A stretch of DNA of 64,000 bases from Ignavibacteria bacterium. GTDB lineage: Bacteria; Bacteroidota; Ignavibacteria; Tepidaquicellales; Tepidaquicellaceae. This document shows, one piece after another, positions 1 through 64,000 of the stretch. The translations under genes were made by a program, and so were the position numbers. The stretch covers positions 1 to 64,000 of the forward strand of contig JAQTLX010000015.1 of assembly GCA_028714695.1 (NCBI GenBank). The letters are read 5' to 3'. Each line of letters opens with the position of its first letter. The first letter of the stretch is position 1. Under the pieces are notes generated by a model, which saw only the letters and a list, made by a program, of their open reading frames with translations, was not told the DNA's origin and did no database searches.

Positions 1-1150
1 TCGGAATTGTTCCGCTTACATTAACCCAGGCTTGACCTTTGTTTGTTGTTCTTAATACTTTACCGCCTGCACCGCATACCCATGCAACGTTATCGTTGAC
101 TGCAGATACCGAATACAGTACGCTTGTTATACCTGATGTCTGTTCTGTCCATGTCCCCGATGGGACAGGTGCATAGTTTTCAGAATACATCGCAATTAAT
201 CCCGTATTGGAAACAGACCAGCCTCTGATGGTTGATCCGGTGAGTATAATACTCATTGCCTGATAAACAGCACCTGATGTACCTGTGTATTGAGTTGTGA
301 AGTTTGTACCATTATCAGTCGATCCGTATATAATATTAGCCCTGTTATACCAGAATCTGTTCGTTCCGGCAACAGTATTAAAAGAATAACATGTTCCAGT
401 ACCCGGCAATGTAACTGCCGCATAGGTAGAGCCGCCGTCAGTTGATTTCGCTGCCGCGGTCATCCCCGTGAATCCTGTATTTCCGTTAAATGCAACACTG
501 TATGAGTTTGCAGTTCCTGTTGTAGTTCCTGCAGTCCAAGAACCCGTAGCACCGAAGTTTGTTGATTTATAGACCTTGGTATTGTTTGTTCCGAACCATA
601 TTGTGTTTCCGGTCAATTGCATGGCATTGTTCCAGCCGGCTTCACTTGCTGCCTGCGGTAAATACAAGCCCGTTGAATCCCATGTTAAACCGGCATTAGA
701 TGTTTTCCATAATGACCATCTCGATCCAACCGGGTCGCCGTACATAAAACCGGTATTTGCGTCTTTAAATTTTATATCGTCAATGAAACCACCTGCCTGT
801 GTAAAAACCTGAGTCCAGGTCGTTCCGCCGTCGGTTGTTTTAAAAACATAAGTTGCCGAAGGCGCCGTTGATACAAAACAGACACTCGCGCTTAAAGCGA
901 ATATTGCATTTACATCATTTGCACCAACTGTTGCATTTGCAACATTCGTCCAGGTTGTGCCGCCATTAACAGTTTTTAAAATTACACCGCCGGCACCGCC
1001 TATCCAGCCTATGTTAGCATCAACTGTGCTGACACAGTTTAAAGAAGTTGTGACTCCGGACGTTTGTGTTGTCCATGTTTGAGAATATATATTGGTTGAT
1101 AATACAAGAGCCAATAATATTACACATAAACTTACTAAGTGTTTTGTCAT
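1..1150 (-). CDS. Secreted beta-propeller (YCF48/BNR-like) protein, 3' end missing
   Basis: The reverse strand is open from an ATG at 1150 to the left edge, giving about 383 residues without a stop, so the C-terminus lies outside the window. The N-terminus (MTKHLVSLCVILLALVLSTN) is a clear signal peptide, so export is expected. The rest is Gly/Thr/Trp/Asn-rich and repeats a blade-like motif of the type K-T-x-D/N-G-G-T-T-W-T, seen at least four times, with the phrase GWIGGAGGVILKT near residue 45 and a related one near the left edge. This is the pattern of BNR/YCF48-like beta-propellers found in many secreted Bacteroidota and Ignavibacteriota proteins. A C-terminal T9SS sorting domain would be expected but cannot be seen. 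The role (surface binding or scaffold) is unknown. Confidence 0.75.
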   Translation of the reverse strand, partial: MTKHLVSLCVILLALVLSTNIYSQTWTTQTSGVTTSLNCVSTVDANIGWIGGAGGVILKTVNGGTTWTNVANATVGANDVNAIFALSASVCFVSTAPSATYVFKTTDGGTTWTQVFTQAGGFIDDIKFKDANTGFMYGDPVGSRWSLWKTSNAGLTWDSTGLYLPQAASEAGWNNAMQLTGNTIWFGTNNTKVYKSTNFGATGSWTAGTTTGTANSYSVAFNGNTGFTGMTAAAKSTDGGSTYAAVTLPGTGTCYSFNTVAGTNRFWYNRANIIYGSTDNGTNFTTQYTGTSGAVYQAMSIILTGSTIRGWSVSNTGLIAMYSENYAPVPSGTWTEQTSGITSVLYSVSAVNDNVAWVCGAGGKVLRTTNKGQAWVNVSGTIP

Positions 1151-1437
1151 AATGTTTTATTAATTTATAATTATATTTTAATGTAGATTTTAAATTTCAG
1201 CATATCAATTCAAATATTATATAAATCAGACCGTGTTTATTGTGAATTATACGCGCAGCAAACGCGCCTTTTTGTTTTTTAAAAATATTTTAGTATTTCT
1301 AATTTACTTTTTCGTAAGTATTATGTACCTAATTCCGTTCATTTTGGATTAATATTTTCCATTTCGTAATACTTCGGAACAGATAAGTGGTTATGAAAGT
1401 ATAAAAGAAAAATTAATTTAACAATACTTATATCGCT

Positions 1438-4400
1438 ATGAGAACTATTAAACGCATTTTCCCGGTTATTACTATTGCTTTTCTCCTGTTTACTGCCCAT
1501 TCGACATATGCAAACGGGGCATTGTATGATTATGAGTCTAAATGGAAAGCGGTTGATTCGCTTTACAGTAACGGCCTTCCTGAGTCTGCTATGAGGCTGC
1601 TAAATGAAATCATGTCGCAGGCAAAGAATGAAAATAATACTGTAAATTATGTCAGGTCTTTCATATACAGGCTGAAATTAACTCAGTATAACGAAGAAGA
1701 TTCTTTTGAGAAAAACCTTGACATTATGATTAGCGAGGAAAAAACCTCAACAACGCCCGTTAAACAGTTCCTTAATTCCATTATAGCGGATATGTACTGG
1801 ACATATTATCAGCAAAACAGATATAATCTTCTCAACAGAACACATGTTGTAAATTACAAACTCGAAGACATTAAGACCTGGGATGCCAGAATGTTTATCG
1901 AAAAATCCATTGACTACTATAAAGTATCTCTCACCGAACCTGACAAAATTCAGCAAATAAATATCGATAACTTTAACGAACTTCTTAATAACTATGTTTA
2001 CGATAAATATATTCCGAACGGGAGAAAATACAGACCGACACTATATGATTTTCTTGCGCAGAAGGCATTTCTCTTTTTCTCAAACAAAGAAGCGGGAATA
2101 ACAAGACCGGCAGAACAGTTTCTCCTGAATGATGCCGTATATTTCAACGATGCAAAGGATTTCGCAAATCTGGATATCAGCACTACCGATAATTATTCCT
2201 TCGATTTTTATTCAATTATAATTTTACGCGACCTGATTAAATTTCATCTTAATGATGCCGATCCGGCGGCACTGATACATGTAGATCTACAGAGATATAA
2301 TTTTGTATATCAGAATTCCGCAAATCTGGACAAAGAAAGCATTTATCTTAAATCGCTTGAATCATTAAGGCAGAAATATTCAGAAAACCCGAATTCAGTG
2401 TTTATCGATTACGATTATGCAATGGCTTACTATGAGAGGGGAAATAAATACAATCCTGAAGTTTCGGAAGAATTTAAGAATGACAAAAAAACAGCATATG
2501 ACATTTGCATGAGGGCAGTTCAGAGATTTCCCGAATTTGAGGGGACAAACAACTGCCGCTCTCTTATGAATACAATTGAAGAGAAAAGCCTGCTGGTGTC
2601 TCTGGAAGCGTTCAACGTACCGGGAAAACCATTTCGCTCGCTTGTAACGTATAAGAACGTAAATAAACTTTATTTCAAAATAGTTGAAACATCATATGAC
2701 GAGATAAAAGATCTCGATGCCCAATATCTTAAAACATACGACTATGCTCAATACCAGAAAGACATAATCGCAAAATTCAAAAATAAAACTTCAGTAAAAG
2801 ATTTTTCCGTAGATCTTCCATACGATACTGATTTACAGACACACAAAACAGAAATAAAAGTGCCTTCGCTGGAAAAAGGTCTGTATGTTCTACTGACAGG
2901 CACCGATGAGAATTTTTCATATAAGGAAAATGCAGTCTCTTATTGCCTGCTTAATATCAACAGCATAAGTTATATAAACAAATACGCGAAAAACAACGAC
3001 ATTGAGTATTATGTGCTCGACCGCGAAACAGGCAGCCCGCTTGTAAACGCAGAAGCGACAGTTTACGTAGAAGAGTATAATTACACCAAATCCAAATACG
3101 ATTATATAAAAGGTGAAACTTCGTACACAGATAAAGACGGTTATTTCAAAGTAAAGTACGGAAACAAATACAGAAGATTCTTTCTCGATATCGATTACGA
3201 CGGTCAGTTACTATCGACGCGCGGATATACATTCGGATATGGTTATAATTATATGCAGGATGCATTCTGGCAGGATACATACAAAGAGCAAAAAGATTAT
3301 ACACCATACTATTACACTTACTTCTTTACCGATCGTTCGATATACAGACCGGGGCAAACCATATATTTCAAAGGAATATTACTCGAATATAAAGGCGATG
3401 AAAAAAATATTAAACCCGGAACGTCCGTTACGGTTCAATTATATGACGTAAACTATCAGAAAGTTTCCGAACAGACTTTGATAACCAATGAGTTCGGTAC
3501 CATAAACGGAAATTTTACCGCGCCCTCGGGAGGACTTAACGGCCGGATGCATATTCAGACATCCAACAATAACAGCCAGGTGTATTTTCAGGTCGAGGAT
3601 TATAAAAGACCTAAATTCGAGGTTACATTCGAACCTGTAAAAGGAACTTATAAATTGGGTGAAATGGTAAATGTAAAAGGACTTGCAAAGTCATATGCAG
3701 GAGCCAATATTGACAATGCCGGAGTAAAGTACAGAGTTGTCAGAAAAACTTATTATCCGAGATGGTGGTACGACTGGTATTATTACTATTATTATACGCC
3801 TTCGAGCAATGGAGAGGTAGAGATTACTAACGGAACAGCGAAAACAAACGTTAACGGCGAATTCGAAATTAATTTCAAAGCCATACCCGATCAATCGATT
3901 TCAAAAGACATTAAGCCATATTTCACATACGAGGTAACAGCAGATGTAACTGATATAAACGGAGAAACACATTCAAAAGAAACCAGCATATCTGCCGGAT
4001 ATACGGCGCTGATATTAAATGTGAATATCCCTGCCGATGTGGATAAAAATCTCGAAAATAAATTCAATCTTGTTACAACGAATTTAAACGGACAAAAAGA
4101 ACCCGTAGAAGGAAAAATTGTAATATATAAATTGAAATCACCGGATAAAGCATTCAGGAACAGGCTCTGGGCAAAACCGGATAAATTTATATATACGAAG
4201 GACGAGTATTACCGCGACTTCCCGATTGACCAGTATGACGATGAAAATAATTACACAAAATGGGAAAAAGAACTCAAAGCGCTAGAAACGACATTTAATA
4301 CTGACAGAGATTCGTTACTCGATTTGAATGCCATGAAAGACTGGAATCAGGGGAAATATTTGATTGAAATGACTGCAAAAGATAAATTCGGAGAAATTCA

Positions 4401-7400
4401 GACCGAAAAAATATATTTCAATGCCTACAGCACCGGAGAGACTTCACTTTCATATAAATCCTTAAGTCAGTTTATAATTAAAAAGAACACTTGCGAACCG
4501 GGGGAAAACGCGGAATTTATTTTCGGTACATCGCTTCCGGATGCAAAAGTCCTGTTTGAAGTCGAAGGCAAGGATAATCTTATTAAGAGAGAATGGATTA
4601 CAATAAATAATGCACAAAGATTTTTCAACATACCCATAATAGAATCCTACAGGGGCAACATAAGTTACAGTCTGGTTTTTGTAAATTCTAACAGGGTAGT
4701 TATTAAAAATGATGTAGTCAGCGTACCGCACACTGATAAAACGCTTGATATTTCATTCGAAACTTTCAGAGATAAGTTACTGCCGGGTGAAAACGAAGAA
4801 TGGAAAATAAAAATTAAGGGAAAAAACGGCGACAGAGTAATTTCCGAAATGCTTGCCACAATGTACGATGCATCGCTTGACGCCATAATACAACACAACT
4901 GGGCTTTCAATATTCTCAATTACTACAATAACACAAGGACCTGGGAGAGTCATTACTGTTTTAATTCCAGCAATTCGGGATTATATCAGGAGAACTGGAA
5001 CAAATACATTACGGGCGAAGTGATTACATACGATTACCTCAACTGGTTCGGCGCACCGGTTTACGGAGGATATTATTACGACAGGGATATATCATTTCAA
5101 AGCGGCAGAGTTATGAATCAGGAAGAAGTCAAATTAGACGGTCTGAAACAAAAAGAAATTGTGTCTACCGTGACTACGGAAAAAAAGATGCCGATAAATA
5201 AGAAAAGCAAAGACGGCAAAGGCGATGAAGATGAAAAGGGCGAGTTGAAAAAGACGGAAAAAGAGAGAGGAATGGATGATACCGGGAAAACCGGCAAAGA
5301 AGATTTTTCTAATGTCGTTGCGAGAAAAGACTTTAGAGAAACGGTATTTTTCTATCCCGATTTAAAGACAGATGAAAATGGCGCTGTCACAATAACTTTC
5401 AAAATGCCCGATGCTCTTACGAAATGGAAAATGTTGGGATTTGCACATACAAAAGATTTGAAATTCGGAATGATAAGCAAAGAACTTATAACGCAGAAAG
5501 AATTAATGATTACTCCGAATGTTCCGAGATATTTCCGTGAAGACGACAAAGTCACTATTTCGTCAAAAATCACTAACCTTTCACCGAAAGACCTCGAAGG
5601 CGAGGCGGTATTACAGTTATTCGATGCTTTGACAAACAAACCGGTTGACTCTCAGTTCATGAATGAAAGCACCGTCAAGTCTTTCAGCATAAAGCAGAAT
5701 CAAAGTTCAAACGTTACATGGGATATTTCCATTCCATACGGTTTCGAAGCAATCAGTTACAAAATTATAGCAAAGGCGGATAATTATTCAGACGGCGAGG
5801 AATCAACGCTTCCGGTTTTATCAAACAGAATGCTCGTAACGGAAACTATGCCGATGTATATCAGAGGCAATCAGACGAAAAATTTCACAATGAACAAACT
5901 TGTGAACAATACGTCTTCGACCCTGACTAACTATAAACTTACACTGGAATTCACATCCAATCCGGCATGGTATGCAATTCAGGCAATGCCATATCTGATG
6001 GAATATCCTTACGAATGCGCGGAACAGGTATTCAGCAGACTCTACGCAAACAGCATCGCGGCAAATATCGTAAATTCCAGTCCGAAGATTAAAGAAATAT
6101 TCGATACATGGAAAAATGTTCAGCCTGATGCTTTGATGTCGAATCTGGAAAAGAACGAAGAACTGAAATCGCTTCTTCTGTCGGAAACACCGTGGGTACT
6201 CGAAGCAAAGAATGAATCGGAAAGGAAAAGAAGAATAGCCAATCTCTTCGAACTGAATATAATGCGAATGGAACTCGACCGTGCCGTCAGAAAACTTAAA
6301 TCGATGCAGGTCTCAAACGGCGCATGGCCGTGGTTCGAAGGAATGCCTGAAGACCGTTACATCACACAGCACATTATCGCCGGTCTCGGAAAACTGAATA
6401 AACTCGGGATCAGAAAAATCGAAGATGACGGAAATATTTCATCGATGGTGTATCCCGCACTGAATTATATGGACAACCAGATAAAGAAAGATTATGATTA
6501 TCTCGTTGAGTTGGAAAAACAGGGGAAATTACATTTATCGGATAACAATCTTAGTTATTACGCAGTGCATTATCTTTATTCAAGGAGTTTCTTCAAAGAT
6601 ATTCCAATCGAAGATAATTGCAAGGAAGCATTTGATTATTATATCGGACAGTCGGTTAAATACTGGAACAACAGAGGATGGTATTCGGAAGGAATGATTG
6701 CTCTCTCGCTTTCAAGATTCGGCAATACCGAAGTTCCAAATGCAATTGTAAAATCACTGAAAGAAAATTCTCTTTATTCCGAAGAACTCGGAATGTACTG
6801 GAAAGATAATGTCCAAGGTTATTACTGGTATGAAGCCCCTATCGAGACACAGGCGCTTCTAATCGAAGTTTTTGACGAAGTAGCAAAGGATGCAAAATCA
6901 GTTGATGATATGAAAGTGTGGCTCCTGAAGCAGAAACAAACTCAGGATTGGAAGACGACGAAGGCTACAGTCGAGGCAATCTATGCATTGATTCTTAAAG
7001 GCGGAGACTGGCTTGCTACAGATATGCTTGTCGATATTTCACTTGGGTCGCAGAAAATCGACTTAAGTAAAAATTCCGAAATTCAAACGCAGGCAGGCAC
7101 GGGATATTTTAAAACTTCGTGGAACTGGGGCGATGTAAAACCGGATATGGGTAATGTCACGGTTACAAGAAAATCTAGCGAAGGCATCAGTTGGGGTTCG
7201 CTCTACTGGCAGTACTACGAAAATCTTGATAAAATATCGAAGTCCGAAACAAATCTGAAAATTGACAAAAAATTATTCCTCGAAGAGAATACTCCGACAG
7301 GACCTGTAATCACTCCTGTAACGGATAATACAAAATTGAAACCCGGCGACTTAGTAAAAGTCAGAATAGAAATCCGTACTGACAGAGATATGGAGTATGT

Positions 7401-7677
7401 GCATATGAAAGATATGCGCGCCGCAGGATTTGAACCTGTAAATGTTATATCCAAATATCAGTACAAGGACGGATTGGGTTATTATGAAAGCACACGGGAC
7501 GCGGCAACAAACTTCTTCTTCAGTTATCTGCCGAAAGGAACTTACGTTTTTGAATATCCTTTGAGAGTCAATCTTACGGGTGATTACTCGAACGGCATCA
7601 CTTCAATTCAATGTATGTACGCGCCTGAATTCACAAGTAACAGCGAAGGTGTAAGAGTGAAGATTTCGAATCAATAG
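1438..7677 (+). CDS. Alpha-2-macroglobulin family protein with thioester motif
   Basis: The product has 2079 residues and starts with a signal peptide (about residues 1-25, ending near TYANG). After an N-terminal helical or repeat-like region, an MG2-type hallmark TDRSIYRPGQTIYFKG lies near residue 633. A very charged Lys/Glu/Asp-rich stretch at about 1242-1292 sits just before the conserved VARKDFRETVFFYPDL segment, where A2M proteins carry their protease bait region. The thioester CAEQ (CxEQ consensus) is at 1527-1530, followed by a helical thioester-domain region. Bacterial A2Ms trap proteases in or beyond the periplasm; this one is longer than typical bacterial A2Ms of about 1550-1900 residues. 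An aromatic patch at 772-786 (WW, then YYYYYY) is odd. No pbpC partner, common for A2M genes in Proteobacteria, is adjacent. A strong terminator follows. No clear Shine-Dalgarno precedes the ATG. Confidence 0.93.
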   Translation: MRTIKRIFPVITIAFLLFTAHSTYANGALYDYESKWKAVDSLYSNGLPESAMRLLNEIMSQAKNENNTVNYVRSFIYRLKLTQYNEEDSFEKNLDIMISEEKTSTTPVKQFLNSIIADMYWTYYQQNRYNLLNRTHVVNYKLEDIKTWDARMFIEKSIDYYKVSLTEPDKIQQINIDNFNELLNNYVYDKYIPNGRKYRPTLYDFLAQKAFLFFSNKEAGITRPAEQFLLNDAVYFNDAKDFANLDISTTDNYSFDFYSIIILRDLIKFHLNDADPAALIHVDLQRYNFVYQNSANLDKESIYLKSLESLRQKYSENPNSVFIDYDYAMAYYERGNKYNPEVSEEFKNDKKTAYDICMRAVQRFPEFEGTNNCRSLMNTIEEKSLLVSLEAFNVPGKPFRSLVTYKNVNKLYFKIVETSYDEIKDLDAQYLKTYDYAQYQKDIIAKFKNKTSVKDFSVDLPYDTDLQTHKTEIKVPSLEKGLYVLLTGTDENFSYKENAVSYCLLNINSISYINKYAKNNDIEYYVLDRETGSPLVNAEATVYVEEYNYTKSKYDYIKGETSYTDKDGYFKVKYGNKYRRFFLDIDYDGQLLSTRGYTFGYGYNYMQDAFWQDTYKEQKDYTPYYYTYFFTDRSIYRPGQTIYFKGILLEYKGDEKNIKPGTSVTVQLYDVNYQKVSEQTLITNEFGTINGNFTAPSGGLNGRMHIQTSNNNSQVYFQVEDYKRPKFEVTFEPVKGTYKLGEMVNVKGLAKSYAGANIDNAGVKYRVVRKTYYPRWWYDWYYYYYYTPSSNGEVEITNGTAKTNVNGEFEINFKAIPDQSISKDIKPYFTYEVTADVTDINGETHSKETSISAGYTALILNVNIPADVDKNLENKFNLVTTNLNGQKEPVEGKIVIYKLKSPDKAFRNRLWAKPDKFIYTKDEYYRDFPIDQYDDENNYTKWEKELKALETTFNTDRDSLLDLNAMKDWNQGKYLIEMTAKDKFGEIQTEKIYFNAYSTGETSLSYKSLSQFIIKKNTCEPGENAEFIFGTSLPDAKVLFEVEGKDNLIKREWITINNAQRFFNIPIIESYRGNISYSLVFVNSNRVVIKNDVVSVPHTDKTLDISFETFRDKLLPGENEEWKIKIKGKNGDRVISEMLATMYDASLDAIIQHNWAFNILNYYNNTRTWESHYCFNSSNSGLYQENWNKYITGEVITYDYLNWFGAPVYGGYYYDRDISFQSGRVMNQEEVKLDGLKQKEIVSTVTTEKKMPINKKSKDGKGDEDEKGELKKTEKERGMDDTGKTGKEDFSNVVARKDFRETVFFYPDLKTDENGAVTITFKMPDALTKWKMLGFAHTKDLKFGMISKELITQKELMITPNVPRYFREDDKVTISSKITNLSPKDLEGEAVLQLFDALTNKPVDSQFMNESTVKSFSIKQNQSSNVTWDISIPYGFEAISYKIIAKADNYSDGEESTLPVLSNRMLVTETMPMYIRGNQTKNFTMNKLVNNTSSTLTNYKLTLEFTSNPAWYAIQAMPYLMEYPYECAEQVFSRLYANSIAANIVNSSPKIKEIFDTWKNVQPDALMSNLEKNEELKSLLLSETPWVLEAKNESERKRRIANLFELNIMRMELDRAVRKLKSMQVSNGAWPWFEGMPEDRYITQHIIAGLGKLNKLGIRKIEDDGNISSMVYPALNYMDNQIKKDYDYLVELEKQGKLHLSDNNLSYYAVHYLYSRSFFKDIPIEDNCKEAFDYYIGQSVKYWNNRGWYSEGMIALSLSRFGNTEVPNAIVKSLKENSLYSEELGMYWKDNVQGYYWYEAPIETQALLIEVFDEVAKDAKSVDDMKVWLLKQKQTQDWKTTKATVEAIYALILKGGDWLATDMLVDISLGSQKIDLSKNSEIQTQAGTGYFKTSWNWGDVKPDMGNVTVTRKSSEGISWGSLYWQYYENLDKISKSETNLKIDKKLFLEENTPTGPVITPVTDNTKLKPGDLVKVRIEIRTDRDMEYVHMKDMRAAGFEPVNVISKYQYKDGLGYYESTRDAATNFFFSYLPKGTYVFEYPLRVNLTGDYSNGITSIQCMYAPEFTSNSEGVRVKISNQ

Positions 7678-7687
7678 AATTATAAAA

Positions 7688-7717
7688 ATAAACCCTCCCG
7701 GATTAGGGAGGGTTTAT
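7688..7717 (+). terminator. Rho-independent terminator after the A2M gene
   Basis: A perfect 12-bp inverted repeat (ATAAACCCTCCC / GGGAGGGTTTAT) with a 6-nt GGATTA loop starts 10 nt after the A2M stop codon. The 3' arm ends in a T-rich stretch. The sequence is symmetric enough to act in both directions. Confidence 0.85.
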
Positions 7718-8014
7718 TCCTTAACTTAACAAAGAAGTTGCGGATAATCGTCGTTACATAAAATCATTCATCCTTTTCATTTTCATCATTTGAGGCATGT
7801 CGCGATTCCCTTTCTTATTTAAAGCGCCTCATATCTAAATCAATATATTTATTATCAATATACGTGCCACAAATAAACTTTGATATTTTTCAAAATACAT
7901 CGAAAATTATTTTATCTTGTTTTATTTTGAGAATATTTTCTCAAAACTAAATTGCCATAAAAAAAGAGCTAGATAATCGATATCCTGCTCTTTTATATAA
8001 AGATTCAACTAATT
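7718..8014. other. Intergenic region with hairpins, no convincing gene
   Basis: This is the rest of the gap between the convergent A2M and APC genes. A 9-bp hairpin (TTTTGAGAA, loop TATT, TTCTCAAAA) lies at 7925-7946, and a terminator for the minus-strand gene lies at 7962-7994. Only a 14-codon Met/Lys-rich open frame was found, at 7754-7798 on the minus strand, which is too short to support as a gene. Confidence 0.6.
7962..7994 (-). terminator. Terminator of the APC permease gene
   Basis: On the minus strand the stem AAAAGAGC / GCTCTTTT is followed by a run of seven T residues, about 20 nt after the stop codon of the permease gene. The 17-nt loop is large but contains further self-complementary ATCGAT sequence. 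Confidence 0.7.
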
Positions 8015-10078
8015 TTATAATTCTATAGAATGTTCTTTGTTTTCCGTTATGATTCTAATCCTTATATGAGTGTTTTCGTCTGAATGTACGGTTCCCCACA
8101 TTAGAGCCAATTGCTGCAATTGAATGTCCGGTTTGTATTTTGCCGAAAGTCCGATAATAACCTCTCTAACGCTTAATGAATGCGCAACATTCATAATAGA
8201 ATAGAATGCATTGTTTGTCGGGACTACTATCGGAATAACAGGCTTACCGATTTTCTCAGCCGTATTTACGACAGCACTGAAAAGGAATCTTTCGTCTTCC
8301 TGAAGGTCTTTATTTACATCAGTATTGAGTTTATCTCTGAAGACTCTTGCTATCATAACTATTATATCCGTCTTATCAGTATCGTTCTCTTCAATAATCT
8401 TACTGAGATGTCCGAGGTTAGCAGGATCACGAACTGCCACCATAATCCTATCGTTTAATTCACTTCCGATTAATTCCGGAGTAATTGCAGTTTCATCTTC
8501 AAGATTGAAATGTTCAAGTACAGTATGATGAACGCCGCTTTCATATTCCTCATCAGTAATATGCCGTTCTGACATCATTTTTCTTTTGACAAGTTTTTCC
8601 GATACAGTAAAAATGACGAAGAATGTGAATGTGAATATCACACCCGAAATAGTTGCAAGGGGTTTTGTGAACAGATTAGTTATAGCCGTAAAGAATAAAG
8701 CACCGAAAATCATAAATAGTCCTATAGGCAGATGTAATTTCCCGATATCTATATTCAACGGTACTCTCCATTCTCTCGGTCGTTTATCTTTATATCGCAG
8801 CACAACCATAGAGAAGGCTTTCGTAGTAATGCTCCAGATAACACCGAAAGCATATGCCTCACCAAGCAGCAGAACATCGCCTCTTGATAATATTATGGTA
8901 GCAATCTGCATAATCGCGACCATGTTCAGAATTCTATATGTAGTTCCGTATTTTTTATGCGGTTTTCTAAACCAATCGGTTAAAACTTTATCTTCGGCAA
9001 CTCTGTTTAATACGCTGTTGACGCCTACGATAGCGGTATTCACAGCACCGGAAAGCAATAATACGCCGACTACTACAACAAATGCCTGCATTGAAAGTCT
9101 AGCCCAGGTCGGCCCATAAAGAAACATCGAAATTCCGCTAATAAGATTATCAATATACTGAGGTCTGATATCATCAGGAATGAGCATTACAGCAAGAAAA
9201 GAAATTCCAGGTGTGAGTATAATACTGAATATAAAAATAACAAGACCTGTTTTTTTAAAATTTTTCAGTTTTGGATACTCAACTTCTCTGTAAACCTGCC
9301 CGAGTGTTTCCTCACCGCTCATTGCGAGCAGCGAATGACCAAATGCAATAAATATGCTCAGCAGACCTATCGTCTTTGCCCAACCGACGTCTTTTAACCA
9401 TCCATATGCTTCATCTGTAAGATTGAACTTGAGCGGCGGCAAATGGGTCACCATCGGTTCCGGTTTTGCAATTAATGTATATAGTCCCCACCCAATGACA
9501 AGCACTGCCATAAGTATAGCGATATAAAATATCTTCAATGCTTTATCAGATGATTCTTCGATTCCCTTGAAATTCTCCCACCAGAAATATATTACAATTA
9601 TTATAGCAATAACCATTGAGAATAAATTTCTGTCAAAAATGAACGGGATATTGAACGACTTAAATGTGTCGTTTAAAAGACCAATAAGATATTGACCTCC
9701 TGATACTGCACTAATAGGTCCTGTTAACACGTAATCGAAAACAATTGCACTTACCGATGCTTTTGCAAACCAATGACCAAGCGCATTTTGAACTACCCTG
9801 TAAACCCCGCCCCGCGTAAACAGAGCCGAGGACTCAATATAAAGTGAACGTACCGCGTAAGAAAAAATCATTACAAGCAGAATAAAATACGGGGCTATTT
9901 TACCGATAAACTGTTCTGCAATCCCGCCGATGTAATAAGCGGTAGAACCAAGGTCCCCTACAACAACAGCCGCTGCACGCCAGTAAGAAATGAACGTGAA
10001 CATTACCGTAGTCAGTACGATAACTTTTGTTGTTTTCGCAAGATTGGCGGATTTTGTAGATTGTGATTCGATATCCAT
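8015..10078 (-). CDS. APC-family amino acid permease with C-terminal UspA-like domain
   Basis: The 687-residue product has about 12-14 hydrophobic segments over residues 20-520, including an early GDLGSTAYYIGGIAEQ segment and glycine/serine-rich membrane segments typical of the amino acid-polyamine-organocation superfamily. Residues about 540-687 are soluble and resemble a universal-stress-protein (UspA) fold, with DRIMVAVRDPANLGHLSKII near the start and alternating beta-strand/helix pattern after it. Such permease-Usp fusions are known; the tail usually senses ATP or another nucleotide and regulates transport. The substrate is probably an amino acid but cannot be read from the sequence. It is the last of three minus-strand genes, 155 nt after the isomerase gene, with terminators on both sides, so it is probably its own transcription unit. 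Confidence 0.88.
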   Translation of the reverse strand: MDIESQSTKSANLAKTTKVIVLTTVMFTFISYWRAAAVVVGDLGSTAYYIGGIAEQFIGKIAPYFILLVMIFSYAVRSLYIESSALFTRGGVYRVVQNALGHWFAKASVSAIVFDYVLTGPISAVSGGQYLIGLLNDTFKSFNIPFIFDRNLFSMVIAIIIVIYFWWENFKGIEESSDKALKIFYIAILMAVLVIGWGLYTLIAKPEPMVTHLPPLKFNLTDEAYGWLKDVGWAKTIGLLSIFIAFGHSLLAMSGEETLGQVYREVEYPKLKNFKKTGLVIFIFSIILTPGISFLAVMLIPDDIRPQYIDNLISGISMFLYGPTWARLSMQAFVVVVGVLLLSGAVNTAIVGVNSVLNRVAEDKVLTDWFRKPHKKYGTTYRILNMVAIMQIATIILSRGDVLLLGEAYAFGVIWSITTKAFSMVVLRYKDKRPREWRVPLNIDIGKLHLPIGLFMIFGALFFTAITNLFTKPLATISGVIFTFTFFVIFTVSEKLVKRKMMSERHITDEEYESGVHHTVLEHFNLEDETAITPELIGSELNDRIMVAVRDPANLGHLSKIIEENDTDKTDIIVMIARVFRDKLNTDVNKDLQEDERFLFSAVVNTAEKIGKPVIPIVVPTNNAFYSIMNVAHSLSVREVIIGLSAKYKPDIQLQQLALMWGTVHSDENTHIRIRIITENKEHSIEL

Positions 10079-10151
10079 TTAGTTTAAAATTCTTTCATGC
10101 GAGAATTTACTGAAAAGAAATTTGATATGTAATTTAATTTCTTATAATTGG

Positions 10152-10180
10152 AAACCCGCACACTATATGTATGCGGGTTT
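10152..10180 (-). terminator. Terminator-like hairpin between isomerase and permease genes
   Basis: A 9-bp inverted repeat (AAACCCGCA / TGCGGGTTT) with an 11-nt loop lies about 55 nt after the stop codon of the peptidyl-prolyl isomerase gene. The T-run on the minus strand is short, so termination may be partial. Confidence 0.55.
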
Positions 10181-10233
10181 ATTCTAATATCTGATTTTTT
10201 CATGCTCATTAATCAATCACAAAAGTGATACGA

Positions 10234-12390
10234 TTATAAATACTTATCTCTGTTATCTTCAATTTTAGCCGTATTCATTAAATTCGTCATCCAATCCTGT
10301 ACCATCTGCTGTTTCTTGCTTGTGTTTAACTGCTTTCTGATATCAGCCTGTTTCACAAGATAATCACTCTGATTGAACGGCGTAACCCAGATACTTTTCA
10401 CAAGATAGAAACCTCTTGTTCCTCTTATCGGATTTGATAATTCACCCTGCTTTAATGTAAATACTTCGTTGTAAACGGAATACTCAACGCCAATCTTAGG
10501 ATCCGGCTTGCTGATTGATGAACTGTCGGCTAAACCGAATGTATATTGTGGATACAGAGTCTGCACGGATGCGAGATCACCGCCGCCGATTTTAGATTTC
10601 ATTTCTTCAGCCGCTTTTCCGATATAATCGAATTTCTTTTTCTGAGCAACACGCTGTTTCAGCACGTTCGTTTTTATTGAATCATAATTCTTGTAGCCTT
10701 CTGCAATCTTTTCAGTAACCATATAAACACCGAATCCGCCCTGTACCTTCGTCGGACCGTATAAACTTCCTTTTTTACTGCTTAATCCGAAATCTATAAT
10801 ATTTTTATTCTGACCTGCACCGGGTACAAAACTTCCTTTAATAATTTCAGGAGTTGTAAATGCGCTTATTGCATTCTGCTTTGCAAGCGAATCCATTATT
10901 GCGCCATTTTTTACATCTGCCATGAACTCCTGTGCTTTCTTCTTAGCAATGTCTTTAGTTCTTTGTCCGGCAGTTACAGGTTTTTTAATTTCTGCAAACC
11001 TGAATTCTTTTTTCGATTTCCCTTTTATCTTTATTATATGAAAACCGAACGATGTCTTTATCGGTCCGATTATTTCTCCTACAGATCCCTTCATGCATGC
11101 TTCTTCGAATTCCTTTACCATCGAGCCTTTTGTGAACCAGCCCAGATCGCCGTTATTCTGCTTTGCAGACGGGTCCTGTGAAAAATCGACCGCAAGTTTG
11201 TCAAAATCTTCACCGCTTTTTGCTTTCTTGAGTATGTCTTCAGCCTGTTTTTTTGACGCTGCCGTATCGGATGTAAAATTAATTAGTATGTGCGAAGCAT
11301 GAACGTAAGTATCTTCACCGTCTTTTACATCGAGTAATCTAATTATTTTATATCCATCCTGGTCCATTATTAATTTCGAACAATCACCCGGTTTTGCATC
11401 GAAAAGGAAATTAAGGGCATTTTTTCCTGCCGTTCCGATTGCACTCGGTTTCTGGAAATTATCATTGTAAGGCGCTGCTGAATTATCATTGACAGTTTTT
11501 ATTAAAGTTGAATCCTCAACTTTTCCTTCTTTAAGGTCTCTGATTAATATTTCAAGTTGCTTTCCCAATGATGTTGAATCTTCTGCTGTAGGTGCGTCTG
11601 AGAATATCACATATCTAAATTTTACCGCATCTTCCTGTTTGAATTCATCTTTATGCTCATTGTAAAACGACTTTAGTTCTTCTTCCTTAGGCATGAATAA
11701 CAAAGTATCCGTGACGGAATTAACATCCAGAAACGCATAATTAAAACTTGCCTTTATATTGTCATCTTTGTATTTCTGCAATACTTCATTTTCAGTAATG
11801 ATGGCCGTTGAAGTGATGTAATTCTGAAGTTTATCAGAGACAAGAACTTCTCTCATGTATTGTTCGACTTGATTCCAGAATTGAGTAGCTTCTTTGGTTT
11901 TCATTCCAAGAGCCTGCTGATAGAAATCCATATTGAAAGTACCTGTGGAATCAATGAAATTCCTCCTGATCGCTTCAGGTAACTGCTCAGGTCTGTTATA
12001 AATGAAATCAAGAATTTCGGCATCAGTAACTTTAATACCAAGACGGTCGATTTCTTGTTTCATCAGCGTCTGCTGCAACAATGAATTCCATACCTGGTCT
12101 TTAACCTGGTCCATCGTGGCATCATCGATATCTTTGTTGCCGTTCTGCTGTCTCATTGTCTCTATCTGCTGCTGAAGCGCTTTCTCAAACTGCTGATACG
12201 TTATCTCTTCACCGTTAACCTTTCCAAACGCTACCTGCTCTCCGCCTCTCATACCGAGATAATTCATACCCCATTCAAATACGATAAGACCTACGAACGC
12301 AATAATCAGAAATATGATAATATAAGGCATCTTATCACGGAGCTTGTTCATAATACCTGTACCGTGTGTCGTCTTTTGTTTTGTCGTCAT
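10234..12390 (-). CDS. Membrane-anchored SurA/PpiD-like peptidyl-prolyl isomerase
   Basis: The 718-residue product starts with a short cytoplasmic stretch and one membrane anchor at about 20-40 (MPYIIIFLIIAFVGLIVFEW), then a SurA_N-like helical chaperone region (about 50-340). A parvulin PPIC domain covers about 360-460, recognisable by ASHILI near its start, a segment reading QNNGDLGWFTKGSMVKEFE, and GFHIIKIK at its end. A second, more diverged parvulin-like domain may lie at about 480-620. The length is close to PpiD of Proteobacteria (about 620) but longer. The role is folding of exported or outer-membrane proteins at the periplasmic face of the inner membrane. It is preceded by 285 nt containing a hairpin and followed by a terminator-like hairpin, so it is probably monocistronic. 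Confidence 0.9.
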   Translation of the reverse strand: MTTKQKTTHGTGIMNKLRDKMPYIIIFLIIAFVGLIVFEWGMNYLGMRGGEQVAFGKVNGEEITYQQFEKALQQQIETMRQQNGNKDIDDATMDQVKDQVWNSLLQQTLMKQEIDRLGIKVTDAEILDFIYNRPEQLPEAIRRNFIDSTGTFNMDFYQQALGMKTKEATQFWNQVEQYMREVLVSDKLQNYITSTAIITENEVLQKYKDDNIKASFNYAFLDVNSVTDTLLFMPKEEELKSFYNEHKDEFKQEDAVKFRYVIFSDAPTAEDSTSLGKQLEILIRDLKEGKVEDSTLIKTVNDNSAAPYNDNFQKPSAIGTAGKNALNFLFDAKPGDCSKLIMDQDGYKIIRLLDVKDGEDTYVHASHILINFTSDTAASKKQAEDILKKAKSGEDFDKLAVDFSQDPSAKQNNGDLGWFTKGSMVKEFEEACMKGSVGEIIGPIKTSFGFHIIKIKGKSKKEFRFAEIKKPVTAGQRTKDIAKKKAQEFMADVKNGAIMDSLAKQNAISAFTTPEIIKGSFVPGAGQNKNIIDFGLSSKKGSLYGPTKVQGGFGVYMVTEKIAEGYKNYDSIKTNVLKQRVAQKKKFDYIGKAAEEMKSKIGGGDLASVQTLYPQYTFGLADSSSISKPDPKIGVEYSVYNEVFTLKQGELSNPIRGTRGFYLVKSIWVTPFNQSDYLVKQADIRKQLNTSKKQQMVQDWMTNLMNTAKIEDNRDKYL

Positions 12391-12439
12391 TACTTTTTAA
12401 TTATTAATTAAAATTTTCTATAATTTTTGAATAAAATAC

Positions 12440-12460
12440 ACTTCTCCCAAAACGAGAAGT
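12440..12460 (-). terminator. Small hairpin between the T9SS protein and isomerase genes
   Basis: The stem ACTTCTC / GAGAAGT (7 bp) has a CCAAAAC loop, and on the minus strand GTGTATTTTATT follows. It could end transcripts of the T9SS gene or form a structure in the isomerase 5' leader, 50 nt before its start. The remainder of 12391-12675 is AT-rich with no gene seen. Confidence 0.4.
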
Positions 12461-12675
12461 TTTGATAAAACAAACAGTAAAATTATGATAAATTATTAGT
12501 AAAATCAATGAAAAGATAAATATCATTGAGGCTTAAAGAGCGAACCACTTTACATTTTTGAAATTATTTGCCTAGACTTATCTATGAAAACGCGCAAAAC
12601 CTTATATATACAATAATAATTATTTAAATTATCAATTTGAAGATTAATTATATATTTATCAAATATTTACAATAT

Positions 12676-14925
12676 CTATTTTATCAAAGTAATCATCTTT
12701 GACAATCTTATAGTTTTTATTCCATTTGAAGCCGTTAGTCTTACTATATAAGAACCGCTTGCCAATCCGCTTCCGTCAATAATAATTGTATGATACCCGG
12801 CTTTCAGCAATGAAGCGGGATACGAATACAGCAGTTTTCCGTTTATTGCAAAAATTCCTACATTTGTTTCGTACACTGAATTCAGTGAAAATGAAATTAG
12901 AGTTTTTGAATTGAACGGATTCGGATAATTCTGACAGAGGTATAGTCCTGACGGTATTTCAATTACGCAAAGTTGATTATAATAATATATCGAATGATTA
13001 CCGTTGTTATCGGTTTGTATTATTCTATAATAATATTCTCCCGGATACAAATTTTTATCCGTATAAGAATAATCTGTTCCAATATAACCGTTACTTTTCC
13101 CTTTGATGAAATCCAATCTGCACCATAACGAATCATTAATATTTCTTCTCTCGATATAAAATCCTGTATTGTTCAATTCATAAGTTGTCGACCATTTTAA
13201 CAACACATCCGAATTTGCAACTTTGAAATTAAGATTAATAATATTCACAGGTAAAACATTTTGATTCCCCACGGCAAAATCCGAAAAAGATGTGAAGCCC
13301 TCCGAAACCGCTGTATACGGGCCTGTGCCGGCGAGCAAGGCAGGAGACTGAGCATAAACCGAACCATTGAATCTCCCGATATATATATCGTTCGCAGGGT
13401 TGAAAGATGGATTATTGTCTCCGGAATTCCACAGAAATTTAATTTGGGCTGTTGTTCCTCCCGAAACATCTTCAGACAAAGTCCATTGTTTATTCACGTA
13501 TGCAGTACCGTTCGGAATATGATCGAGAGAGTTTTTTACTCTCGCACCGAAATTATCCTGAGTTCCAGTGTATTTTATTATAACGGGCGAGTAGGTAATA
13601 TTTCCTATAGGGAAACGAAAATCAGAATCCACTTCAACGTTCATTTTTTTAAGAAACCCTGTCCCGTTCGTAGATACAAAACTCGATTGGCTCCCGCCTG
13701 TTATTGACGCTGCACTTCCGATAACCAAATTATTATTCCCAAGTATTAAGCAGCCCGTATTTAATTCGAATACATTATCTATATTCACCGGACCTGAGAG
13801 CGTTACACCCGCTGCATTATTTATTTTTAGATTATTGCAGGAACTCAGAAGCGAACCTGTAACCTGAGCAGCGGTTCCGTTGAACTCGAAATTTGTCGAG
13901 GGAGAAATAGATTTTGTACCGGATAATAAAATGTTCCCGTTCACTCCGCCCGAATGCGATGTTTTATATGCAGCGCCTGATGATAACGTTATAGTTCCGG
14001 AACCCCCTAGTGTTCTGTCAGTGCAATCCAATGTACCATTGACAATCAGTGAATTGCTGACGTTAATATTATTGTTCAGTTTAACAACCGAACCTGCATT
14101 AATGCCGATTATTTCAAAATACAGCGTTCCGTTTCCCGAAATTATTTTTTCACCGTTTCCCGCAAAAGAAAAATTTTGAACACCGGACGACAGAACAAGC
14201 GAACCCGAAATAGTATAATTCCCTTTGAAAATATTTGCCGCATTATTCGTTACAGTCATCGTTACACCGCTGCCGACAAGGAAGTCGCCGTTGACAGTAA
14301 GCGGCGTTGTTCCGCCGAATGTTACGGCATAGATCCCGGAAGTTGATTCGAAGGCGAGATTTCCGAATGATTTGCCTGCAAGACTTACGGGTGTATTAGT
14401 TGTTTCGCTGCCTCTGTAAATCCAATTGCTTCCGTTTTCCTTGACTGAAAAGAAATTAACAATATTCGAGACAGTGCCGTAAACAGTATTATGGATAAAC
14501 GTGCCGCCGTTCTTTAGGACACCTGTTCCCGGTAATGAACCGGCTACAGCGCCCTGATAGAGCAATGTCCCATACACGGTAATTTCATCTCCGTCGCCGT
14601 CTGAAGTATAAAGAGTTATGGATGAATTCACTGTAAGAAGGCTTCCTGCTTCAATCACAAGTTGATCAATTATTTTATCCTGATTAAATGTAATGTTATT
14701 CCCGTTTCTGATTGTAATTACTCCGCAAGTATTATCAGGCGGGTTTATTGCGGTTACCCAGGCTGTTCCGTTAAATCGTTCCCATGAAGCAGGGTCGCTC
14801 CAGTCGCCGGAAATCTTGGACCTGTAGTCATTACTTGTTTGTGAAAGTGTGTTGCATTTGCAGACTGATAAAAACAATATAAGTAACACACAAAAAGTAA
14901 CTGGCTTGTTGTTTTTCAATTGCAT
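12676..14925 (-). CDS. Secreted protein with type IX secretion (YPNPFN-type) sorting domain
   Basis: The 749-residue product has an N-terminal signal peptide (hydrophobic core VTFCVLLILFLSV, about residues 9-21), then a long beta-strand-rich, Gly/Ser/Asn/Thr-rich region (about 30-560) with repeated V-N-G-x-L and S-G-x-x-x phrases, consistent with a beta-helix-like secreted domain. Residues about 570-650 resemble a fibronectin-like module (LLKWSTTYELNNTGFYIERR). The last 85 residues begin with NYPNPFN and end KTIRLSKMITLIK, the type A T9SS C-terminal domain common in Ignavibacteria and Chlorobi relatives. The protein is therefore expected to cross the outer membrane by T9SS and be released or anchored. 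No enzymatic motif is visible. It is divergent from the polysaccharide locus across a 400-bp regulatory-looking gap. Confidence 0.88.
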   Translation of the reverse strand: MQLKNNKPVTFCVLLILFLSVCKCNTLSQTSNDYRSKISGDWSDPASWERFNGTAWVTAINPPDNTCGVITIRNGNNITFNQDKIIDQLVIEAGSLLTVNSSITLYTSDGDGDEITVYGTLLYQGAVAGSLPGTGVLKNGGTFIHNTVYGTVSNIVNFFSVKENGSNWIYRGSETTNTPVSLAGKSFGNLAFESTSGIYAVTFGGTTPLTVNGDFLVGSGVTMTVTNNAANIFKGNYTISGSLVLSSGVQNFSFAGNGEKIISGNGTLYFEIIGINAGSVVKLNNNINVSNSLIVNGTLDCTDRTLGGSGTITLSSGAAYKTSHSGGVNGNILLSGTKSISPSTNFEFNGTAAQVTGSLLSSCNNLKINNAAGVTLSGPVNIDNVFELNTGCLILGNNNLVIGSAASITGGSQSSFVSTNGTGFLKKMNVEVDSDFRFPIGNITYSPVIIKYTGTQDNFGARVKNSLDHIPNGTAYVNKQWTLSEDVSGGTTAQIKFLWNSGDNNPSFNPANDIYIGRFNGSVYAQSPALLAGTGPYTAVSEGFTSFSDFAVGNQNVLPVNIINLNFKVANSDVLLKWSTTYELNNTGFYIERRNINDSLWCRLDFIKGKSNGYIGTDYSYTDKNLYPGEYYYRIIQTDNNGNHSIYYYNQLCVIEIPSGLYLCQNYPNPFNSKTLISFSLNSVYETNVGIFAINGKLLYSYPASLLKAGYHTIIIDGSGLASGSYIVRLTASNGIKTIRLSKMITLIK

Positions 14926-15093
14926 AACGAAAATAAATTTTAATTAGATTCGTTTTCTATCATCTCCTTGTTGAAAGCAATATAATAAAATACTTGTTAT
15001 TTATTAATACATTTATTTAATATTATATAGTAACTGCAAACCCGGATACTCTTAATGCGTCTTTAAATAGGTTGAAATTCTTTAGTGAAAAAA

Positions 15094-15109
15094 ATATCTT
15101 ATAAGATAT
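15094..15109. promoter_or_regulatory. 16-bp perfect palindrome, possible operator
   Basis: ATATCTTATAAGATAT is identical to its own reverse complement. It lies about 130 nt upstream of the promoter elements of the polysaccharide locus and 170 nt upstream of the divergent T9SS gene. A dimeric regulator could bind here; this is inferred from symmetry and position only, and AT-rich DNA yields some palindromes by chance. Confidence 0.35.
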
Positions 15110-15120
15110 GTACATTAGTG

Positions 15121-15149
15121 AAGTTTCACATGGAAAATGTGACAAACTT
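15121..15149. promoter_or_regulatory. Interrupted inverted repeat upstream of the polysaccharide locus
   Basis: AAGTTTCACAT (15121-15131) pairs with ATGTG-AC-AAACTT (15137-15149), giving 11 bp with a 2-nt bulge and a GGAAA loop. It lies upstream of the plus-strand promoter, so on that strand it would act as DNA. On the minus strand it could sit in a leader of the T9SS gene. Confidence 0.35.
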
Positions 15150-15236
15150 AGCAGAGCTGTGCTTAAAAAACACTAATTTGATTAATTTGTTAGAAATTGT
15201 TTAACGATTTAGTAATGTTGTATATAGTGCTCTATA

Positions 15237-15268
15237 TTTGAAGTTACCGATGGAGTTTAGTACTTTTG
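15237..15268 (+). promoter_or_regulatory. Bacteroidota-type promoter of the polysaccharide locus
   Basis: TTTG at 15237-15240 and TACTTTTG at 15261-15268 are separated by exactly 20 nt. They match the known Bacteroidota housekeeping consensus (-33 TTTG, 19-21 nt, -7 TAnnTTTG) at every fixed position. The start codon of the first locus gene is 59 nt downstream of the -7 element. Confidence 0.65.
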
Positions 15269-15326
15269 TGAAAATAATTTTATTTGGTTCATGATAAGGT
15301 GACCCTAAACATTTTAATCGTTTATA

Positions 15327-15692
15327 ATGTATAAAATAAATTTAGTACTATTGACATTAGTTTTGATTTTTTCAGCACTTTCGATATTTTCGTGTGATGT
15401 AGCAAGTAACTCTGAAACAACATACAAAGGCACAATACAGGGCTGGGTATATGATGATTCAACAAAAGCGCCTGTATACTCCGCGAAGGTTGTATCAGAC
15501 GGAATCAGCGATACAATTTATACCGATTTAGTTGGAATGTTTAAATTTAGTAACTTTACAATGCCGCGGGGAGAATATAACTATATTATTACAACCTTTA
15601 AGACAGGATATGATTCTTGCGTGACATATGTAACTGCTAAATCCGATGAAACAACAAAAATTGACAGCGTAAAATTGATAAGAGCGCATTAA
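15327..15692 (+). CDS. Small lipoprotein with carboxypeptidase-regulatory-like (beta-sandwich) fold
   Basis: The 121-residue product begins with a hydrophobic signal sequence ending SIFSC; Cys23 is a likely lipidation site, although the lipobox is loose, as often in this phylum. The remaining ~95 residues show G-x-I-x-G-W-V-Y-D-D-S-T near residue 35 and later S-A-K-V and F-K-F-S-N, the pattern of a carboxypeptidase-regulatory-like/CnaB beta-sandwich. It is the first gene behind the promoter at 15237 and is followed after 62 nt by the SLBB protein gene. It is probably a periplasmic or outer-membrane accessory of polysaccharide export; this rests on position only. Confidence 0.7.
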   Translation: MYKINLVLLTLVLIFSALSIFSCDVASNSETTYKGTIQGWVYDDSTKAPVYSAKVVSDGISDTIYTDLVGMFKFSNFTMPRGEYNYIITTFKTGYDSCVTYVTAKSDETTKIDSVKLIRAH

Positions 15693-15754
15693 ATCACTCA
15701 ATTTATTCTGTAACAAATTATAAATTATAAAAAGAATTAAACAGAAATTATAAT

Positions 15755-16294
15755 ATGAAAAAACTATTTCTCCTTATTTCAATAATCTTTTTTGCCGCTT
15801 CAACAGTCTTACCGCAAAGCGATTCCACCGTTTACGGCGAAGCATTGAAAAGGACGACAATGAATTTGAATTATTTTAATTACTCAAACCCTGCATCCGA
15901 AAACATAGAAGTGTATGTGTGGGGAGGGATAAAAAATCCAGGAATCTATCTTGTGCCTGTCGGGACGGACCTCGTAAAACTTATATCATTAACCGGCGGT
16001 GCTTTAGATGACAGAATTTACGAATCATTCAAATTAATAAGACCTAAAAGCAGAACCGGGAACATGAAGACGGATTCCGCTTATGTATTTAACTATCAGG
16101 ACTTCTTCGACCCAGACAAAACAGGCAGTTACAGTAAAAACAATCCCGAATTAAAAGCCGGAGACATACTGGTATTTCCATTAAGCCCCGGGCAAAAATT
16201 CTGGGACATCGCGGGTAAAATCAGCGCAGTCATTGTTTTGCCTATTCTTTCAGTTACGCTTGTAATACTGCAAATCATAAATCTATCAAGATAA
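15755..16294 (+). CDS. SLBB-domain polysaccharide export protein
   Basis: The 179-residue product has a signal peptide (about 1-21), an SLBB domain at about 50-95 (VYVWGGIKNPGIYLVPVGTD, then LISLTGGALDD), a second strand-rich part ending GDILVFPL at about 136-143, and a C-terminal membrane segment at 150-176. SLBB domains occur in Wza-type outer-membrane export proteins. Here the N-terminal Poly_export domain of Wza (about 80 residues with its signature) is absent, so this is a shortened relative, perhaps anchored in the inner membrane by its C-terminal segment. It is 2 nt upstream of the epimerase gene and clearly part of the export side of the locus. Confidence 0.8.
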   Translation: MKKLFLLISIIFFAASTVLPQSDSTVYGEALKRTTMNLNYFNYSNPASENIEVYVWGGIKNPGIYLVPVGTDLVKLISLTGGALDDRIYESFKLIRPKSRTGNMKTDSAYVFNYQDFFDPDKTGSYSKNNPELKAGDILVFPLSPGQKFWDIAGKISAVIVLPILSVTLVILQIINLSR

Positions 16295-16296
16295 AT

Positions 16297-17223
16297 ATGT
16301 CAAAATATCTCATTACCGGTGGAGCCGGATTTATAGGCTCAAACATAATTGAAGGGCTGCTTAAAAAAGATCATCAAGTCAGAGTACTGGATAATTTCTC
16401 GACCGGAAAACGGGGAAACCTGAAAGAATTTACTCACGATATTGAAATTATAGAAGGAGATGTCCGCTCTTATCACATTGTGCAGGATGCAGTAAAAGGT
16501 ATGGATATAGTATTGCATCAGGCGGCTCTGCCATCCGTGCCACGCTCCATAAAAGATCCGATTACAACAAATGAAGTCAATATAGGCGGCACATTAAATA
16601 TGCTGGACGCAGCGGTTAAGGAAGGAATAAAACGATTTGTATTCGCCTCATCATCTTCAATTTACGGCGATAACCCCGAATTGCCGAAACACGAAAAAAT
16701 GACTCCATCTCCCCTTTCGCCTTATGCCGTATCAAAACTTGCAGGCGAGAATTACTGCAGGGTTTTTTCAAGTTTATATGATATCGAAACGGTATGCCTG
16801 AGGTATTTTAATGTATTCGGGCCGCGCCAGGACCCCAATTCGCAGTACTCTGCGGTTATACCAAAATTCATTAAGGCAATAAAGAACGACGAACAACCCG
16901 TGATATTCGGCGACGGCACTCAGACAAGGGATTTCACGTATGTAGAAAATATTGTTGAAGCAAATATTCTTGCATCAACAATTCAAATGAATACAGGGAA
17001 CATAACTGCTAACTGCGCATGCAGCGAACAGATTACATTGAACTCGCTTGTACAATCCATAAACATATTAGTAAATAAAAATATTACGCCTGTTTACAGT
17101 AAGCGGGTTAAAGGCGATATCATCCATTCTTATGCAAATATCGATTTGATAAAATCACTATTAAACTGGAATCCAAAAATTAAGTTTTATAAAGGTCTGG
17201 AAAATCTTATTAACGTGTTTTAA
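16297..17223 (+). CDS. NAD-dependent nucleotide-sugar epimerase/dehydratase (extended SDR)
   Basis: The 308-residue product is a complete extended short-chain dehydrogenase. The NAD-binding GGAGFIG motif is at 8-14, the catalytic triad shows Ser (FASSSSIYG, 117-124), Tyr143 and Lys147 in SPYAVSKLAGE, and the family segments RYFNVFGPRQDPNSQYSAVI and FGDGTQTRDFTYVEN are present. These features fit UDP-GlcNAc/UDP-Glc 4-epimerases (WbpP/GalE-like). It would interconvert a UDP-sugar in the cytoplasm for chain synthesis. The exact substrate is not readable. It follows the SLBB gene by 2 nt. Confidence 0.88.
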   Translation: MSKYLITGGAGFIGSNIIEGLLKKDHQVRVLDNFSTGKRGNLKEFTHDIEIIEGDVRSYHIVQDAVKGMDIVLHQAALPSVPRSIKDPITTNEVNIGGTLNMLDAAVKEGIKRFVFASSSSIYGDNPELPKHEKMTPSPLSPYAVSKLAGENYCRVFSSLYDIETVCLRYFNVFGPRQDPNSQYSAVIPKFIKAIKNDEQPVIFGDGTQTRDFTYVENIVEANILASTIQMNTGNITANCACSEQITLNSLVQSINILVNKNITPVYSKRVKGDIIHSYANIDLIKSLLNWNPKIKFYKGLENLINVF

Positions 17224-17292
17224 TTTTTTTATTTTTGCGCTGCAAATCGAAATTAATCCCTGTCTGTTTTTGAATACTTCAAATACTATAAA

Positions 17293-18120
17293 TTGAATAC
17301 TTCTAAAATAACTGAAATTAAATCCAACAATAAATTTTCGAATTATTGGAAAGAAATTTGGGACTACAAAGAACTGTTTTTCTTTCTTGCTTGGAGAGAT
17401 ATATTAGTCAGATATAAACAAACATTTTTTGGAATTGCATGGTCGATTATACGACCGTTAATAACAATCGTCGTATTTTCGGTAATATTCGGAAAAGTAG
17501 CATCATTACCGTCAGACGGAATTCCATATCCCATATTAGTGATCGCGGGAACACTGCCGTGGCAGTTATTTTCAACTTCACTATCGGAAGCAAGCAACAG
17601 TTTGATATCAAATTCCAATATGATAACGAAAGTTTATTTTCCAAGACTCGCAATACCTTTGAGCACAATTGTTGTAAGCATCATTGATTTTGCCATATCT
17701 CTGGTAATACTAATCTGTGTCATGATTTATTATGCATACATACCGAGTTGGCAGATTTTAACACTGCCCATTTTTATATTAATCGCGATATTAGCATCAC
17801 TCGGCGGCGGAATATGGTTCTCAGCATTAAATGTCAAATACAGAGATTTTAAATTTGTAATACCATTCATCGTGCAATTTGGTTTATTTGTATCACCCGT
17901 AGGTTTTAGTTCTTCATTGGTACCGGGGAAGTGGAAACTGATTTATTCACTCAACCCGATGGTTGGTGTAATCGATGGTTTCAGATGGGCAATCACGGGG
18001 AAAGAATCAAGTTTGTTTGCGGAAGGCTTTATGGTTTCGCTGATAATTGTTTTGATAATCTTTTTTAGCGGAATTTGGTATTTCAGAAAAACAGAAAAAA
18101 CATTTGCCGATTTTATTTGA
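17293..18120 (+). CDS. wzm: Polysaccharide ABC exporter, permease subunit (Wzm-like)
   Basis: The 275-residue product has the ABC-2 permease layout: a cytoplasmic N-terminus with LFFFLAWRDILVRYKQTFFG (about 29-48), then six hydrophobic segments, with ALNVKYRDFKFVIPFIVQFG as the conserved loop. This is the Wzm/KpsM/TagG family that moves undecaprenyl-linked polysaccharide across the inner membrane. The start is TTG at 17293; no ATG occurs in frame before the core domain. An 11-bp direct repeat (TTGAATACTTC at 17270 and 17293) overlaps the start region. The ATPase partner begins 35 nt after the stop. Confidence 0.92.
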   Translation: MNTSKITEIKSNNKFSNYWKEIWDYKELFFFLAWRDILVRYKQTFFGIAWSIIRPLITIVVFSVIFGKVASLPSDGIPYPILVIAGTLPWQLFSTSLSEASNSLISNSNMITKVYFPRLAIPLSTIVVSIIDFAISLVILICVMIYYAYIPSWQILTLPIFILIAILASLGGGIWFSALNVKYRDFKFVIPFIVQFGLFVSPVGFSSSLVPGKWKLIYSLNPMVGVIDGFRWAITGKESSLFAEGFMVSLIIVLIIFFSGIWYFRKTEKTFADFI

Positions 18121-18155
18121 TTATAAATTATTATTAAAGGATTAACTTACCTGAA

Positions 18156-19385
18156 ATGCACTCGATAGAAATTAAGGATATCAGCAAAAAGTATATAATT
18201 AGCCGCTATAATGACAACAGGCAGAACAATTCAATCAGAGAATCCATTTCGAATAAAATCAAAAATGTATTTTCAAAAAAGACCAGAGATAACAAAAGAG
18301 AAGAATTCTGGGCGTTAAGAGATGTATCTTTTAACGTAAATATCGGCGACAAAATCGGAATCATAGGGAAAAACGGCGCAGGGAAATCAACATTATTAAA
18401 AATATTATCAAGAATAACCAACCCTACTTCGGGAAGTATAACATTAAACGGCAGAGTCGCAAGTTTGCTGGAAGTAGGAACAGGATTTCACCCTGAACTC
18501 ACAGGAAAGGAAAATATTTTTTTGAACGGTTCCATTCTGGGAATGAAGAAAAATGAAATCAAGAAAAAATTCGATGAAATAGTCGCGTTTTCCGAAATCG
18601 AACAATTTCTTGATACGCCGGTTAAGAGATATTCAAGCGGAATGTATGTACGATTGGCATTTTCCGTTGCCGCGCACCTTGAACCGGAAATTTTATTGAT
18701 AGATGAAGTCCTTGCCGTAGGAGACGCGCAATTTCAAAAAAAATGCATCGGTAAAATGGAGAGCGCTTCAAAAGAAGGAAGAACGATTTTGTTCGTAAGC
18801 CATAATATGGGAGCAATTAAACAATTATGCTCGAGAGCAGTTTTACTCGAAAAAGGAAAAGTTAAATTAGATTCAAATGTTGACGATGTAATTTCGAATT
18901 ATTTCGAAGATGTGGTTACCGACACTTCATTTGAAATGGAATTTGACAAAAAAGACAGAGTAGAAAATTTATACAAGGTATACATCAACAAAATAAGTTT
19001 CCCGAATAAACTGGCATTATACAAAATGTGGGAACCGATAAATATGGAATTGGAAATTGATAATTTGTCAAACATGGACCAGGAAATAATAGCGGGATTG
19101 ACAATATTATCCGTCGATGAATATCCGGCTTTTTCTGTCGAATCCGAGGATTGCGGTCATAAATTATTTTTAAAAAATAATTCTAGAACAAACATTAAGA
19201 TATCAATACCCTATCCAAATTTAGCGCCGGGTAAATACTTCATAAGAATCGGAATCAGAGCAGGCTTGAATGTTATAGATTTTAAAGACAGGACGCTGCA
19301 TTTCGAAATTCAATCCGGTCTGAATACTTATCCTACAAAGAACTTTATACACGGAATGAAAGCACAGTCAAAATGGGAATACTAG
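18156..19385 (+). CDS. wzt: Polysaccharide ABC exporter, ATPase with carbohydrate-binding C-terminal domain (Wzt-like)
   Basis: The 409-residue product has Walker A GKNGAGKST (71-79), the signature RYSSGMYVRLAF (159-170), Walker B ILLIDEVLAVGD (180-191) and the switch His in VSHNMG (about 217). The region from about 255 to 409 is an additional beta-rich domain (WEPINMELEIDNLSN, YPNLAPGKYFIRIGI) that fits the Wzt_C carbohydrate-binding module. In known systems that module recognises the modified non-reducing end of the finished chain before export. The final 13 nt overlap the next gene, an FkbM methyltransferase, so the two are probably translationally coupled. This supports export of a terminally modified chain. 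Confidence 0.93.
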   Translation: MHSIEIKDISKKYIISRYNDNRQNNSIRESISNKIKNVFSKKTRDNKREEFWALRDVSFNVNIGDKIGIIGKNGAGKSTLLKILSRITNPTSGSITLNGRVASLLEVGTGFHPELTGKENIFLNGSILGMKKNEIKKKFDEIVAFSEIEQFLDTPVKRYSSGMYVRLAFSVAAHLEPEILLIDEVLAVGDAQFQKKCIGKMESASKEGRTILFVSHNMGAIKQLCSRAVLLEKGKVKLDSNVDDVISNYFEDVVTDTSFEMEFDKKDRVENLYKVYINKISFPNKLALYKMWEPINMELEIDNLSNMDQEIIAGLTILSVDEYPAFSVESEDCGHKLFLKNNSRTNIKISIPYPNLAPGKYFIRIGIRAGLNVIDFKDRTLHFEIQSGLNTYPTKNFIHGMKAQSKWEY

Positions 19386-20179
19386 AAAGAACCAATAATA
19401 AAATCAAAAAAGAATTTTTCAAATTTTCCAACAAAGAACTTACCGAAAATCTCGAGAGATTAGTTTCCGAATTAAACTATATTGCGCCTGTAAATTTTTG
19501 TTCCGTAGGCGCGCGAGGCGGGAACCCTTACCTGATTAATTATTTAAGACGGTTACGAATTGCAAATACCATCGGATTCGAACCGGATAGCGAAGAAGCA
19601 AGGATTTTAAGAACAAACAACATATACGAAGAAGTTTTTGAATATGCGCTGGGTGAATACGAAACTGACGAAACATTATACATTACTAAGGAACCTGGCT
19701 GTTCATCCATATTAAAACCGAATATGGATTTTATAAAAAAACATTTTTCATCGCCTGACTGGTTCGAAATTGTAAATGAAGCACTAATTCATGTCACCGG
19801 TCTGGACAATATCTCAAGCAAATTACCCGATATTGACATTATACAGATTGACACTCAAGGTTATGAATATCAAATTATTAAGGGAGGCGAGGAAACAATC
19901 AAGCGAATACCCGTAATAATATTTGAAAGCCACATGTACGAATTATATGAAGGACAAAAAACATTCTTCCAAATTCATAATCTCATGACAAAGAATAATT
20001 TTCTTCTGAACGACTTGAAACAGCAGGGCGATTTTGGATGTTTGGGGGCGGAGTTTAATTTTGTTTACTTCAATGAGAATTTATTTAAATCCGAGAAAAA
20101 CAAGGTCACGACTTTGCTGAAAACAGCATATCATTTAAACAATAATAGTTTCGATGAATTATTAATAAAAATAATATAA
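19373..20179 (+). CDS. FkbM-family methyltransferase
   Basis: The 268-residue product has a degenerate SAM-binding motif I (VNFCSVGARGGNPYLINYLR, about 40-59), then GFEPDSEEAR as the acidic motif, PGCSSILKPN, and IDIIQIDTQGYEYQIIKGG, all features of the FkbM O-methyltransferase family. The enzyme would O-methylate a sugar hydroxyl using S-adenosylmethionine. Its ATG overlaps the end of the Wzt gene by 13 nt and its stop lies 2 nt before the nucleotidyltransferase-kinase gene. The tight link to a Wzt with a carbohydrate-binding domain suggests, by inference, a role in marking the chain end. Confidence 0.86.
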   Translation: MGILERTNNKIKKEFFKFSNKELTENLERLVSELNYIAPVNFCSVGARGGNPYLINYLRRLRIANTIGFEPDSEEARILRTNNIYEEVFEYALGEYETDETLYITKEPGCSSILKPNMDFIKKHFSSPDWFEIVNEALIHVTGLDNISSKLPDIDIIQIDTQGYEYQIIKGGEETIKRIPVIIFESHMYELYEGQKTFFQIHNLMTKNNFLLNDLKQQGDFGCLGAEFNFVYFNENLFKSEKNKVTTLLKTAYHLNNNSFDELLIKII

Positions 20180-20181
20180 CG

Positions 20182-21810
20182 TTGAAAGAATTAATTGTAA
20201 TTTTAGCAGCCGGGAAAATCGAGAATAATCAAATACCGATTGTATCGAACAATAACAACTCGATGCTGCCTGTTAACGGGAAACCAGTAATCAACTGGAT
20301 TTTGGAAGACTTAACAGAAAGAAGCGATGCTAAAATTAATATTGTAGTAAGAGAGGAAAACCAATTTTTAATCAATAACATAGAACATCTGTACGGCTCC
20401 TCTAAACAGGTAAATTCAGTCATCCTTAAAGATTCCAAATGTATTTTGGAATCTTTACTTAAGGGGATAGAGCATGAAAAGGATGCCGCTCTGGTTCAGG
20501 TTGTGCTCGGCGATACTCTGATTAAAGATAACATCAAATATTACGATGATTTTGTATATGCGGGATACGTCAATGATTCCAACAGATGGTGTCTTGCAAA
20601 TATTCAAAACGGGTATATAAAGGATTTAGCAGATAAAAGGGACAAGAAAGGAAGAGAATTTACAGCGCTTGCCGGATTCTATCAGTTTACAAATTTAAAA
20701 ATTTTAAAGGAATCAATTCGAACTTCGTTAAAAAATAATTGCAAAGAATTAAGCGCGGCATTATTAATGTACAACAAGCAACTGCCGATTAAAGTAAGAA
20801 TTGCTAAAGAATGGTATGATTTCGGACATATAGAAAATTTCATCAGATCAAAGCATAAATTATTGCAGTCAAGATTTTTTAATTCATTTGAGATAGATGA
20901 GTATGCAAATACACTGACTAAAAGCAGCGAGAATAATAAAATCATAGATGAGTACAATTGGTTTGTGAATATTCCGGCGGAATTAAAAATCTTCACTCCA
21001 AGAATAATCAAGACATTCAGAAAAAACAATAAATTTCATTTTGTTCAAGAATATTACGGTTACAATAATTTAGCCGAACTGTACATTTACAGCGACCTGC
21101 ATTATGAAAACTGGATTTCCATAGTTAATAAAATTTTTCAGGTACATAATGAGTTTAAAAAATACAAAGGAAACATCTCTAAAAAAAACCTGTTCGATAT
21201 TTATTTCGGCAAAACAGAAGAAAGAATTAAGAATTTGCGTGAAAGAGATGCTGACTGGGCTAAGATTCTGGACTATCATTACTTACAGATTAACGGCAAA
21301 CGTTATCCCGGTTTTTCGTTGATTAAAAATAAAATTAAAAGAAAGGTCGAAAGACTGATATCAAAACATGAATCGACTATAATCCACGGCGATTTTTGTT
21401 TTTCCAATATTTTGTTCGACGTAAATAATCAGGTTATCAGAGTTGTCGACCCCAGAGGCAGTTTTGGGAAAAAAGGGATTTATGGAGACCCAAGATATGA
21501 TATTGCCAAGTTAAGGCATTCCATATCGGGTTTATATGATTATATTATTACGGATAATTTTAAATGCAGAATAAAAAATAACAAAATTGATTATAAAATA
21601 TTTTCATCGGCTAAGCAGAATAAAATAATGGATTATTTTGATGAGACGCTGATTAGCGAAGGATATGACCTCGATGAAATCAAATTAATTGAAGGATTAT
21701 TATTTATTTCTATGTTACCGTATCATGATAAAAAAATACAAAGACAAATACTAATGTATTCCACAGGAATAAAAATATTAAATGAATTATTAAATGAGAA
21801 TAGCAATTGA
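20182..21810 (+). CDS. Nucleotidyltransferase-like / APH-like kinase fusion
   Basis: The 542-residue product has two parts. Residues 1-230 follow a sugar- or alcohol-phosphate nucleotidyltransferase plan (LIVILAAGKIE, then SMLPVNGKPVINWILEDL, VQVVLGDTLI), but the usual GxGTRxxPK loop is replaced by an Asn-rich segment, so activity is uncertain. Residues about 290-542 are an aminoglycoside-phosphotransferase/choline-kinase-like domain with STIIHGDFCFSNILFD as catalytic loop and IRVVDPRGSFGKKGIYGDPR as metal-binding loop, followed by YDIAKLRHS. It starts at TTG, 2 nt after the FkbM gene, and overlaps the HAD gene by 17 nt. It may phosphorylate and activate a small hydroxylated compound or sugar for transfer to the polysaccharide. 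The substrate is unknown; a LicA/LicC-like logic is possible but unproven. Confidence 0.8.
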   Translation: MKELIVILAAGKIENNQIPIVSNNNNSMLPVNGKPVINWILEDLTERSDAKINIVVREENQFLINNIEHLYGSSKQVNSVILKDSKCILESLLKGIEHEKDAALVQVVLGDTLIKDNIKYYDDFVYAGYVNDSNRWCLANIQNGYIKDLADKRDKKGREFTALAGFYQFTNLKILKESIRTSLKNNCKELSAALLMYNKQLPIKVRIAKEWYDFGHIENFIRSKHKLLQSRFFNSFEIDEYANTLTKSSENNKIIDEYNWFVNIPAELKIFTPRIIKTFRKNNKFHFVQEYYGYNNLAELYIYSDLHYENWISIVNKIFQVHNEFKKYKGNISKKNLFDIYFGKTEERIKNLRERDADWAKILDYHYLQINGKRYPGFSLIKNKIKRKVERLISKHESTIIHGDFCFSNILFDVNNQVIRVVDPRGSFGKKGIYGDPRYDIAKLRHSISGLYDYIITDNFKCRIKNNKIDYKIFSSAKQNKIMDYFDETLISEGYDLDEIKLIEGLLFISMLPYHDKKIQRQILMYSTGIKILNELLNENSN

Positions 21811-22156
21811 TTTAGACGGAACAATTTGCGACATAAAACAGCCGGGCGAATCTTACCGGGACATTAAGCCTAAAGACGGCGCTGCGGAAAAAATCAAAGA
21901 CCTGAGAAAGCAGGGGCATTATATAATTATTTTGACAGCCCGCAATATGGCTACGTGCGAAAGCAATTTGGGGAAAGTAATGAAAAATGTCGGCAAAATT
22001 ACACTGGAATGGCTTGAAAAATTCGATATAGAATATGATGAAATTTATTTTGGTAAACCTAATGCAAATTTATACATCGATGACAGGGCGCTGCGATTTA
22101 ATAATTGGGATAATATTACAAGCGACTTTTTAAATAAAGAAGCAAGAGAAAGATGA
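21794..22156 (+). CDS. HAD-superfamily phosphatase of capsule/LPS type
   Basis: The 120-residue product carries the HAD motif I DLDGT (7-11) near the N-terminus, motif II in IIILTARNMAT, and a late acidic motif NLYIDDRALRF, with a short cap-less layout. Small HAD enzymes of this type sit in capsule clusters next to nucleotidyltransferases. The likely reaction is removal of phosphate from a precursor, or less likely transfer. Its start overlaps the preceding kinase fusion by 17 nt and its stop overlaps the following nucleotidyltransferase by 4 nt, so the three are probably translated together and work on one metabolite. Confidence 0.85.
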   Translation: MRIAIDLDGTICDIKQPGESYRDIKPKDGAAEKIKDLRKQGHYIIILTARNMATCESNLGKVMKNVGKITLEWLEKFDIEYDEIYFGKPNANLYIDDRALRFNNWDNITSDFLNKEARER

Positions 22157-22875
22157 AAATCGTAGTACCGATGGCGGGTCTCGGCAGCAGATTTTCTTCG
22201 AAAGGGATTAACATTCCGAAACCTTTTTACGCAATTTTCAATAAACCGATATACTGCTGGGCGCTGGAATCAATTAAAGGTATAAGTGCATCGGAAATAA
22301 TATTTATCGCGCAATCATCTCATAAAGAGTATTTTAATTTAGATGACATAACCCCGGTAAGCAAAGATACAAAATTAAATTTCATCTTTATCGACGAGAT
22401 TACCGAAGGTCAGTTGTGTACTGTTTTGAAGGCAAAAGATTCCTTAGACACTGATGAAGACTTATTAGTAATAAGTTCCGATACGATTGTTTCATCGGAT
22501 ATCAAGAATCACATTCAAAATAAAAGAGATGATGTACGAGGAATTATTTCAGTCATAGAAGCGGAAGGCGGTAACTGGAGTTTTGCTAAAACAGATAAGG
22601 ACGGCAATGTCATTGAAGTAGCGGAGAAAAAGCGTATATCGGATTTGGCAAGTACGGGTATATATTATTTTTCAGGCTGCAAAGAGTTTCTGCATTATGC
22701 CGGCAATGTGATTTCAAATAAAATAAAAGAAAAAAACGAATACTATGTGATTCCGCTATATCGGCAATATATAAATGATAATAAAATTATAAAGACTTCC
22801 CGAGCGGAGAAAATGTGGGACCTCGGAACACCAGATAAAGTCGAGTTATTTATAAAAAGTCACAAACTTGATTAG
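22153..22875 (+). CDS. Sugar- or alcohol-phosphate nucleotidyltransferase
   Basis: The 240-residue product has a complete nucleotidyltransferase signature, IVVPMAGLGSRFSSKG followed by IPKPFYAIFNKPI (about 3-33), the metal-binding VISSDTIVSS near residue 109, and EKKRISDLASTGIYYFSG near 157. It ends with MWDLGTPDKVELF. The family (NTP_transferase) makes nucleotide-activated sugars or polyols from a phosphate and an NTP. Unlike the fusion protein upstream, its nucleotide-binding loop is intact, so this may be the active nucleotidyltransferase of the set. It overlaps the HAD gene by 4 nt and the WavE-like gene by 8 nt. Confidence 0.86.
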   Translation: MKIVVPMAGLGSRFSSKGINIPKPFYAIFNKPIYCWALESIKGISASEIIFIAQSSHKEYFNLDDITPVSKDTKLNFIFIDEITEGQLCTVLKAKDSLDTDEDLLVISSDTIVSSDIKNHIQNKRDDVRGIISVIEAEGGNWSFAKTDKDGNVIEVAEKKRISDLASTGIYYFSGCKEFLHYAGNVISNKIKEKNEYYVIPLYRQYINDNKIIKTSRAEKMWDLGTPDKVELFIKSHKLD

Positions 22876-23851
22876 CGATAGAGATATTTCATTTGTTGTA
22901 CAGGGACCGATTACAATAAAAACTATCGGCGATAAAAAAATAAATGTTACCGCTGAGGCGCTTGAAAGCATACGTAAATATTACCCTAACTCGGAAATAA
23001 TTTTATCCACTTATAAGAATTCAGATTTGAGCGGTCTTCAATATGATGTTTGCGTGGAAAATGATGATCCCGGCGCTACGACATTTAATGACGATATTCT
23101 GAAAGGAAAATATCACAACATCAACCGGCAATTGTTTACAACCGGAAACGGTTTAAAAAGAGCAAGCAGAAAACATTGTGTAAAAACCAGAACGGATTGT
23201 TTAATTGTTTCGAATTCCCTGCTTAACATCGATACATCTCAATATCGCAGAAACGATAATTTCGGATATTTCGAAAACAGGATTGCGTTATCCGAATTAT
23301 ATACAAGAGATCCGGTTAAATTTCCATTCTTATTCCAGTTTACCGATATCTTTCAATTCGGTTTGACCGTAGATTTGAAAAGTCTATGGGATATTGAATT
23401 AGCGCCTGAACCGGAAACCACCAGATACTTTGAGAATAAAAGGCTTCCAAAGTTTTATCTATTGAAAAACTACAATTATTTATTCCGTTGTTCCGCTGAA
23501 CAATACTTGTGGAGTTCCTTTTTAATTAAGAAAGGATTGAAAGCCCGTTTAAAACATCCGTCACATATAAATTACAGACTTTTTAAATTATCGGAATATT
23601 TTTTAATCAATAATTGCATTGTATTCAGTCAGAAAGATTTAGGAATACAATTGCCCGAACACATGAGAGGCTCGGATGGTCCCGGTAATTTATTGTACAC
23701 AAATAAAGAATGGATTGATTTGTACAATTGGTACATAGTGAAAAATAATAAGACAAAAATTCTATTCCGGTATTTTGCCATATTAAGATATAAATACCGA
23801 TTTTTTAAAAAATATTTTATCCATTCAGATCCGAAAATTTTTGCCGGTTAG
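22868..23851 (+). CDS. WavE-like LPS transferase
   Basis: The 327-residue product starts (TTG) with DISFVVQGPI, the hallmark VVQGP of the WavE lipopolysaccharide synthesis family, followed by SIRKYYPNSEIILSTYKNSD, NDDPGA, and NINRQLFTTGNGLKRASRKH with the conserved KTRTD (about 98-112). WavE proteins are needed for core or O-antigen synthesis in Vibrio and occur in many capsule loci; a glycosyltransferase GT-A-like role is assumed but poorly proven. The 8-nt overlap with the nucleotidyltransferase gene makes it the natural candidate for using the compound that enzyme activates. Confidence 0.82.
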   Translation: MISDRDISFVVQGPITIKTIGDKKINVTAEALESIRKYYPNSEIILSTYKNSDLSGLQYDVCVENDDPGATTFNDDILKGKYHNINRQLFTTGNGLKRASRKHCVKTRTDCLIVSNSLLNIDTSQYRRNDNFGYFENRIALSELYTRDPVKFPFLFQFTDIFQFGLTVDLKSLWDIELAPEPETTRYFENKRLPKFYLLKNYNYLFRCSAEQYLWSSFLIKKGLKARLKHPSHINYRLFKLSEYFLINNCIVFSQKDLGIQLPEHMRGSDGPGNLLYTNKEWIDLYNWYIVKNNKTKILFRYFAILRYKYRFFKKYFIHSDPKIFAG

Positions 23852-23878
23852 GGAACTAATATTTCCGGCTTATACTTA

Positions 23879-24898
23879 ATGAGAATATTCGTTTATTATT
23901 TTGATTGGGATAATACAAGCGGAAACCACTCCGGAATGGCTTATTTTGTCCGGAACTATTCGCTTAAATCCGCGCATAAAGTGAAATTACTGAGAGTTCC
24001 CCGTAATTATTCCGTATGTAATTCAATTTTCCAAAGACTATGGAGAGAATATATTATACTTTATTTAAAACTGTTTGCCGGAAAAGACGATGTCATTTTC
24101 TTTAACGAATTTTTGAGCCAGGGACAAAAAACCGGACACCCGGTCGAAATATCACTGGCGCTTAGAGAGAAAAACATTAAAAGCAGAATCGTCGGTTTGA
24201 TTCACCTGCCGGAATCTCTTCTCGAAAAATTTTATGACAATAGTTATATAATAAAGGCTCTGAATTCAACGGACAAAATTATTGTGATGGGCTCAAGCCT
24301 CGAAAATTACATAAAACGTTTAATCGATGCGGTTAATGTTATCACGACTTTTCACTACGTTGACACATCATATTATAGACCGTCAGAGATTATCGCCGCA
24401 AGGGAATTTTCCGTAATTTGCACAGGTAATTTATTAAGAGATTATAAGACACTCGCAAAAATTATTGAGGGAACACCGGGAATAAAATTTAAACTATGCC
24501 TTGGAAAAAGAAATGATAGTGCCGGTTTTATTAATTTTAGTAATGTCGAAATATTCGGATATCTCGATGAATCCGAATTATTGAAACAAATGCAAAGTTC
24601 GGATATTCACCTTTCGGTTTTGTTCGATACTGTAGGAAGCAACGCGATAACAACATCGCTGGCATGCGGATTGCCGCAAATAGTGAACAGAATAGGTTCT
24701 ATTGAAGATTACTGTAATCAGGATAATTCAATTCTATGCAGCAGTGTTGAAGATTTTGTAAATGCCATAAGAACATTAAGCAGTGACAGTAACAAATTAA
24801 ATATTTTGAAGAGAGGGGCAAGAGAAAGTTCTCTCCGTTACAGTCTTGATAAATCAATTCAGTGGTATGATAATTTTTTCGATAATAATTTTGCATAA
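23879..24898 (+). CDS. Glycosyltransferase, GT4-like
   Basis: The 339-residue product looks like a two-domain GT-B enzyme. The N-terminal half includes SGNHSGMAYFVRNY and an internal IVGLIHLPESLLE; the C-terminal half has VICTGNLLRDYKTLAKII, a FGYLDESELLKQMQSSDI turn, and SNAITTSLACGLPQIVNRIG as the nucleotide-sugar-binding segment, where the usual E-x7-E motif is reduced. It would add one sugar to the growing lipid-linked chain in the cytoplasm. Its stop codon and the next start share one base (TAATG), so translation is coupled to the methyltransferase gene. Confidence 0.72.
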   Translation: MRIFVYYFDWDNTSGNHSGMAYFVRNYSLKSAHKVKLLRVPRNYSVCNSIFQRLWREYIILYLKLFAGKDDVIFFNEFLSQGQKTGHPVEISLALREKNIKSRIVGLIHLPESLLEKFYDNSYIIKALNSTDKIIVMGSSLENYIKRLIDAVNVITTFHYVDTSYYRPSEIIAAREFSVICTGNLLRDYKTLAKIIEGTPGIKFKLCLGKRNDSAGFINFSNVEIFGYLDESELLKQMQSSDIHLSVLFDTVGSNAITTSLACGLPQIVNRIGSIEDYCNQDNSILCSSVEDFVNAIRTLSSDSNKLNILKRGARESSLRYSLDKSIQWYDNFFDNNFA

Positions 24899-25683
24899 TG
24901 GCTGATAATAACACAAACCGGGAAATGAGAAATCAGTGGAATGAACTGGCGAGAATAAATCCATTCTATGCGATTGATTCGGTTCCTGAATTTGAATCTG
25001 TAGAGAAAGCGGATATAAATACTTTTTTTGCGAGAGGAAGAGAAGACGTCGATAAATTCATGAAAGATATGGATATTACCCAATCGAACGAAAAAACAAT
25101 TGTTGAGATTGGCTGCGGCATGGGAAGAATGTCAAACAGTTTTTCCGAGTATTTCAAAAAAGTAATCGCAGTGGATGTCTCTGATGAAATGCTGAAGAAA
25201 GCATCTGAAATTTGCAAAAAGACAAATGTAGAATTTCGTAAAACCGATGGAGACAATCTGAGTTTTATTCCGAACGAATCGGTTGATGTTGTTTTCTCTT
25301 TTATAGTATTCCAGCATATTATAGATACCGCATCAATTTTCAATTATATTAGAGATATGTCAAGAGTCTTAAAAATGGACGGCATAGCATATTTTCAGTT
25401 AAGAACATTTATTCCCGATTTTGCCGAAGATATCACAATCAAAAAGATAATCAAAAGAAAGATAAAATCCATAATCTCCAGGGATACATCGAATGGGGGC
25501 AAAAGAGATGATAATGCAGGTAATCTCGAAAACCAATTTGCGAATAATTTCAGCGTCTGGAAAGGCTCGCGGGTTGACATATCGGATTTGCTTATATTTT
25601 TGAAGCAGCAGAAATTTGAAATCATTTCCATTAAAGGCGTCGATACTCAATATACTTTTTTTAAAGTCCGTAAGGCATCTTAG
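24898..25683 (+). CDS. Class I SAM-dependent methyltransferase
   Basis: The 261-residue product has the classical motif I IVEIGCGMGRMSNSFSEYF (about 63-81), the acidic loop IAVDVSDEMLKKA, and VDVVFSFIVFQHI as motif IV, followed by IRDMSRVLKMDGIAYFQLR. It is a Methyltransf_11/25-type enzyme. Coupled to the preceding glycosyltransferase by a 1-nt overlap, it probably methylates a sugar of the chain; the acceptor is unknown. The Lys/Arg/Ile-rich stretch at about 177-200 (KKIIKRKIKSIISR) is a basic insert. Confidence 0.85.
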   Translation: MADNNTNREMRNQWNELARINPFYAIDSVPEFESVEKADINTFFARGREDVDKFMKDMDITQSNEKTIVEIGCGMGRMSNSFSEYFKKVIAVDVSDEMLKKASEICKKTNVEFRKTDGDNLSFIPNESVDVVFSFIVFQHIIDTASIFNYIRDMSRVLKMDGIAYFQLRTFIPDFAEDITIKKIIKRKIKSIISRDTSNGGKRDDNAGNLENQFANNFSVWKGSRVDISDLLIFLKQQKFEIISIKGVDTQYTFFKVRKAS

Positions 25684-25824
25684 CAGTTCATACGAACCTG
25701 ATCATACACATAATAAAATAATCAAATTAATTTCATAACGAATTATAAGAAATTTAATATTAAAAGACGGATAACTAATTTTATATATAACAGAATCCAC
25801 TCTTATCTGTTTGGGAAAAATATA

Positions 25825-26442
25825 GTGACTGTTCCGTTGATGAAATTTCCTTCTTATAAAATAGCAAGGGAATATAAGTTTTTCTTCGGAGACGAATATA
25901 TCAGACATTCTACAATCGGTTTGGCTTTAAAACGTATATTGGAAGAGAACATTCCCGGCGCTATTGCCGAAGTCGGCGTATATCGCGGGAAAACAAGTAA
26001 CATTTTCCGGCTTCTGATACCGGAGCGTAGACTATTTTTGTTCGATACATTTGAAGGATTCCCAAGACAGGATTTGGAAAATGACGTGAAACGCGATGAC
26101 CGTTTTATGGATACTTCAACGGATGAAGTTAAGAAGAATATTGGAGACATGACAAATGTTATTATCAAGAAAGGTTATGTTCCCGATACATTCAGCGGAC
26201 TTGAAAACGAATGCTTTGCATTCGTACTTCTTGACCTCGACCTTTATAAGCCGACACTGCAAAGCCTGGAGTTTTTTTATCCTAGATTGTCTGCTGGAGG
26301 TTATATTATGATTCATGATTATAACAGCCCTGAATCAAATTGGGCGTGCAAACGTGCCGCCGATTTGTTCTTTAAAAATAAAGCGGAAAAATTCATAGAG
26401 GTAAGCGATGTCAGCGGGTCAATTATTGTCAGAAAAACTTAA
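25825..26442 (+). CDS. TylF/MycF-type sugar O-methyltransferase, start uncertain
   Basis: The 205 residues from GTG at 25825 contain AIAEVGVYRGKTSNIFRLLI, LFLFDTFEGFP, FVLLDLDLYKPTLQSLEFFY and GGYIMIHDYNSPE, all typical of TylF/MycF macrocin-type O-methyltransferases (metal-dependent, sugar hydroxyl). The family is usually about 220-250 residues. The frame stays open upstream to a stop at 25714-25716 and reads like protein (FNIKRRITNFIYNRIHSYL), but contains no ATG; only ATT/ATA/ATC codons and a CTG at 25807 occur. The true start may be non-canonical or the gene may carry a small 5' change. The 141-nt gap from the preceding gene is the largest in this part of the locus. Confidence 0.8.
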   Translation: MTVPLMKFPSYKIAREYKFFFGDEYIRHSTIGLALKRILEENIPGAIAEVGVYRGKTSNIFRLLIPERRLFLFDTFEGFPRQDLENDVKRDDRFMDTSTDEVKKNIGDMTNVIIKKGYVPDTFSGLENECFAFVLLDLDLYKPTLQSLEFFYPRLSAGGYIMIHDYNSPESNWACKRAADLFFKNKAEKFIEVSDVSGSIIVRKT

Positions 26443-26466
26443 TATTTTATTATCGAAAAATACTAA

Positions 26467-27381
26467 ATGCAGGTAAGCGTTATTATATGCACATATAAGC
26501 GGTACGAATTATTAAGACTGGCAGTTGACAGTCTGATTAATCAGACTGCCTCAAAAGATTTATTTGAAGTTCTGATTATTGAAAATGACATTAAAGAGAG
26601 CAAAGAGATAAAGGAAATTACGGAATATGCTTCGAAACAAATTAATATCAGAAAAACACTTGAACCGTCAATAGGTCTGTCTAATGCAAGAAACAAAGGA
26701 ATCAAAGAAGCAAAAGGCGGCTATTTATGGTTTCTTGACGATGACGCTAAAGCAAATCCGGATTATATTCTAAATCTGAATAAAATAATCGATGAGATAC
26801 ATCCGGATGTATGCGGCGGTCCTTACTTCCCCTTTTATCTGACAGATAAACCAAAATGGTTTAAGGATGAATATGGGACAAACCAATATAATAATCTTCC
26901 GCGAATGCTTAACGATAATGAATATTTGTCAGGCGGGAATATTGTTTTTAAGAATTCTTTCTTCAACGAATATGGTTTCTTCGATACAAGTCTTGGTATG
27001 AAAGGAAATTCGATTCTTTATGGCGAAGAAACATATCTGCAAATAATAGCCCGAAAAAAGAACACGAAGATTGTAATTTATGGTTCAAATGATTTATTTA
27101 TTTACCACTTTGTTTCTGAAGATAAAATGAAAATAAGGGACAGAATCCTAAGGTCATTTAAACTGGGCTACTCACATACGTTTATGGATGACAATTCTTT
27201 CAAAAAATTCACCTTATTGTATTATACATTGAAAACATTCGTTAAAATTGCAATGGATATATCAATTTGTCCTTTCTCACGAAAGAGAGAGAATTATATA
27301 TATTTAAAAAATTATTATTATGAAGTTACCGCCCGGAAATTCAGTGTTCTGGGTAACTTATGCTACAAACTGACGCATTAA
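26467..27381 (+). CDS. Glycosyltransferase family 2
   Basis: The 304-residue product opens with VSVIICTYKRYELLRLAVDS (3-22), has a SIGLSNARNKGIKEAKGGYL segment and the metal-binding LWFLDDDAKANPDY, and the later LSGGNIVFKNSFFNEYGFFD, which together define a GT-A fold inverting glycosyltransferase of family GT2. Hydrophobic content near residues 245-265 is modest and no full membrane segment is clear. It would transfer a sugar from a nucleotide donor in the cytoplasm. It lies 24 nt after the TylF-like gene. Confidence 0.87.
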   Translation: MQVSVIICTYKRYELLRLAVDSLINQTASKDLFEVLIIENDIKESKEIKEITEYASKQINIRKTLEPSIGLSNARNKGIKEAKGGYLWFLDDDAKANPDYILNLNKIIDEIHPDVCGGPYFPFYLTDKPKWFKDEYGTNQYNNLPRMLNDNEYLSGGNIVFKNSFFNEYGFFDTSLGMKGNSILYGEETYLQIIARKKNTKIVIYGSNDLFIYHFVSEDKMKIRDRILRSFKLGYSHTFMDDNSFKKFTLLYYTLKTFVKIAMDISICPFSRKRENYIYLKNYYYEVTARKFSVLGNLCYKLTH

Positions 27382-27419
27382 TTATTATTCGACAAATTAT
27401 TATCACAAAACAGTAATAA

Positions 27420-28340
27420 ATGAAAATTCCAATTATAATATTTGCTTATAATCGTCCGGACAACCTTAGCAGAATTCTTGATGGTTTAAAAAAACAGGAT
27501 TTATTTAAATTAATTTTCTTCATAGACGGTCCGAAAACTGAAACTGATGTACTGAATGTAAGAGAAACGATAAATATTGCCAAATCTGTTGACTGGTGCG
27601 ACAAAGACATCATAATTCACGAAAAGAACAGAGGTCTGCCCGGAATGTCTCATGATATGGATACTATAAGCGATATGCATGAAATGTTTGCCGTGGTTGA
27701 AGATGACTGCCTGCCTATGCCCGATTTTTTTCATTATGTTTGTGAATCTCTTAAGTATTATAAAGACTACAAGAATGTATTTGCAATCGGCGGCTATCAG
27801 CCGTTAAGAACCAAATACTTTAAGAATTACAATTATTCAGTTGTAAGTTCATACAGATTTTTGTGCTGGGGTTGGGCTACATGGAGCAGCAAATGGAAAG
27901 AACTCAAATATGAAAGGGATAACTTTGAGAAACTTTTCAATAATTTGAATGACATTCCCGATATAGCCGGTATCGACTTAATAGGAGGCGCGTTAGCCGT
28001 AAAGGAAGGACGAATTAAAACGTGGGACATTCAGGTATCATTAGCCATGCTCTCGCAAAATAAAGTTATGATACTGCCTGTAAACGGATTAATAAAAAAT
28101 ATAGGACTAACGAAAGGAACGCACGGAGGAGGTGATTTTCACCCGAACCACAATCTGAATATTTCATACGCTAATATTAGCAATTTTGATTTTATAGACG
28201 ACGTTATCCCCGGTATACATAATTCATATTTGTGCAGCATGATAAAAAAGCAGTTTAACCCGGATATTTACGACAAATTTTCAATAAAGTTGAACAAATT
28301 CTTTTTCATCGTAAAAAATCAGTTTCATTATGAAAATTGA
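27420..28340 (+). CDS. GNT-I-like glycosyltransferase
   Basis: The 306-residue product begins IPIIIFAYNRPDNLSRILDG, then NRGLPGMSHDMDTI and MFAVVEDDCLPMPDFFHYV. The EDD triad followed by a PDFF segment is the arrangement seen in GNT-I (N-acetylglucosaminyltransferase I-like) GT-A enzymes, and RFLCWGWATWSSKW (about 145-160) is a segment common in bacterial members. Such genes occur in bacterial polysaccharide loci. The donor sugar is unknown. It overlaps the following methyltransferase gene by 11 nt. Confidence 0.78.
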   Translation: MKIPIIIFAYNRPDNLSRILDGLKKQDLFKLIFFIDGPKTETDVLNVRETINIAKSVDWCDKDIIIHEKNRGLPGMSHDMDTISDMHEMFAVVEDDCLPMPDFFHYVCESLKYYKDYKNVFAIGGYQPLRTKYFKNYNYSVVSSYRFLCWGWATWSSKWKELKYERDNFEKLFNNLNDIPDIAGIDLIGGALAVKEGRIKTWDIQVSLAMLSQNKVMILPVNGLIKNIGLTKGTHGGGDFHPNHNLNISYANISNFDFIDDVIPGIHNSYLCSMIKKQFNPDIYDKFSIKLNKFFFIVKNQFHYEN

Positions 28341-28992
28341 CAATATAAAAATCAGATTTGCTAGAAAATTCCCAAAACTATTATATTTCTTTTTCTCAAC
28401 AACCTACAACCCTATTGAAGTACCGATAGATGCTGAAGCATACAGGCTTTTTACAGGTGTATATTTGAAAGAAGGTGATTCCGTTCTTGATGTAGGAGTA
28501 GGAATGGGATTCGGATTATTTGAAATGATGAAGAAGACAAAAAACTTATACGGCATTGACGTCGATAAGAAAGCCGTAAAGATTGTTAAGAAAAAATTCG
28601 ACAATTATGAGTCCATAAAATTCCGGCACTATAACGGCAGGATATTGCCATTCGATGATAATTCGTTTGATTTTATTATAAGTGTGGATGTGATAGAACA
28701 TGTAAAAAATTACAATAAATTTCTTTCCGAATTATACCGCGTATGCAGAAAAGGTTTTTTAATATCGACTCCCAATCGGCGCCCGGAAAACACCAAACCG
28801 GATGGAATGCCGATGAATTTCTGGCATCTGAGAGAATGGAATAAAGACGAACTGTTACAAATATTAGCAGAAAACGGTTTAAAGAAAATCGATTGGCATT
28901 TTATAAATGGCAGAAATGAAGGGCCCTTTCAGACTACGAATGAACCAGCCGGGATGTCACAAACATTGACTCCGTTTATTTACAAAGTATAG
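28330..28992 (+). CDS. Class I SAM-dependent methyltransferase
   Basis: The 220-residue product has motif I DSVLDVGVGMGFGLFEMMKK (about 50-69), LYGIDVDKKAVKIVKKKF, then DNSFDFIISVDVIEHVKNY and LYRVCRKGFLISTPNRR, a Methyltransf_11-type layout with an EH in the active-site region. The C-terminal part (MPMNFWHLREWNKDEL) resembles ubiquinone/menaquinone-type and sugar methyltransferases. It starts inside the end of the GNT-I-like gene, so the two are probably coupled. It probably modifies the sugar added by that enzyme, which is inference. Confidence 0.84.
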   Translation: MKIDNIKIRFARKFPKLLYFFFSTTYNPIEVPIDAEAYRLFTGVYLKEGDSVLDVGVGMGFGLFEMMKKTKNLYGIDVDKKAVKIVKKKFDNYESIKFRHYNGRILPFDDNSFDFIISVDVIEHVKNYNKFLSELYRVCRKGFLISTPNRRPENTKPDGMPMNFWHLREWNKDELLQILAENGLKKIDWHFINGRNEGPFQTTNEPAGMSQTLTPFIYKV

Positions 28993-28996
28993 TTAA

Positions 28997-30181
28997 TTGG
29001 AAAGGATTAGTTTGCTAAACAGGTTAAGAATTATCAGATATTATCTTTTTAATATTCTTCGATTAAAGAGCAAATCGAGTAATTTACCAATTTACGATAT
29101 TGATTTAACAAATAGTTTATCAAAGATACACAAAAAGAGAGTTTTGCTCTCTTATATTGTAGATGCGATTAATATTACCGACAAAAGTAATTATCACAAT
29201 GCAATAATAATATGCAGGAACATAATTCAGTCTTTTAACGAATTGGGATACTTGGTCGATTTAGTCGATTTTCGGGACCAATTCTTTAAACCGAGAAGGG
29301 AATATGAGATATTTGTCGGGCATGGAATGGTAAATTATATTAACATCATAAATGGATTGAATACAGATTGCCGGAAATTCTATTATGCAACAGGTTCGTA
29401 TTGGAAATTTCATAACGAGGAAGAAGAAAAAAGGTTTAACGATTTTTATAAAAGAACAGGCATCAAAGCGGAAGTTGACAGATATTTTCACACAGGAGAA
29501 GAACTTGCCCTGATGAACAGTGAAACGGTTATCTTAATGGGTAATAAGCAGACTCTTAAAACATACGATAAGTTTAAAAATGTTAAATTAATAAACGGAA
29601 TTGTTTCGGATGATTCGTATGACCATTACAATACAGATTGGAAACAGAGAAAGAATAATTTTCTTTACTTTGCAGGATACGGGAATATACATAAAGGGTT
29701 AGATTTGCTTATAGAGGCATTCAGCAAAACGAATTTGAATCTATGGATTGTTTCAAATCTAGACGATTCAATTCTTAAAGCATATAAAGATATATTAGAT
29801 TCAAGTTTGAATATCCGGGTAATAGGATTTGTCAATTACCGGACTGAAGAGTTTTACAAAATCATGAACAATTGTGCGTTTGTAATTCTTCCTTCATGCA
29901 GTGAGGGGTCGGCGCTATCAGTAAGTGAATGCATGATTTACGGCTTGCTGCCCGTCATAACGAATACATGCGGCATGGATATAGATGATTTTGGTTATTA
30001 CATACTACCATCAATTGAAGATATCAGACTGAAAATTTTGGAATTAAGCGAATTTAATGAAAGTGAGTTAAAAACGCGTTCTCAAAAAGCCTCGGAATAC
30101 GTAATTGATAATCTAAACGAAGAAAATTTCAGGAACAATTTTAAAAACATAATATTGCATAAGCACATTGAGCCGGTATAA
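28997..30181 (+). CDS. Glycosyltransferase, GT4-like
   Basis: The 394-residue product has a C-terminal GT-B half with FLYFAGYGNIHKGLDLLIEA, IRVIGFVNYRTEEFYKIMNN and FVILPSCSEGSALSVSECMI (E-x7-E spacing present), followed by GLLPVITNTCGMD. The N-terminal half is unusual, with KRVLLSYIVDAI and EIFVGHGMV. The frame starts at TTG (28997), but a second in-frame TTG at 29012 has AAAGGA placed 5 nt before it and may be the real start. It overlaps the following glycosyltransferase by 14 nt. It transfers a sugar of unknown type. Confidence 0.78.
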   Translation: MERISLLNRLRIIRYYLFNILRLKSKSSNLPIYDIDLTNSLSKIHKKRVLLSYIVDAINITDKSNYHNAIIICRNIIQSFNELGYLVDLVDFRDQFFKPRREYEIFVGHGMVNYINIINGLNTDCRKFYYATGSYWKFHNEEEEKRFNDFYKRTGIKAEVDRYFHTGEELALMNSETVILMGNKQTLKTYDKFKNVKLINGIVSDDSYDHYNTDWKQRKNNFLYFAGYGNIHKGLDLLIEAFSKTNLNLWIVSNLDDSILKAYKDILDSSLNIRVIGFVNYRTEEFYKIMNNCAFVILPSCSEGSALSVSECMIYGLLPVITNTCGMDIDDFGYYILPSIEDIRLKILELSEFNESELKTRSQKASEYVIDNLNEENFRNNFKNIILHKHIEPV

Positions 30182-31271
30182 AATTGCCCATATCACACAA
30201 TTCTATTATCCAATAATCGGAGGTCAGCAGTTATATATTAAAAATCTTATAGATTTATTAGGAGATGAAATAGAGCAGTTCGTGATACAGGGGTGGCTTG
30301 AAAAATCAAATTATAATTACGTAAAGAATTTAAGTAACTTCGGAAGCCAGATAGAATCCAGAATGGGAAGATTATTCCCATATTTTTCCTGGTACCGGAG
30401 TCTGTACTCATTAAAATTTGAGAAAAAATTATTAAAATCATTTGACAAATTGCTGTTACATTATCCTTTTTTCTATCCATCCGTTAAATGGCATGAAGAT
30501 ATCATAGTTTTATCTCACGGAGTATTATGGAACAGACCGTTTAAGGATAGAACAGACAGGGTATTTAAAAAACTCGCTGTCGAAACAAAGAAAAAATGCA
30601 AGATTGTTTCAAACGATACAGATTATCTTCGTGAGATCGGGATAGATGCGAAACCAATGCAAAATGAATTCTGCGAAATAGAAAAAAATGTATTCTATTT
30701 TCCAAATTGCGTTGACACTGATATTTTTTGCCCTTCAGAGTCCAAGAAAGAAAACATAATACTTGTACCGAGAAATCTCAGACCTGACAGGGGCATCCAT
30801 TTGGCAATAGAATCATTTGGATTGATATCAAAACATTTTCCTGATTACAGATTAGTAATCGTGGGCGCACTTTATGAAGGCAGTAATTATTTCAATAATT
30901 GTATTTCCATTGCAAAAGATTATAACATCATTGATAAGATGGAAATGCATAGTACGGTTTCGCAAAATAAGTTACTGAATTTTTACAGACGCGCTAAATT
31001 AACTTTGATACCGTCGATTGATTTCGAAGGCACATCATTAAGTGCATTGGAATCGATGGCATGCGGGACTCCCGTAATTTCAACTAATGTCGGAGGATTG
31101 GCAGATATACCTTGTGTACATGCAGAGACTAATTCCGCGGATTTTTCGGAGAAAATTATATATGTATTAAATAATTTGGAAATTTTTTCCAAAGAACAAA
31201 CTCAATCTGTAAACTTAAGGTTCAATATCGGCAAATGGACATCAAATTGGAATAAACTGTTAACAACTTAA
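30168..31271 (+). CDS. Glycosyltransferase family 4
   Basis: The 367-residue product begins (TTG) YKIAHITQFYYPIIGGQQLY, the donor-domain pattern FYPxxGG typical of GT4 enzymes. It continues with IILVPRNLRPDRGIHLAIES, IVGALYEGSNYFNN and FEGTSLSALESMACGTPVIS containing the E-x7-E motif, followed by GGLADI. This is a clear retaining GT-B glycosyltransferase. Its start overlaps the previous gene by 14 nt and it ends 2 nt before the acyltransferase gene. Confidence 0.87.
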   Translation: MSRYKIAHITQFYYPIIGGQQLYIKNLIDLLGDEIEQFVIQGWLEKSNYNYVKNLSNFGSQIESRMGRLFPYFSWYRSLYSLKFEKKLLKSFDKLLLHYPFFYPSVKWHEDIIVLSHGVLWNRPFKDRTDRVFKKLAVETKKKCKIVSNDTDYLREIGIDAKPMQNEFCEIEKNVFYFPNCVDTDIFCPSESKKENIILVPRNLRPDRGIHLAIESFGLISKHFPDYRLVIVGALYEGSNYFNNCISIAKDYNIIDKMEMHSTVSQNKLLNFYRRAKLTLIPSIDFEGTSLSALESMACGTPVISTNVGGLADIPCVHAETNSADFSEKIIYVLNNLEIFSKEQTQSVNLRFNIGKWTSNWNKLLTT

Positions 31272-31273
31272 TT

Positions 31274-31822
31274 ATGAAAAGTTTATTAATCAGATTGTAT
31301 AATATATTTATCCCTCTTGAGTTTTTATTGCTAAGATTGACCGGATATTTTCCTTCCCATCATATACGGAAATTATTTTACAGGATTTTCGGTGTACATA
31401 TAGGCAAAGGTTCCCATATATACATGGGGGCTGAGATTCGCAATCCAAGATGGCTTAAAATTGGCAATAATACTTCAATCGGGCATAGAGTCATTCTCGA
31501 TGCCCGCGGCAGAATTACAATCGGGAACAGCGTCAATATAAGCACGGGAGTATGGATTTGGACCGCTCAGCATGATACTAACTCAAAAATATTTGACGTT
31601 TACATTAAACCGGTCGTAATTAATGATTACGCCTGGGTTAGTTGCAGAAGCATAATACTTCCCGGTGTTACAATAGGAAAAGGCGCTGTAGTGGCTGCAG
31701 GGGCAGTTGTTACCAAAGATGTTGAGCCGTATACTATAGTCGGAGGAATCCCGGCTAAGCCTATAGGCAAAAGAACAGAAGATCTGGATTACAAACTCGA
31801 CGGCTATTTGCACATGATATAA
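31274..31822 (+). CDS. Left-handed beta-helix O-acyltransferase (WcaF-like)
   Basis: The 182-residue product carries hexapeptide repeats from about residue 50 on (IGNNTSIGHRVILDARGRIT, then ILPGVTIGKGAVVAAGAVV), the conserved active-site AQHDTN region near residue 98, and the exit phrase YTIVGGIPAKPIGKR. This is the LbH acetyltransferase family that acetylates sugar hydroxyl groups using acetyl-CoA. A hydrophobic N-terminus (LIRLYNIFIPLEFLLLRL) may bring it to the membrane. It is followed by a 63-nt gap with a small heptamer repeat. Confidence 0.88.
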   Translation: MKSLLIRLYNIFIPLEFLLLRLTGYFPSHHIRKLFYRIFGVHIGKGSHIYMGAEIRNPRWLKIGNNTSIGHRVILDARGRITIGNSVNISTGVWIWTAQHDTNSKIFDVYIKPVVINDYAWVSCRSIILPGVTIGKGAVVAAGAVVTKDVEPYTIVGGIPAKPIGKRTEDLDYKLDGYLHMI

Positions 31823-31832
31823 TATCGATTAA

Positions 31833-31853
31833 CAATTAGCAATTAGCAATTAA
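31833..31853. repeat. Three tandem copies of a 7-bp unit
   Basis: CAATTAG, CAATTAG and CAATTAA stand head to tail in the gap between the acyltransferase and the next glycosyltransferase gene. No function is evident. Confidence 0.6.
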
Positions 31854-31885
31854 CTTTTAATGGAAAGCATTAATAATTTGGTTTT

Positions 31886-32737
31886 ATGAAAGACAATCCG
31901 CTGGTTTCGATAATTATCCCCTCTTTTAATCAGGGTAAATATTTAGAAGAAACAATATCGTCCGTTCTGAATCAGGATTATAATAATTTCGAATTAATTG
32001 TAATTGACGGCGGTTCAAACGATAATTCGGTCGATATCATAAAAAGACACGCTGATAGAATAAAATACTGGATTAGTGAAAAAGACGAAGGACAGACAGA
32101 CGCGATTATCAAAGGTCTTAATAAGTCGGATGGCGAATATTTTATGTGGCTCTGCTCTGATGATGTTATGGAACCTTCGATGTTATCCGTTTCGGTTTAC
32201 TTTCATAAGAAATATCCCGATGCGGGTTTAACTTACGGTGACCGAATCCGCATAGACGCAAAAGGGAATATTTACAGCATGCAGAGATTCCCTGATTATA
32301 AAAAGTGGTTCATCAAATGGGGTTTCAGCATACCTCAGGAAACCACATTGATAAAAAAATCCGTCTACGACAAAACCGAAGGTCTGGACAAGAGTCTTCA
32401 TATGGGAATGGATTTTGATTTATGGTGCAAACTTAATAGGGTTTCGAATATTTATCATATCCCGGCATATCTCGGTAGATTCAGAAATCACGGAAGCAAT
32501 AAATCGGCGATATTCTCTAAGGAATATTCTGAGAATGGTTATAACGGCGTTTATACAAAAGAATATTATAATTTGTACTTGAAATATTTCGGTAAAAAAC
32601 CCGCGGAGTATAAAATATTTTTCAGAAATACTTACGAGCATTTTGCAGGCTTTATTGAAAGGCGCACGGTTAAATACAAAAAGGAAACCGAATTAATTAC
32701 AAAAATTCGATTAGATGAAAATACTTCTTCTGCATAA
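31886..32737 (+). CDS. Glycosyltransferase family 2
   Basis: The 283-residue product opens with VSIIIPSFNQGKYLEETISS (7-26), then VLNQDYNNFELIVIDGGSND, EKDEGQTDAIIKGLNKSDGE and MWLCSDDVMEPSML, the GT2 nucleotide- and metal-binding elements. IPQETTLIKKSVYDKTEGLD (about 151) and GMDFDLWCKL complete the GT-A fold. The GQTDAI segment is common in GT2 enzymes of capsule loci. Its last 23 nt overlap the next gene. Confidence 0.88.
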   Translation: MKDNPLVSIIIPSFNQGKYLEETISSVLNQDYNNFELIVIDGGSNDNSVDIIKRHADRIKYWISEKDEGQTDAIIKGLNKSDGEYFMWLCSDDVMEPSMLSVSVYFHKKYPDAGLTYGDRIRIDAKGNIYSMQRFPDYKKWFIKWGFSIPQETTLIKKSVYDKTEGLDKSLHMGMDFDLWCKLNRVSNIYHIPAYLGRFRNHGSNKSAIFSKEYSENGYNGVYTKEYYNLYLKYFGKKPAEYKIFFRNTYEHFAGFIERRTVKYKKETELITKIRLDENTSSA

Positions 32738-33968
32738 TAAGATTCCGGTACCGTTATCTCACGCAGGGATAAACAAGGGAATTACTAATTACATAAATGT
32801 AATAAAAGAACAACACAATATTGATTTTCTATGCCCTTACTATACAAATGAAGATGACGAAGAAATCAATAAGTTCGAAAAGGATTTTATAAAAGTTATT
32901 AAAGTGCGCGTCAATTCCTGTTTCCCGTCAAAATACGATACACTTAAATCAAAAATTAAGTATTACGGCAATACATATTTAAAAAACATTCCCGGAATTG
33001 TAAATCTTTACCGGTTCAAAGAGATTGAATCAAAATTAAAAGATTTACTCGCGAATAATGATTACGATTTAATACAGGTATACAGTTTATATATGTGTTC
33101 TTATGTAGAATCGATTCAGGAATACAGCAAAAACATTGTATTAGGACCTATCGATGATGAAATAGAAGCCTCCAGACTTATAATCGAGTATAAAACGGGA
33201 AAACAAAAATTAACGGCTAAAGTAAATTACAATATCAACCGCAATTATTTCGGCAAAATATACAATCAGTGCAGAAATGTTTTGTTTTTTTCAAAGAAAG
33301 ATATTGAGACTACAAACAAAGAATTTAATCTTGGAGATAAAGCGAAGTTATGCCTGATACCTCACGAACTGGATGAAAAAATGGACTATGCAGCATCAAA
33401 CCCTTACCCATCGGATTCCCGTTCTATTTTGTTTGTCGGTTCGCTGTCCCCTTTTTTCAATCAGGATGCAGTTAAGTATTTCGTTTCGGAAATTTTCCCG
33501 AAGATTCTTAAAGAAATACCTGATTCTTTGTTTTATATTGTAGGACAGGGAGCACCGCAGGAAATTATTGATTTAGGTAAGCGGAAAAATGTTATTGTAA
33601 CCGGTAAAGTAAGTGATGACGAATTAAAGAGTTATATAATTCACGCCGATGTTTATGTTTCGCCTTTAAGAACCGGGACAGGATTAAAGACAAAAATCAT
33701 AGAGGCGTTGAAGTTCGGAAAAGCAATTGTGTCGACATCTCATTCACTTAATGCTTTATGGGGATTTAACGATGACAATATCCGAATAACAGATGATACA
33801 ACAGTGTTTTCAAAAGAAATTGTGACTATATTAAATAATGAGAACAGGAAATTGCAACTTGGGAAAAATGCAAGAATTTTATTTGAAAATGAATATTCAA
33901 ACAAAGCGTTGAAACCGAAATTATTGGAAGTGATAAACGGATTAAATAAAAGCAACAATGGAAAATAA
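32715..33968 (+). CDS. Glycosyltransferase family 4
   Basis: The 417-residue product starts KILLLHNKIPVPLSHAGINK and has a C-terminal GT-B half with SRSILFVGSLSPFFNQDAVK, YIVGQGAPQEIIDLG and YVSPLRTGTGLKTKIIEALK, then FGKAIVSTSHSLNAL. The TGTGLKTKxxEA pattern is typical of GT4 enzymes related to sugar transferases with PEP-CTERM/XrtA or capsule loci. It overlaps the previous gene by 23 nt and the next by 11 nt, so it sits in a translationally coupled run. Confidence 0.87.
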   Translation: MKILLLHNKIPVPLSHAGINKGITNYINVIKEQHNIDFLCPYYTNEDDEEINKFEKDFIKVIKVRVNSCFPSKYDTLKSKIKYYGNTYLKNIPGIVNLYRFKEIESKLKDLLANNDYDLIQVYSLYMCSYVESIQEYSKNIVLGPIDDEIEASRLIIEYKTGKQKLTAKVNYNINRNYFGKIYNQCRNVLFFSKKDIETTNKEFNLGDKAKLCLIPHELDEKMDYAASNPYPSDSRSILFVGSLSPFFNQDAVKYFVSEIFPKILKEIPDSLFYIVGQGAPQEIIDLGKRKNVIVTGKVSDDELKSYIIHADVYVSPLRTGTGLKTKIIEALKFGKAIVSTSHSLNALWGFNDDNIRITDDTTVFSKEIVTILNNENRKLQLGKNARILFENEYSNKALKPKLLEVINGLNKSNNGK

Positions 33969-35466
33969 GATAGTTTCGTTTCATAAGTTTTTGGAAAAAA
34001 CAGTTTATCCCGAATTTCCGTTCAATCCTCCTGAAATTTTTCCCGAATTCAGTTCGTTTGATTACATGAAAATAAACAGCGGCAACAAAATTTATTCCGC
34101 TGTCAGAGATTTGCTCGTAAATTTTGAATTCGATAAAAATAATATCGGGAATGAGAATTGGAATCCGTTTGGTGATTTTGTGAAAGAAGGACAGAAAATA
34201 TTAATTAAACCGAATTTAGTTACACATTATCACGTCAAAGGCAAAGAGGGATTGCTCTGGAGTATATCAAACCCCTCTATAATAAGAGTACTAATAGATT
34301 ATTGTATTAAAGCGATTGGAAAGAGCGGAAAAATAATCATTGGCGATACACCGGTAGAAAGCTGCAAATTTGACGAGTTGACGGAAACCATCGGATTGAA
34401 ACAATTAATTAAATTCTACAACGAATCAGGCTACGATAATATCGAATTAATGGATTTCAGAACTTACGAAACGACATATTACCCGAACTCCAATATTGAG
34501 ACTAAAGAATTAATAGGCGATCCGGACGGATATACTGATATCGATTTGGGAAACAATAGCCTCTTTGACGAACTTGAGAAGAAAAAAGGTCCTCAGAATT
34601 ACTATACACTTGGAGACCATACGGTGAATCACGAAAATCCCCGCAGTAAAATCGAAGGATTACCGAATAAATATCACAAATTAAATAAACATATTTACAG
34701 GATACCAAATTCAGTTTTAACATGCGACTTTGTAATTAATGTAGCCAAATTGAAAACACATAAATTCGCGGGCTCTACACTTCTACTGAAAAATATCGTG
34801 GGTATTACACAGGGAAAAGAATTTTTACCTCACAGACGGCCGGGTACTCCGGAAGAAGGAGGCGATTCTTTCAGAGATTACCCTTCGGCGAAATATTTAT
34901 TCGGTATCAGAATGAAAAAAATATTTTTCAAGACTCTCGGGAATAAATTGTCGCTGACAGCAAAGAAAATCTATCATTTGGCTATACCGGAAAAACTTCC
35001 TCATGAAAAACATTCCGAACCTCTATGGGGCGACTGGCATGGAAACGATACAATATGGAGATCGATTCTTGATTTAAATATCATTCTGAAATACGCGAAT
35101 AAAAGCGGATTAAATTCAGTAAAACAAAGAAACTTCCTTGGAATTATAGACGGAGTAATCGGTATGGACCATGAAGGTCCTATGCAGGGTTTGCCGGTTG
35201 AAAGCAATTTAATCATTGCCTCCAAACAACCTGTTGCGGGTGATATACTCGGTTCTTATTTAATGGGTTTCAACCCAATGTACATACCTGTTATTGCCAA
35301 TTCGCGAAATATACGTAAATACGAAATTGACAATATTAATCTTAATACAGATAACATTTCGGGAAATATACCTCTCAACGAAGCAGTTTCAATATTTATT
35401 CCTACAAAAGGCTGGTATGATACTCTTTACAATACATTTATGGATTTCAAAAATTTCAACAAATGA
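33958..35466 (+). CDS. DUF362 domain protein
   Basis: The 502-residue product has the DUF362 features: EGQKILIKPNLVTHYHVKGK (about 76-95), GKIIIGDTPVES, VLTCDFVINVAKLKTHKFAG (about 254-273), LLLKNIVGITQGKE and GVIGMDHEGPMQG. No CxxC cluster for an iron-sulfur centre is visible, in contrast to some DUF362-ferredoxin proteins. DUF362 proteins are found in redox and cofactor contexts and recurrently in surface-polysaccharide loci; their reaction is unproven. It overlaps the preceding glycosyltransferase by 11 nt and the next small membrane protein by 4 nt. Confidence 0.85.
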   Translation: MENKIVSFHKFLEKTVYPEFPFNPPEIFPEFSSFDYMKINSGNKIYSAVRDLLVNFEFDKNNIGNENWNPFGDFVKEGQKILIKPNLVTHYHVKGKEGLLWSISNPSIIRVLIDYCIKAIGKSGKIIIGDTPVESCKFDELTETIGLKQLIKFYNESGYDNIELMDFRTYETTYYPNSNIETKELIGDPDGYTDIDLGNNSLFDELEKKKGPQNYYTLGDHTVNHENPRSKIEGLPNKYHKLNKHIYRIPNSVLTCDFVINVAKLKTHKFAGSTLLLKNIVGITQGKEFLPHRRPGTPEEGGDSFRDYPSAKYLFGIRMKKIFFKTLGNKLSLTAKKIYHLAIPEKLPHEKHSEPLWGDWHGNDTIWRSILDLNIILKYANKSGLNSVKQRNFLGIIDGVIGMDHEGPMQGLPVESNLIIASKQPVAGDILGSYLMGFNPMYIPVIANSRNIRKYEIDNINLNTDNISGNIPLNEAVSIFIPTKGWYDTLYNTFMDFKNFNK

Positions 35467-35987
35467 CGTACAAAACAATTAACGGAAATATATACAGCAT
35501 TGCGATATTCGATGTCGTTAGTATTACACTGGCATTTTTACTCCCCTCATTTGTTCATCTTGCCAATTTCAATTTATATCTTCTGGAACCTTTCAGAATA
35601 GTATTAATTTTTTCTTTTCTTCTTCGCAGCAGAGTCAATGCGGTATTATTGGCAATACTGCTTCCGGTGATTACGTTATTAATATCAAACCATCCCAGTT
35701 TATATAAAGGTTCAATAATCATTACCGAACTTCTGATTAATACGTTCTTAATTATTTTATTCGAAAAGAAGAACATGAATTATTTTCTTGCCTGCGCGGC
35801 ATCAATAATAATTTCAAAAATCTTCTACTATGGGATAAAGTATTTCTATTTAAGAAACGGTATTATGGAAGGAGATCTAATTGCCACGCCAATAATTACG
35901 CAAATTCTTGTCATGCTTTTGTTAAGCGCAGTGTATTATTTCTTAAACAGAAATATCGATTTCAAGAAAAGAAGTTTTAACAATTAA
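35463..35987 (+). CDS. Small multi-span membrane protein of unknown function
   Basis: The 174-residue product has five to six hydrophobic segments (about 10-30, 40-60, 62-78, 85-100, 105-125, 145-165) and ends in a basic tail. The segment ISNHPSLYKGSIIITELLIN resembles a conserved HP-x-x-K...EL-x-N pattern I associate with ECF-type substrate-binding (S) components, but the match is weak. No ATPase or EcfT partner is in the window. It overlaps the DUF362 gene by 4 nt and ends 6 nt before the asparagine-synthetase-like gene, so it probably belongs with both. Confidence 0.7.
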   Translation: MTYKTINGNIYSIAIFDVVSITLAFLLPSFVHLANFNLYLLEPFRIVLIFSFLLRSRVNAVLLAILLPVITLLISNHPSLYKGSIIITELLINTFLIILFEKKNMNYFLACAASIIISKIFYYGIKYFYLRNGIMEGDLIATPIITQILVMLLLSAVYYFLNRNIDFKKRSFNN

Positions 35988-35993
35988 TCGCTA

Positions 35994-37223
35994 TTGGATT
36001 TAATCAATCTAAATTCATTTCTTAAATTCGGTTACTTTCTTAAGTATCAAAGCAGTATTAAACTTGATTTTTCAGGTTTAAATAAATCGCGTTATTCCGG
36101 ATTAACTGAAAATGAGATTATTGAGACAGGAAGTAATTTATTTAAAAAAATTATATCAGAATATTTCGTTCCCGGGAAGAAACATGTTGTACCGTTAAGC
36201 GGAGGTCTGGACAGCAGGGGTTTGCTTGCGGCGCTTCTTGAATTTACTTCAGCGGAAAATATTTCTACATATACGTTCGGAACTCCTGGTGCGTATGATT
36301 TCGAAATAGGAAACACAATTGCAAAAAATACCGGGACAAAACATTTTGCAATGCCGTTAAACGAACATGAATATTCATTGAATGAGGAAATTGCTCTCTC
36401 GCAAAGGACAGACAGCCAAACATTTCTTTTCCATCACCCTCCTTTGAACATATTGGATAATCACTTTTCCGGTCATGTTATATGGTCGGGCTATATAGGT
36501 GATTGGATTGCCGGCTCCTATCTCAGGACTAATCCGGCTGATAATATTTTAGATGCTAAAAAAGGAATCATAGAAAAAGAAACGTTTTCAAGAAATATTA
36601 GACTTACTAATGTAAGTGATGACGAATTTAATAATTTGTTTGAATTGCATAATTCCATAAATCCCGATTTGCTGAGTTATGAAGAACAAATTGAAGCACA
36701 AAACAAACTTATAAAGAACACGGTCCCTAATATTCTTTTTGGCGGATTTAATTATATCACTCCTTATATAAACGCGGAATGGATTAATTTTTTAATGAAC
36801 CTTGACAATAAATTCAGGCATGACGAATATATCTTTAAAAAAATACTGTATAGATTATCTCCGCGTTTGTTCTCGATGCCTACAAAAACCAATTTAGGAT
36901 TGCCGTTGAACTCATCAGCCAACAGATTATTGATTAGAAGAATCATAAGGAAGGCAAAAAATATTTTTAACAGCCGTATATTCACTTTGTTCCCTGATAA
37001 AGGAATAAATTATATTTACTTCGCTGACGCGATAAGAAACAGGAGCGATATAAACAAACTGATACATTCATCCGTTATGGATTTATCGGAAAGAAATATC
37101 GTCGATTGGATTGATATCAAATCTATATGGAACAAGCATATTTCCAAGAATAAAAATTATTCGGAAGCATTAATTCTTCTGGCATCGCTTGAAATTCATT
37201 TAAAAGCGGGGAAAGTCGTATAG
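35994..37223 (+). CDS. Asparagine-synthetase-like protein lacking the glutaminase domain
   Basis: The 409-residue product contains the ATP pyrophosphatase loop PLSGGLDSRGLLAALLEF (about 67-84) and later IWSGYIGDWIAGSY and GGFNYITPYINAEWINFL, with ENISTYTFGTPGAYDFEIGN. These match the C-terminal synthetase domain of class B asparagine synthetases. The N-terminal Ntn glutaminase domain (with Cys2) is absent, the start being TTG at 35994. Related stand-alone synthetase domains occur in lasso-peptide and antibiotic systems and in surface-polysaccharide loci, where they may use ammonia or another amine, or make amides of uronic acids. The substrate is unknown. The next gene begins 1 nt after the stop. 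Confidence 0.82.
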   Translation: MDLINLNSFLKFGYFLKYQSSIKLDFSGLNKSRYSGLTENEIIETGSNLFKKIISEYFVPGKKHVVPLSGGLDSRGLLAALLEFTSAENISTYTFGTPGAYDFEIGNTIAKNTGTKHFAMPLNEHEYSLNEEIALSQRTDSQTFLFHHPPLNILDNHFSGHVIWSGYIGDWIAGSYLRTNPADNILDAKKGIIEKETFSRNIRLTNVSDDEFNNLFELHNSINPDLLSYEEQIEAQNKLIKNTVPNILFGGFNYITPYINAEWINFLMNLDNKFRHDEYIFKKILYRLSPRLFSMPTKTNLGLPLNSSANRLLIRRIIRKAKNIFNSRIFTLFPDKGINYIYFADAIRNRSDINKLIHSSVMDLSERNIVDWIDIKSIWNKHISKNKNYSEALILLASLEIHLKAGKVV

Positions 37224-37224
37224 A

Positions 37225-38394
37225 ATGAATATCTGCTTCGTAACAAAATCGGATTACAATGTAATTAAAAACATAGGCAGAATCAGGGAGCTGCCCGTTG
37301 AATTGAGCAAACTCGGGAATAAAGTATCATTGATTACAGCAATCTACGGTAATAAACCGGAAAAGAATGTTTGTGGCAGCGAGTTTCAAAATATCACTTT
37401 TATCCCTATCGGGAGTAAGTCTTTCCTGATGTCATTTTTTTATGCAATTAAATTATTTCTATTTTTCTTTTTTAATACCGGATATATTAAATCTATAGAT
37501 ACATTCATAATTGATTATACTTCCGTTGCCCCTTTGTTTATTTTTATTTTATTAAGCAGGCTTCGTAAATCAGGAACTAAGTATATTCTTGATATTAGAA
37601 CAATACCTGTTGATGTTAAGGGCATAAGGGATTTTTTGGCATACTTCGAATATGATATGGGAATTAAGATAGCAAGCCTTTTTTGTTCCGGGATTTCGGT
37701 AATTACAGAAGATATTAAATGCGATGCGATGAAAAGAGCGCTGAACAAAAAAGTGAAAATGGAAATATGGAATTCGGGAGTAAATCTTAATACATTTAAT
37801 TACAAATCCGAACCTGCTTCTTTGTCCGGAATTATAAATGAAGGTGATTTTGTGTTGATACATCATGGTGTTCTGAGCCTCAATAGAGGTATTATCGAAT
37901 TGGCAAAATCCATGGAGATTGTGAGCAGGCAGAACAGTAAAATTAAACTGCTGATTATCGGAAGCGGTCCGGCATACGGAAGGTTAAAAGAGATTATTGA
38001 TATTTCAGGATTATCCGAATCCGTATACTTGACAGGACAGGTGCCTTATGACAAAATTCCGGGTTATATTTCTTTGTGCAGCGCCGGAATAATTCCGCTT
38101 CCGGATATGGATTGGTGGAGAGTCAGCAGCCCGCAAAAGTTATTTGAATATATGGCAATGGGAAAACATTTGATTGTATCCGATATAACTGCTCATAAAA
38201 AAGTTTTGGGAAACAACGATTTCACAATATACATAAAAAATATTTATCCGGAATCGATTGCAAATGCTATATTGGAAGCATACGGCAAATGGTCCGATTC
38301 CGATATTAACTTTGATGCAATTAAATTAATATCATCGAATTATACCTGGGAAATTCAGGCAAACAAAATTAATAATTTTATACATAGTGTCTAA
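37225..38394 (+). CDS. Glycosyltransferase family 4
   Basis: The 389-residue product starts NICFVTKSDYNVIKNIGRIR and has a C-terminal GT-B half with VLIHHGVLSLNRGIIELAKS, LLIIGSGPAYGRLKEII, VYLTGQVPYDKIPGYISLC, and VSSPQKLFEYMAMGKHLIVS. The acidic pair typical of GT4 E-x7-E is partly retained (LFEYMAMGK). Hydrophobic residues near 70-110 may associate it with the membrane. It overlaps the multi-span protein that follows by 8 nt, which suggests joint action on the lipid-linked chain. Confidence 0.83.
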   Translation: MNICFVTKSDYNVIKNIGRIRELPVELSKLGNKVSLITAIYGNKPEKNVCGSEFQNITFIPIGSKSFLMSFFYAIKLFLFFFFNTGYIKSIDTFIIDYTSVAPLFIFILLSRLRKSGTKYILDIRTIPVDVKGIRDFLAYFEYDMGIKIASLFCSGISVITEDIKCDAMKRALNKKVKMEIWNSGVNLNTFNYKSEPASLSGIINEGDFVLIHHGVLSLNRGIIELAKSMEIVSRQNSKIKLLIIGSGPAYGRLKEIIDISGLSESVYLTGQVPYDKIPGYISLCSAGIIPLPDMDWWRVSSPQKLFEYMAMGKHLIVSDITAHKKVLGNNDFTIYIKNIYPESIANAILEAYGKWSDSDINFDAIKLISSNYTWEIQANKINNFIHSV

Positions 38395-39661
38395 AAGTTC
38401 ATTATCCGAGTATTCGAAAAAAGCAGAAGTATATTTATTTCTCTTTAGTATTCACTATTATGCTTATCATACTATAATTTCTTCTCTGCTTTTCAATTTT
38501 CAGAATGAAGACCGAATAATAAAAAGCATTCTGGATTTTATTATAATCATATGGTCAATATTCATTTTGTACAATAAAAAGACTTATGATAAGATGTACG
38601 GCAAGTTCATTGGGATTCTGCTGCTTATCTCCACAGCAACGTTTCTATTTAATTACGACGAAGTAAGTTTCCTCACCCATTTGAACGGTTTAAGAGATCC
38701 TATGTTAATGGTTTGTTCTTTTATTATCACTATGTACATTATAAATGAGCACTCTGAATACATTGTGCCCAGAATGAACAAACTGCTTATTTATTTTTGT
38801 ATTATAAATATCCCTGTCTCCTTTTATCAGTTTTCACTTTATGGCGCAAGCGATGGAGTCGGAGGAACATTTCTATTAGGCGGCAGCGGTCTGTTGACTC
38901 AAATCTTATTCTTAATAAATTTTTTCCTTGTCCTGATTTATGCGCCGGATATAAACAGCGATAAAATAAATATCAAAAAATTCATTATTATTTTACTGCT
39001 GTTATTTCCGACTTTTATCAATGAAACCAAAATATCATATCCGCTTTTTGCGTTATATTTTGTTTTCCTTTTTAAAGGGACAATAAGCATAACAAAATCA
39101 TTTGCTGTTTTAGTCCTGGGATTTATTATTCTCAATATGTTTCAGATAATTTATTTTGAGACGCTCGGTGAATCCGATGATATGGATATATTCACAAACA
39201 AAGATTATCTGACAGCATATTTATTCAGCACCGAAGATAAAGAAGATATGTCAAGATTCGGCAGGGTTGAAATTGCCTATGATTTAAATAAAGATGTTCC
39301 GCACAAACTTCTGTTAGGTAACGGGTACGGGATTTTCAAAGGACAGAATATTTTAGGTACCGTAAAAAGAGGTGATTACTTGAATTATCTCTATAAAGGA
39401 ACCGTGCTGTTTATATTTGATGCATTTATGCAGGGAGGAATATTTTTGATTATATATGTATTCCTGTTTTTCTGGTATGCAATCTATTCTATAAAACGAG
39501 GTTCTTACAAAAAAATCATAAACTTTAGATATTTCATTATGATTTTTATTTTTATCGCCGGCGTTTATAATACTTTCTATTTTGAATCTTTCTGCATTTT
39601 TATAACCGCGTATATAATAAATTATTTACGATTCCAGAATAATATTGGGAAAATCCAATAA
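38387..39661 (+). CDS. Wzy/WaaL-like multi-span membrane protein (O-antigen polymerase or ligase)
   Basis: The 424-residue product (GTG start) has about ten to twelve hydrophobic segments and a periplasmic loop at about 250-320 that includes MDIFTNKDYLTAYLFSTEDK, EDMSRFGRVEIAYDLNKDVP and LLGNGYGIFKGQ. A Gly-rich stretch GVGGTFLLGGSGLLT occurs near residue 158. The layout (many spans plus a large polar loop holding R and G residues) matches O-antigen polymerases (Wzy) and ligases (WaaL), which share little sequence. In an ABC-exporter system a ligase would be the expected role; a polymerase would be redundant. It overlaps both neighbours (8 and 17 nt). Confidence 0.72.
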   Translation: MSKSSLSEYSKKAEVYLFLFSIHYYAYHTIISSLLFNFQNEDRIIKSILDFIIIIWSIFILYNKKTYDKMYGKFIGILLLISTATFLFNYDEVSFLTHLNGLRDPMLMVCSFIITMYIINEHSEYIVPRMNKLLIYFCIINIPVSFYQFSLYGASDGVGGTFLLGGSGLLTQILFLINFFLVLIYAPDINSDKINIKKFIIILLLLFPTFINETKISYPLFALYFVFLFKGTISITKSFAVLVLGFIILNMFQIIYFETLGESDDMDIFTNKDYLTAYLFSTEDKEDMSRFGRVEIAYDLNKDVPHKLLLGNGYGIFKGQNILGTVKRGDYLNYLYKGTVLFIFDAFMQGGIFLIIYVFLFFWYAIYSIKRGSYKKIINFRYFIMIFIFIAGVYNTFYFESFCIFITAYIINYLRFQNNIGKIQ

Positions 39662-40745
39662 CATCGTACTGCTGTTTCTGAAAATACCTCCTCCATTCGG
39701 CGGAGGGGAGATTATTAACCAATTGATCTTTAATTGCCTGAAGGAAGACAACTTCAGAATATTTTTAATAGAATCCAGCGTTAAATCCAACAAATCAACT
39801 CAGGGAAGACTATCGCTCTGTAATTTATACTGGGGATTTAAGTTTATTAAGGACTCTATACACTCAATAATAGGTATCAGACCTTATAAAATTTACATAA
39901 GTCTGCCTAAAGATTCTCTTTCGTTTTTTAGAAATTCGCTGACAATACTTTTTGCCAAACTATTGGGAATAACTGTTTACGGCGATTTAGCAGGCACTTC
40001 ATTTACGTTTATGGATGGGAATAATGTAATGATGAAAATCTACGGTAAATACATTTTTAATAAGATTGACAGCATCAGGATTCTGGGGGACAACGTCAAG
40101 AATTATATTCCTTATGTAAAAAAAGACAAATTATTTTCTCTTTCAAACGGAATCGGCAAAAACGATTTTTTCACCGTAGATTCGAAACAACTTAGCCGGG
40201 ATACACTGAATTTAATTTATGTCGGTTCCCTTGAGCCGTCAAAAGGCATAAAAGAATTGTTTTCGGCAATTAAATTATGCAATGATAATAATTTAAAGAT
40301 TAAAATTAACATTTTAGGCGAATGGATTAATACCAGTTTCAAAAAGGAAATAATGAAATTTGTTGAAGACAATAGATTAAAAGATATCATCGAGTTTCAC
40401 GGCTTATTAGTTGATAAGAGTAAATGGGAAGTATTCATTGACTCAGATGTTTTAATTCACCCTACTAAATGGGACGGACAGCCCGTCACTATTTTGGAGG
40501 CAATGAGTCTAGGACTTGGCGTGATAACAACAAATGTCGGCGCTATACCCGATACTATACAAAACATGCACAATGGCATAATATTATCCGACTCAAATCC
40601 GATGGGAATATACAATGCCGTAAAAAACATTTATTATGACAGGGAGTTGCTACAATCTTTTTCGGCAAATAACATTAATACCTTCAGGAATAATTTAACC
40701 CATGATATTTTTATTGATAAATTCCGGAAATGGCTTCTCAAATAA
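39645..40745 (+). CDS. Glycosyltransferase family 4
   Basis: The 366-residue product (TTG start) shows LLFLKIPPPFGGGEIINQLI near the start, the PPPxGG-like motif of GT4 enzymes, then LNLIYVGSLEPSKGIKELFS, IIEFHGLLVDKSKWEVFIDS, and IHPTKWDGQPVTILEAMSLG with the E-x7-E motif, followed by VGAIPDTI. It is a retaining GT-B glycosyltransferase using a nucleotide sugar. It overlaps the multi-span protein by 17 nt and precedes the asparagine synthetase gene by 39 nt. Confidence 0.87.
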   Translation: MGKSNNIVLLFLKIPPPFGGGEIINQLIFNCLKEDNFRIFLIESSVKSNKSTQGRLSLCNLYWGFKFIKDSIHSIIGIRPYKIYISLPKDSLSFFRNSLTILFAKLLGITVYGDLAGTSFTFMDGNNVMMKIYGKYIFNKIDSIRILGDNVKNYIPYVKKDKLFSLSNGIGKNDFFTVDSKQLSRDTLNLIYVGSLEPSKGIKELFSAIKLCNDNNLKIKINILGEWINTSFKKEIMKFVEDNRLKDIIEFHGLLVDKSKWEVFIDSDVLIHPTKWDGQPVTILEAMSLGLGVITTNVGAIPDTIQNMHNGIILSDSNPMGIYNAVKNIYYDRELLQSFSANNINTFRNNLTHDIFIDKFRKWLLK

Positions 40746-40784
40746 CAGTGTATTCTTTAAATAAATAAAAACAAATATCATATT

Positions 40785-42863
40785 TTGTGCGGAATAATAG
40801 GATTTATAGGCATCGGTAATAAAGAAATACTGGAACGTTGCACAACACTTCTTGAACATCGCGGTCCGGATGACGCAGGGGTCGAGTGGTTCGATAAATG
40901 GAATTCGGGATTCGGACACAGACGGCTTTCAATTATAGACCTCAGCAAAGCAGGTCACCAGCCTATGTCATCGGCGGACGGCAGATACTGGATTACTTAT
41001 AACGGCGAAGTGTTTAATTACGCAGACGTTAAAAAGGAATTGGAAGAACTAAAGAATGAAGACTCTTCCAAACCAAGATTTATTTTTAAAAGCAAGAGCG
41101 ATACCGAAGTCATCCTGTACGCTTATATGGCATGGGGCGAAAAATGTCTCGATAAATTCAATGGTATGTTTGCTTTTGCTATCTTCGATACGCTTAAAGG
41201 CGAAGTGTTTATTGTCAGAGACAGACTGGGCATTAAACCTCTCTATTTCACCGAAGTGGATGAGGGCCTTATTTTTGCCAGCGAGGCTAAAGCCTTTCTG
41301 AAGAGCGGACTTATTAAACTAGAACCTGATTACTATGCTCTTAAGACACCTATGCACTATCAGGTTGCGCCCCTAACCGGATTTGACGGTATTTATAAAC
41401 TTGAAGCCGGACATTTTATTAAATACAAACTTAAACATTCGAACGATACGGGGAAGAACGGCGTTCGGAATAATTCAGCAGACAGGTTGGCTCCTATAAC
41501 CGGTAATATTAAAAAAATTCTTGCGGCAGAGAGTAACGGCAGTAAGTTCGATACCGGTTTAAGAGATGATATTACCCGTTCAGTCAGCAACCTTGAGATT
41601 ACAAGGTGGTGGGAGATTAAAGTGTCTGAAAATGACAACAGAAGCGAGAAAGAACTTGTCGATGAACTCGATGAATTATTAAATGATTCGGTTAGACTGC
41701 AGATGGTCAGCGATGTCCCCGTCGGTCTTTTCCTTAGCGGGGGTCTTGATTCCTCTATAATTGCCGCTCTGATGAGAAAGCACTATAAAGGTTCGATAAA
41801 TGCTTTTACAATAAAATTTTCAAAGGATGATCAAAAATTCGAAAAACTTGAGGACGACAGTTACTGGGCTAAAAAAGTCGCCGATCTTTTTGAGTTCAAT
41901 TACGAAGAAATGATTGTCAAACCCGAAACGGAAAAACTTTTGCCGCATATGGTTTACCATCTTGATGAACCCGTTGCAGACCCTGCTGCGATTAATACTT
42001 ACCTTATTTCGAAATTCGCGAGACAAAACAATATTAAAGTTCTATTAAGCGGGATGGGAGGCGATGAGATTTTTGCAGGCTACAGAAAACAACTTGCATG
42101 TCTTAGAGCGGATACTTACAAGAAATATATCCCTAAATTAATTCGGAATTGGGTCGAACGATATTATAAGAACATACACGTTGCAAGCAGTATAGAAGGT
42201 TTCAAATTAAACCGCTGGATAAAAAGATTTCTTTCATTTGCTTCATATGAAAGATTTGAAAGATTCCTTCTTTCGGATATCGGTCTTAATATTAAGGATT
42301 ATGAAAATGTATTCAATAATTCAATAAAATACACAGATTCTTTCTATTATTTGAAAGAGAAGAAACTGTTTGACGAAATAGACGCTTCTTATCTGACAAA
42401 GATGTGCTATTGCGATACTAATACATTTATGATTTCTCATAACCTGATTTATTCAGATAAGGCAAGTATGATGGCAGGTGTTGAAACAAGACCGCCGCTA
42501 ATCGACCATAGAATAGTCGAATTCATGTTCAGACTTCCGCCGAAATACAGGATTAACGGAAATAAACAAAAATATCTTCTTAAAAAAGTTGCAGAGCGTT
42601 ATCTCCCCAAAAATATAGTGAACAGACCAAAGGCTCCTTTCGGCTCACCCCTGCGTTCATGGGTAAAGGGAGTTCTCGCATCCGATATCGACAAAAAACT
42701 CAGTATTGAAAATATCAGCAAGAAAAAATTTCTTAATGCAGAGAAAATCAGGGATATCGTTATGCGCGACAGAAGCGGCAAAGAAGATCTCGCACATGTA
42801 GTGTACAGATTCCTTGTACTTATGACATGGTGGGATACTTTTTTTACAGATTCGTTTTTTTAA
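40785..42863 (+). CDS. asnB: Asparagine synthase (glutamine-hydrolysing), amidotransferase type
   Basis: The 692-residue product has an N-terminal Ntn glutaminase domain (Cys2 nucleophile in MCGIIGFIG, HRGPDD at 25-30, FGHRRLSIIDLSKAGHQPMS) and a C-terminal synthetase domain with PPi loop FLSGGLDSSIIAALM (about 316-330) and LLSGMGGDEIFAGY. The start is TTG at 40785: Cys must follow the initiator Met, so the start is fixed. A Ser/Asp/Arg-rich insert of about 60 residues at about 215-275 makes it longer than typical AsnB (about 600-630). In surface-sugar loci such enzymes often amidate carboxyl groups of sugars rather than make asparagine. It is 29 nt before the bi-domain oxidoreductase gene. 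Confidence 0.9.
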   Translation: MCGIIGFIGIGNKEILERCTTLLEHRGPDDAGVEWFDKWNSGFGHRRLSIIDLSKAGHQPMSSADGRYWITYNGEVFNYADVKKELEELKNEDSSKPRFIFKSKSDTEVILYAYMAWGEKCLDKFNGMFAFAIFDTLKGEVFIVRDRLGIKPLYFTEVDEGLIFASEAKAFLKSGLIKLEPDYYALKTPMHYQVAPLTGFDGIYKLEAGHFIKYKLKHSNDTGKNGVRNNSADRLAPITGNIKKILAAESNGSKFDTGLRDDITRSVSNLEITRWWEIKVSENDNRSEKELVDELDELLNDSVRLQMVSDVPVGLFLSGGLDSSIIAALMRKHYKGSINAFTIKFSKDDQKFEKLEDDSYWAKKVADLFEFNYEEMIVKPETEKLLPHMVYHLDEPVADPAAINTYLISKFARQNNIKVLLSGMGGDEIFAGYRKQLACLRADTYKKYIPKLIRNWVERYYKNIHVASSIEGFKLNRWIKRFLSFASYERFERFLLSDIGLNIKDYENVFNNSIKYTDSFYYLKEKKLFDEIDASYLTKMCYCDTNTFMISHNLIYSDKASMMAGVETRPPLIDHRIVEFMFRLPPKYRINGNKQKYLLKKVAERYLPKNIVNRPKAPFGSPLRSWVKGVLASDIDKKLSIENISKKKFLNAEKIRDIVMRDRSGKEDLAHVVYRFLVLMTWWDTFFTDSFF

Positions 42864-42892
42864 TTGAAAAGTAAATATTCTTCTATTAAATA

Positions 42893-45040
42893 ATGAAACA
42901 AATAATACAATACCAGAAAACCGGAGAAATGAAAGTCGATGAATTGCCCGTACCTCAACTGAAAGACGGTTACGTACTTGTTGAAAATTATTTTTCGCTT
43001 ATTTCTTCAGGTACGGAACGCACCTCCGTGGAAACAGCGAAAGCATCGATGATGGGTAAAGCAAGGTCTAGACCGGATTTGGTGAAACAGGTTATCGAAA
43101 GCGCAAAGAAAGAAGGTTTGAAAGCCACATGGGATAAAGTACAAAACAGGCTGGACAATTATAAGGAACTTGGATATTCGTGTGCAGGAATTGTAAGAGA
43201 TTCAGCCTGCAGTGAATTCAAACCCGGGGACAGAGTTGCTTGCGCAGGCGCCGCTGCTAATCATTCGGAATTTGTTCTCGTTCCAAAAAACCTTACCGCA
43301 AGAGTTCCTGATAATGTATCTTTTGAAGATGCAGCATTCACAACTCTTGGCGCAATCGCTATGCAGGGTGTCAGACAGGCCGATTTGAGACTTGGTGAAA
43401 AAGTTGCTGTCATCGGTCTTGGACTGCTTGGTATTATTACTGTGCAGTTGTTGAAAGCAAGCGGCTGTAAGGTTATAGGTCTGGATATAAACGACAATAA
43501 TTTTCAAATCGCGGAAACCCTGGGCTGTGACTTAACTGCATTATGCAATGAAGAATCGGTTAAACTGGTTGAATCTTTTACCGATGGATACGGAACCGAT
43601 GCGGTTATTATCACTGCCTCCTCAAAATCGAACGAACCGGTTGAACAGGCATTACAGTTCGCAAGACGGAAATCGAATATCGTAGTCGTAGGTGCAGTAG
43701 GAATGAATCTGCCCCGCTCCCCTTTTTATGAAAAAGAAATTAATTTGAAAATTTCATGCTCGTATGGACCCGGAAGGTATGACAGAGAATATGAAGAATA
43801 CGGCATTGATTATCCTTTCGAATATGTCAGATGGACAGAAAAAAGGAATATGCTTTCGGTTCTCGAATTGCTTTCTGAAAACAAAATTAGTTTTACTCCT
43901 CTGGTGTCACACAAATTTAACATTAGAGACGGTTTACTCGCGTACGATTTAATAACCGGTAAAACAGACGAAAAATATCTGGCGGTTTTACTTGATTACG
44001 GCAAAGGGAAGAATGATGATAAATCTAATATTATCATTAAAGAAAAAACGACTTTTAAAACAACTGACCTGCTAAAGACGAATATAGGTTTAAAAGTTGA
44101 AAATATAGTCGCAGGATTTATTGGCGCCGGTAATTTCGCACAATCGTATTTATTACCCGTACTGAAATCCCGGAATATTAGGCTGAAGACTGTTGTTACT
44201 TCAAAACCCGTTAACGCATCTTCCGTAAAAGATAAGTTCGGATTTGAATTTTGCGGCACTAATGCTGACATGATATTCGATGACAAAGAAATCAATACAG
44301 TGTTCGTTGCCTCGAGACATGACTCACACGGTAATTATGCAATTCGGGCGCTCAAATCCGGGAAGCATTTATTTATTGAAAAGCCGCTTGCAATAAGCGA
44401 AGCAGATATTGAAACAATTAAAGAATTGTATCCAGACACAGGGCTGAATTTGTTTGTAGGCTTTAACCGAAGATTCTCTAAATCATTTAAGGATATAAAA
44501 AAGTTTTTCGACAATTCAAAGGAGCCGAAAATCATTACGTACAGAGTTCATGCTGGCTTTATTTCGTCATCTCACTGGATTCAGGATTCGAATCAGGGCG
44601 GCAGAATTACGGGAGAAGGATGTCATTTCATTGATACAATGCAATATCTTACCGATTCCATCCCTGTTTCTTTTTATGCTGCCTCCATACGTTCCACTAA
44701 CTCAGCAACTAACAATTCGGATAACGCCTGTATCGTGATTAATTTCGCCGATGGTTCGGTCGGGAACCTTCTGTATCTTTCAAACGGAGATTCCTCCGTT
44801 GGAAAAGAATACTGCGAAGTTTTCTCGGGCGGAAAGACAGCCGTCATGAATAATTTTTCTGAGAATATTTATTTTGAAAACGGAAAAAGAACTTCTAAGA
44901 AATATGACGGTAAGAAAGGTCATAAGGAAGAACTTCTTCATTTCATCAGTGTTTTAGAGGGCAAAGAAAAACCTTCTTTGAATTTTAACTCTTTAATTTT
45001 AACATCAGGTCTGGCTGTTATGATACAAAAGTCACTTTGA
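42893..45040 (+). CDS. Bi-domain oxidoreductase: zinc-alcohol-dehydrogenase-like plus Gfo/Idh/MocA
   Basis: The 715-residue product is a fusion. Residues 1-365 follow the medium-chain (zinc-type) dehydrogenase plan: LGYSCAGIVRDSACSEFKPG, FTTLGAIAMQGVRQADLRLG and the nucleotide-binding VIGLGLLGIITVQLLKASGC. Residues 395-715 are Gfo/Idh/MocA-like: FIGAGNFAQSYLLPVL, HDSHGNYAIRALKSGKHLFI, EKPLAIS and EGCHFIDTMQYLT. Such bi-domain proteins recur in O-antigen/capsule loci, often with AsnB-like enzymes and alginate-lyase/heparinase-like proteins, as here with AsnB upstream and a toroid protein downstream. The reaction is unknown; two coupled redox steps on one sugar would fit. Confidence 0.87.
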   Translation: MKQIIQYQKTGEMKVDELPVPQLKDGYVLVENYFSLISSGTERTSVETAKASMMGKARSRPDLVKQVIESAKKEGLKATWDKVQNRLDNYKELGYSCAGIVRDSACSEFKPGDRVACAGAAANHSEFVLVPKNLTARVPDNVSFEDAAFTTLGAIAMQGVRQADLRLGEKVAVIGLGLLGIITVQLLKASGCKVIGLDINDNNFQIAETLGCDLTALCNEESVKLVESFTDGYGTDAVIITASSKSNEPVEQALQFARRKSNIVVVGAVGMNLPRSPFYEKEINLKISCSYGPGRYDREYEEYGIDYPFEYVRWTEKRNMLSVLELLSENKISFTPLVSHKFNIRDGLLAYDLITGKTDEKYLAVLLDYGKGKNDDKSNIIIKEKTTFKTTDLLKTNIGLKVENIVAGFIGAGNFAQSYLLPVLKSRNIRLKTVVTSKPVNASSVKDKFGFEFCGTNADMIFDDKEINTVFVASRHDSHGNYAIRALKSGKHLFIEKPLAISEADIETIKELYPDTGLNLFVGFNRRFSKSFKDIKKFFDNSKEPKIITYRVHAGFISSSHWIQDSNQGGRITGEGCHFIDTMQYLTDSIPVSFYAASIRSTNSATNNSDNACIVINFADGSVGNLLYLSNGDSSVGKEYCEVFSGGKTAVMNNFSENIYFENGKRTSKKYDGKKGHKEELLHFISVLEGKEKPSLNFNSLILTSGLAVMIQKSL

Positions 45041-45052
45041 ATATTATTTCGA

Positions 45053-46255
45053 TTGCTGATGGATAAAAAGATTCTTGCTTGCACCGTTAATCTGGAAAAT
45101 TATATTTCTGCAGAACAATACAAGGGCTTTGATCCGTACGACGGATTGATGTCGCCAATCTTTAAACTTCCGCTGCTCCGAAGCAGCAAAAAAATCCGAT
45201 TTATATCACAGCAATTAATAAAGAAATCCCCTCTCAATTTACGTCCTGCCATCGGGATTAAAAAAGGATACAATCCGGTAACACTGGGTCTTTGCATTCA
45301 GGCTTATTCTTATATTTTACAAAGTTATGACCAATTCGCTGATATTCAAAGCAAAGATTACTTTAAATTAAAAATAGACTTTCTTATCAAAGAATTATTA
45401 AGACTATCAACAAAAGGTTTCGATGGTATTTGCTGGGGATACGATTTTCACTGGGAAGCGAGACATGCAAGCAATCCGGCTTATTCTCCAACGGTTGTTG
45501 CAACAGGTTTCATTACTAATGCTCTGTTCGAATATTTCAAATATTCGAATGACAAAGATGTTTTCAGTATTTTAGAAAGTTCTTCTGCCTTTGTTATGAA
45601 TAATCTGAATAGATATGCCGAAGGCGGTAAATTCTGTTTTTCATATTCCCCATCCGATAAACAGATAGTATATAATGCCACAATGAAAGCAGCAAGATTG
45701 CTCTCACAAGTATATTCGGTAAACGGTGATAAGGCTTTATTAGACGCGGCACGAAATACGGTAGGTTTTGTAATCGAAAACCAGAGAAACGACGGGTCAT
45801 GGGGATATTCCAAAGGTGATAACAGGGATTGGACAGATAATTTTCATACAGGATATATACTTGATTGTCTTGACGAATATATTAAAAACACGAGTGATAA
45901 TAGTTATATATCCCAACTCACAAAAGGCGCTGAATTTTATTCTAATAACTTCTTCGCGGATGCAACAAATGGAAGCCGTGAATATCTCATACCAAAATAC
46001 TATAACGATTTTTTATACCCTATAGACAGTACAGCAATTGCTCAGTCAATATTAACTCTTTGCAGGTTTGGATTTACTGAAAAGGCTGAAAGAGTAATTA
46101 ACTGGACGCTGGATAATATGTACGACAACAAAGGATATTTTTTCTACAGGAAATACAAACACTGCACAAACAGAACATCATTTATGCGCTGGTCGAATGC
46201 CTGGATGCTGCTTGCTCTGTCGTTTTACGTGAACAAACAAAATAAATCCAAATAA
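45053..46255 (+). CDS. Alpha/alpha-toroid protein of polysaccharide loci (VpsJ-like)
   Basis: The roughly 400-residue product has repeated helical hairpin patterns with aromatic Gly-containing turns (FDGICWGYDFHWEARH, NDGSWGYSKGDNRDWTDNFH, TDNFHTGYILDCLDEY, TSFMRWSNAWMLLALSFY), consistent with an (alpha/alpha)6 toroid as in uronate isomerases/epimerases, glucuronyl hydrolases and lyases. Similar proteins are annotated as VpsJ-like. TTG at 45053 opens the frame, but the ATG at 45059 is likelier. No signal peptide is visible, so it probably acts in the cytoplasm. It follows the bi-domain oxidoreductase by 12-18 nt and precedes the DUF354 gene by 3 nt. Its activity is unknown. Confidence 0.75.
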   Translation: MLMDKKILACTVNLENYISAEQYKGFDPYDGLMSPIFKLPLLRSSKKIRFISQQLIKKSPLNLRPAIGIKKGYNPVTLGLCIQAYSYILQSYDQFADIQSKDYFKLKIDFLIKELLRLSTKGFDGICWGYDFHWEARHASNPAYSPTVVATGFITNALFEYFKYSNDKDVFSILESSSAFVMNNLNRYAEGGKFCFSYSPSDKQIVYNATMKAARLLSQVYSVNGDKALLDAARNTVGFVIENQRNDGSWGYSKGDNRDWTDNFHTGYILDCLDEYIKNTSDNSYISQLTKGAEFYSNNFFADATNGSREYLIPKYYNDFLYPIDSTAIAQSILTLCRFGFTEKAERVINWTLDNMYDNKGYFFYRKYKHCTNRTSFMRWSNAWMLLALSFYVNKQNKSK

Positions 46256-46258
46256 ATA

Positions 46259-47278
46259 TTGATCTGGTTCGATTTAGATAACTCACCACATGTACCGATA
46301 TTCAGACCTATATTCTCGGAGTTGGAGAAAAGAGGTATAAAATTTATTGTCACTGCAAGGGATTTCGCCCAGACTAAGGATTTACTTGATTTTTGGAATA
46401 TAGAATATACTCTGATAGGAAAACACGGCGGTAAAAGCAAATTCGGAAAATTGAGAAACCTTATCACAAGGGCCTTTCAATTGCGAAACTTTATCAAAAA
46501 CAAAGATGTAAAACTGGCGGTCAGCCACGGTTCAAGAACACAAATAATCGCCGCAAAATTATTAAAGATTCCTTCACTACTAATGCTGGATTATGAATAT
46601 ACGGAAACAAAAATATTCAATCTCTTTGCAACAAAATTATTAATACCTGAATTTATACCCGACGAAAGGCTGATTGGCGCAGGATTTAAAATGAAAAAAG
46701 TTATAAGATATGGGGGTTTTAAAGAGGAAATATATTTGCAAAGTTTCATTCCTGATTTAAATTTCCGTAAGTCACACGATATTCCCGAGAATAAGATATT
46801 AGTTATTATACGCCCGCCGGCGCTTTTAGGTAATTATCACGACCCGAAGAGCGAAAAACTATTTGTGGAAGCAATAAAATATTTTGCAAAAAACGAAAAT
46901 ACTTTTATTTTAGTAATCAGCCGTACTAAAGAAGACCGTACTTTGATAAAGAATTATATTGCCTCCGGGAACTTTCGTTTCCTTGAACATGCCGTGGACG
47001 GGCTGCAGTTATTGTATGCCGCTGATATTACTTTAAGCGGAGGCGGAACTATGAATCGCGAATCTGCTCTTCTGGGAACACCGACTTACAGTATTTTTAC
47101 AGGGAAAAGACCATATCTGGATGAATACCTTTCCGATAAAGGCGATTTGAAATTCATTGATACTGTTGATGATATAAAATATATTTGTATCGATAAAAAA
47201 AAGTTATGTAATTTTACTTCTACACAAAATCTGTCTAAAAGAATTACAGATATTATCTGTGATCAATCAAAATATTAA
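46259..47278 (+). CDS. DUF354 (GT-B-like) protein
   Basis: The 339-residue product starts (TTG) IWFDLDNSPHVPIFRPIFSE, the conserved N-terminus of DUF354 (WFDxxNxPHVxFF), with later FIVTARDFAQTKDLLDF and KLAVSHGSRTQIIAAKLL, and ends with ADITLSGGGTMNRESALLGT and PTYSIFTGKRPYLDEY. The fold resembles UDP-GlcNAc 2-epimerases and MurG-type GT-B enzymes. The function is unproven, either a glycosyltransferase or an epimerase. It lies 3 nt after the toroid protein gene. DUF354 members recur in bacterial and archaeal sugar loci. Confidence 0.85.
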   Translation: MIWFDLDNSPHVPIFRPIFSELEKRGIKFIVTARDFAQTKDLLDFWNIEYTLIGKHGGKSKFGKLRNLITRAFQLRNFIKNKDVKLAVSHGSRTQIIAAKLLKIPSLLMLDYEYTETKIFNLFATKLLIPEFIPDERLIGAGFKMKKVIRYGGFKEEIYLQSFIPDLNFRKSHDIPENKILVIIRPPALLGNYHDPKSEKLFVEAIKYFAKNENTFILVISRTKEDRTLIKNYIASGNFRFLEHAVDGLQLLYAADITLSGGGTMNRESALLGTPTYSIFTGKRPYLDEYLSDKGDLKFIDTVDDIKYICIDKKKLCNFTSTQNLSKRITDIICDQSKY

Positions 47279-47292
47279 ATCCGGAGGAATGA

Positions 47293-48405
47293 TTGAAAGT
47301 ACCGTTTGTTGACCTAAAAACTCAGTATAATTCTATCAAAGAAGAAGTAGGTGCGGCTATAAATGAAGTTCTCGATAATACGGCATATATTTTAGGAAAA
47401 TCCGTGTATAATTTCGAGGATAAATTTGCAAAAGCGCACGGATTAAAACATTGTTTCGGCGTATCGTCCGGTACGGATGGTAATCATCTTGCCATATGGT
47501 CACTCGGTATATCGGCAGGAGATGAAGTAATAATTCCCGCTAACACTTTTATTGCCACTGCTTGGGGTACTACTTTGTGCGGCGCAAAACCAGTATTCGC
47601 AGACTGCCATCCGGATAGTTACAATATTGATGCATCTAAAATCGAAAATTTAATTACTCCGAATACAAAAGCAATTGTTGCAGTTCATCTTTATGGACAA
47701 CCTGCCGATATGGATGAATTAAAAAAAATAGCAGCAAGGCACAATATTCATCTTGTAGAAGACTGCGCTCAGGCGCATTTGTCTGAATATAAAGGAACCA
47801 GAGTCGGCAGTTTCGGAATTACATCTTCATTTAGTTTCTATCCGGGAAAAAATCTCGGAGCCTACGGCGAAGGCGGGGCAGTTTGCACTAATGATGATGA
47901 AATTGCATCGAAATTAAAAATGATGAGAGAACACGGTTCCCATGAAAAATATACGCATCTTGTTTACGGTCATAATTACAGAATGGAGGGCATTCAGGGA
48001 GCAGTACTCGGAGTTAAAATGAATCACATTGAAAAATGGACCGAAGAAAGACGCAGCGCGGCATCATTATACAAAAAGTATTTCAAAGATATTCCTGAAG
48101 TAATTCTTCCCAAGGAAATGGATTATTCCAAACACGTATACCATCTATTTGTAATAAGGACAACTTCATCGGAGATTAGAAACAAACTGCAGGCGTATTT
48201 ATCCGAAAAAGGTATTGCGACAGGGCTACATTATCCAATACCACTGCATTTGCAGCCGTGCTTCAGCCATTTAAATTATAAAAAAGGCGATATGCCTGTA
48301 TCGGAAAATTTAGCCGATTGCGGTCTGTCTCTTCCTATTTATCCGGAATTATCGGAAGAACAAATAATTTATATCAGCGATTGTGTTAAATCATTTTACA
48401 ACTGA
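47293..48405 (+). CDS. DegT/DnrJ/EryC1/StrS sugar aminotransferase
   Basis: The 370-residue product contains VPFVDLKTQYNSIKEEVGAA at the start (typical of this family), FGVSSGTDGNHLAIWSLGIS, GDEVIIPANTFIATAWGTTL, VHLYGQPADMDELKKIA, EDCAQAHLSEY, and the PLP lysine in SFYPGKNLGAYGEGGA. It transfers an amino group to a keto-sugar nucleotide. TTG at 47293 has GGAGG 6 nt upstream, one of the few clear Shine-Dalgarno sites here. By the set of neighbours (dehydrogenase at 49959, acetyltransferase at 50998) it fits the WbpE-type C3 aminotransferase of UDP-2,3-diacetamido sugars. Confidence 0.93.
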   Translation: MKVPFVDLKTQYNSIKEEVGAAINEVLDNTAYILGKSVYNFEDKFAKAHGLKHCFGVSSGTDGNHLAIWSLGISAGDEVIIPANTFIATAWGTTLCGAKPVFADCHPDSYNIDASKIENLITPNTKAIVAVHLYGQPADMDELKKIAARHNIHLVEDCAQAHLSEYKGTRVGSFGITSSFSFYPGKNLGAYGEGGAVCTNDDEIASKLKMMREHGSHEKYTHLVYGHNYRMEGIQGAVLGVKMNHIEKWTEERRSAASLYKKYFKDIPEVILPKEMDYSKHVYHLFVIRTTSSEIRNKLQAYLSEKGIATGLHYPIPLHLQPCFSHLNYKKGDMPVSENLADCGLSLPIYPELSEEQIIYISDCVKSFYN

Positions 48406-48412
48406 ATGACAA

Positions 48413-49843
48413 ATGAAATACCCCGGATATAAATATTTTTATGCTGCATTCGATTTTATAATTCTGATATCATCATTACTTATATCACATGAATTATATT
48501 ACCGTTTCTTTACAGATAAATATATGTCTCTGACGCATCTTATTTTTGCAGACTATCTGGTATTCATTATTTCCGGCATTATTTTCATTCTAATATTTCA
48601 GTATTTCCACCTTTATAAGATAAATATTTTTCTTACCCGTGCATTGCAACTAAGTTTGATTGTTAAATGCCAGTTATATGGTGTGCTTGCAATGGTTTTG
48701 TTGTCTTTTTTTACAAAAATTTCATCAATATCCGATTCCCGATTATTTATAGGGATTTTTTTCAATGTGTCACTTATACTTTTTATTCTGCTCCGCGTAT
48801 TTACTTTGCAGTTAATTTATGCCAACCTGCTGGGAAATAATATTTTCAGAAAAAGGATACTTATAATCGGAGCGGGAAAATCCGCACTGCTGTTTGCACA
48901 GAAACTTTCATTTGAAAACATTCTCGGAATTGAAATAATAGGTTTCCTTGACGACAGTTTGCCGGCAGGAGAAGTAGTTTTTAATAAATTAAAAGTGCTG
49001 GGTAAAATTGATGATATTAAAAGGATAAAAGAAGAAAACGATTTCAATGAAGTATCTATTTGCATCGACAAAATTGACATGGAAAGGTTATTGAACATAA
49101 TTGATAAATGCAAGAATCTGAACATTTATGTTAAAGTTACTTCAGACCTGTTCGGTATTATTCCTCAGAAAATGTTTGCCGAAGAATATTATGATATACC
49201 TGTTATAGATGTATCGACAAAAATTAATTTCACTATCTATTCTGTTTTTAAGAGAATTATTGATTTTACTGGCGCACTTTTAGGAGTTATACTGCTTTCG
49301 CCGTTTTTTATTGTTATTTCGTTCATTATTAAACTGACGTCAAAAGGTCCGATAATATTCAAACAAGTTAGAGTTGGTAAAGACGGATTATATTTTAATT
49401 TTTTCAAATTCAGATCCATGACTATAGTCGACAGCGATGATAAAGCCAGGCAAAATGAAATGATACAATTTATGAAAGGAAACGGCAAAGGCGAAAAAGT
49501 AGTAAACAAAAACAGAGTTACTCGTATTGGAAAATTTTTGAGAAAATATTCACTTGATGAGTTACCTCAGTTGTTTAACGTGCTTAAGGGACAAATGAGC
49601 CTTGTCGGACCCCGCCCGTGTTTGCCTTACGAATATGATAATTATGACGAATGGCAGAAAAGAAGACTTTCTGTATTGCCCGGATGTACAGGTTTATGGC
49701 AGGTTTCAGGCAGAAGTGAAGTAAATTTCAGCGATTCGGTTATAATGGATTTATATTACATCAACAATGTTTCACCCTGGTTAGACCTTCAACTTATCTT
49801 CAAAACCATTCCGGTAATGATTTTAGCCAAAGGCGGTAAATAG
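48413..49843 (+). CDS. Initiating polyprenyl-phosphate sugar-phosphate transferase (WbaP/WcaJ-like)
   Basis: The 476-residue product has four N-terminal membrane segments, a nucleotide-binding-like central domain (RKRILIIGAGKSALLFAQKL, about 143-162), a membrane segment near 290, and the bacterial sugar transferase domain: KQVRVGKDGLYFNFFKFRSM, YSLDELPQLFNVLKGQMSLV, GPRPCLPYEYDN and GLWQVSGRSEVNFSD. This is the polyprenyl-phosphate hexose-1-phosphate transferase architecture (WbaP/WcaJ, CoA_binding_3 type) that starts chain synthesis on undecaprenyl phosphate. It begins 7 nt after the aminotransferase gene. A 115-nt gap follows. Confidence 0.92.
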   Translation: MKYPGYKYFYAAFDFIILISSLLISHELYYRFFTDKYMSLTHLIFADYLVFIISGIIFILIFQYFHLYKINIFLTRALQLSLIVKCQLYGVLAMVLLSFFTKISSISDSRLFIGIFFNVSLILFILLRVFTLQLIYANLLGNNIFRKRILIIGAGKSALLFAQKLSFENILGIEIIGFLDDSLPAGEVVFNKLKVLGKIDDIKRIKEENDFNEVSICIDKIDMERLLNIIDKCKNLNIYVKVTSDLFGIIPQKMFAEEYYDIPVIDVSTKINFTIYSVFKRIIDFTGALLGVILLSPFFIVISFIIKLTSKGPIIFKQVRVGKDGLYFNFFKFRSMTIVDSDDKARQNEMIQFMKGNGKGEKVVNKNRVTRIGKFLRKYSLDELPQLFNVLKGQMSLVGPRPCLPYEYDNYDEWQKRRLSVLPGCTGLWQVSGRSEVNFSDSVIMDLYYINNVSPWLDLQLIFKTIPVMILAKGGK

Positions 49844-49958
49844 CCGTTTCATTTCTTATTCTTAAACATTTCAACGATATTACCTTTAAATCAATATTTT
49901 GCTTTTTCGTTTTTTCTTATTTCTAAATAGACTATTTTTTAGAAAAAAAGAGGGCTAA

Positions 49959-50957
49959 ATGCGCGCAGTTATCATTGGAGCCGGTTATTGGGGACCTAAT
50001 CTGATAAGGAATTTCTCTGCAAATAATAATATCGATAAAGTACTCGTTTACGATATTAATAAATCTCGAACTGATTTCATTCACAAGAAATTTCCTAATG
50101 TTACGATACTGGAATCCGAAAATGATATTTTAAAATCCGATGATATAGATATCGCAGTTATTGCTACACCAGTGGACAAACATTTCGAACTTGCATTTAA
50201 AGCGCTCGAAAACGGGAAACATGTCTGGGTTGAAAAACCTTTCACCGCCAATACTAAACAGGCGTCTATTTTAAATGAACTTGCGTATAAGAAAGGTCTC
50301 AATATATTTGTTGATCATACTTTTATATATACCGGGGCCGTGAGAAAAATGAAATACATTATCGATAAAAATGAACTGGGAGATATAATGTATTTCGATT
50401 CCGTAAGAATTAATCTGGGCTTGTTCCAATCGGATGTTAATGTTATTTGGGACCTGGCACCGCACGATCTTTCGATTATGTTTTACCTGCTTGATAAAAA
50501 GCCCGTGTCCGTAACTGCTAACGGTATAGCGAATTATTACGACCATGAAAACGTAGCGCATATCTCAATATATTTTGAGAATAATTGTTTCGCGCACTTT
50601 CATGTCAACTGGACTTCTCCCGTGAAAATCAGAAGAATGCTTGCCGGCGGCACAAAAAAAATGCTTGTATTTGATGATATGGAAAACTCTGAGAAAATTA
50701 AAGTGTATGACAGCGGTATCGATATTAAGGAAAAAGAAGGAATTTACAATGCCCTCGTGCAATACAGGATTGGAGATATGTATTCGCCGAAACTTGTTCA
50801 GACTGAAGCACTAACATTAGGTGTTGAGGAATTTATTAATTCAATTATTGATAAAAGGAAACCCCTGACAAACGGCGATGACGGATACAACGTGGTCAGA
50901 ATTCTTGAAGCAGCGGATGAATCAATCAAGCAAAAAGGCAAACTGATTACACTATAA
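49959..50957 (+). CDS. Gfo/Idh/MocA dehydrogenase (WbpB/WlbA-like)
   Basis: The 332-residue product has MRAVIIGAGYWGPNLIRNFS (1-20), the NAD-binding GAGYWG, DIDIAVIATPVDKHFELAFK, and the catalytic-region Lys in HVWVEKPFTANTKQA, then WDLAPHDLSIMFYL, the layout of WlbA/WbpB UDP-N-acetylglucosaminuronate 3-dehydrogenases. Together with the aminotransferase (47293) and acetyltransferase (50998) it would create a 3-amino sugar. A WbpA-type 6-dehydrogenase is not in the window. A TTCTAAA/TTTAGAA hairpin (49921-49944) lies just upstream, in the 115-nt gap. Confidence 0.9.
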   Translation: MRAVIIGAGYWGPNLIRNFSANNNIDKVLVYDINKSRTDFIHKKFPNVTILESENDILKSDDIDIAVIATPVDKHFELAFKALENGKHVWVEKPFTANTKQASILNELAYKKGLNIFVDHTFIYTGAVRKMKYIIDKNELGDIMYFDSVRINLGLFQSDVNVIWDLAPHDLSIMFYLLDKKPVSVTANGIANYYDHENVAHISIYFENNCFAHFHVNWTSPVKIRRMLAGGTKKMLVFDDMENSEKIKVYDSGIDIKEKEGIYNALVQYRIGDMYSPKLVQTEALTLGVEEFINSIIDKRKPLTNGDDGYNVVRILEAADESIKQKGKLITL

Positions 50958-50997
50958 ATATAAACTGTAAAAAACCGGTATACTTACGATCAATAAA

Positions 50998-51468
50998 ATG
51001 GAAAAAAAGAATATTAATAACGTCGAACTCGGAAAAGATGTGAAGATTTTTGATTTTGTCAATCTCTACGGCTGCAAAATCGATGATAATTCAAAAATCG
51101 GTACTTTTGTTGAAATTCAGAAAAACGCTTCCGTTGGTAAGAACTGTAAGATATCATCCCACACTTTCATCTGCGAAGGCGTTCACATAGGAGATAATGT
51201 TTTTGTCGGGCATAACGTTACTTTCATTAACGACAAATATCCGCGTTCTACAAACGAAGACGGTTCAATGCAAAATGAAACTGATTGGAATGTTGTTGAA
51301 ACAATCGTGAAGAAAGGTGCCTCGATAGGTTCGTCATCAACAATACTTTGCGGAGTGACAATCGGCGAAAACGCTATCGTAGGCGCTGGCGCCGTTGTTA
51401 CTAAAGATGTGCCAGCAAATACGGTAGTTGCAGGAGTCCCGGCAAAAATCATCAAAAAAATCAAATAA
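50998..51468 (+). CDS. Left-handed beta-helix N-acetyltransferase (WbpD/WlbB-like)
   Basis: The 156-residue product is built of hexapeptide repeats ([60 protein letters not shown]) with [20 protein letters not shown] at the end. The [12 protein letters not shown] insertion is typical of WbpD/WlbB-type UDP-2-acetamido-3-amino-sugar N-acetyltransferases. It probably acetylates the amino group installed by the DegT enzyme (inference). It is the last gene of the plus-strand locus and converges on the BatA-like gene with only 11 nt between stops. Confidence 0.9.
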
Positions 51469-51479
51469 GAAAATATCCA

Positions 51480-53336
51480 TTATTGGTTTTTGTAAAATTT
51501 CTTTACTAAAAACAATTCTGCAAGCACCAGCAGTAAAACAGCAGCCACAGCATATTTCCAGAACGATTTCCCCCTTCTGTTTTCTTCCACTATAGATTGA
51601 AGATTTTTCATATCACTCCTGCCGACAATCTCAAATTTCTTTAAACCGCTTTTTGCCAAATATTCTTTCAAGCCTTTATTATCTATCCTGTCGAGATTGC
51701 TCTCCAGAGTGTCGTGATTATTCAGAATAGAATGATTTTCTTCTGCCAAGTATCCGTACGAAAGAAATCCGGCGGCTCTTAATATTAAAGGCGCAAAGAA
51801 TTCATTCTTTGGGAAATCTGACATCGACAAATCCGCGGATACAGATGATGCAATTATAACCCCGGAATAACTCCTGTCTTCAAGGATGAACGGAAGCAGA
51901 TTATTCATCGTTATCAGAGGATATGAATTCTGCGAATATACTATTCCGTAATGTGAATTTACAGTTACCGGCGATATCAAGTTCCTGCTTTCATCTGCTT
52001 GCTTGCTGCTGAAAAGCCCTTCGAATAAAGGTTCTCCAGTTTTCACGTCAGAGAAAGAAATTCTCTTGCCTGAAATAATTCTATCGGCATAATTAAAGGA
52101 AGCAAGTTTGTTCAGATAACTAAAATTCGAATTCTCACCGGGAAACACGAATAATCCCTTTCCGGCACTTAAATGTTTCTTCATCATATCAAGTTCCGGT
52201 TCGGATGCAATATTATAGCCGTTTAATATTAATACATCGTACCCGTCCGCATCATTAATACTATATATTTCGGAATAATCATATATACTGTTTGATGATG
52301 AAGTATTTTTATTCCCTGCATCGAAAACTGCCCTGAGATACTTGGACGATATATTCCCTCCCGACAATATGCCTATCCTGATTTTTTCGGGAATGAATAA
52401 ATTGAAACTGAATCTATTATCCTCCCTAATGTTGTCATCGCTTGACGCGATATTACTCAGTTCAACGTACCCTCCCGTGTTACCGCTTTTCGATGCCGAA
52501 TAAGATAATGCTATTTCCTTTCTCTCCTCCGGATTCAAATCGAAATATTTCTCTTCTACTTTGTTGTTTTCGGTATAAAGAGAAATCCTTGCTCCTGAAA
52601 TAAAGTTTGAGCCGTAATTCTTAACAACAGCCCTCAAATCTATTGTTCCGGATGGTCCCGGTATCTTTGTTTCGATTAAAACGTTATTTACCGATACATT
52701 TCCCGGTTTTGCCCCGGAGACATCTATAAAATAGAAATTAATATCAGATAAATTACCGGCATCTGTAATTTGATTTTCAAAATTATACTTCTGTAAATCC
52801 GAGATAATAAAAACTTCAGTGTTTTTTCCCGCCGTTTTATATTCTGAAATAATATTCAATATTGAATTTAATCCGGGTCTTATTTTCTTTGGCATAATAT
52901 CACTCGTATCTCCTGTATTAACTTTCGGGTAAAAATACTTCAACTCATCGGATGACGAGAAATATTTTTCTATTTCGTCTCTTTCTGCAAGCGCTGTTGA
53001 AATTAATTTGGATGAATCCTGCATGACATTCATGCTGAAAGAACTATCCGTAAAAATAATACCTGTTTTCCGCATATCCGAACCCGTAGAAGCATAATTT
53101 CTTATAAACGGATCCGCAAACGCAAGAACAAGAAACACTATTATTAGTATCCTTACAAGCATAAGCAGAAATTGCTTAACCCGAATCCGCCTGAATTTCG
53201 ATTTTTGTATCTCTTTTAACAGCATAAGCGAACTGAACTCTATCCGCTGAACTTTCTGAAGGTTCATTAAATGGAGCAGTATCGGAATCGCTGTAGCAGC
53301 TAAAGCGAATAATATGTAAGGATTAAAATATGACAA
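51480..53336 (-). CDS. BatA-like protein with VWA/MIDAS site
   Basis: The 618-residue product has the BatA double-membrane N-terminus (PYILFALAATAIPILLHLMN at 6-25, then FLLMLVRILIIVFLVLAFA at about 56-74), a VWA-like domain with an intact MIDAS DSSFS (97-101), a beta-rich middle, and a C-terminal membrane anchor (YAVAAVLLLVLAELFLV) before a basic tail. The family is linked to aerotolerance (Bat) operons and often lies near MoxR ATPases, which are not seen here. It is on the opposite strand to its neighbours and its start overlaps the long frame of the thiamine pyrophosphokinase gene, although the likely starts do not overlap. Confidence 0.85.
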   Translation of the reverse strand: MSYFNPYILFALAATAIPILLHLMNLQKVQRIEFSSLMLLKEIQKSKFRRIRVKQFLLMLVRILIIVFLVLAFADPFIRNYASTGSDMRKTGIIFTDSSFSMNVMQDSSKLISTALAERDEIEKYFSSSDELKYFYPKVNTGDTSDIMPKKIRPGLNSILNIISEYKTAGKNTEVFIISDLQKYNFENQITDAGNLSDINFYFIDVSGAKPGNVSVNNVLIETKIPGPSGTIDLRAVVKNYGSNFISGARISLYTENNKVEEKYFDLNPEERKEIALSYSASKSGNTGGYVELSNIASSDDNIREDNRFSFNLFIPEKIRIGILSGGNISSKYLRAVFDAGNKNTSSSNSIYDYSEIYSINDADGYDVLILNGYNIASEPELDMMKKHLSAGKGLFVFPGENSNFSYLNKLASFNYADRIISGKRISFSDVKTGEPLFEGLFSSKQADESRNLISPVTVNSHYGIVYSQNSYPLITMNNLLPFILEDRSYSGVIIASSVSADLSMSDFPKNEFFAPLILRAAGFLSYGYLAEENHSILNNHDTLESNLDRIDNKGLKEYLAKSGLKKFEIVGRSDMKNLQSIVEENRRGKSFWKYAVAAVLLLVLAELFLVKKFYKNQ

Positions 53337-53425
53337 TCAAAATAATGTATTCATTGCAAATATTACCGATTTTACACTGTTTTACAACGTTAATTTTAAT
53401 AACTTTAAAAATACATATTCAAATC

Positions 53426-54061
53426 ATGTTTAGAAATACAATATTGTTTTTAAACGGAGATATTCCTTCGTTAAGATTAATCAGAAAAATCTGTCCCAAA
53501 AATTCTTATATAATTTGTGCGGACGGAGGAGCAAATGCTGTATTAAAATACGGTATTATACCCGACATTATTCTGGGTGACCTTGATTCAATTAATAAAA
53601 AAACTTCAGATTTTTATTCCAAAAAAAATGTGGAAATAAGGAAAATCAAAGAACAGGATACAACGGATTTCGAGAAATCTCTGATGTACATCATCGAGCA
53701 CGGTCTAAATAACGTAATAATACTTGGAGCACTCAGCAGCAGACCGGATCATACAATGAATAATTTCAGCGTTTTGAAAAGATACAGGAAAGTACTTGAT
53801 ATGAAACTGTACAACGAAACGTTCGAAATATATTTTATAAATCATAAAACCGAATTCGCTTATAAGAAAAATTGCACGGTTTCGCTTATGGCAATGCCTC
53901 TGGCATCAGGTATAAAGACAAAAGGACTCAAGTATCCCCTGAATAACGAAAGCCTTGAAATGGGCTTGCGCGAAGGAGCGCTTAATGTATCTTCAGCAAA
54001 AAAAGTAAGCGTTGAGTATAAGCACGGTGACTTATTGATTTTCAAAAAACACTTTTTATAA
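53426..54061 (+). CDS. thiN: Thiamine pyrophosphokinase
   Basis: The 211-residue product (from ATG 53426) has TILFLNGDIPS, SYIICADGGANAVLKYGIIP (the ADGGAN motif), DIILGDLDSI (GDxDS), EQDTTDFEKSLMYII (the D-x-T-D-F-E-K motif), and ILGALSSRPDHTMNNFSVLK (RxDH). These are the thiamine-pyrophosphokinase substrate and metal motifs. It converts thiamine plus ATP to thiamine diphosphate. The frame is open further upstream to 53330, but those 32 residues match no family feature, so the later ATG is preferred. It is followed by the symporter gene, which might supply substrate; this is only positional. Confidence 0.9.
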   Translation: MFRNTILFLNGDIPSLRLIRKICPKNSYIICADGGANAVLKYGIIPDIILGDLDSINKKTSDFYSKKNVEIRKIKEQDTTDFEKSLMYIIEHGLNNVIILGALSSRPDHTMNNFSVLKRYRKVLDMKLYNETFEIYFINHKTEFAYKKNCTVSLMAMPLASGIKTKGLKYPLNNESLEMGLREGALNVSSAKKVSVEYKHGDLLIFKKHFL

Positions 54062-54110
54062 TAACAAAATTCAGCATTCTGTTTGTAGAGAATGATCTTT
54101 CCGGATAACT

Positions 54111-55472
54111 ATGATTAAATTTGCAGTCTCAGACTACATACTAATCGTTATTTACTTTATCGCTGCTGTCTTAATAGGCTTCAGAACAGGTAAAAAAGAC
54201 GATACCGAAGAGAATTACCTCGTAATGGGAAGAAGGCTTACTCTGCCCGCATTCGTCGCAACTCTTGTTTCTTCTTTCTATGGAGGGATTCTTGGTGTCG
54301 GTGAGTTCACATATAGATACGGTATTTCAAGTTGGTTCTTAAATGCCTTCCCATATTACGTATTCATAGTGATTTTCGCATTGTTCTTTGCCCGAAGAAT
54401 CAGGAAAACACAATTATTTACGATTCCCGACAAACTCGAAATAACATACGGGAAAAAAGTCGGCGTGTTCGGCGCCGCTATGATTTTCCTGCTTGTTACA
54501 CCGGCTCCATATTTATTCATGCTCGGTCTTATTACTTCCATGATATTCGGTTTCCCAATGTGGATTTCGATGGTTATATGTTTATTATTTTCCGTCATGT
54601 ATCTCTATAAAGGAGGATTAAATGCCGACGTCAGAGTAAACGTTTTTGAATTTATACTTATGTTCCTCGGTTTTGGAATAATTATTCCTTTCTGTTTCTT
54701 AAAATTAGGTGATTTTTCATTTCTACAAAATAACCTTCCGGAGCAGCACCTGACATTTTCCGGGGGGCATTCGGCGGCATATATTTTAGTATGGTTCTTT
54801 ATCGGCGCCTGGGCAATCGTAGATCCGGGGTTTCATCAGAGATGTTATGCCGCAAAGAATGAAAAGACAGCGCGAAATGGTGTCTTTATATCGTTAATAT
54901 TCTGGTTTATTTTCGATGCCATGACTACTATTACAGGTTTATTTGCCGTTGCGTCTTTGAAAGACATAAAAGATCCTGCTATGTCGTATCCCCTGCTGGC
55001 TGAATCAATTCTTCCTAAATTTGCAAAAGGATTCTTTTTCATCGGATTAATTGCCACTATTATGTCCACTCTTCATTCATATATGTTTATATCCGCGTCG
55101 ACTCTTGGAAAGGATATAATCAACCGATTGAAAAATTCACGCGACAGCAGCAATAAATTTTCAAAAATCGGAATTATAACGGCATCAGTTCTCTCATTGG
55201 TAATTGCTCTGCTCGTCCCCTCGGTAGTAGAAATCTGGTATATAATAGGCAGCATAACAATTCCATCTTTGCTTATAGCAGTGGTTTCATCATATTTCCC
55301 CGTCCTTAATATCAATAAAACCTGGCTATTAAGTGCAATGATTGTTTCATTTTTATTTTCATTTTTTTGGGTAATTTTAAAGGTCAGTTTCATAGAACCT
55401 ATGTACCCCGGTTTAGTCGGAGGATTAATAGTTTATTCTGTCGGCTTTTTATACAAACGAATTAATATTTGA
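54111..55472 (+). CDS. Sodium:solute symporter (SSS family)
   Basis: The 453-residue product has about 12-13 hydrophobic segments. ENYLVMGRRLTLPAFVATLV (about 34-53), SFYGGILGVGEFTYRYGISS, PDKLEITYGKKVGVFGAAMI and DPGFHQRCYAAKNEKTARNG match the SSS/SLC5 sodium-symporter pattern, with the FHQRCYAAKNEKTA loop after the sixth span as a family hallmark. The substrate is unknown. Its stop overlaps the TTG start of the patatin gene by 4 nt. Confidence 0.9.
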   Translation: MIKFAVSDYILIVIYFIAAVLIGFRTGKKDDTEENYLVMGRRLTLPAFVATLVSSFYGGILGVGEFTYRYGISSWFLNAFPYYVFIVIFALFFARRIRKTQLFTIPDKLEITYGKKVGVFGAAMIFLLVTPAPYLFMLGLITSMIFGFPMWISMVICLLFSVMYLYKGGLNADVRVNVFEFILMFLGFGIIIPFCFLKLGDFSFLQNNLPEQHLTFSGGHSAAYILVWFFIGAWAIVDPGFHQRCYAAKNEKTARNGVFISLIFWFIFDAMTTITGLFAVASLKDIKDPAMSYPLLAESILPKFAKGFFFIGLIATIMSTLHSYMFISASTLGKDIINRLKNSRDSSNKFSKIGIITASVLSLVIALLVPSVVEIWYIIGSITIPSLLIAVVSSYFPVLNINKTWLLSAMIVSFLFSFFWVILKVSFIEPMYPGLVGGLIVYSVGFLYKRINI

Positions 55473-58315
55473 GCAGATTTATCAAAATATTGTTTTTATT
55501 TGTTATCCTGCCTGTTTACTTACAGGCGCAGGATGATACTGTTATCAGCAGAATTGATTTGAATTTAAGAAACAACAACAAATTCGATTCAACCCTTTTT
55601 AATGTTTTCCCTAAACGATACAACAACAAAAAAATTGCTCTCGTTCTAAGCGGCGGCGGCGCACGAGGCATAGCGCAAATAGGGGTACTCGATGTTTTCG
55701 AGAGATACGACATAAACTTCGATTTGATAGTCGGTACGAGTATAGGCGCAATTACAGGCAGTCTGTATGCCTCCGGCTATACACCGGAAGATTTGATAAG
55801 CATTACAAAATCCATAGACTGGAAAAATAAATTATCACTTACCAATAAATATCAGAGAGAATTTTTATTCGTTGACCAGAAAAAAATTCAGGATAAAGGG
55901 TTTATATCGCTTTCTCTTGACGGATTTAAACCTGTCCTCCCTACTTCTTTATCTTCCGGACAGCAGATTGCTGAATTATTCAATCTGTATCTTCTGAATG
56001 CAAGGTATAAGCCAAACAATGATTTTCTTTCTTTAAAAATCCCTTTCTGCGCGGTAGCAACTGACCTTGATAAAGGGGAAAGAGTTGTGCTTAAAGACGG
56101 TAATCTGAGCGAATCCATTAAGGCTTCATTTACTTTTCCATTGCTGTATTCCCCCACAAAGGTTAAAGGAAGGAACCTTGTAGACGGAGGTTTGACGGCA
56201 AATATTCCGGTAGATGTAGCAAAAGGATTCGGCGCCGATCTGGTTATTACAGTAAATTCGACAAGCCCTTTGAGAAATTCCGAAGAACTGAAAGATCCGT
56301 TTAATACTGCCGATCAGGTACTTTCTATAACACTTGCTCAGTTGAATGCAGAGCAGTTAAAAAAATCCGATTTTGTCATCACGCCTGAAATTGAAAACAC
56401 GGCTTCAACTGATTTTGACAATATCGATTATTTAATACTCAAAGGAAAAGATGCAACGGAATTAAAGATAAAAGACATTATTGGAAAAATTGATACTCTC
56501 GAAGCAATGTCATCATCTAATTTCAATAATTTTCTTTTTAACGGCACGGTTTCTTTCAATTCCGATTTGATTCCGGACTCCTTAAAACAACTGATTGTAA
56601 ATGAACAATCGAATAACTTTGTAAGATATGTTACAATAGAAAAAAGATTAAAAGATATTTACAGAACCGGATATTTTAAAAATGTCTGGGCTGAAGTTTT
56701 TCTTGAAAATTCCAAAACCAGAATTAACTATCAAACCGAACAATATCATAGACTCAATGGTATCCTCATTTCTTTTAATTACGGGGATGATATCAGACTG
56801 TATGAATACAAAGTAAAACGTATTGATTCGATAAATACAGGGACTTTTACTTTCACTCAGATATCGGATAAGAATAAAGTGAACCCGGAAATCGCGGGAA
56901 CCATTATGGAATATGTCTCAAAATTCGGAAGCAAAGAAATATCTTTGACATGCAATAACAGGAAATTATTTGAATTACATGAGAATTTACTGGGTGCATT
57001 AAGAGATAAGGATTATTCTCTAATAGATATTTCAAAATTCTATTTTAATGAAAACACGGGAGTCCTCGAAATTTCATTTACAGACGGTAATGTCCACGGA
57101 ATCAACATCATCGGTAATAATATCACTAAAAGTTCTTTAATACTCGGCGAAACATATATTCCCATAACTCATCCGGTAAAGTTAAACGATTTCAAAGAAA
57201 GCCTGGGAGGCATTTTCGGTACTAATCTTTTTCAACAGGCAAGCATGTCTGTAAGGTATATTAACAAGAGACCTGAACTCGATATATACCTTGTAGAAAA
57301 AAGTTCAAGAAATTTATACTTTTCGTTCAGAGCCGACGAGGAAAGAAAATTGCAAGGTTTTTTATCCCTGAGGAACGAAAACCTATACGGAACCGGGAAT
57401 GAAATAGGCTTAATTTTGAAAGGCGGATTACGAGACAGAGAATATAAACTCGAAGTAAAATCGAACAAATTATTTAATACTCCTCTTACGTACAATCTTT
57501 CGGCTTACTACAAGTTACAGGATCATTATAATTATTACGAAGTTCAGGATGAAGATGCCTTATCATACAAACGCCGGCAGGCAGGCGAATTCAGGGATGT
57601 ACGGCTGGGCGCAAGTTTCCTTGTAGGAACTCAGGTCGAGAAATTCGGAACTTTGTTTTCGCAAATATCTTATGAAAGCATTAAGAGGAATCAACTTCAG
57701 GGCATTATTCCCGAATCAAACGACATAAAACTTTTCAAAATAAAACTTGGCGGTAAAATCGATACAGAAGATAAATCACCGTTCGCAGATAAAGGCACTG
57801 TTGTGAATTATAACTATGAAACTTCCAGAAGCCAGTTATCCGGAGGCGTAACTTACACAAAATTTTCTTTTGATCTGTCGCACAGTATTCTGCTGGCAAA
57901 ATCACATGTACTTAAGCCAAAATTTATTTTCGGTTTCGGTGATAAAACAACTCCGGAATGCGAACTCTTTGAACTCGGCGGGGAGAATTCATTTTATGGG
58001 ATGGTTGAGGACCAACTGCGCGGAAGACAAATATTACTTGCATCAATTGAATATAGATATCAACTCCCTGTGCCGATATTCTTTGACACTTATCTGGCTT
58101 TCAGATACGATTTAGGAAGAATTTGGGAAAATTCTCAGGATATAAGATTCAAAGACCTGAGACACGGTTTAGGATTATCAACTATGTTCGATACACCCGT
58201 CGGAAAAGCGAGTTTTTCTTTCGGACGCTCTTTTTATTTCAACAAAGGTTTCTCCACAGGCAGTATAATATGGGGACAGTATACTTTTTATTTTTCAATC
58301 GGATATGATATTTAA
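55469..58315 (+). CDS. Patatin-like phospholipase with Omp85-like barrel
   Basis: The 948-residue product has a signal peptide (about 1-17), a patatin domain with oxyanion loop SGGGARGIAQIGVLD (about 61-75), nucleophile elbow GTSIG (about 89-93) and catalytic Asp in VDGGLTANIPVDVA (about 239). After about residue 320 come POTRA-like segments (for example ITGNNITKSS-like INIIGNNITKSSLILGE and RNLYFSFRADEERKLQGFLS), then a beta-barrel end (VGKASFSFGRSFYFN ... YTFYFSIGYDI) with a terminal aromatic/Ile motif. This is the PlpD/FplA patatin-autotransporter (type Vd-like) plan, but the linker is longer than in PlpD (about 728 residues). It is expected in the outer membrane with lipase activity. Confidence 0.88.
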   Translation: MSRFIKILFLFVILPVYLQAQDDTVISRIDLNLRNNNKFDSTLFNVFPKRYNNKKIALVLSGGGARGIAQIGVLDVFERYDINFDLIVGTSIGAITGSLYASGYTPEDLISITKSIDWKNKLSLTNKYQREFLFVDQKKIQDKGFISLSLDGFKPVLPTSLSSGQQIAELFNLYLLNARYKPNNDFLSLKIPFCAVATDLDKGERVVLKDGNLSESIKASFTFPLLYSPTKVKGRNLVDGGLTANIPVDVAKGFGADLVITVNSTSPLRNSEELKDPFNTADQVLSITLAQLNAEQLKKSDFVITPEIENTASTDFDNIDYLILKGKDATELKIKDIIGKIDTLEAMSSSNFNNFLFNGTVSFNSDLIPDSLKQLIVNEQSNNFVRYVTIEKRLKDIYRTGYFKNVWAEVFLENSKTRINYQTEQYHRLNGILISFNYGDDIRLYEYKVKRIDSINTGTFTFTQISDKNKVNPEIAGTIMEYVSKFGSKEISLTCNNRKLFELHENLLGALRDKDYSLIDISKFYFNENTGVLEISFTDGNVHGINIIGNNITKSSLILGETYIPITHPVKLNDFKESLGGIFGTNLFQQASMSVRYINKRPELDIYLVEKSSRNLYFSFRADEERKLQGFLSLRNENLYGTGNEIGLILKGGLRDREYKLEVKSNKLFNTPLTYNLSAYYKLQDHYNYYEVQDEDALSYKRRQAGEFRDVRLGASFLVGTQVEKFGTLFSQISYESIKRNQLQGIIPESNDIKLFKIKLGGKIDTEDKSPFADKGTVVNYNYETSRSQLSGGVTYTKFSFDLSHSILLAKSHVLKPKFIFGFGDKTTPECELFELGGENSFYGMVEDQLRGRQILLASIEYRYQLPVPIFFDTYLAFRYDLGRIWENSQDIRFKDLRHGLGLSTMFDTPVGKASFSFGRSFYFNKGFSTGSIIWGQYTFYFSIGYDI

Positions 58316-58373
58316 TTTTTTATTTTTTAAACATTTATTCGTTTTTAACGTAACATAGTTAAGTAAAACTTGA

Positions 58374-60857
58374 GTGAAATTCTTCAACAAATATAGCGAT
58401 AAAACACTGAGATTCTTTATCGTTCTTATTACCCTCTATTGCATGATAATAGCGGGTATTCCGTTATTCTATTCGCTTTTTACGAATAAACTTACTATTG
58501 ATGACAGTGTAAAAGTGCAGGTTCAGGATGATTCGATATCCGGTATCGAAATCAAAAGCGTAATTGAGAAAGGTGCTGCCGATAAAGCAGGCTTGATTGC
58601 GGGAGATAGAATCATCGGCATTAACGGTGTTGAAGTTCACAATATTGCCCAATTTCAGAATCTGTTAAGCAGCCACTCCGGTGACTCGACCGTTACTTAT
58701 TTTTTCCTGAGAGATGGGACTCTGATGAGAACGGATGTAGAGATTCACAAATATTTCCATCTGATATTTTACATCTTCATAGCACTCGGTTTTGGATTTC
58801 TGATTAATGGATTTTTTGTAGGGATTTCAAAACCCAAAGAACTTACGTCTCAGATTTTCTTTCTGCTTTCCGCGGTTGCGTCAATTGGATTCCCTATTTA
58901 TGGAGGCGTATGGTATTATGTCGGGCTCAATGAGTTTTTAATGGATAATTATTTCATAGCAAGTATTTTCATTTATCCGCTTTTAATCCATTTTTTTACT
59001 GTTTATCCGCTGTTCTATGATTTCAGGAAAAGAAAAATCAAAATTATAATAGTATATCTTGCAGCGATGCTAATTAATCTGCCGGCATTCTTTATAACGG
59101 TATATATTCAGGCTTCTCAATTACGGCCTGTCGAACTGTTAATCACATATTATCCGCTGCTTTATATAACGGCAAGTCTTATCCTTTTCCTTAAATCATA
59201 TTTTAAAATAAAAGACAAAGAGCAGAAAAAACCGCTCGGTATTCTGCTTCTTGGCGTGTTTCTCGGATTCATCGGACTAATTTATTACTACGCTGTATTC
59301 CCTGCTTTGCTTGCCAAATTCAGTATGAATCAGGTATACAGAATTCCGATAGTTCTGGTGCTCGCAATTCCTATAACATTCGGATATTCTATCTATAAAT
59401 ATAAAATCCTGGACACGGAGTTTTTTGTAAAACGCGGAATTATTTTCGGACTGGTTACAGCCGTTACAATTGCAGGCTACATGATTCTGATTACTTTTAT
59501 CGATTCTCTCTTCGATTCGTATAATCTGAAGAACAAACAATTGATAACGGTTATTATTATCGTTTTGGTAATATTTTCATTTAGTTATCTGACAAAACTG
59601 ATAAAGGTATTCGTTGATAAGAAATTTTATAAATCCAGATATAATTACAGAAAATCACTTCTGGATTTCTCGAATGAACTCCCGCTCCTTAACAGCATCG
59701 AAGAAGTATGCACAAATCTTTCAGGCATGCTGAAACAGAATATGGGTGTTGAAAACGTCGAACTGCTTCTTACCGACAGCAGATACGTATTATACAGTTC
59801 TCCTGAAAACGATAAACTTAAAAATCTCGTACTCCTTAAACTGATATTCAGAAACGGATTCGAGCCGCAATATCTGCAGGAACAATATCTCCGCGAAATA
59901 TCCGTCCCTTCCGAGCAGATTGAAATGATTAAGAAATCTAAATTTGTTATCGCGCTTCCCGTCACAGTCAAAAATGAACTTGCGGGAACGCTTCTGATGA
60001 GTAATAAACCCGGAAATTCACCTTACTCCGATGAAGATATAGACCTGCTGAAAACAATATGCTCCAACATTTCTATAGCAATAGAAAATTCAAGGCTGAG
60101 AGTCGAAGAATATAAAAAGAATCTTATTGAAGAAGAACTGAAAATTGCGAAAAATATTCAGGAAGGACTTCTTCCCGTAACTTCTTTCAAGTTCGAACAG
60201 TTGGAAATTTCATGTCTTTCCAAACCTGCTAGAATTATCGGAGGTGATTTTTATGACGTCATAAAACTCGACGATAATAATGTGCTCGTTGTGATTGCAG
60301 ATGTATCCGGAAAAGGACTGCCCGCTGCTCTGTATATGGCAAAAGTTCAGGCGCTTATTCGGTTCGCTGCTAAAATATTCAAATCTCCCCGCGATATAAT
60401 GATAGAGGTCAATAAACAGGTCTATGACAGATTTGAAAAAAAATCATTCGTAACCGTTTCACTCGGTTTATTCAATTTAAAAAATAAAAAAATTAAATTC
60501 ATCCGCGCAGGACATAATCCCGCTATTTTTGCGAGAAACGGAAGCATCGAACTGCTGAATACACGCGGCATCGGACTCGGTCTCGATAAAGACGATTTAT
60601 TTAAAAATTCTCTAGACGAACACGAATTTGAATACGAAAAAGATAATCTCCTTTTCTTCTATACGGACGGTCTGAATGAAGCAATGAACAGAAAAAGAGA
60701 GGAATTTGGAATGGAAAGGCTCATTAATATCATCAGCCAGCACAAGAAAATGAGTTCTGCTGAAATCAGTGATAATATGATGGATGAAGTAAATTCCTTC
60801 GTCGAAGATGCTGAACAGCATGACGATATAACTTTAGTCGTGGTAAAAACGTATTAG
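58374..60857 (+). CDS. PDZ-membrane-GAF-SpoIIE (PP2C) phosphatase 1
   Basis: The 827-residue product (GTG start) has a membrane segment (about 13-35), a PDZ domain outside the membrane (KGAADKAGLIAGDRIIGING near 64-83), a second membrane set of about six to seven spans (120-420), a GAF-like domain (about 430-575), a short coiled-coil (EEYKKNLIEEELKIAKNIQE) and a C-terminal SpoIIE PP2C domain (about 600-827) with GGDFYDVIKL, ADVSGKGLPAALYMAKVQ, AGHNPAIF, YTDGLNEAMNRKREEFGMER and EQHDDITLVVVK, which retain the metal-binding Asp residues. It probably dephosphorylates anti-sigma antagonists or similar in response to an external signal. No partner kinase is adjacent. Confidence 0.88.
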   Translation: MKFFNKYSDKTLRFFIVLITLYCMIIAGIPLFYSLFTNKLTIDDSVKVQVQDDSISGIEIKSVIEKGAADKAGLIAGDRIIGINGVEVHNIAQFQNLLSSHSGDSTVTYFFLRDGTLMRTDVEIHKYFHLIFYIFIALGFGFLINGFFVGISKPKELTSQIFFLLSAVASIGFPIYGGVWYYVGLNEFLMDNYFIASIFIYPLLIHFFTVYPLFYDFRKRKIKIIIVYLAAMLINLPAFFITVYIQASQLRPVELLITYYPLLYITASLILFLKSYFKIKDKEQKKPLGILLLGVFLGFIGLIYYYAVFPALLAKFSMNQVYRIPIVLVLAIPITFGYSIYKYKILDTEFFVKRGIIFGLVTAVTIAGYMILITFIDSLFDSYNLKNKQLITVIIIVLVIFSFSYLTKLIKVFVDKKFYKSRYNYRKSLLDFSNELPLLNSIEEVCTNLSGMLKQNMGVENVELLLTDSRYVLYSSPENDKLKNLVLLKLIFRNGFEPQYLQEQYLREISVPSEQIEMIKKSKFVIALPVTVKNELAGTLLMSNKPGNSPYSDEDIDLLKTICSNISIAIENSRLRVEEYKKNLIEEELKIAKNIQEGLLPVTSFKFEQLEISCLSKPARIIGGDFYDVIKLDDNNVLVVIADVSGKGLPAALYMAKVQALIRFAAKIFKSPRDIMIEVNKQVYDRFEKKSFVTVSLGLFNLKNKKIKFIRAGHNPAIFARNGSIELLNTRGIGLGLDKDDLFKNSLDEHEFEYEKDNLLFFYTDGLNEAMNRKREEFGMERLINIISQHKKMSSAEISDNMMDEVNSFVEDAEQHDDITLVVVKTY

Positions 60858-60872
60858 AATTAGGCAGCAGTT

Positions 60873-63386
60873 ATGAAACTTATAGAAAAAATATCGGAAA
60901 GCAATCTGAGATTCTTCATTATTCTCTTTGCTTTTATTTGCCTGATTTTGAATGTAGTTGCATTCGAAAACAATCTGTTTTCCCGCAGAATGACCACGGA
61001 TGACTGCCTTTGGGTTCCAAAGGGAGATTCAACAAGCCCTGAATCCCTTTTAATGATCACTCAAATCATCCCCGGCGGTGTTGCGGACCAGGCAGGACTT
61101 AAAGATGGCGACCTTCTGATTGCAATTAACGGAAAAAAATTCTCGAATACGCTTAATGCTATGGACATTCTAAATGAATATAGCAATCAGTTCGTAACTT
61201 ATACCGTATTGAGAAATAATATTATACTGAATATAGATATTTGGGTATATAAGTTCGTAAGCGTAAGTTTCCTGATTTTCTGGATTGTCGGACTTGCTTT
61301 CCTGTTTGTAGGCTCTCTCGTGGGATACTCAAAGCCGAAAGAACTTACATCGCGCCTGTTCTTCTTTTTCTCATCATCGGCTTCTATAGGTCTTGTACTT
61401 TATTCCGGCATAAACCCTGCCGGTTCTCTCAGACTCGATACTCTGAGCGGATTTACGGGTTTTCTTTATGAGTTTATGAACAGAATATATGCGCTTGCAA
61501 TGGTTTTAATTCCTGCTTTGTATGTTCATTTCTTCCTTACGTTCCCGAATAAATATGAATTCAAAAGAAGGAAATTGTTTCTGTGGGTGATTTATATTAT
61601 AGTTCTTATACCGCTCTTATTTATATATGTGAGCCCTGCTGCTTTTCAAAAACCGCTTTCGATTTATCTTACCAAGGTAATCCCTGTCCTTTATTTCATA
61701 ATAGGCACAAGATTTTTCAGAAGGTCATCTAAAAGAGTAACAGATCCGGGTTTAAAAAAATCACTTTCTATTATCAGCAAAGGATTCATGTTCGGGGGAC
61801 TTGGTATATCATATTACCTGATTTTCACACTGGTGAATAAAGATCCATATTTCCTGGTGAATCCGCTGTATCTGCTTCCGAACATTCTAATTCTTGCTAT
61901 TCCAATTTCATTCGGATTCTCAATAATTAAATACAGGATTCTTGATACCGAATTTATCGTTAAGAAAAGTATTATCTTCGGTATAGTGACTCTGTTCATA
62001 ATAACCGTTTATCTCGTCCTTGTATATCTGATGAACTCTTACTTCAAAGGTGTTTTTAAAGGCAGCAATCAGTTATTAATAATTACGTTCATAATTATTT
62101 TCACATTCTCATTCGATTTCGTAAACAAGTATGCAAAGGAATTCGTCGATAAACAGTTTTACAGGGAAAGATACAATTACCGTAAATCACTCCTGAATTT
62201 CACAAAAGAAACATCTTATATAAATAATATCGAGGACCTCGTTAAAAGCATAAGAGAATTTCTCAGAGATACAGTCGGAATTTCTGCCTTCAATCTGCGT
62301 GTATTTAATCTCAGATATTTAAAAGCGCTTGATTTAAGCGTCGATAAAAGTATAGATGAAATTCTGAAAAGAATTCTTACGAATAAAAATGAACCTGTAC
62401 TCGTGAATGCCCTTAAAATAAGCGAACTCGGACTTACGGAGTACGAGACGGATTTACTGAAAGCAAGGAACATAAAGTTGCTTATTCCGATTTATCTTAA
62501 GGATGAACTTATGGGTACTATCAGTTTCGGAGATAAAAAATCGGGAAAGGCATTCTCCGATGAAGATATTGACCTGCTAAAATCTTTTGCTTCTCAAAGC
62601 GCTATCTGCCTTGAAAATACAAGACTGCTCCGCGAACAGGCTGATAAACAGAAATATGAAGAAGAGGTAAATATTGCCGCAAGAATACAAAACAGCCTGC
62701 TCCCCAAATCATGCGAAATCCATCCGCGCCTTGAAATTTGCGGATTCTCAAAACCTGCGGAAAATATCGGAGGCGATTTCTATGACATTATAAGAGTTTC
62801 GGAAAATAAAATTCTCGTCGCAATTGCCGATGTATCGGATAAAGGTATCCCTGCAGCGCTCTATATGTCGCAGGTACAGGCAATGATACAGTTCGCCGCG
62901 AATATTTTTGAATCGCCGAAAGAAATTCTGATTGAAATAAATAAACAAATATTTGACCAACTGGACAAATATTCTTTCGTAACTGCTTTGATTGCTATTT
63001 TTGACCTTGAAAAGAATAAAGTGAAAATTGCCCGCGCAGGCCACTCTCCGCTTATTCTTATAAGAGATAATTCTATTGAAAGAATTTATTCAAAGGGAAT
63101 CGGTATAGGACTCGAAAAAGACGCTTTGTTCACGAATAACATAAACGATGTTGAATTGGATATCAAGCCGAATGACCTGTATTTCATGTACTCTGACGGA
63201 TTATCAGAAGCAATGAATTCAAATAAAGAATTATATACCGCCGAAAGATTGGAACAAAAACTCCTTAACCTTACCGGGGTAAATACCGAAACAATCAAAA
63301 ACGATATTCTGGATGATGTAGACATATTCAGAGGTAATACGCCTATAAATGACGATATAACTTTTGTAGCCCTGAAAGTAAAATAA
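60873..63386 (+). CDS. PDZ-membrane-GAF-SpoIIE (PP2C) phosphatase 2, paralogue
   Basis: The 837-residue product is a diverged tandem copy of the preceding gene with the same order: membrane segment, PDZ (GGVADQAGLKDGDLLIAING near 65-85), about seven spans, GAF-like domain, and SpoIIE PP2C domain with GGDFYDIIRV, ADVSDKGIPAALYMSQVQ, RAGHSPLILI, YSDGLSEAMNSNKELYTAE and INDDITFVALK. Metal-binding Asp residues are retained. The extracellular PDZ and membrane regions differ most, so the two may sense different inputs. It starts 15 nt after the first copy and is probably co-transcribed. Confidence 0.88.
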   Translation: MKLIEKISESNLRFFIILFAFICLILNVVAFENNLFSRRMTTDDCLWVPKGDSTSPESLLMITQIIPGGVADQAGLKDGDLLIAINGKKFSNTLNAMDILNEYSNQFVTYTVLRNNIILNIDIWVYKFVSVSFLIFWIVGLAFLFVGSLVGYSKPKELTSRLFFFFSSSASIGLVLYSGINPAGSLRLDTLSGFTGFLYEFMNRIYALAMVLIPALYVHFFLTFPNKYEFKRRKLFLWVIYIIVLIPLLFIYVSPAAFQKPLSIYLTKVIPVLYFIIGTRFFRRSSKRVTDPGLKKSLSIISKGFMFGGLGISYYLIFTLVNKDPYFLVNPLYLLPNILILAIPISFGFSIIKYRILDTEFIVKKSIIFGIVTLFIITVYLVLVYLMNSYFKGVFKGSNQLLIITFIIIFTFSFDFVNKYAKEFVDKQFYRERYNYRKSLLNFTKETSYINNIEDLVKSIREFLRDTVGISAFNLRVFNLRYLKALDLSVDKSIDEILKRILTNKNEPVLVNALKISELGLTEYETDLLKARNIKLLIPIYLKDELMGTISFGDKKSGKAFSDEDIDLLKSFASQSAICLENTRLLREQADKQKYEEEVNIAARIQNSLLPKSCEIHPRLEICGFSKPAENIGGDFYDIIRVSENKILVAIADVSDKGIPAALYMSQVQAMIQFAANIFESPKEILIEINKQIFDQLDKYSFVTALIAIFDLEKNKVKIARAGHSPLILIRDNSIERIYSKGIGIGLEKDALFTNNINDVELDIKPNDLYFMYSDGLSEAMNSNKELYTAERLEQKLLNLTGVNTETIKNDILDDVDIFRGNTPINDDITFVALKVK

Positions 63387-63424
63387 CATTAAATTTCTTC
63401 TTAGCAATTAAATATTTAATATTT

Positions 63425-63690
63425 TCATTTCATCAAACAATTATCGTAATCATCAATAATAGTATTCAATTGTTCCTCATTAATATCAGTTGAATGTATT
63501 TCTTCTTCGTGTGTATTAACATTTGGAGATTCCAAACGGTTTATCTCTTCGATTCAGCCTGCGATATTAGTCGCGGGTAAATGTAGAAATTCTCTATAAA
63601 CGTTTTAACGGTTCAAAAAGACATAACTGAGGTTTTGTATCGGTACGTCATTGCAGATAATATCAAAGAAACAAATTATTAAATAGAACA
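63425..63690 (-). pseudogene. Possible broken coding stretch of unknown origin
   Basis: On the minus strand, protein-like open pieces follow one another in changing frames: roughly 63616-63690 (reads SLILSAMTYRYKTSVMSF before a stop), 63544-63612 (IENFYIYPRLISQAESKR) and 63425-63553 (LESPNVNTHEEEIHSTDINE, ending in CLMK and a stop). At least one in-frame stop and one frame change separate them, so a decayed gene is plausible. No family was recognised, and AT-rich spacer DNA can look like this by chance. Confidence 0.3.
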
Positions 63691-63707
63691 AGGCTCAGTA
63701 TTTCGTC

Positions 63708-64000
63708 TCAATCAAATATTTTCTTATATACGTGACAATACGGCTGCTTTCCGGTCACATCATAATATTTCTGATGATAGTCTTCCGCTCTCCAGAATTT
63801 GTTTGCCTTCGTTATTTCTGTTGCGACCTTATAACCTTTGCCGGACAATATGCTTACAACATTCTCCGCAGCCTTTTTCTGTTCATCGTTCAGATAAAAC
63901 ACGCCTGAACGGTATTGTTCTCCTACATCCGGTCCCTGCCTGTTCACCTGCGTGAAATCGTGAATTTCGAAAAACAATTTTGTGAGTTTCTCGTATGTCA
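63708..64000 (-). CDS. msrA: Peptide-methionine (S)-S-oxide reductase MsrA, N-terminus outside the window
   Basis: The minus-strand frame is open from the right edge and ends with TGA at 63708, giving about 97 residues of the C-terminal part of MsrA. The sequence shows LFFEIHDFTQVNRQGPDVGE, QYRSGVFYLNDEQ, then FWRAEDYHQKYY and QPYCHVYKKIFD, all conserved MsrA C-terminal elements; the catalytic N-terminal GCFWC motif lies outside. The enzyme reduces methionine-S-sulfoxide in proteins. Family motifs run continuously through the edge, so this is truncation by the window, not a broken gene. Confidence 0.9.
   Translation of the reverse strand, partial: TYEKLTKLFFEIHDFTQVNRQGPDVGEQYRSGVFYLNDEQKKAAENVVSILSGKGYKVATEITKANKFWRAEDYHQKYYDVTGKQPYCHVYKKIFD

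Follow-up and report, generated by a model that had tools for sequence, protein, structure and literature searches.

Which metabolite is activated by four overlapping genes that lie beside a polysaccharide exporter is the question raised by the window, a 64,000-nucleotide stretch of DNA from an Ignavibacteria bacterium. The genes run along the forward strand (20182-23851), beginning with a fusion of a nucleotidyltransferase (NT) fold to a kinase domain (20182-21810, 542 aa, TTG start), followed by an EcbF/BcbF-like HAD phosphatase (21794-22156, 120 aa), a stand-alone sugar NT (22153-22875, 240 aa) and a WavE-family transferase (PF07507; 22868-23851, 327 aa, TTG start), which is a candidate furanosyltransferase. 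The overlaps of 17, 4 and 8 nt given in the preliminary description are confirmed, in this order, by the ORF coordinates. Upstream on the same strand lie the permease (17293-18120, judged from position and sequence) and the ATPase (18156-19385) of a polysaccharide ABC exporter, the latter matching galactan and teichoic acid exporter ATPases, and an FkbM methyltransferase directly before the cassette (19373-20179; PF05050, 60.9 bits). Our answer, to which we assign a probability of about 0.65, is that the products of the four genes convert a furanose-forming sugar phosphate into an activated sugar and then add this sugar to the polysaccharide exported by the same cluster.

Pfam models match both halves of the fusion weakly and below the family cut-offs, with 17.1 bits for NTP_transferase (PF00483) in the N-terminal half and 18.7 bits for APH (PF01636) in the C-terminal half, and a PDB sequence search with the full-length protein gave no match. 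The AlphaFold2 model (mean pLDDT 93.5) contains a full sugar-nucleotidyltransferase fold in residues 1-230 (20182-20871), with Z of about 22-24 to GlmU, GalU and RmlA. The G-x-G-x-R ... P-K loop by which an active sugar nucleotidyltransferase is recognized is missing from this domain and from 80/80 fused relatives; the degenerate GxGTRxxPK loop noticed earlier is thus general to the family. A W211-x-D213-x-G215 motif is kept and is invariant in column counts over 68 relatives. Because the NTP loop is gone, the sequence makes it unlikely that the fused domain is an ordinary pyrophosphorylase; it is probably a scaffold or substrate-binding domain. It is also dispensable, since 43 relatives consist of the kinase domain alone.

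The C-terminal half (residues 231-542; 20872-21810) can be assigned to the APH superfamily from its model, its invariant residues and its homology to KfoE, discussed below. Modelled alone (pLDDT 96.5), it has an APH-superfamily fold with Z of 16-18 to APH, 5-methylthioribose kinase and choline kinase. The best match is 5-methylthioribose kinase (Z 17.9-18.0), an enzyme whose phosphate acceptor is the anomeric hydroxyl group of a furanose, but this is tied with APH(2'') and PsiK, so that sugar, aminoglycoside and amine kinases share the best scores. The catalytic K, E, HGD...N and D set of the superfamily is complete: K247, S249, E257, H402-G-D404, N409, D423-x-R425 and G435 are invariant in the alignment columns of 68/68 relatives. 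A kinase-domain profile found only weak, non-significant matches, and the choline/ethanolamine kinase family is absent from the Pfam hits of the fusion at E up to 1.

The HAD scores 83.0 bits against TIGR01689 (EcbF-BcbF; cut-off 162) and is a relative outside that subfamily, while the HADs of gammaproteobacterial cassettes do exceed the cut-off. It matches PDB 1XPJ (E 8.7e-19), and the catalytic D6, D8, T48, K88, D96 and D97 are kept in an alignment of 94 relatives. The stand-alone NT exceeds the PF00483 cut-off (37.1 against 21.2 bits), matches PDB 4EVW (E 2.1e-17) and has the intact GLGSRF...PKP loop originally described, with G9, R13, K23, D110, E158 and K159 conserved in 109-114 of 116 relatives. 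The WavE protein scores 188.8 bits against PF07507 (cut-off 27), a Pfam family for which we know of no assigned chemistry. Kinase, HAD phosphatase and nucleotidyltransferase together make NDP-sugars in MurNAc recycling (MupP/AmgK/MurU) and in the heptose pathway (HddA/GmhB/HddC), and the logic of the window is the same. However, these systems are not orthologous to it: the NT is far below the cut-offs of the MurU (NF045761, 26.1 against 250 bits) and HddC (NF049965, 26.6 against 300 bits) models, and HddA is a GHMP-type rather than an APH-type kinase.

Surveying genomes for the kinase can reveal which of the four genes belong together. Among 84 cellular loci found in this way, 69 have the HAD (63 directly adjacent), 79 have a separate NT and 66 have both; the NT figure leaves out matches inside the fusion, which had been included in an earlier count of 109/122. 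The trio occurs across bacterial phyla, in two archaeal bins and in viruses. Across 394 genomes from a single order, 25/26 of those with the kinase have the HAD and 25/26 of those with the HAD have the kinase; the latter figure, counted over TIGR01689 genomes, gives a Fisher p of 3e-37 with kinship ignored. WavE is present at 34/84 cellular kinase loci, and a distantly related transferase family sometimes takes its place. WavE adjoins the cassette in Legionella, a Pelagibacteraceae cell, a Flavobacteriia bin and a V. cholerae-like genome, and lies at most 3.4 kb from the kinase in 13/13 genomes having both. Kinase, HAD and NT are a real, widespread cassette, and WavE is a frequent partner but not a core member. 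Of the four-gene unit proposed earlier, the trio stands, while WavE does not as part of its core; the recurrence supports the accompanying idea that phosphorylation, dephosphorylation and nucleotidyl activation act on one metabolite. In the window's own phylum the cassette is accessory, as only one other close full-length relative is found among 395 genomes. Literature searches linking WavE, BcbF/EcbF or TIGR01689 with nucleotidyltransferases yielded nothing useful, 'wave' and 'BcbF' colliding with unrelated words.

The identity of the sugar can be approached through the E. coli K4 capsule. Deletion of kfoE in E. coli K4 yields non-fructosylated chondroitin, with the capsule fructose lost; these deletion strains are the link to polysaccharide fructose, which is known for K4 only (PMC7925653, PMC7429809). 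In E. coli SCU-115, which has the K4 cluster (KfoC against PDB 2z86, 1449 bits), the published kfoE-deletion primers match exactly at both gene edges. The window fusion is 31% identical to KfoE over 449 aa (residues 99-532, E 2e-47), and the neighbours of kfoE are homologous to the window's HAD (35% identity) and NT (28%). The same three families are therefore adjacent in a cluster genetically linked to fructofuranose side chains. The two loci differ in order (HAD-fusion-NT in K4, fusion-HAD-NT in the window) and in that K4 lacks a PF07507 WavE but has kfoD, whose family is distantly related to WavE; the window kinase also falls in a separate clade. KfoE was termed a fructosyltransferase (Liu 2014, as given in a citing paper). 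Since our reading assigns phosphorylation to the APH domain of the fusion, it suggests that KfoE is a kinase instead, and the relationship of kfoD to WavE means that the true K4 transferase can be another gene than kfoE. An E. coli K-typing paper makes no mention of fructose.

Other systems carry related cassettes. In a V. cholerae-like genome, all four families are adjacent (waaA-HAD-fusion-NT-WavE) and 28-39% identical to their counterparts in the window, the HAD there being 93% identical to 1XPJ and the NT 95% to 4EVW. Its context is the lipid A-core, in contrast to an ABC-exported polymer in the window, and the gene order and the kinase clade again differ. Fructose is present in the V. cholerae core and in E. 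coli K52. E. coli O78 also carries the cassette, yet to our knowledge its published repeat has no furanose, which counts against a furanose product. In the DNA-arabinosylation module of RB69-type phages (RB69/Mosigvirus), a SIS isomerase accompanies an NT-kinase fusion and a HAD; these phages belong to the group with arabinosyl-hmC DNA (RB69 paper), and ORF53_52c has been proposed to act in the formation of UDP-arabinose, by a route which that paper calls unclear. The phage fusion and HAD are homologous to those of the window, but the fused NT loop is intact, a separate NT was not found nearby, an isomerase is added and the acceptor is DNA. Thanatos TH1_060, a 53% relative of ORF53_52c, was inactive in vitro in assays described as pyrophosphorylase and transferase tests (PMC12838424). 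The preliminary description had seen a candidate for an undescribed pathway, with an unknown compound. The second part no longer holds in full, as homology to KfoE and RB69 points to a furanose sugar, fructose first. The first part survives in reduced form: the fusion matches KfoE and, distantly, ORF53_52c, but this match to a characterised pathway is partial because the literature found demonstrates neither activated fructose nor an enzyme step, and none found reports kinase, phosphatase or NDP-fructose-forming activity in family members.

Our reading builds on the gene set, the predicted folds, the conserved catalytic residues, the co-occurrence and the homology to KfoE and, more remotely, to phage proteins of the RB69 type. 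The APH-fold domain would phosphorylate the anomeric hydroxyl (C2 for fructose-6-phosphate), the HAD would then remove the terminal 6- or 5-phosphate, the stand-alone NT would use an NTP and the anomeric phosphate left in place to form an NDP-furanose, and WavE would transfer the furanosyl group. We infer each chemical step. The same applies to whether kinase or HAD acts first, to the nucleotide and to the sugar, because in phylogeny the window kinase lies outside the K4/Vibrio clade; transferring the K4 sugar identity to the window by phylogeny was rejected for the same reason. A nucleotide-activated furanose or similar sugar is the likely product. Fructose is the leading candidate but need not be the sugar, given the separate clade, and we put its chances in this organism at somewhat under even.

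The same chemistry could instead serve a ketose other than fructose or a pentofuranose, with arabinose or ribose drawn from the pentose-phosphate pool. RB69-type phages, with kinase, HAD and isomerase, arabinosylate their own DNA, phage cassettes also carry transaldolase, DHBP synthase and RuBisCO-like genes, and the position of the window kinase leaves room for another sugar. However, the RB69-type proteins are the most distant relatives (kinase profile 91 bits), and cellular cassettes have no recurrent neighbour that is an isomerase, a transaldolase or another enzyme of pentose metabolism, which is what an abundant hexose phosphate as substrate would predict. A KdsD-like SIS isomerase was likewise not found there with the phage protein as query, but this is weak evidence, since the query retrieved only itself. 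We regard a pentofuranose or other ketose as possible but doubtful.

It is unlikely that the fusion is itself the glycosyltransferase, its degenerate, GT-A-like NT fold using activated fructose supplied by the HAD and NT or by the host. The loss of fructosylation on kfoE deletion, the published name and the invariant W-x-D-x-G would all fit, but the C-terminal domain has an invariant, complete APH-type catalytic set and is what 43 relatives retain on its own, many cassette loci have a separate transferase, WavE-type or other, and K4 has its own candidate in kfoD. Alternatively, a phosphorylated furanose might be transferred first and dephosphorylated on the glycan, as in the ribofuranosyltransferase-phosphatase pairs for bacterial Ribf polymers, which PMC13171606 cites as established. 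This is quite unlikely, as kinase and nucleotidyltransferase would be superfluous for a PRPP-type route and the HAD pairs nearly obligately with the kinase, not with one transferase family. Finally, LicA/LicC choline activation, which includes LicC-LicA fusions, also joins an NT fold to an APH-superfamily kinase in one protein, and the window's kinase domain resembles LicA (Z 17.1) and choline kinase (Z 16.0), as its NT fold does LicC. That the window's proteins turn a polyol or an amino alcohol into its CDP derivative is nevertheless very unlikely: the choline-kinase family match is lacking, the fused NT is degenerate, the choline route has no HAD step, and what changes on deletion of kfoE is a sugar rather than an amino alcohol.

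Extending the furanose-activation reading to the whole family is tentative. A single mobile cassette, found in bacteria and viruses and also in a few archaeal bins, may make NDP-furanoses via anomeric phosphorylation; for fructose, the route to NDP-fructofuranose would pass by way of fructose-2,6-bisphosphate or fructose-2-phosphate. The cassette might then be the donor source for fructose in the capsule of K4 and in the LPS core of Vibrio, as well as for phage DNA arabinose, with KfoE a misnamed kinase and WavE-type proteins furanosyltransferases. No published route to activated fructose for bacterial glycans was found in the literature, and the cassette is a concrete candidate enzyme set both for this and for phage UDP-arabinose. 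KfoE, which is deleted in chondroitin production strains, may be misassigned, in which case kfoD or some other gene would encode the actual transferase. If the reading is true, the WavE family would gain a role, and sequence would allow the prediction of furanose side chains, which mild acid readily removes.

Four open reading frames on the forward strand of the window encode a fusion of a nucleotidyltransferase (NT) fold with a kinase (20182-21810), a HAD phosphatase (21794-22156), a stand-alone NT (22153-22875) and a WavE transferase (22868-23851), and the ORF calls bear out both these positions and the consecutive overlaps of 17, 4 and 8 nt given in the preliminary description. An ABC exporter (17293-19385) and an FkbM methyltransferase (19373-20179) lie upstream on the same strand, more glycosyltransferases and methyltransferases follow downstream, and the whole region is a polysaccharide cluster. 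Pfam matches are strong for WavE and clear for the stand-alone NT (NTP_transferase); the HAD is a sub-threshold relative of the EcbF-BcbF capsule phosphatases, and the fusion halves match NTP_transferase and APH weakly, both below cut-offs. The nearest solved structures are 1XPJ for the HAD and 4EVW for the NT, two Vibrio cholerae entries.

AlphaFold2 models of the fusion and its kinase domain (68 and 88 aligned sequences as input; pLDDT 93.5 and 96.5) confirmed the folds of the NT-like and APH-like halves that had been proposed for the first protein. Residues 1-230 form a complete sugar-nucleotidyltransferase fold (Z 22-24 to GlmU, GalU and RmlA) despite the loss of the G-x-G-x-R...P-K loop, rightly described as degenerate: it is lost across the 68 aligned sequences, in which W211, D213 and G215 of this domain are invariant, and 0/80 fused relatives retain it. 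The fused NT domain is not essential to the chemistry, since 43 kinase relatives have none. On a separate branch, NT-kinase fusions with an intact GTGSR/GLGSR loop are found at L005:1438-3006 and L018:1471-3048 (genomes G225 and G243), the second flanked by ribulose-phosphate-epimerase-like and SIS-like genes, as judged by eye; this intact-loop branch suggests that the degenerate domain descends from an active one. The C-terminal domain is, in the models, an APH-superfamily kinase fold in which K247, S249, E257, H402, G403, D404, N409, D423, R425 and G435 are invariant (68 sequences). Its best structural matches (PsiK, APH(2''), 5-methylthioribose kinase and APH(4)) fall within one Z unit, with LicA slightly lower, and with such a tie structure alone picks no substrate. 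One of these enzymes, 5-methylthioribose kinase, acts on a furanose and puts the phosphate on its anomeric hydroxyl, which gives anomeric phosphorylation a precedent in this fold class. The HAD retains its catalytic residues among aligned relatives, and the stand-alone NT keeps its metal-binding residues and the catalytic loop already read as intact.

Kinase relatives were found in Chlorobi-related lineages, Bacteroidota, Chloroflexi, Gemmatimonadetes, Firmicutes, Verrucomicrobia, Proteobacteria and Actinobacteria, and likewise in two archaeal bins and viruses; many of these genomes are metagenome bins, whose individual host assignments may be wrong. At 84 cellular or plasmid kinase loci (15 with the kinase close to a contig end), the HAD lies within five genes of the kinase in 69, directly adjacent in 63, a separate NT is present at 79, and both are present at 66. 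Among 394 genomes of the order around genome G395, the HAD family occurs in 26, the kinase in 26 and both in 25 (Fisher's test p 3e-37, with related genomes counted as independent). The single genome with the HAD and no kinase carries only fragments of HAD and WavE (G448:C65:43679-45056), which looks like a decaying cassette. WavE occurs in 20 genomes of this set and, in all 13 that also have the kinase, lies within 3.4 kb of it. From these counts (66/84 loci, 25/26 genomes, WavE in 13), the kinase-HAD-NT cassette is genuine and WavE is a frequent partner outside the core, so that of the four genes surveyed for co-occurrence it is the trio that recurs. Legionella, a Flavobacteriia bin, a Pelagibacteraceae single cell and an uncultured proteobacterium share the window's kinase-HAD-NT-WavE order. 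At L054, L089 and L104 (Lokiarchaeota, Devosia and Rhizobiales bins) a single protein combines NT and HAD, another sign that they act one after the other.

Locus L161 of E. coli SCU-115 was identified as the K4 capsule cluster by its polymerase, which matches chondroitin synthase 2z86 with 1449 bits over 625 residues. Like the window, it holds the three core genes, its kfoD-kfoF interval encoding homologues of the window HAD (35%), fusion (31% over 449 aa) and NT (28%). Published kfoE-deletion primers (PMC7429809) match L161 exactly at the HAD gene end and the NT gene start, and kfoE is therefore the fusion gene. Its deletion yields non-fructosylated chondroitin (PMC7925653, PMC7429809), K4 fructose being a beta-fructofuranose branch at C3 of glucuronic acid (PMC7429809). 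Because this linkage must be through the anomeric carbon of fructose, a C2-activated donor is expected. Making one from fructose-6-phosphate takes a kinase acting at C2 and a phosphatase acting at C6, plus a nucleotidyltransferase if the donor is a nucleotide sugar. Liu reportedly named KfoE a fructosyltransferase in 2014; its sequence, a degenerate NT-fold domain joined to a kinase with the full catalytic set, suggests that it is not one.

We favor a cassette that makes a nucleotide-activated furanose or similar sugar (probability near 0.7). The kinase would place a phosphate on the anomeric hydroxyl, the HAD would remove the terminal phosphate before or after that step, the stand-alone NT would form the NDP-furanose, and WavE would transfer the furanose from it. 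K4 kfoD and the long K52-type 'acyltransferase' belong to one family, which has members no more than five genes away from 32 of 121 kinase genes and is distantly related to WavE by profile comparison (hhalign 96%, E 2e-9 over 149 columns), making WavE and its relatives, this family included, plausible furanosyltransferases. Fructose as the sugar of the window organism is a tentative assignment, since the window kinase lies outside the K4/Vibrio clade (support 0.957), in a group with Thermochlorobacter and further environmental lineages (support 0.90).

In a V. cholerae-like genome, the HAD matches 1XPJ at 93% and the NT matches 4EVW at 95%; this genome and two further vibrio-like ones have HAD-fusion-NT-WavE after a waaA-like gene (assigned by eye), and the V. 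cholerae core contains fructose. The capsule cluster of E. coli O15:H18 ST69 (L160) has the order NT-HAD-fusion, and this lineage often has the K52 antigen, which also contains fructose. The E. coli O78 O-antigen cluster (L158:5798-11728) carries WavE and a complete HAD-fusion-NT cassette; the published O78 repeat is reported to contain only mannose and GlcNAc, and structure work may have removed a furanose sensitive to acid. The O20/O137 cluster (L156:8854-11566) also has the complete cassette, and O20 contains ribofuranose, which would bear on the cassette's substrate range.

RB69-type phages carry a SIS isomerase, a fusion with an intact NT loop and a HAD. Arabinosyl-hydroxymethylcytosine was found in this group, and a 2018 paper proposed that an RB69 protein acts in UDP-arabinose formation, without settling the pathway. 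TH1_060 of phage Thanatos, a relative of that protein, is essential and was inactive in pyrophosphorylase and transferase assays (PMC12838424). The annotated UDP-arabinose enzyme of Escherichia phage AlbertHofmann (L155:7486-8655) is a peptidase-U32-family protein (PF01136), which may serve base hydroxylation rather than sugar activation. The NT of cyanophages carries a fused DHBP synthase, with a transaldolase-family gene downstream of the HAD; Synechococcus phage S-SKS1, for example, has a 3,4-dihydroxy-2-butanone-4-phosphate synthase domain on its cassette NT (L038:3613-5040) and a transaldolase/FSA gene 3' of the HAD, a gene present in 24 viral loci. A group of seven clustered freshwater viral contigs encodes a RuBisCO-like protein (PF00016, E 3e-33; L140:12061-13290) near a kinase-NT-HAD cassette and a transaldolase-family gene; the protein's KEDE motif, where the carbamylated lysine would stand, hints that a RuBisCO-like enzyme takes part in making a sugar. 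The Vibrio, K52, RB69 and cyanophage contexts all point to furanose-forming sugar phosphates, although the extra phage genes may supply other substrates.

The MupP/AmgK/MurU and heptose routes likewise combine a kinase, a HAD and an NT. The parts, the pathway logic and the knockout phenotype of one family member, KfoE, are thus already known, and the earlier suggestion of a candidate undescribed activation pathway would apply only to the general reading: within the open-licence literature, what appears new is the proposal of a kinase-centered general furanose-activation cassette that capsules, LPS cores and the modification of phage DNA have in common.
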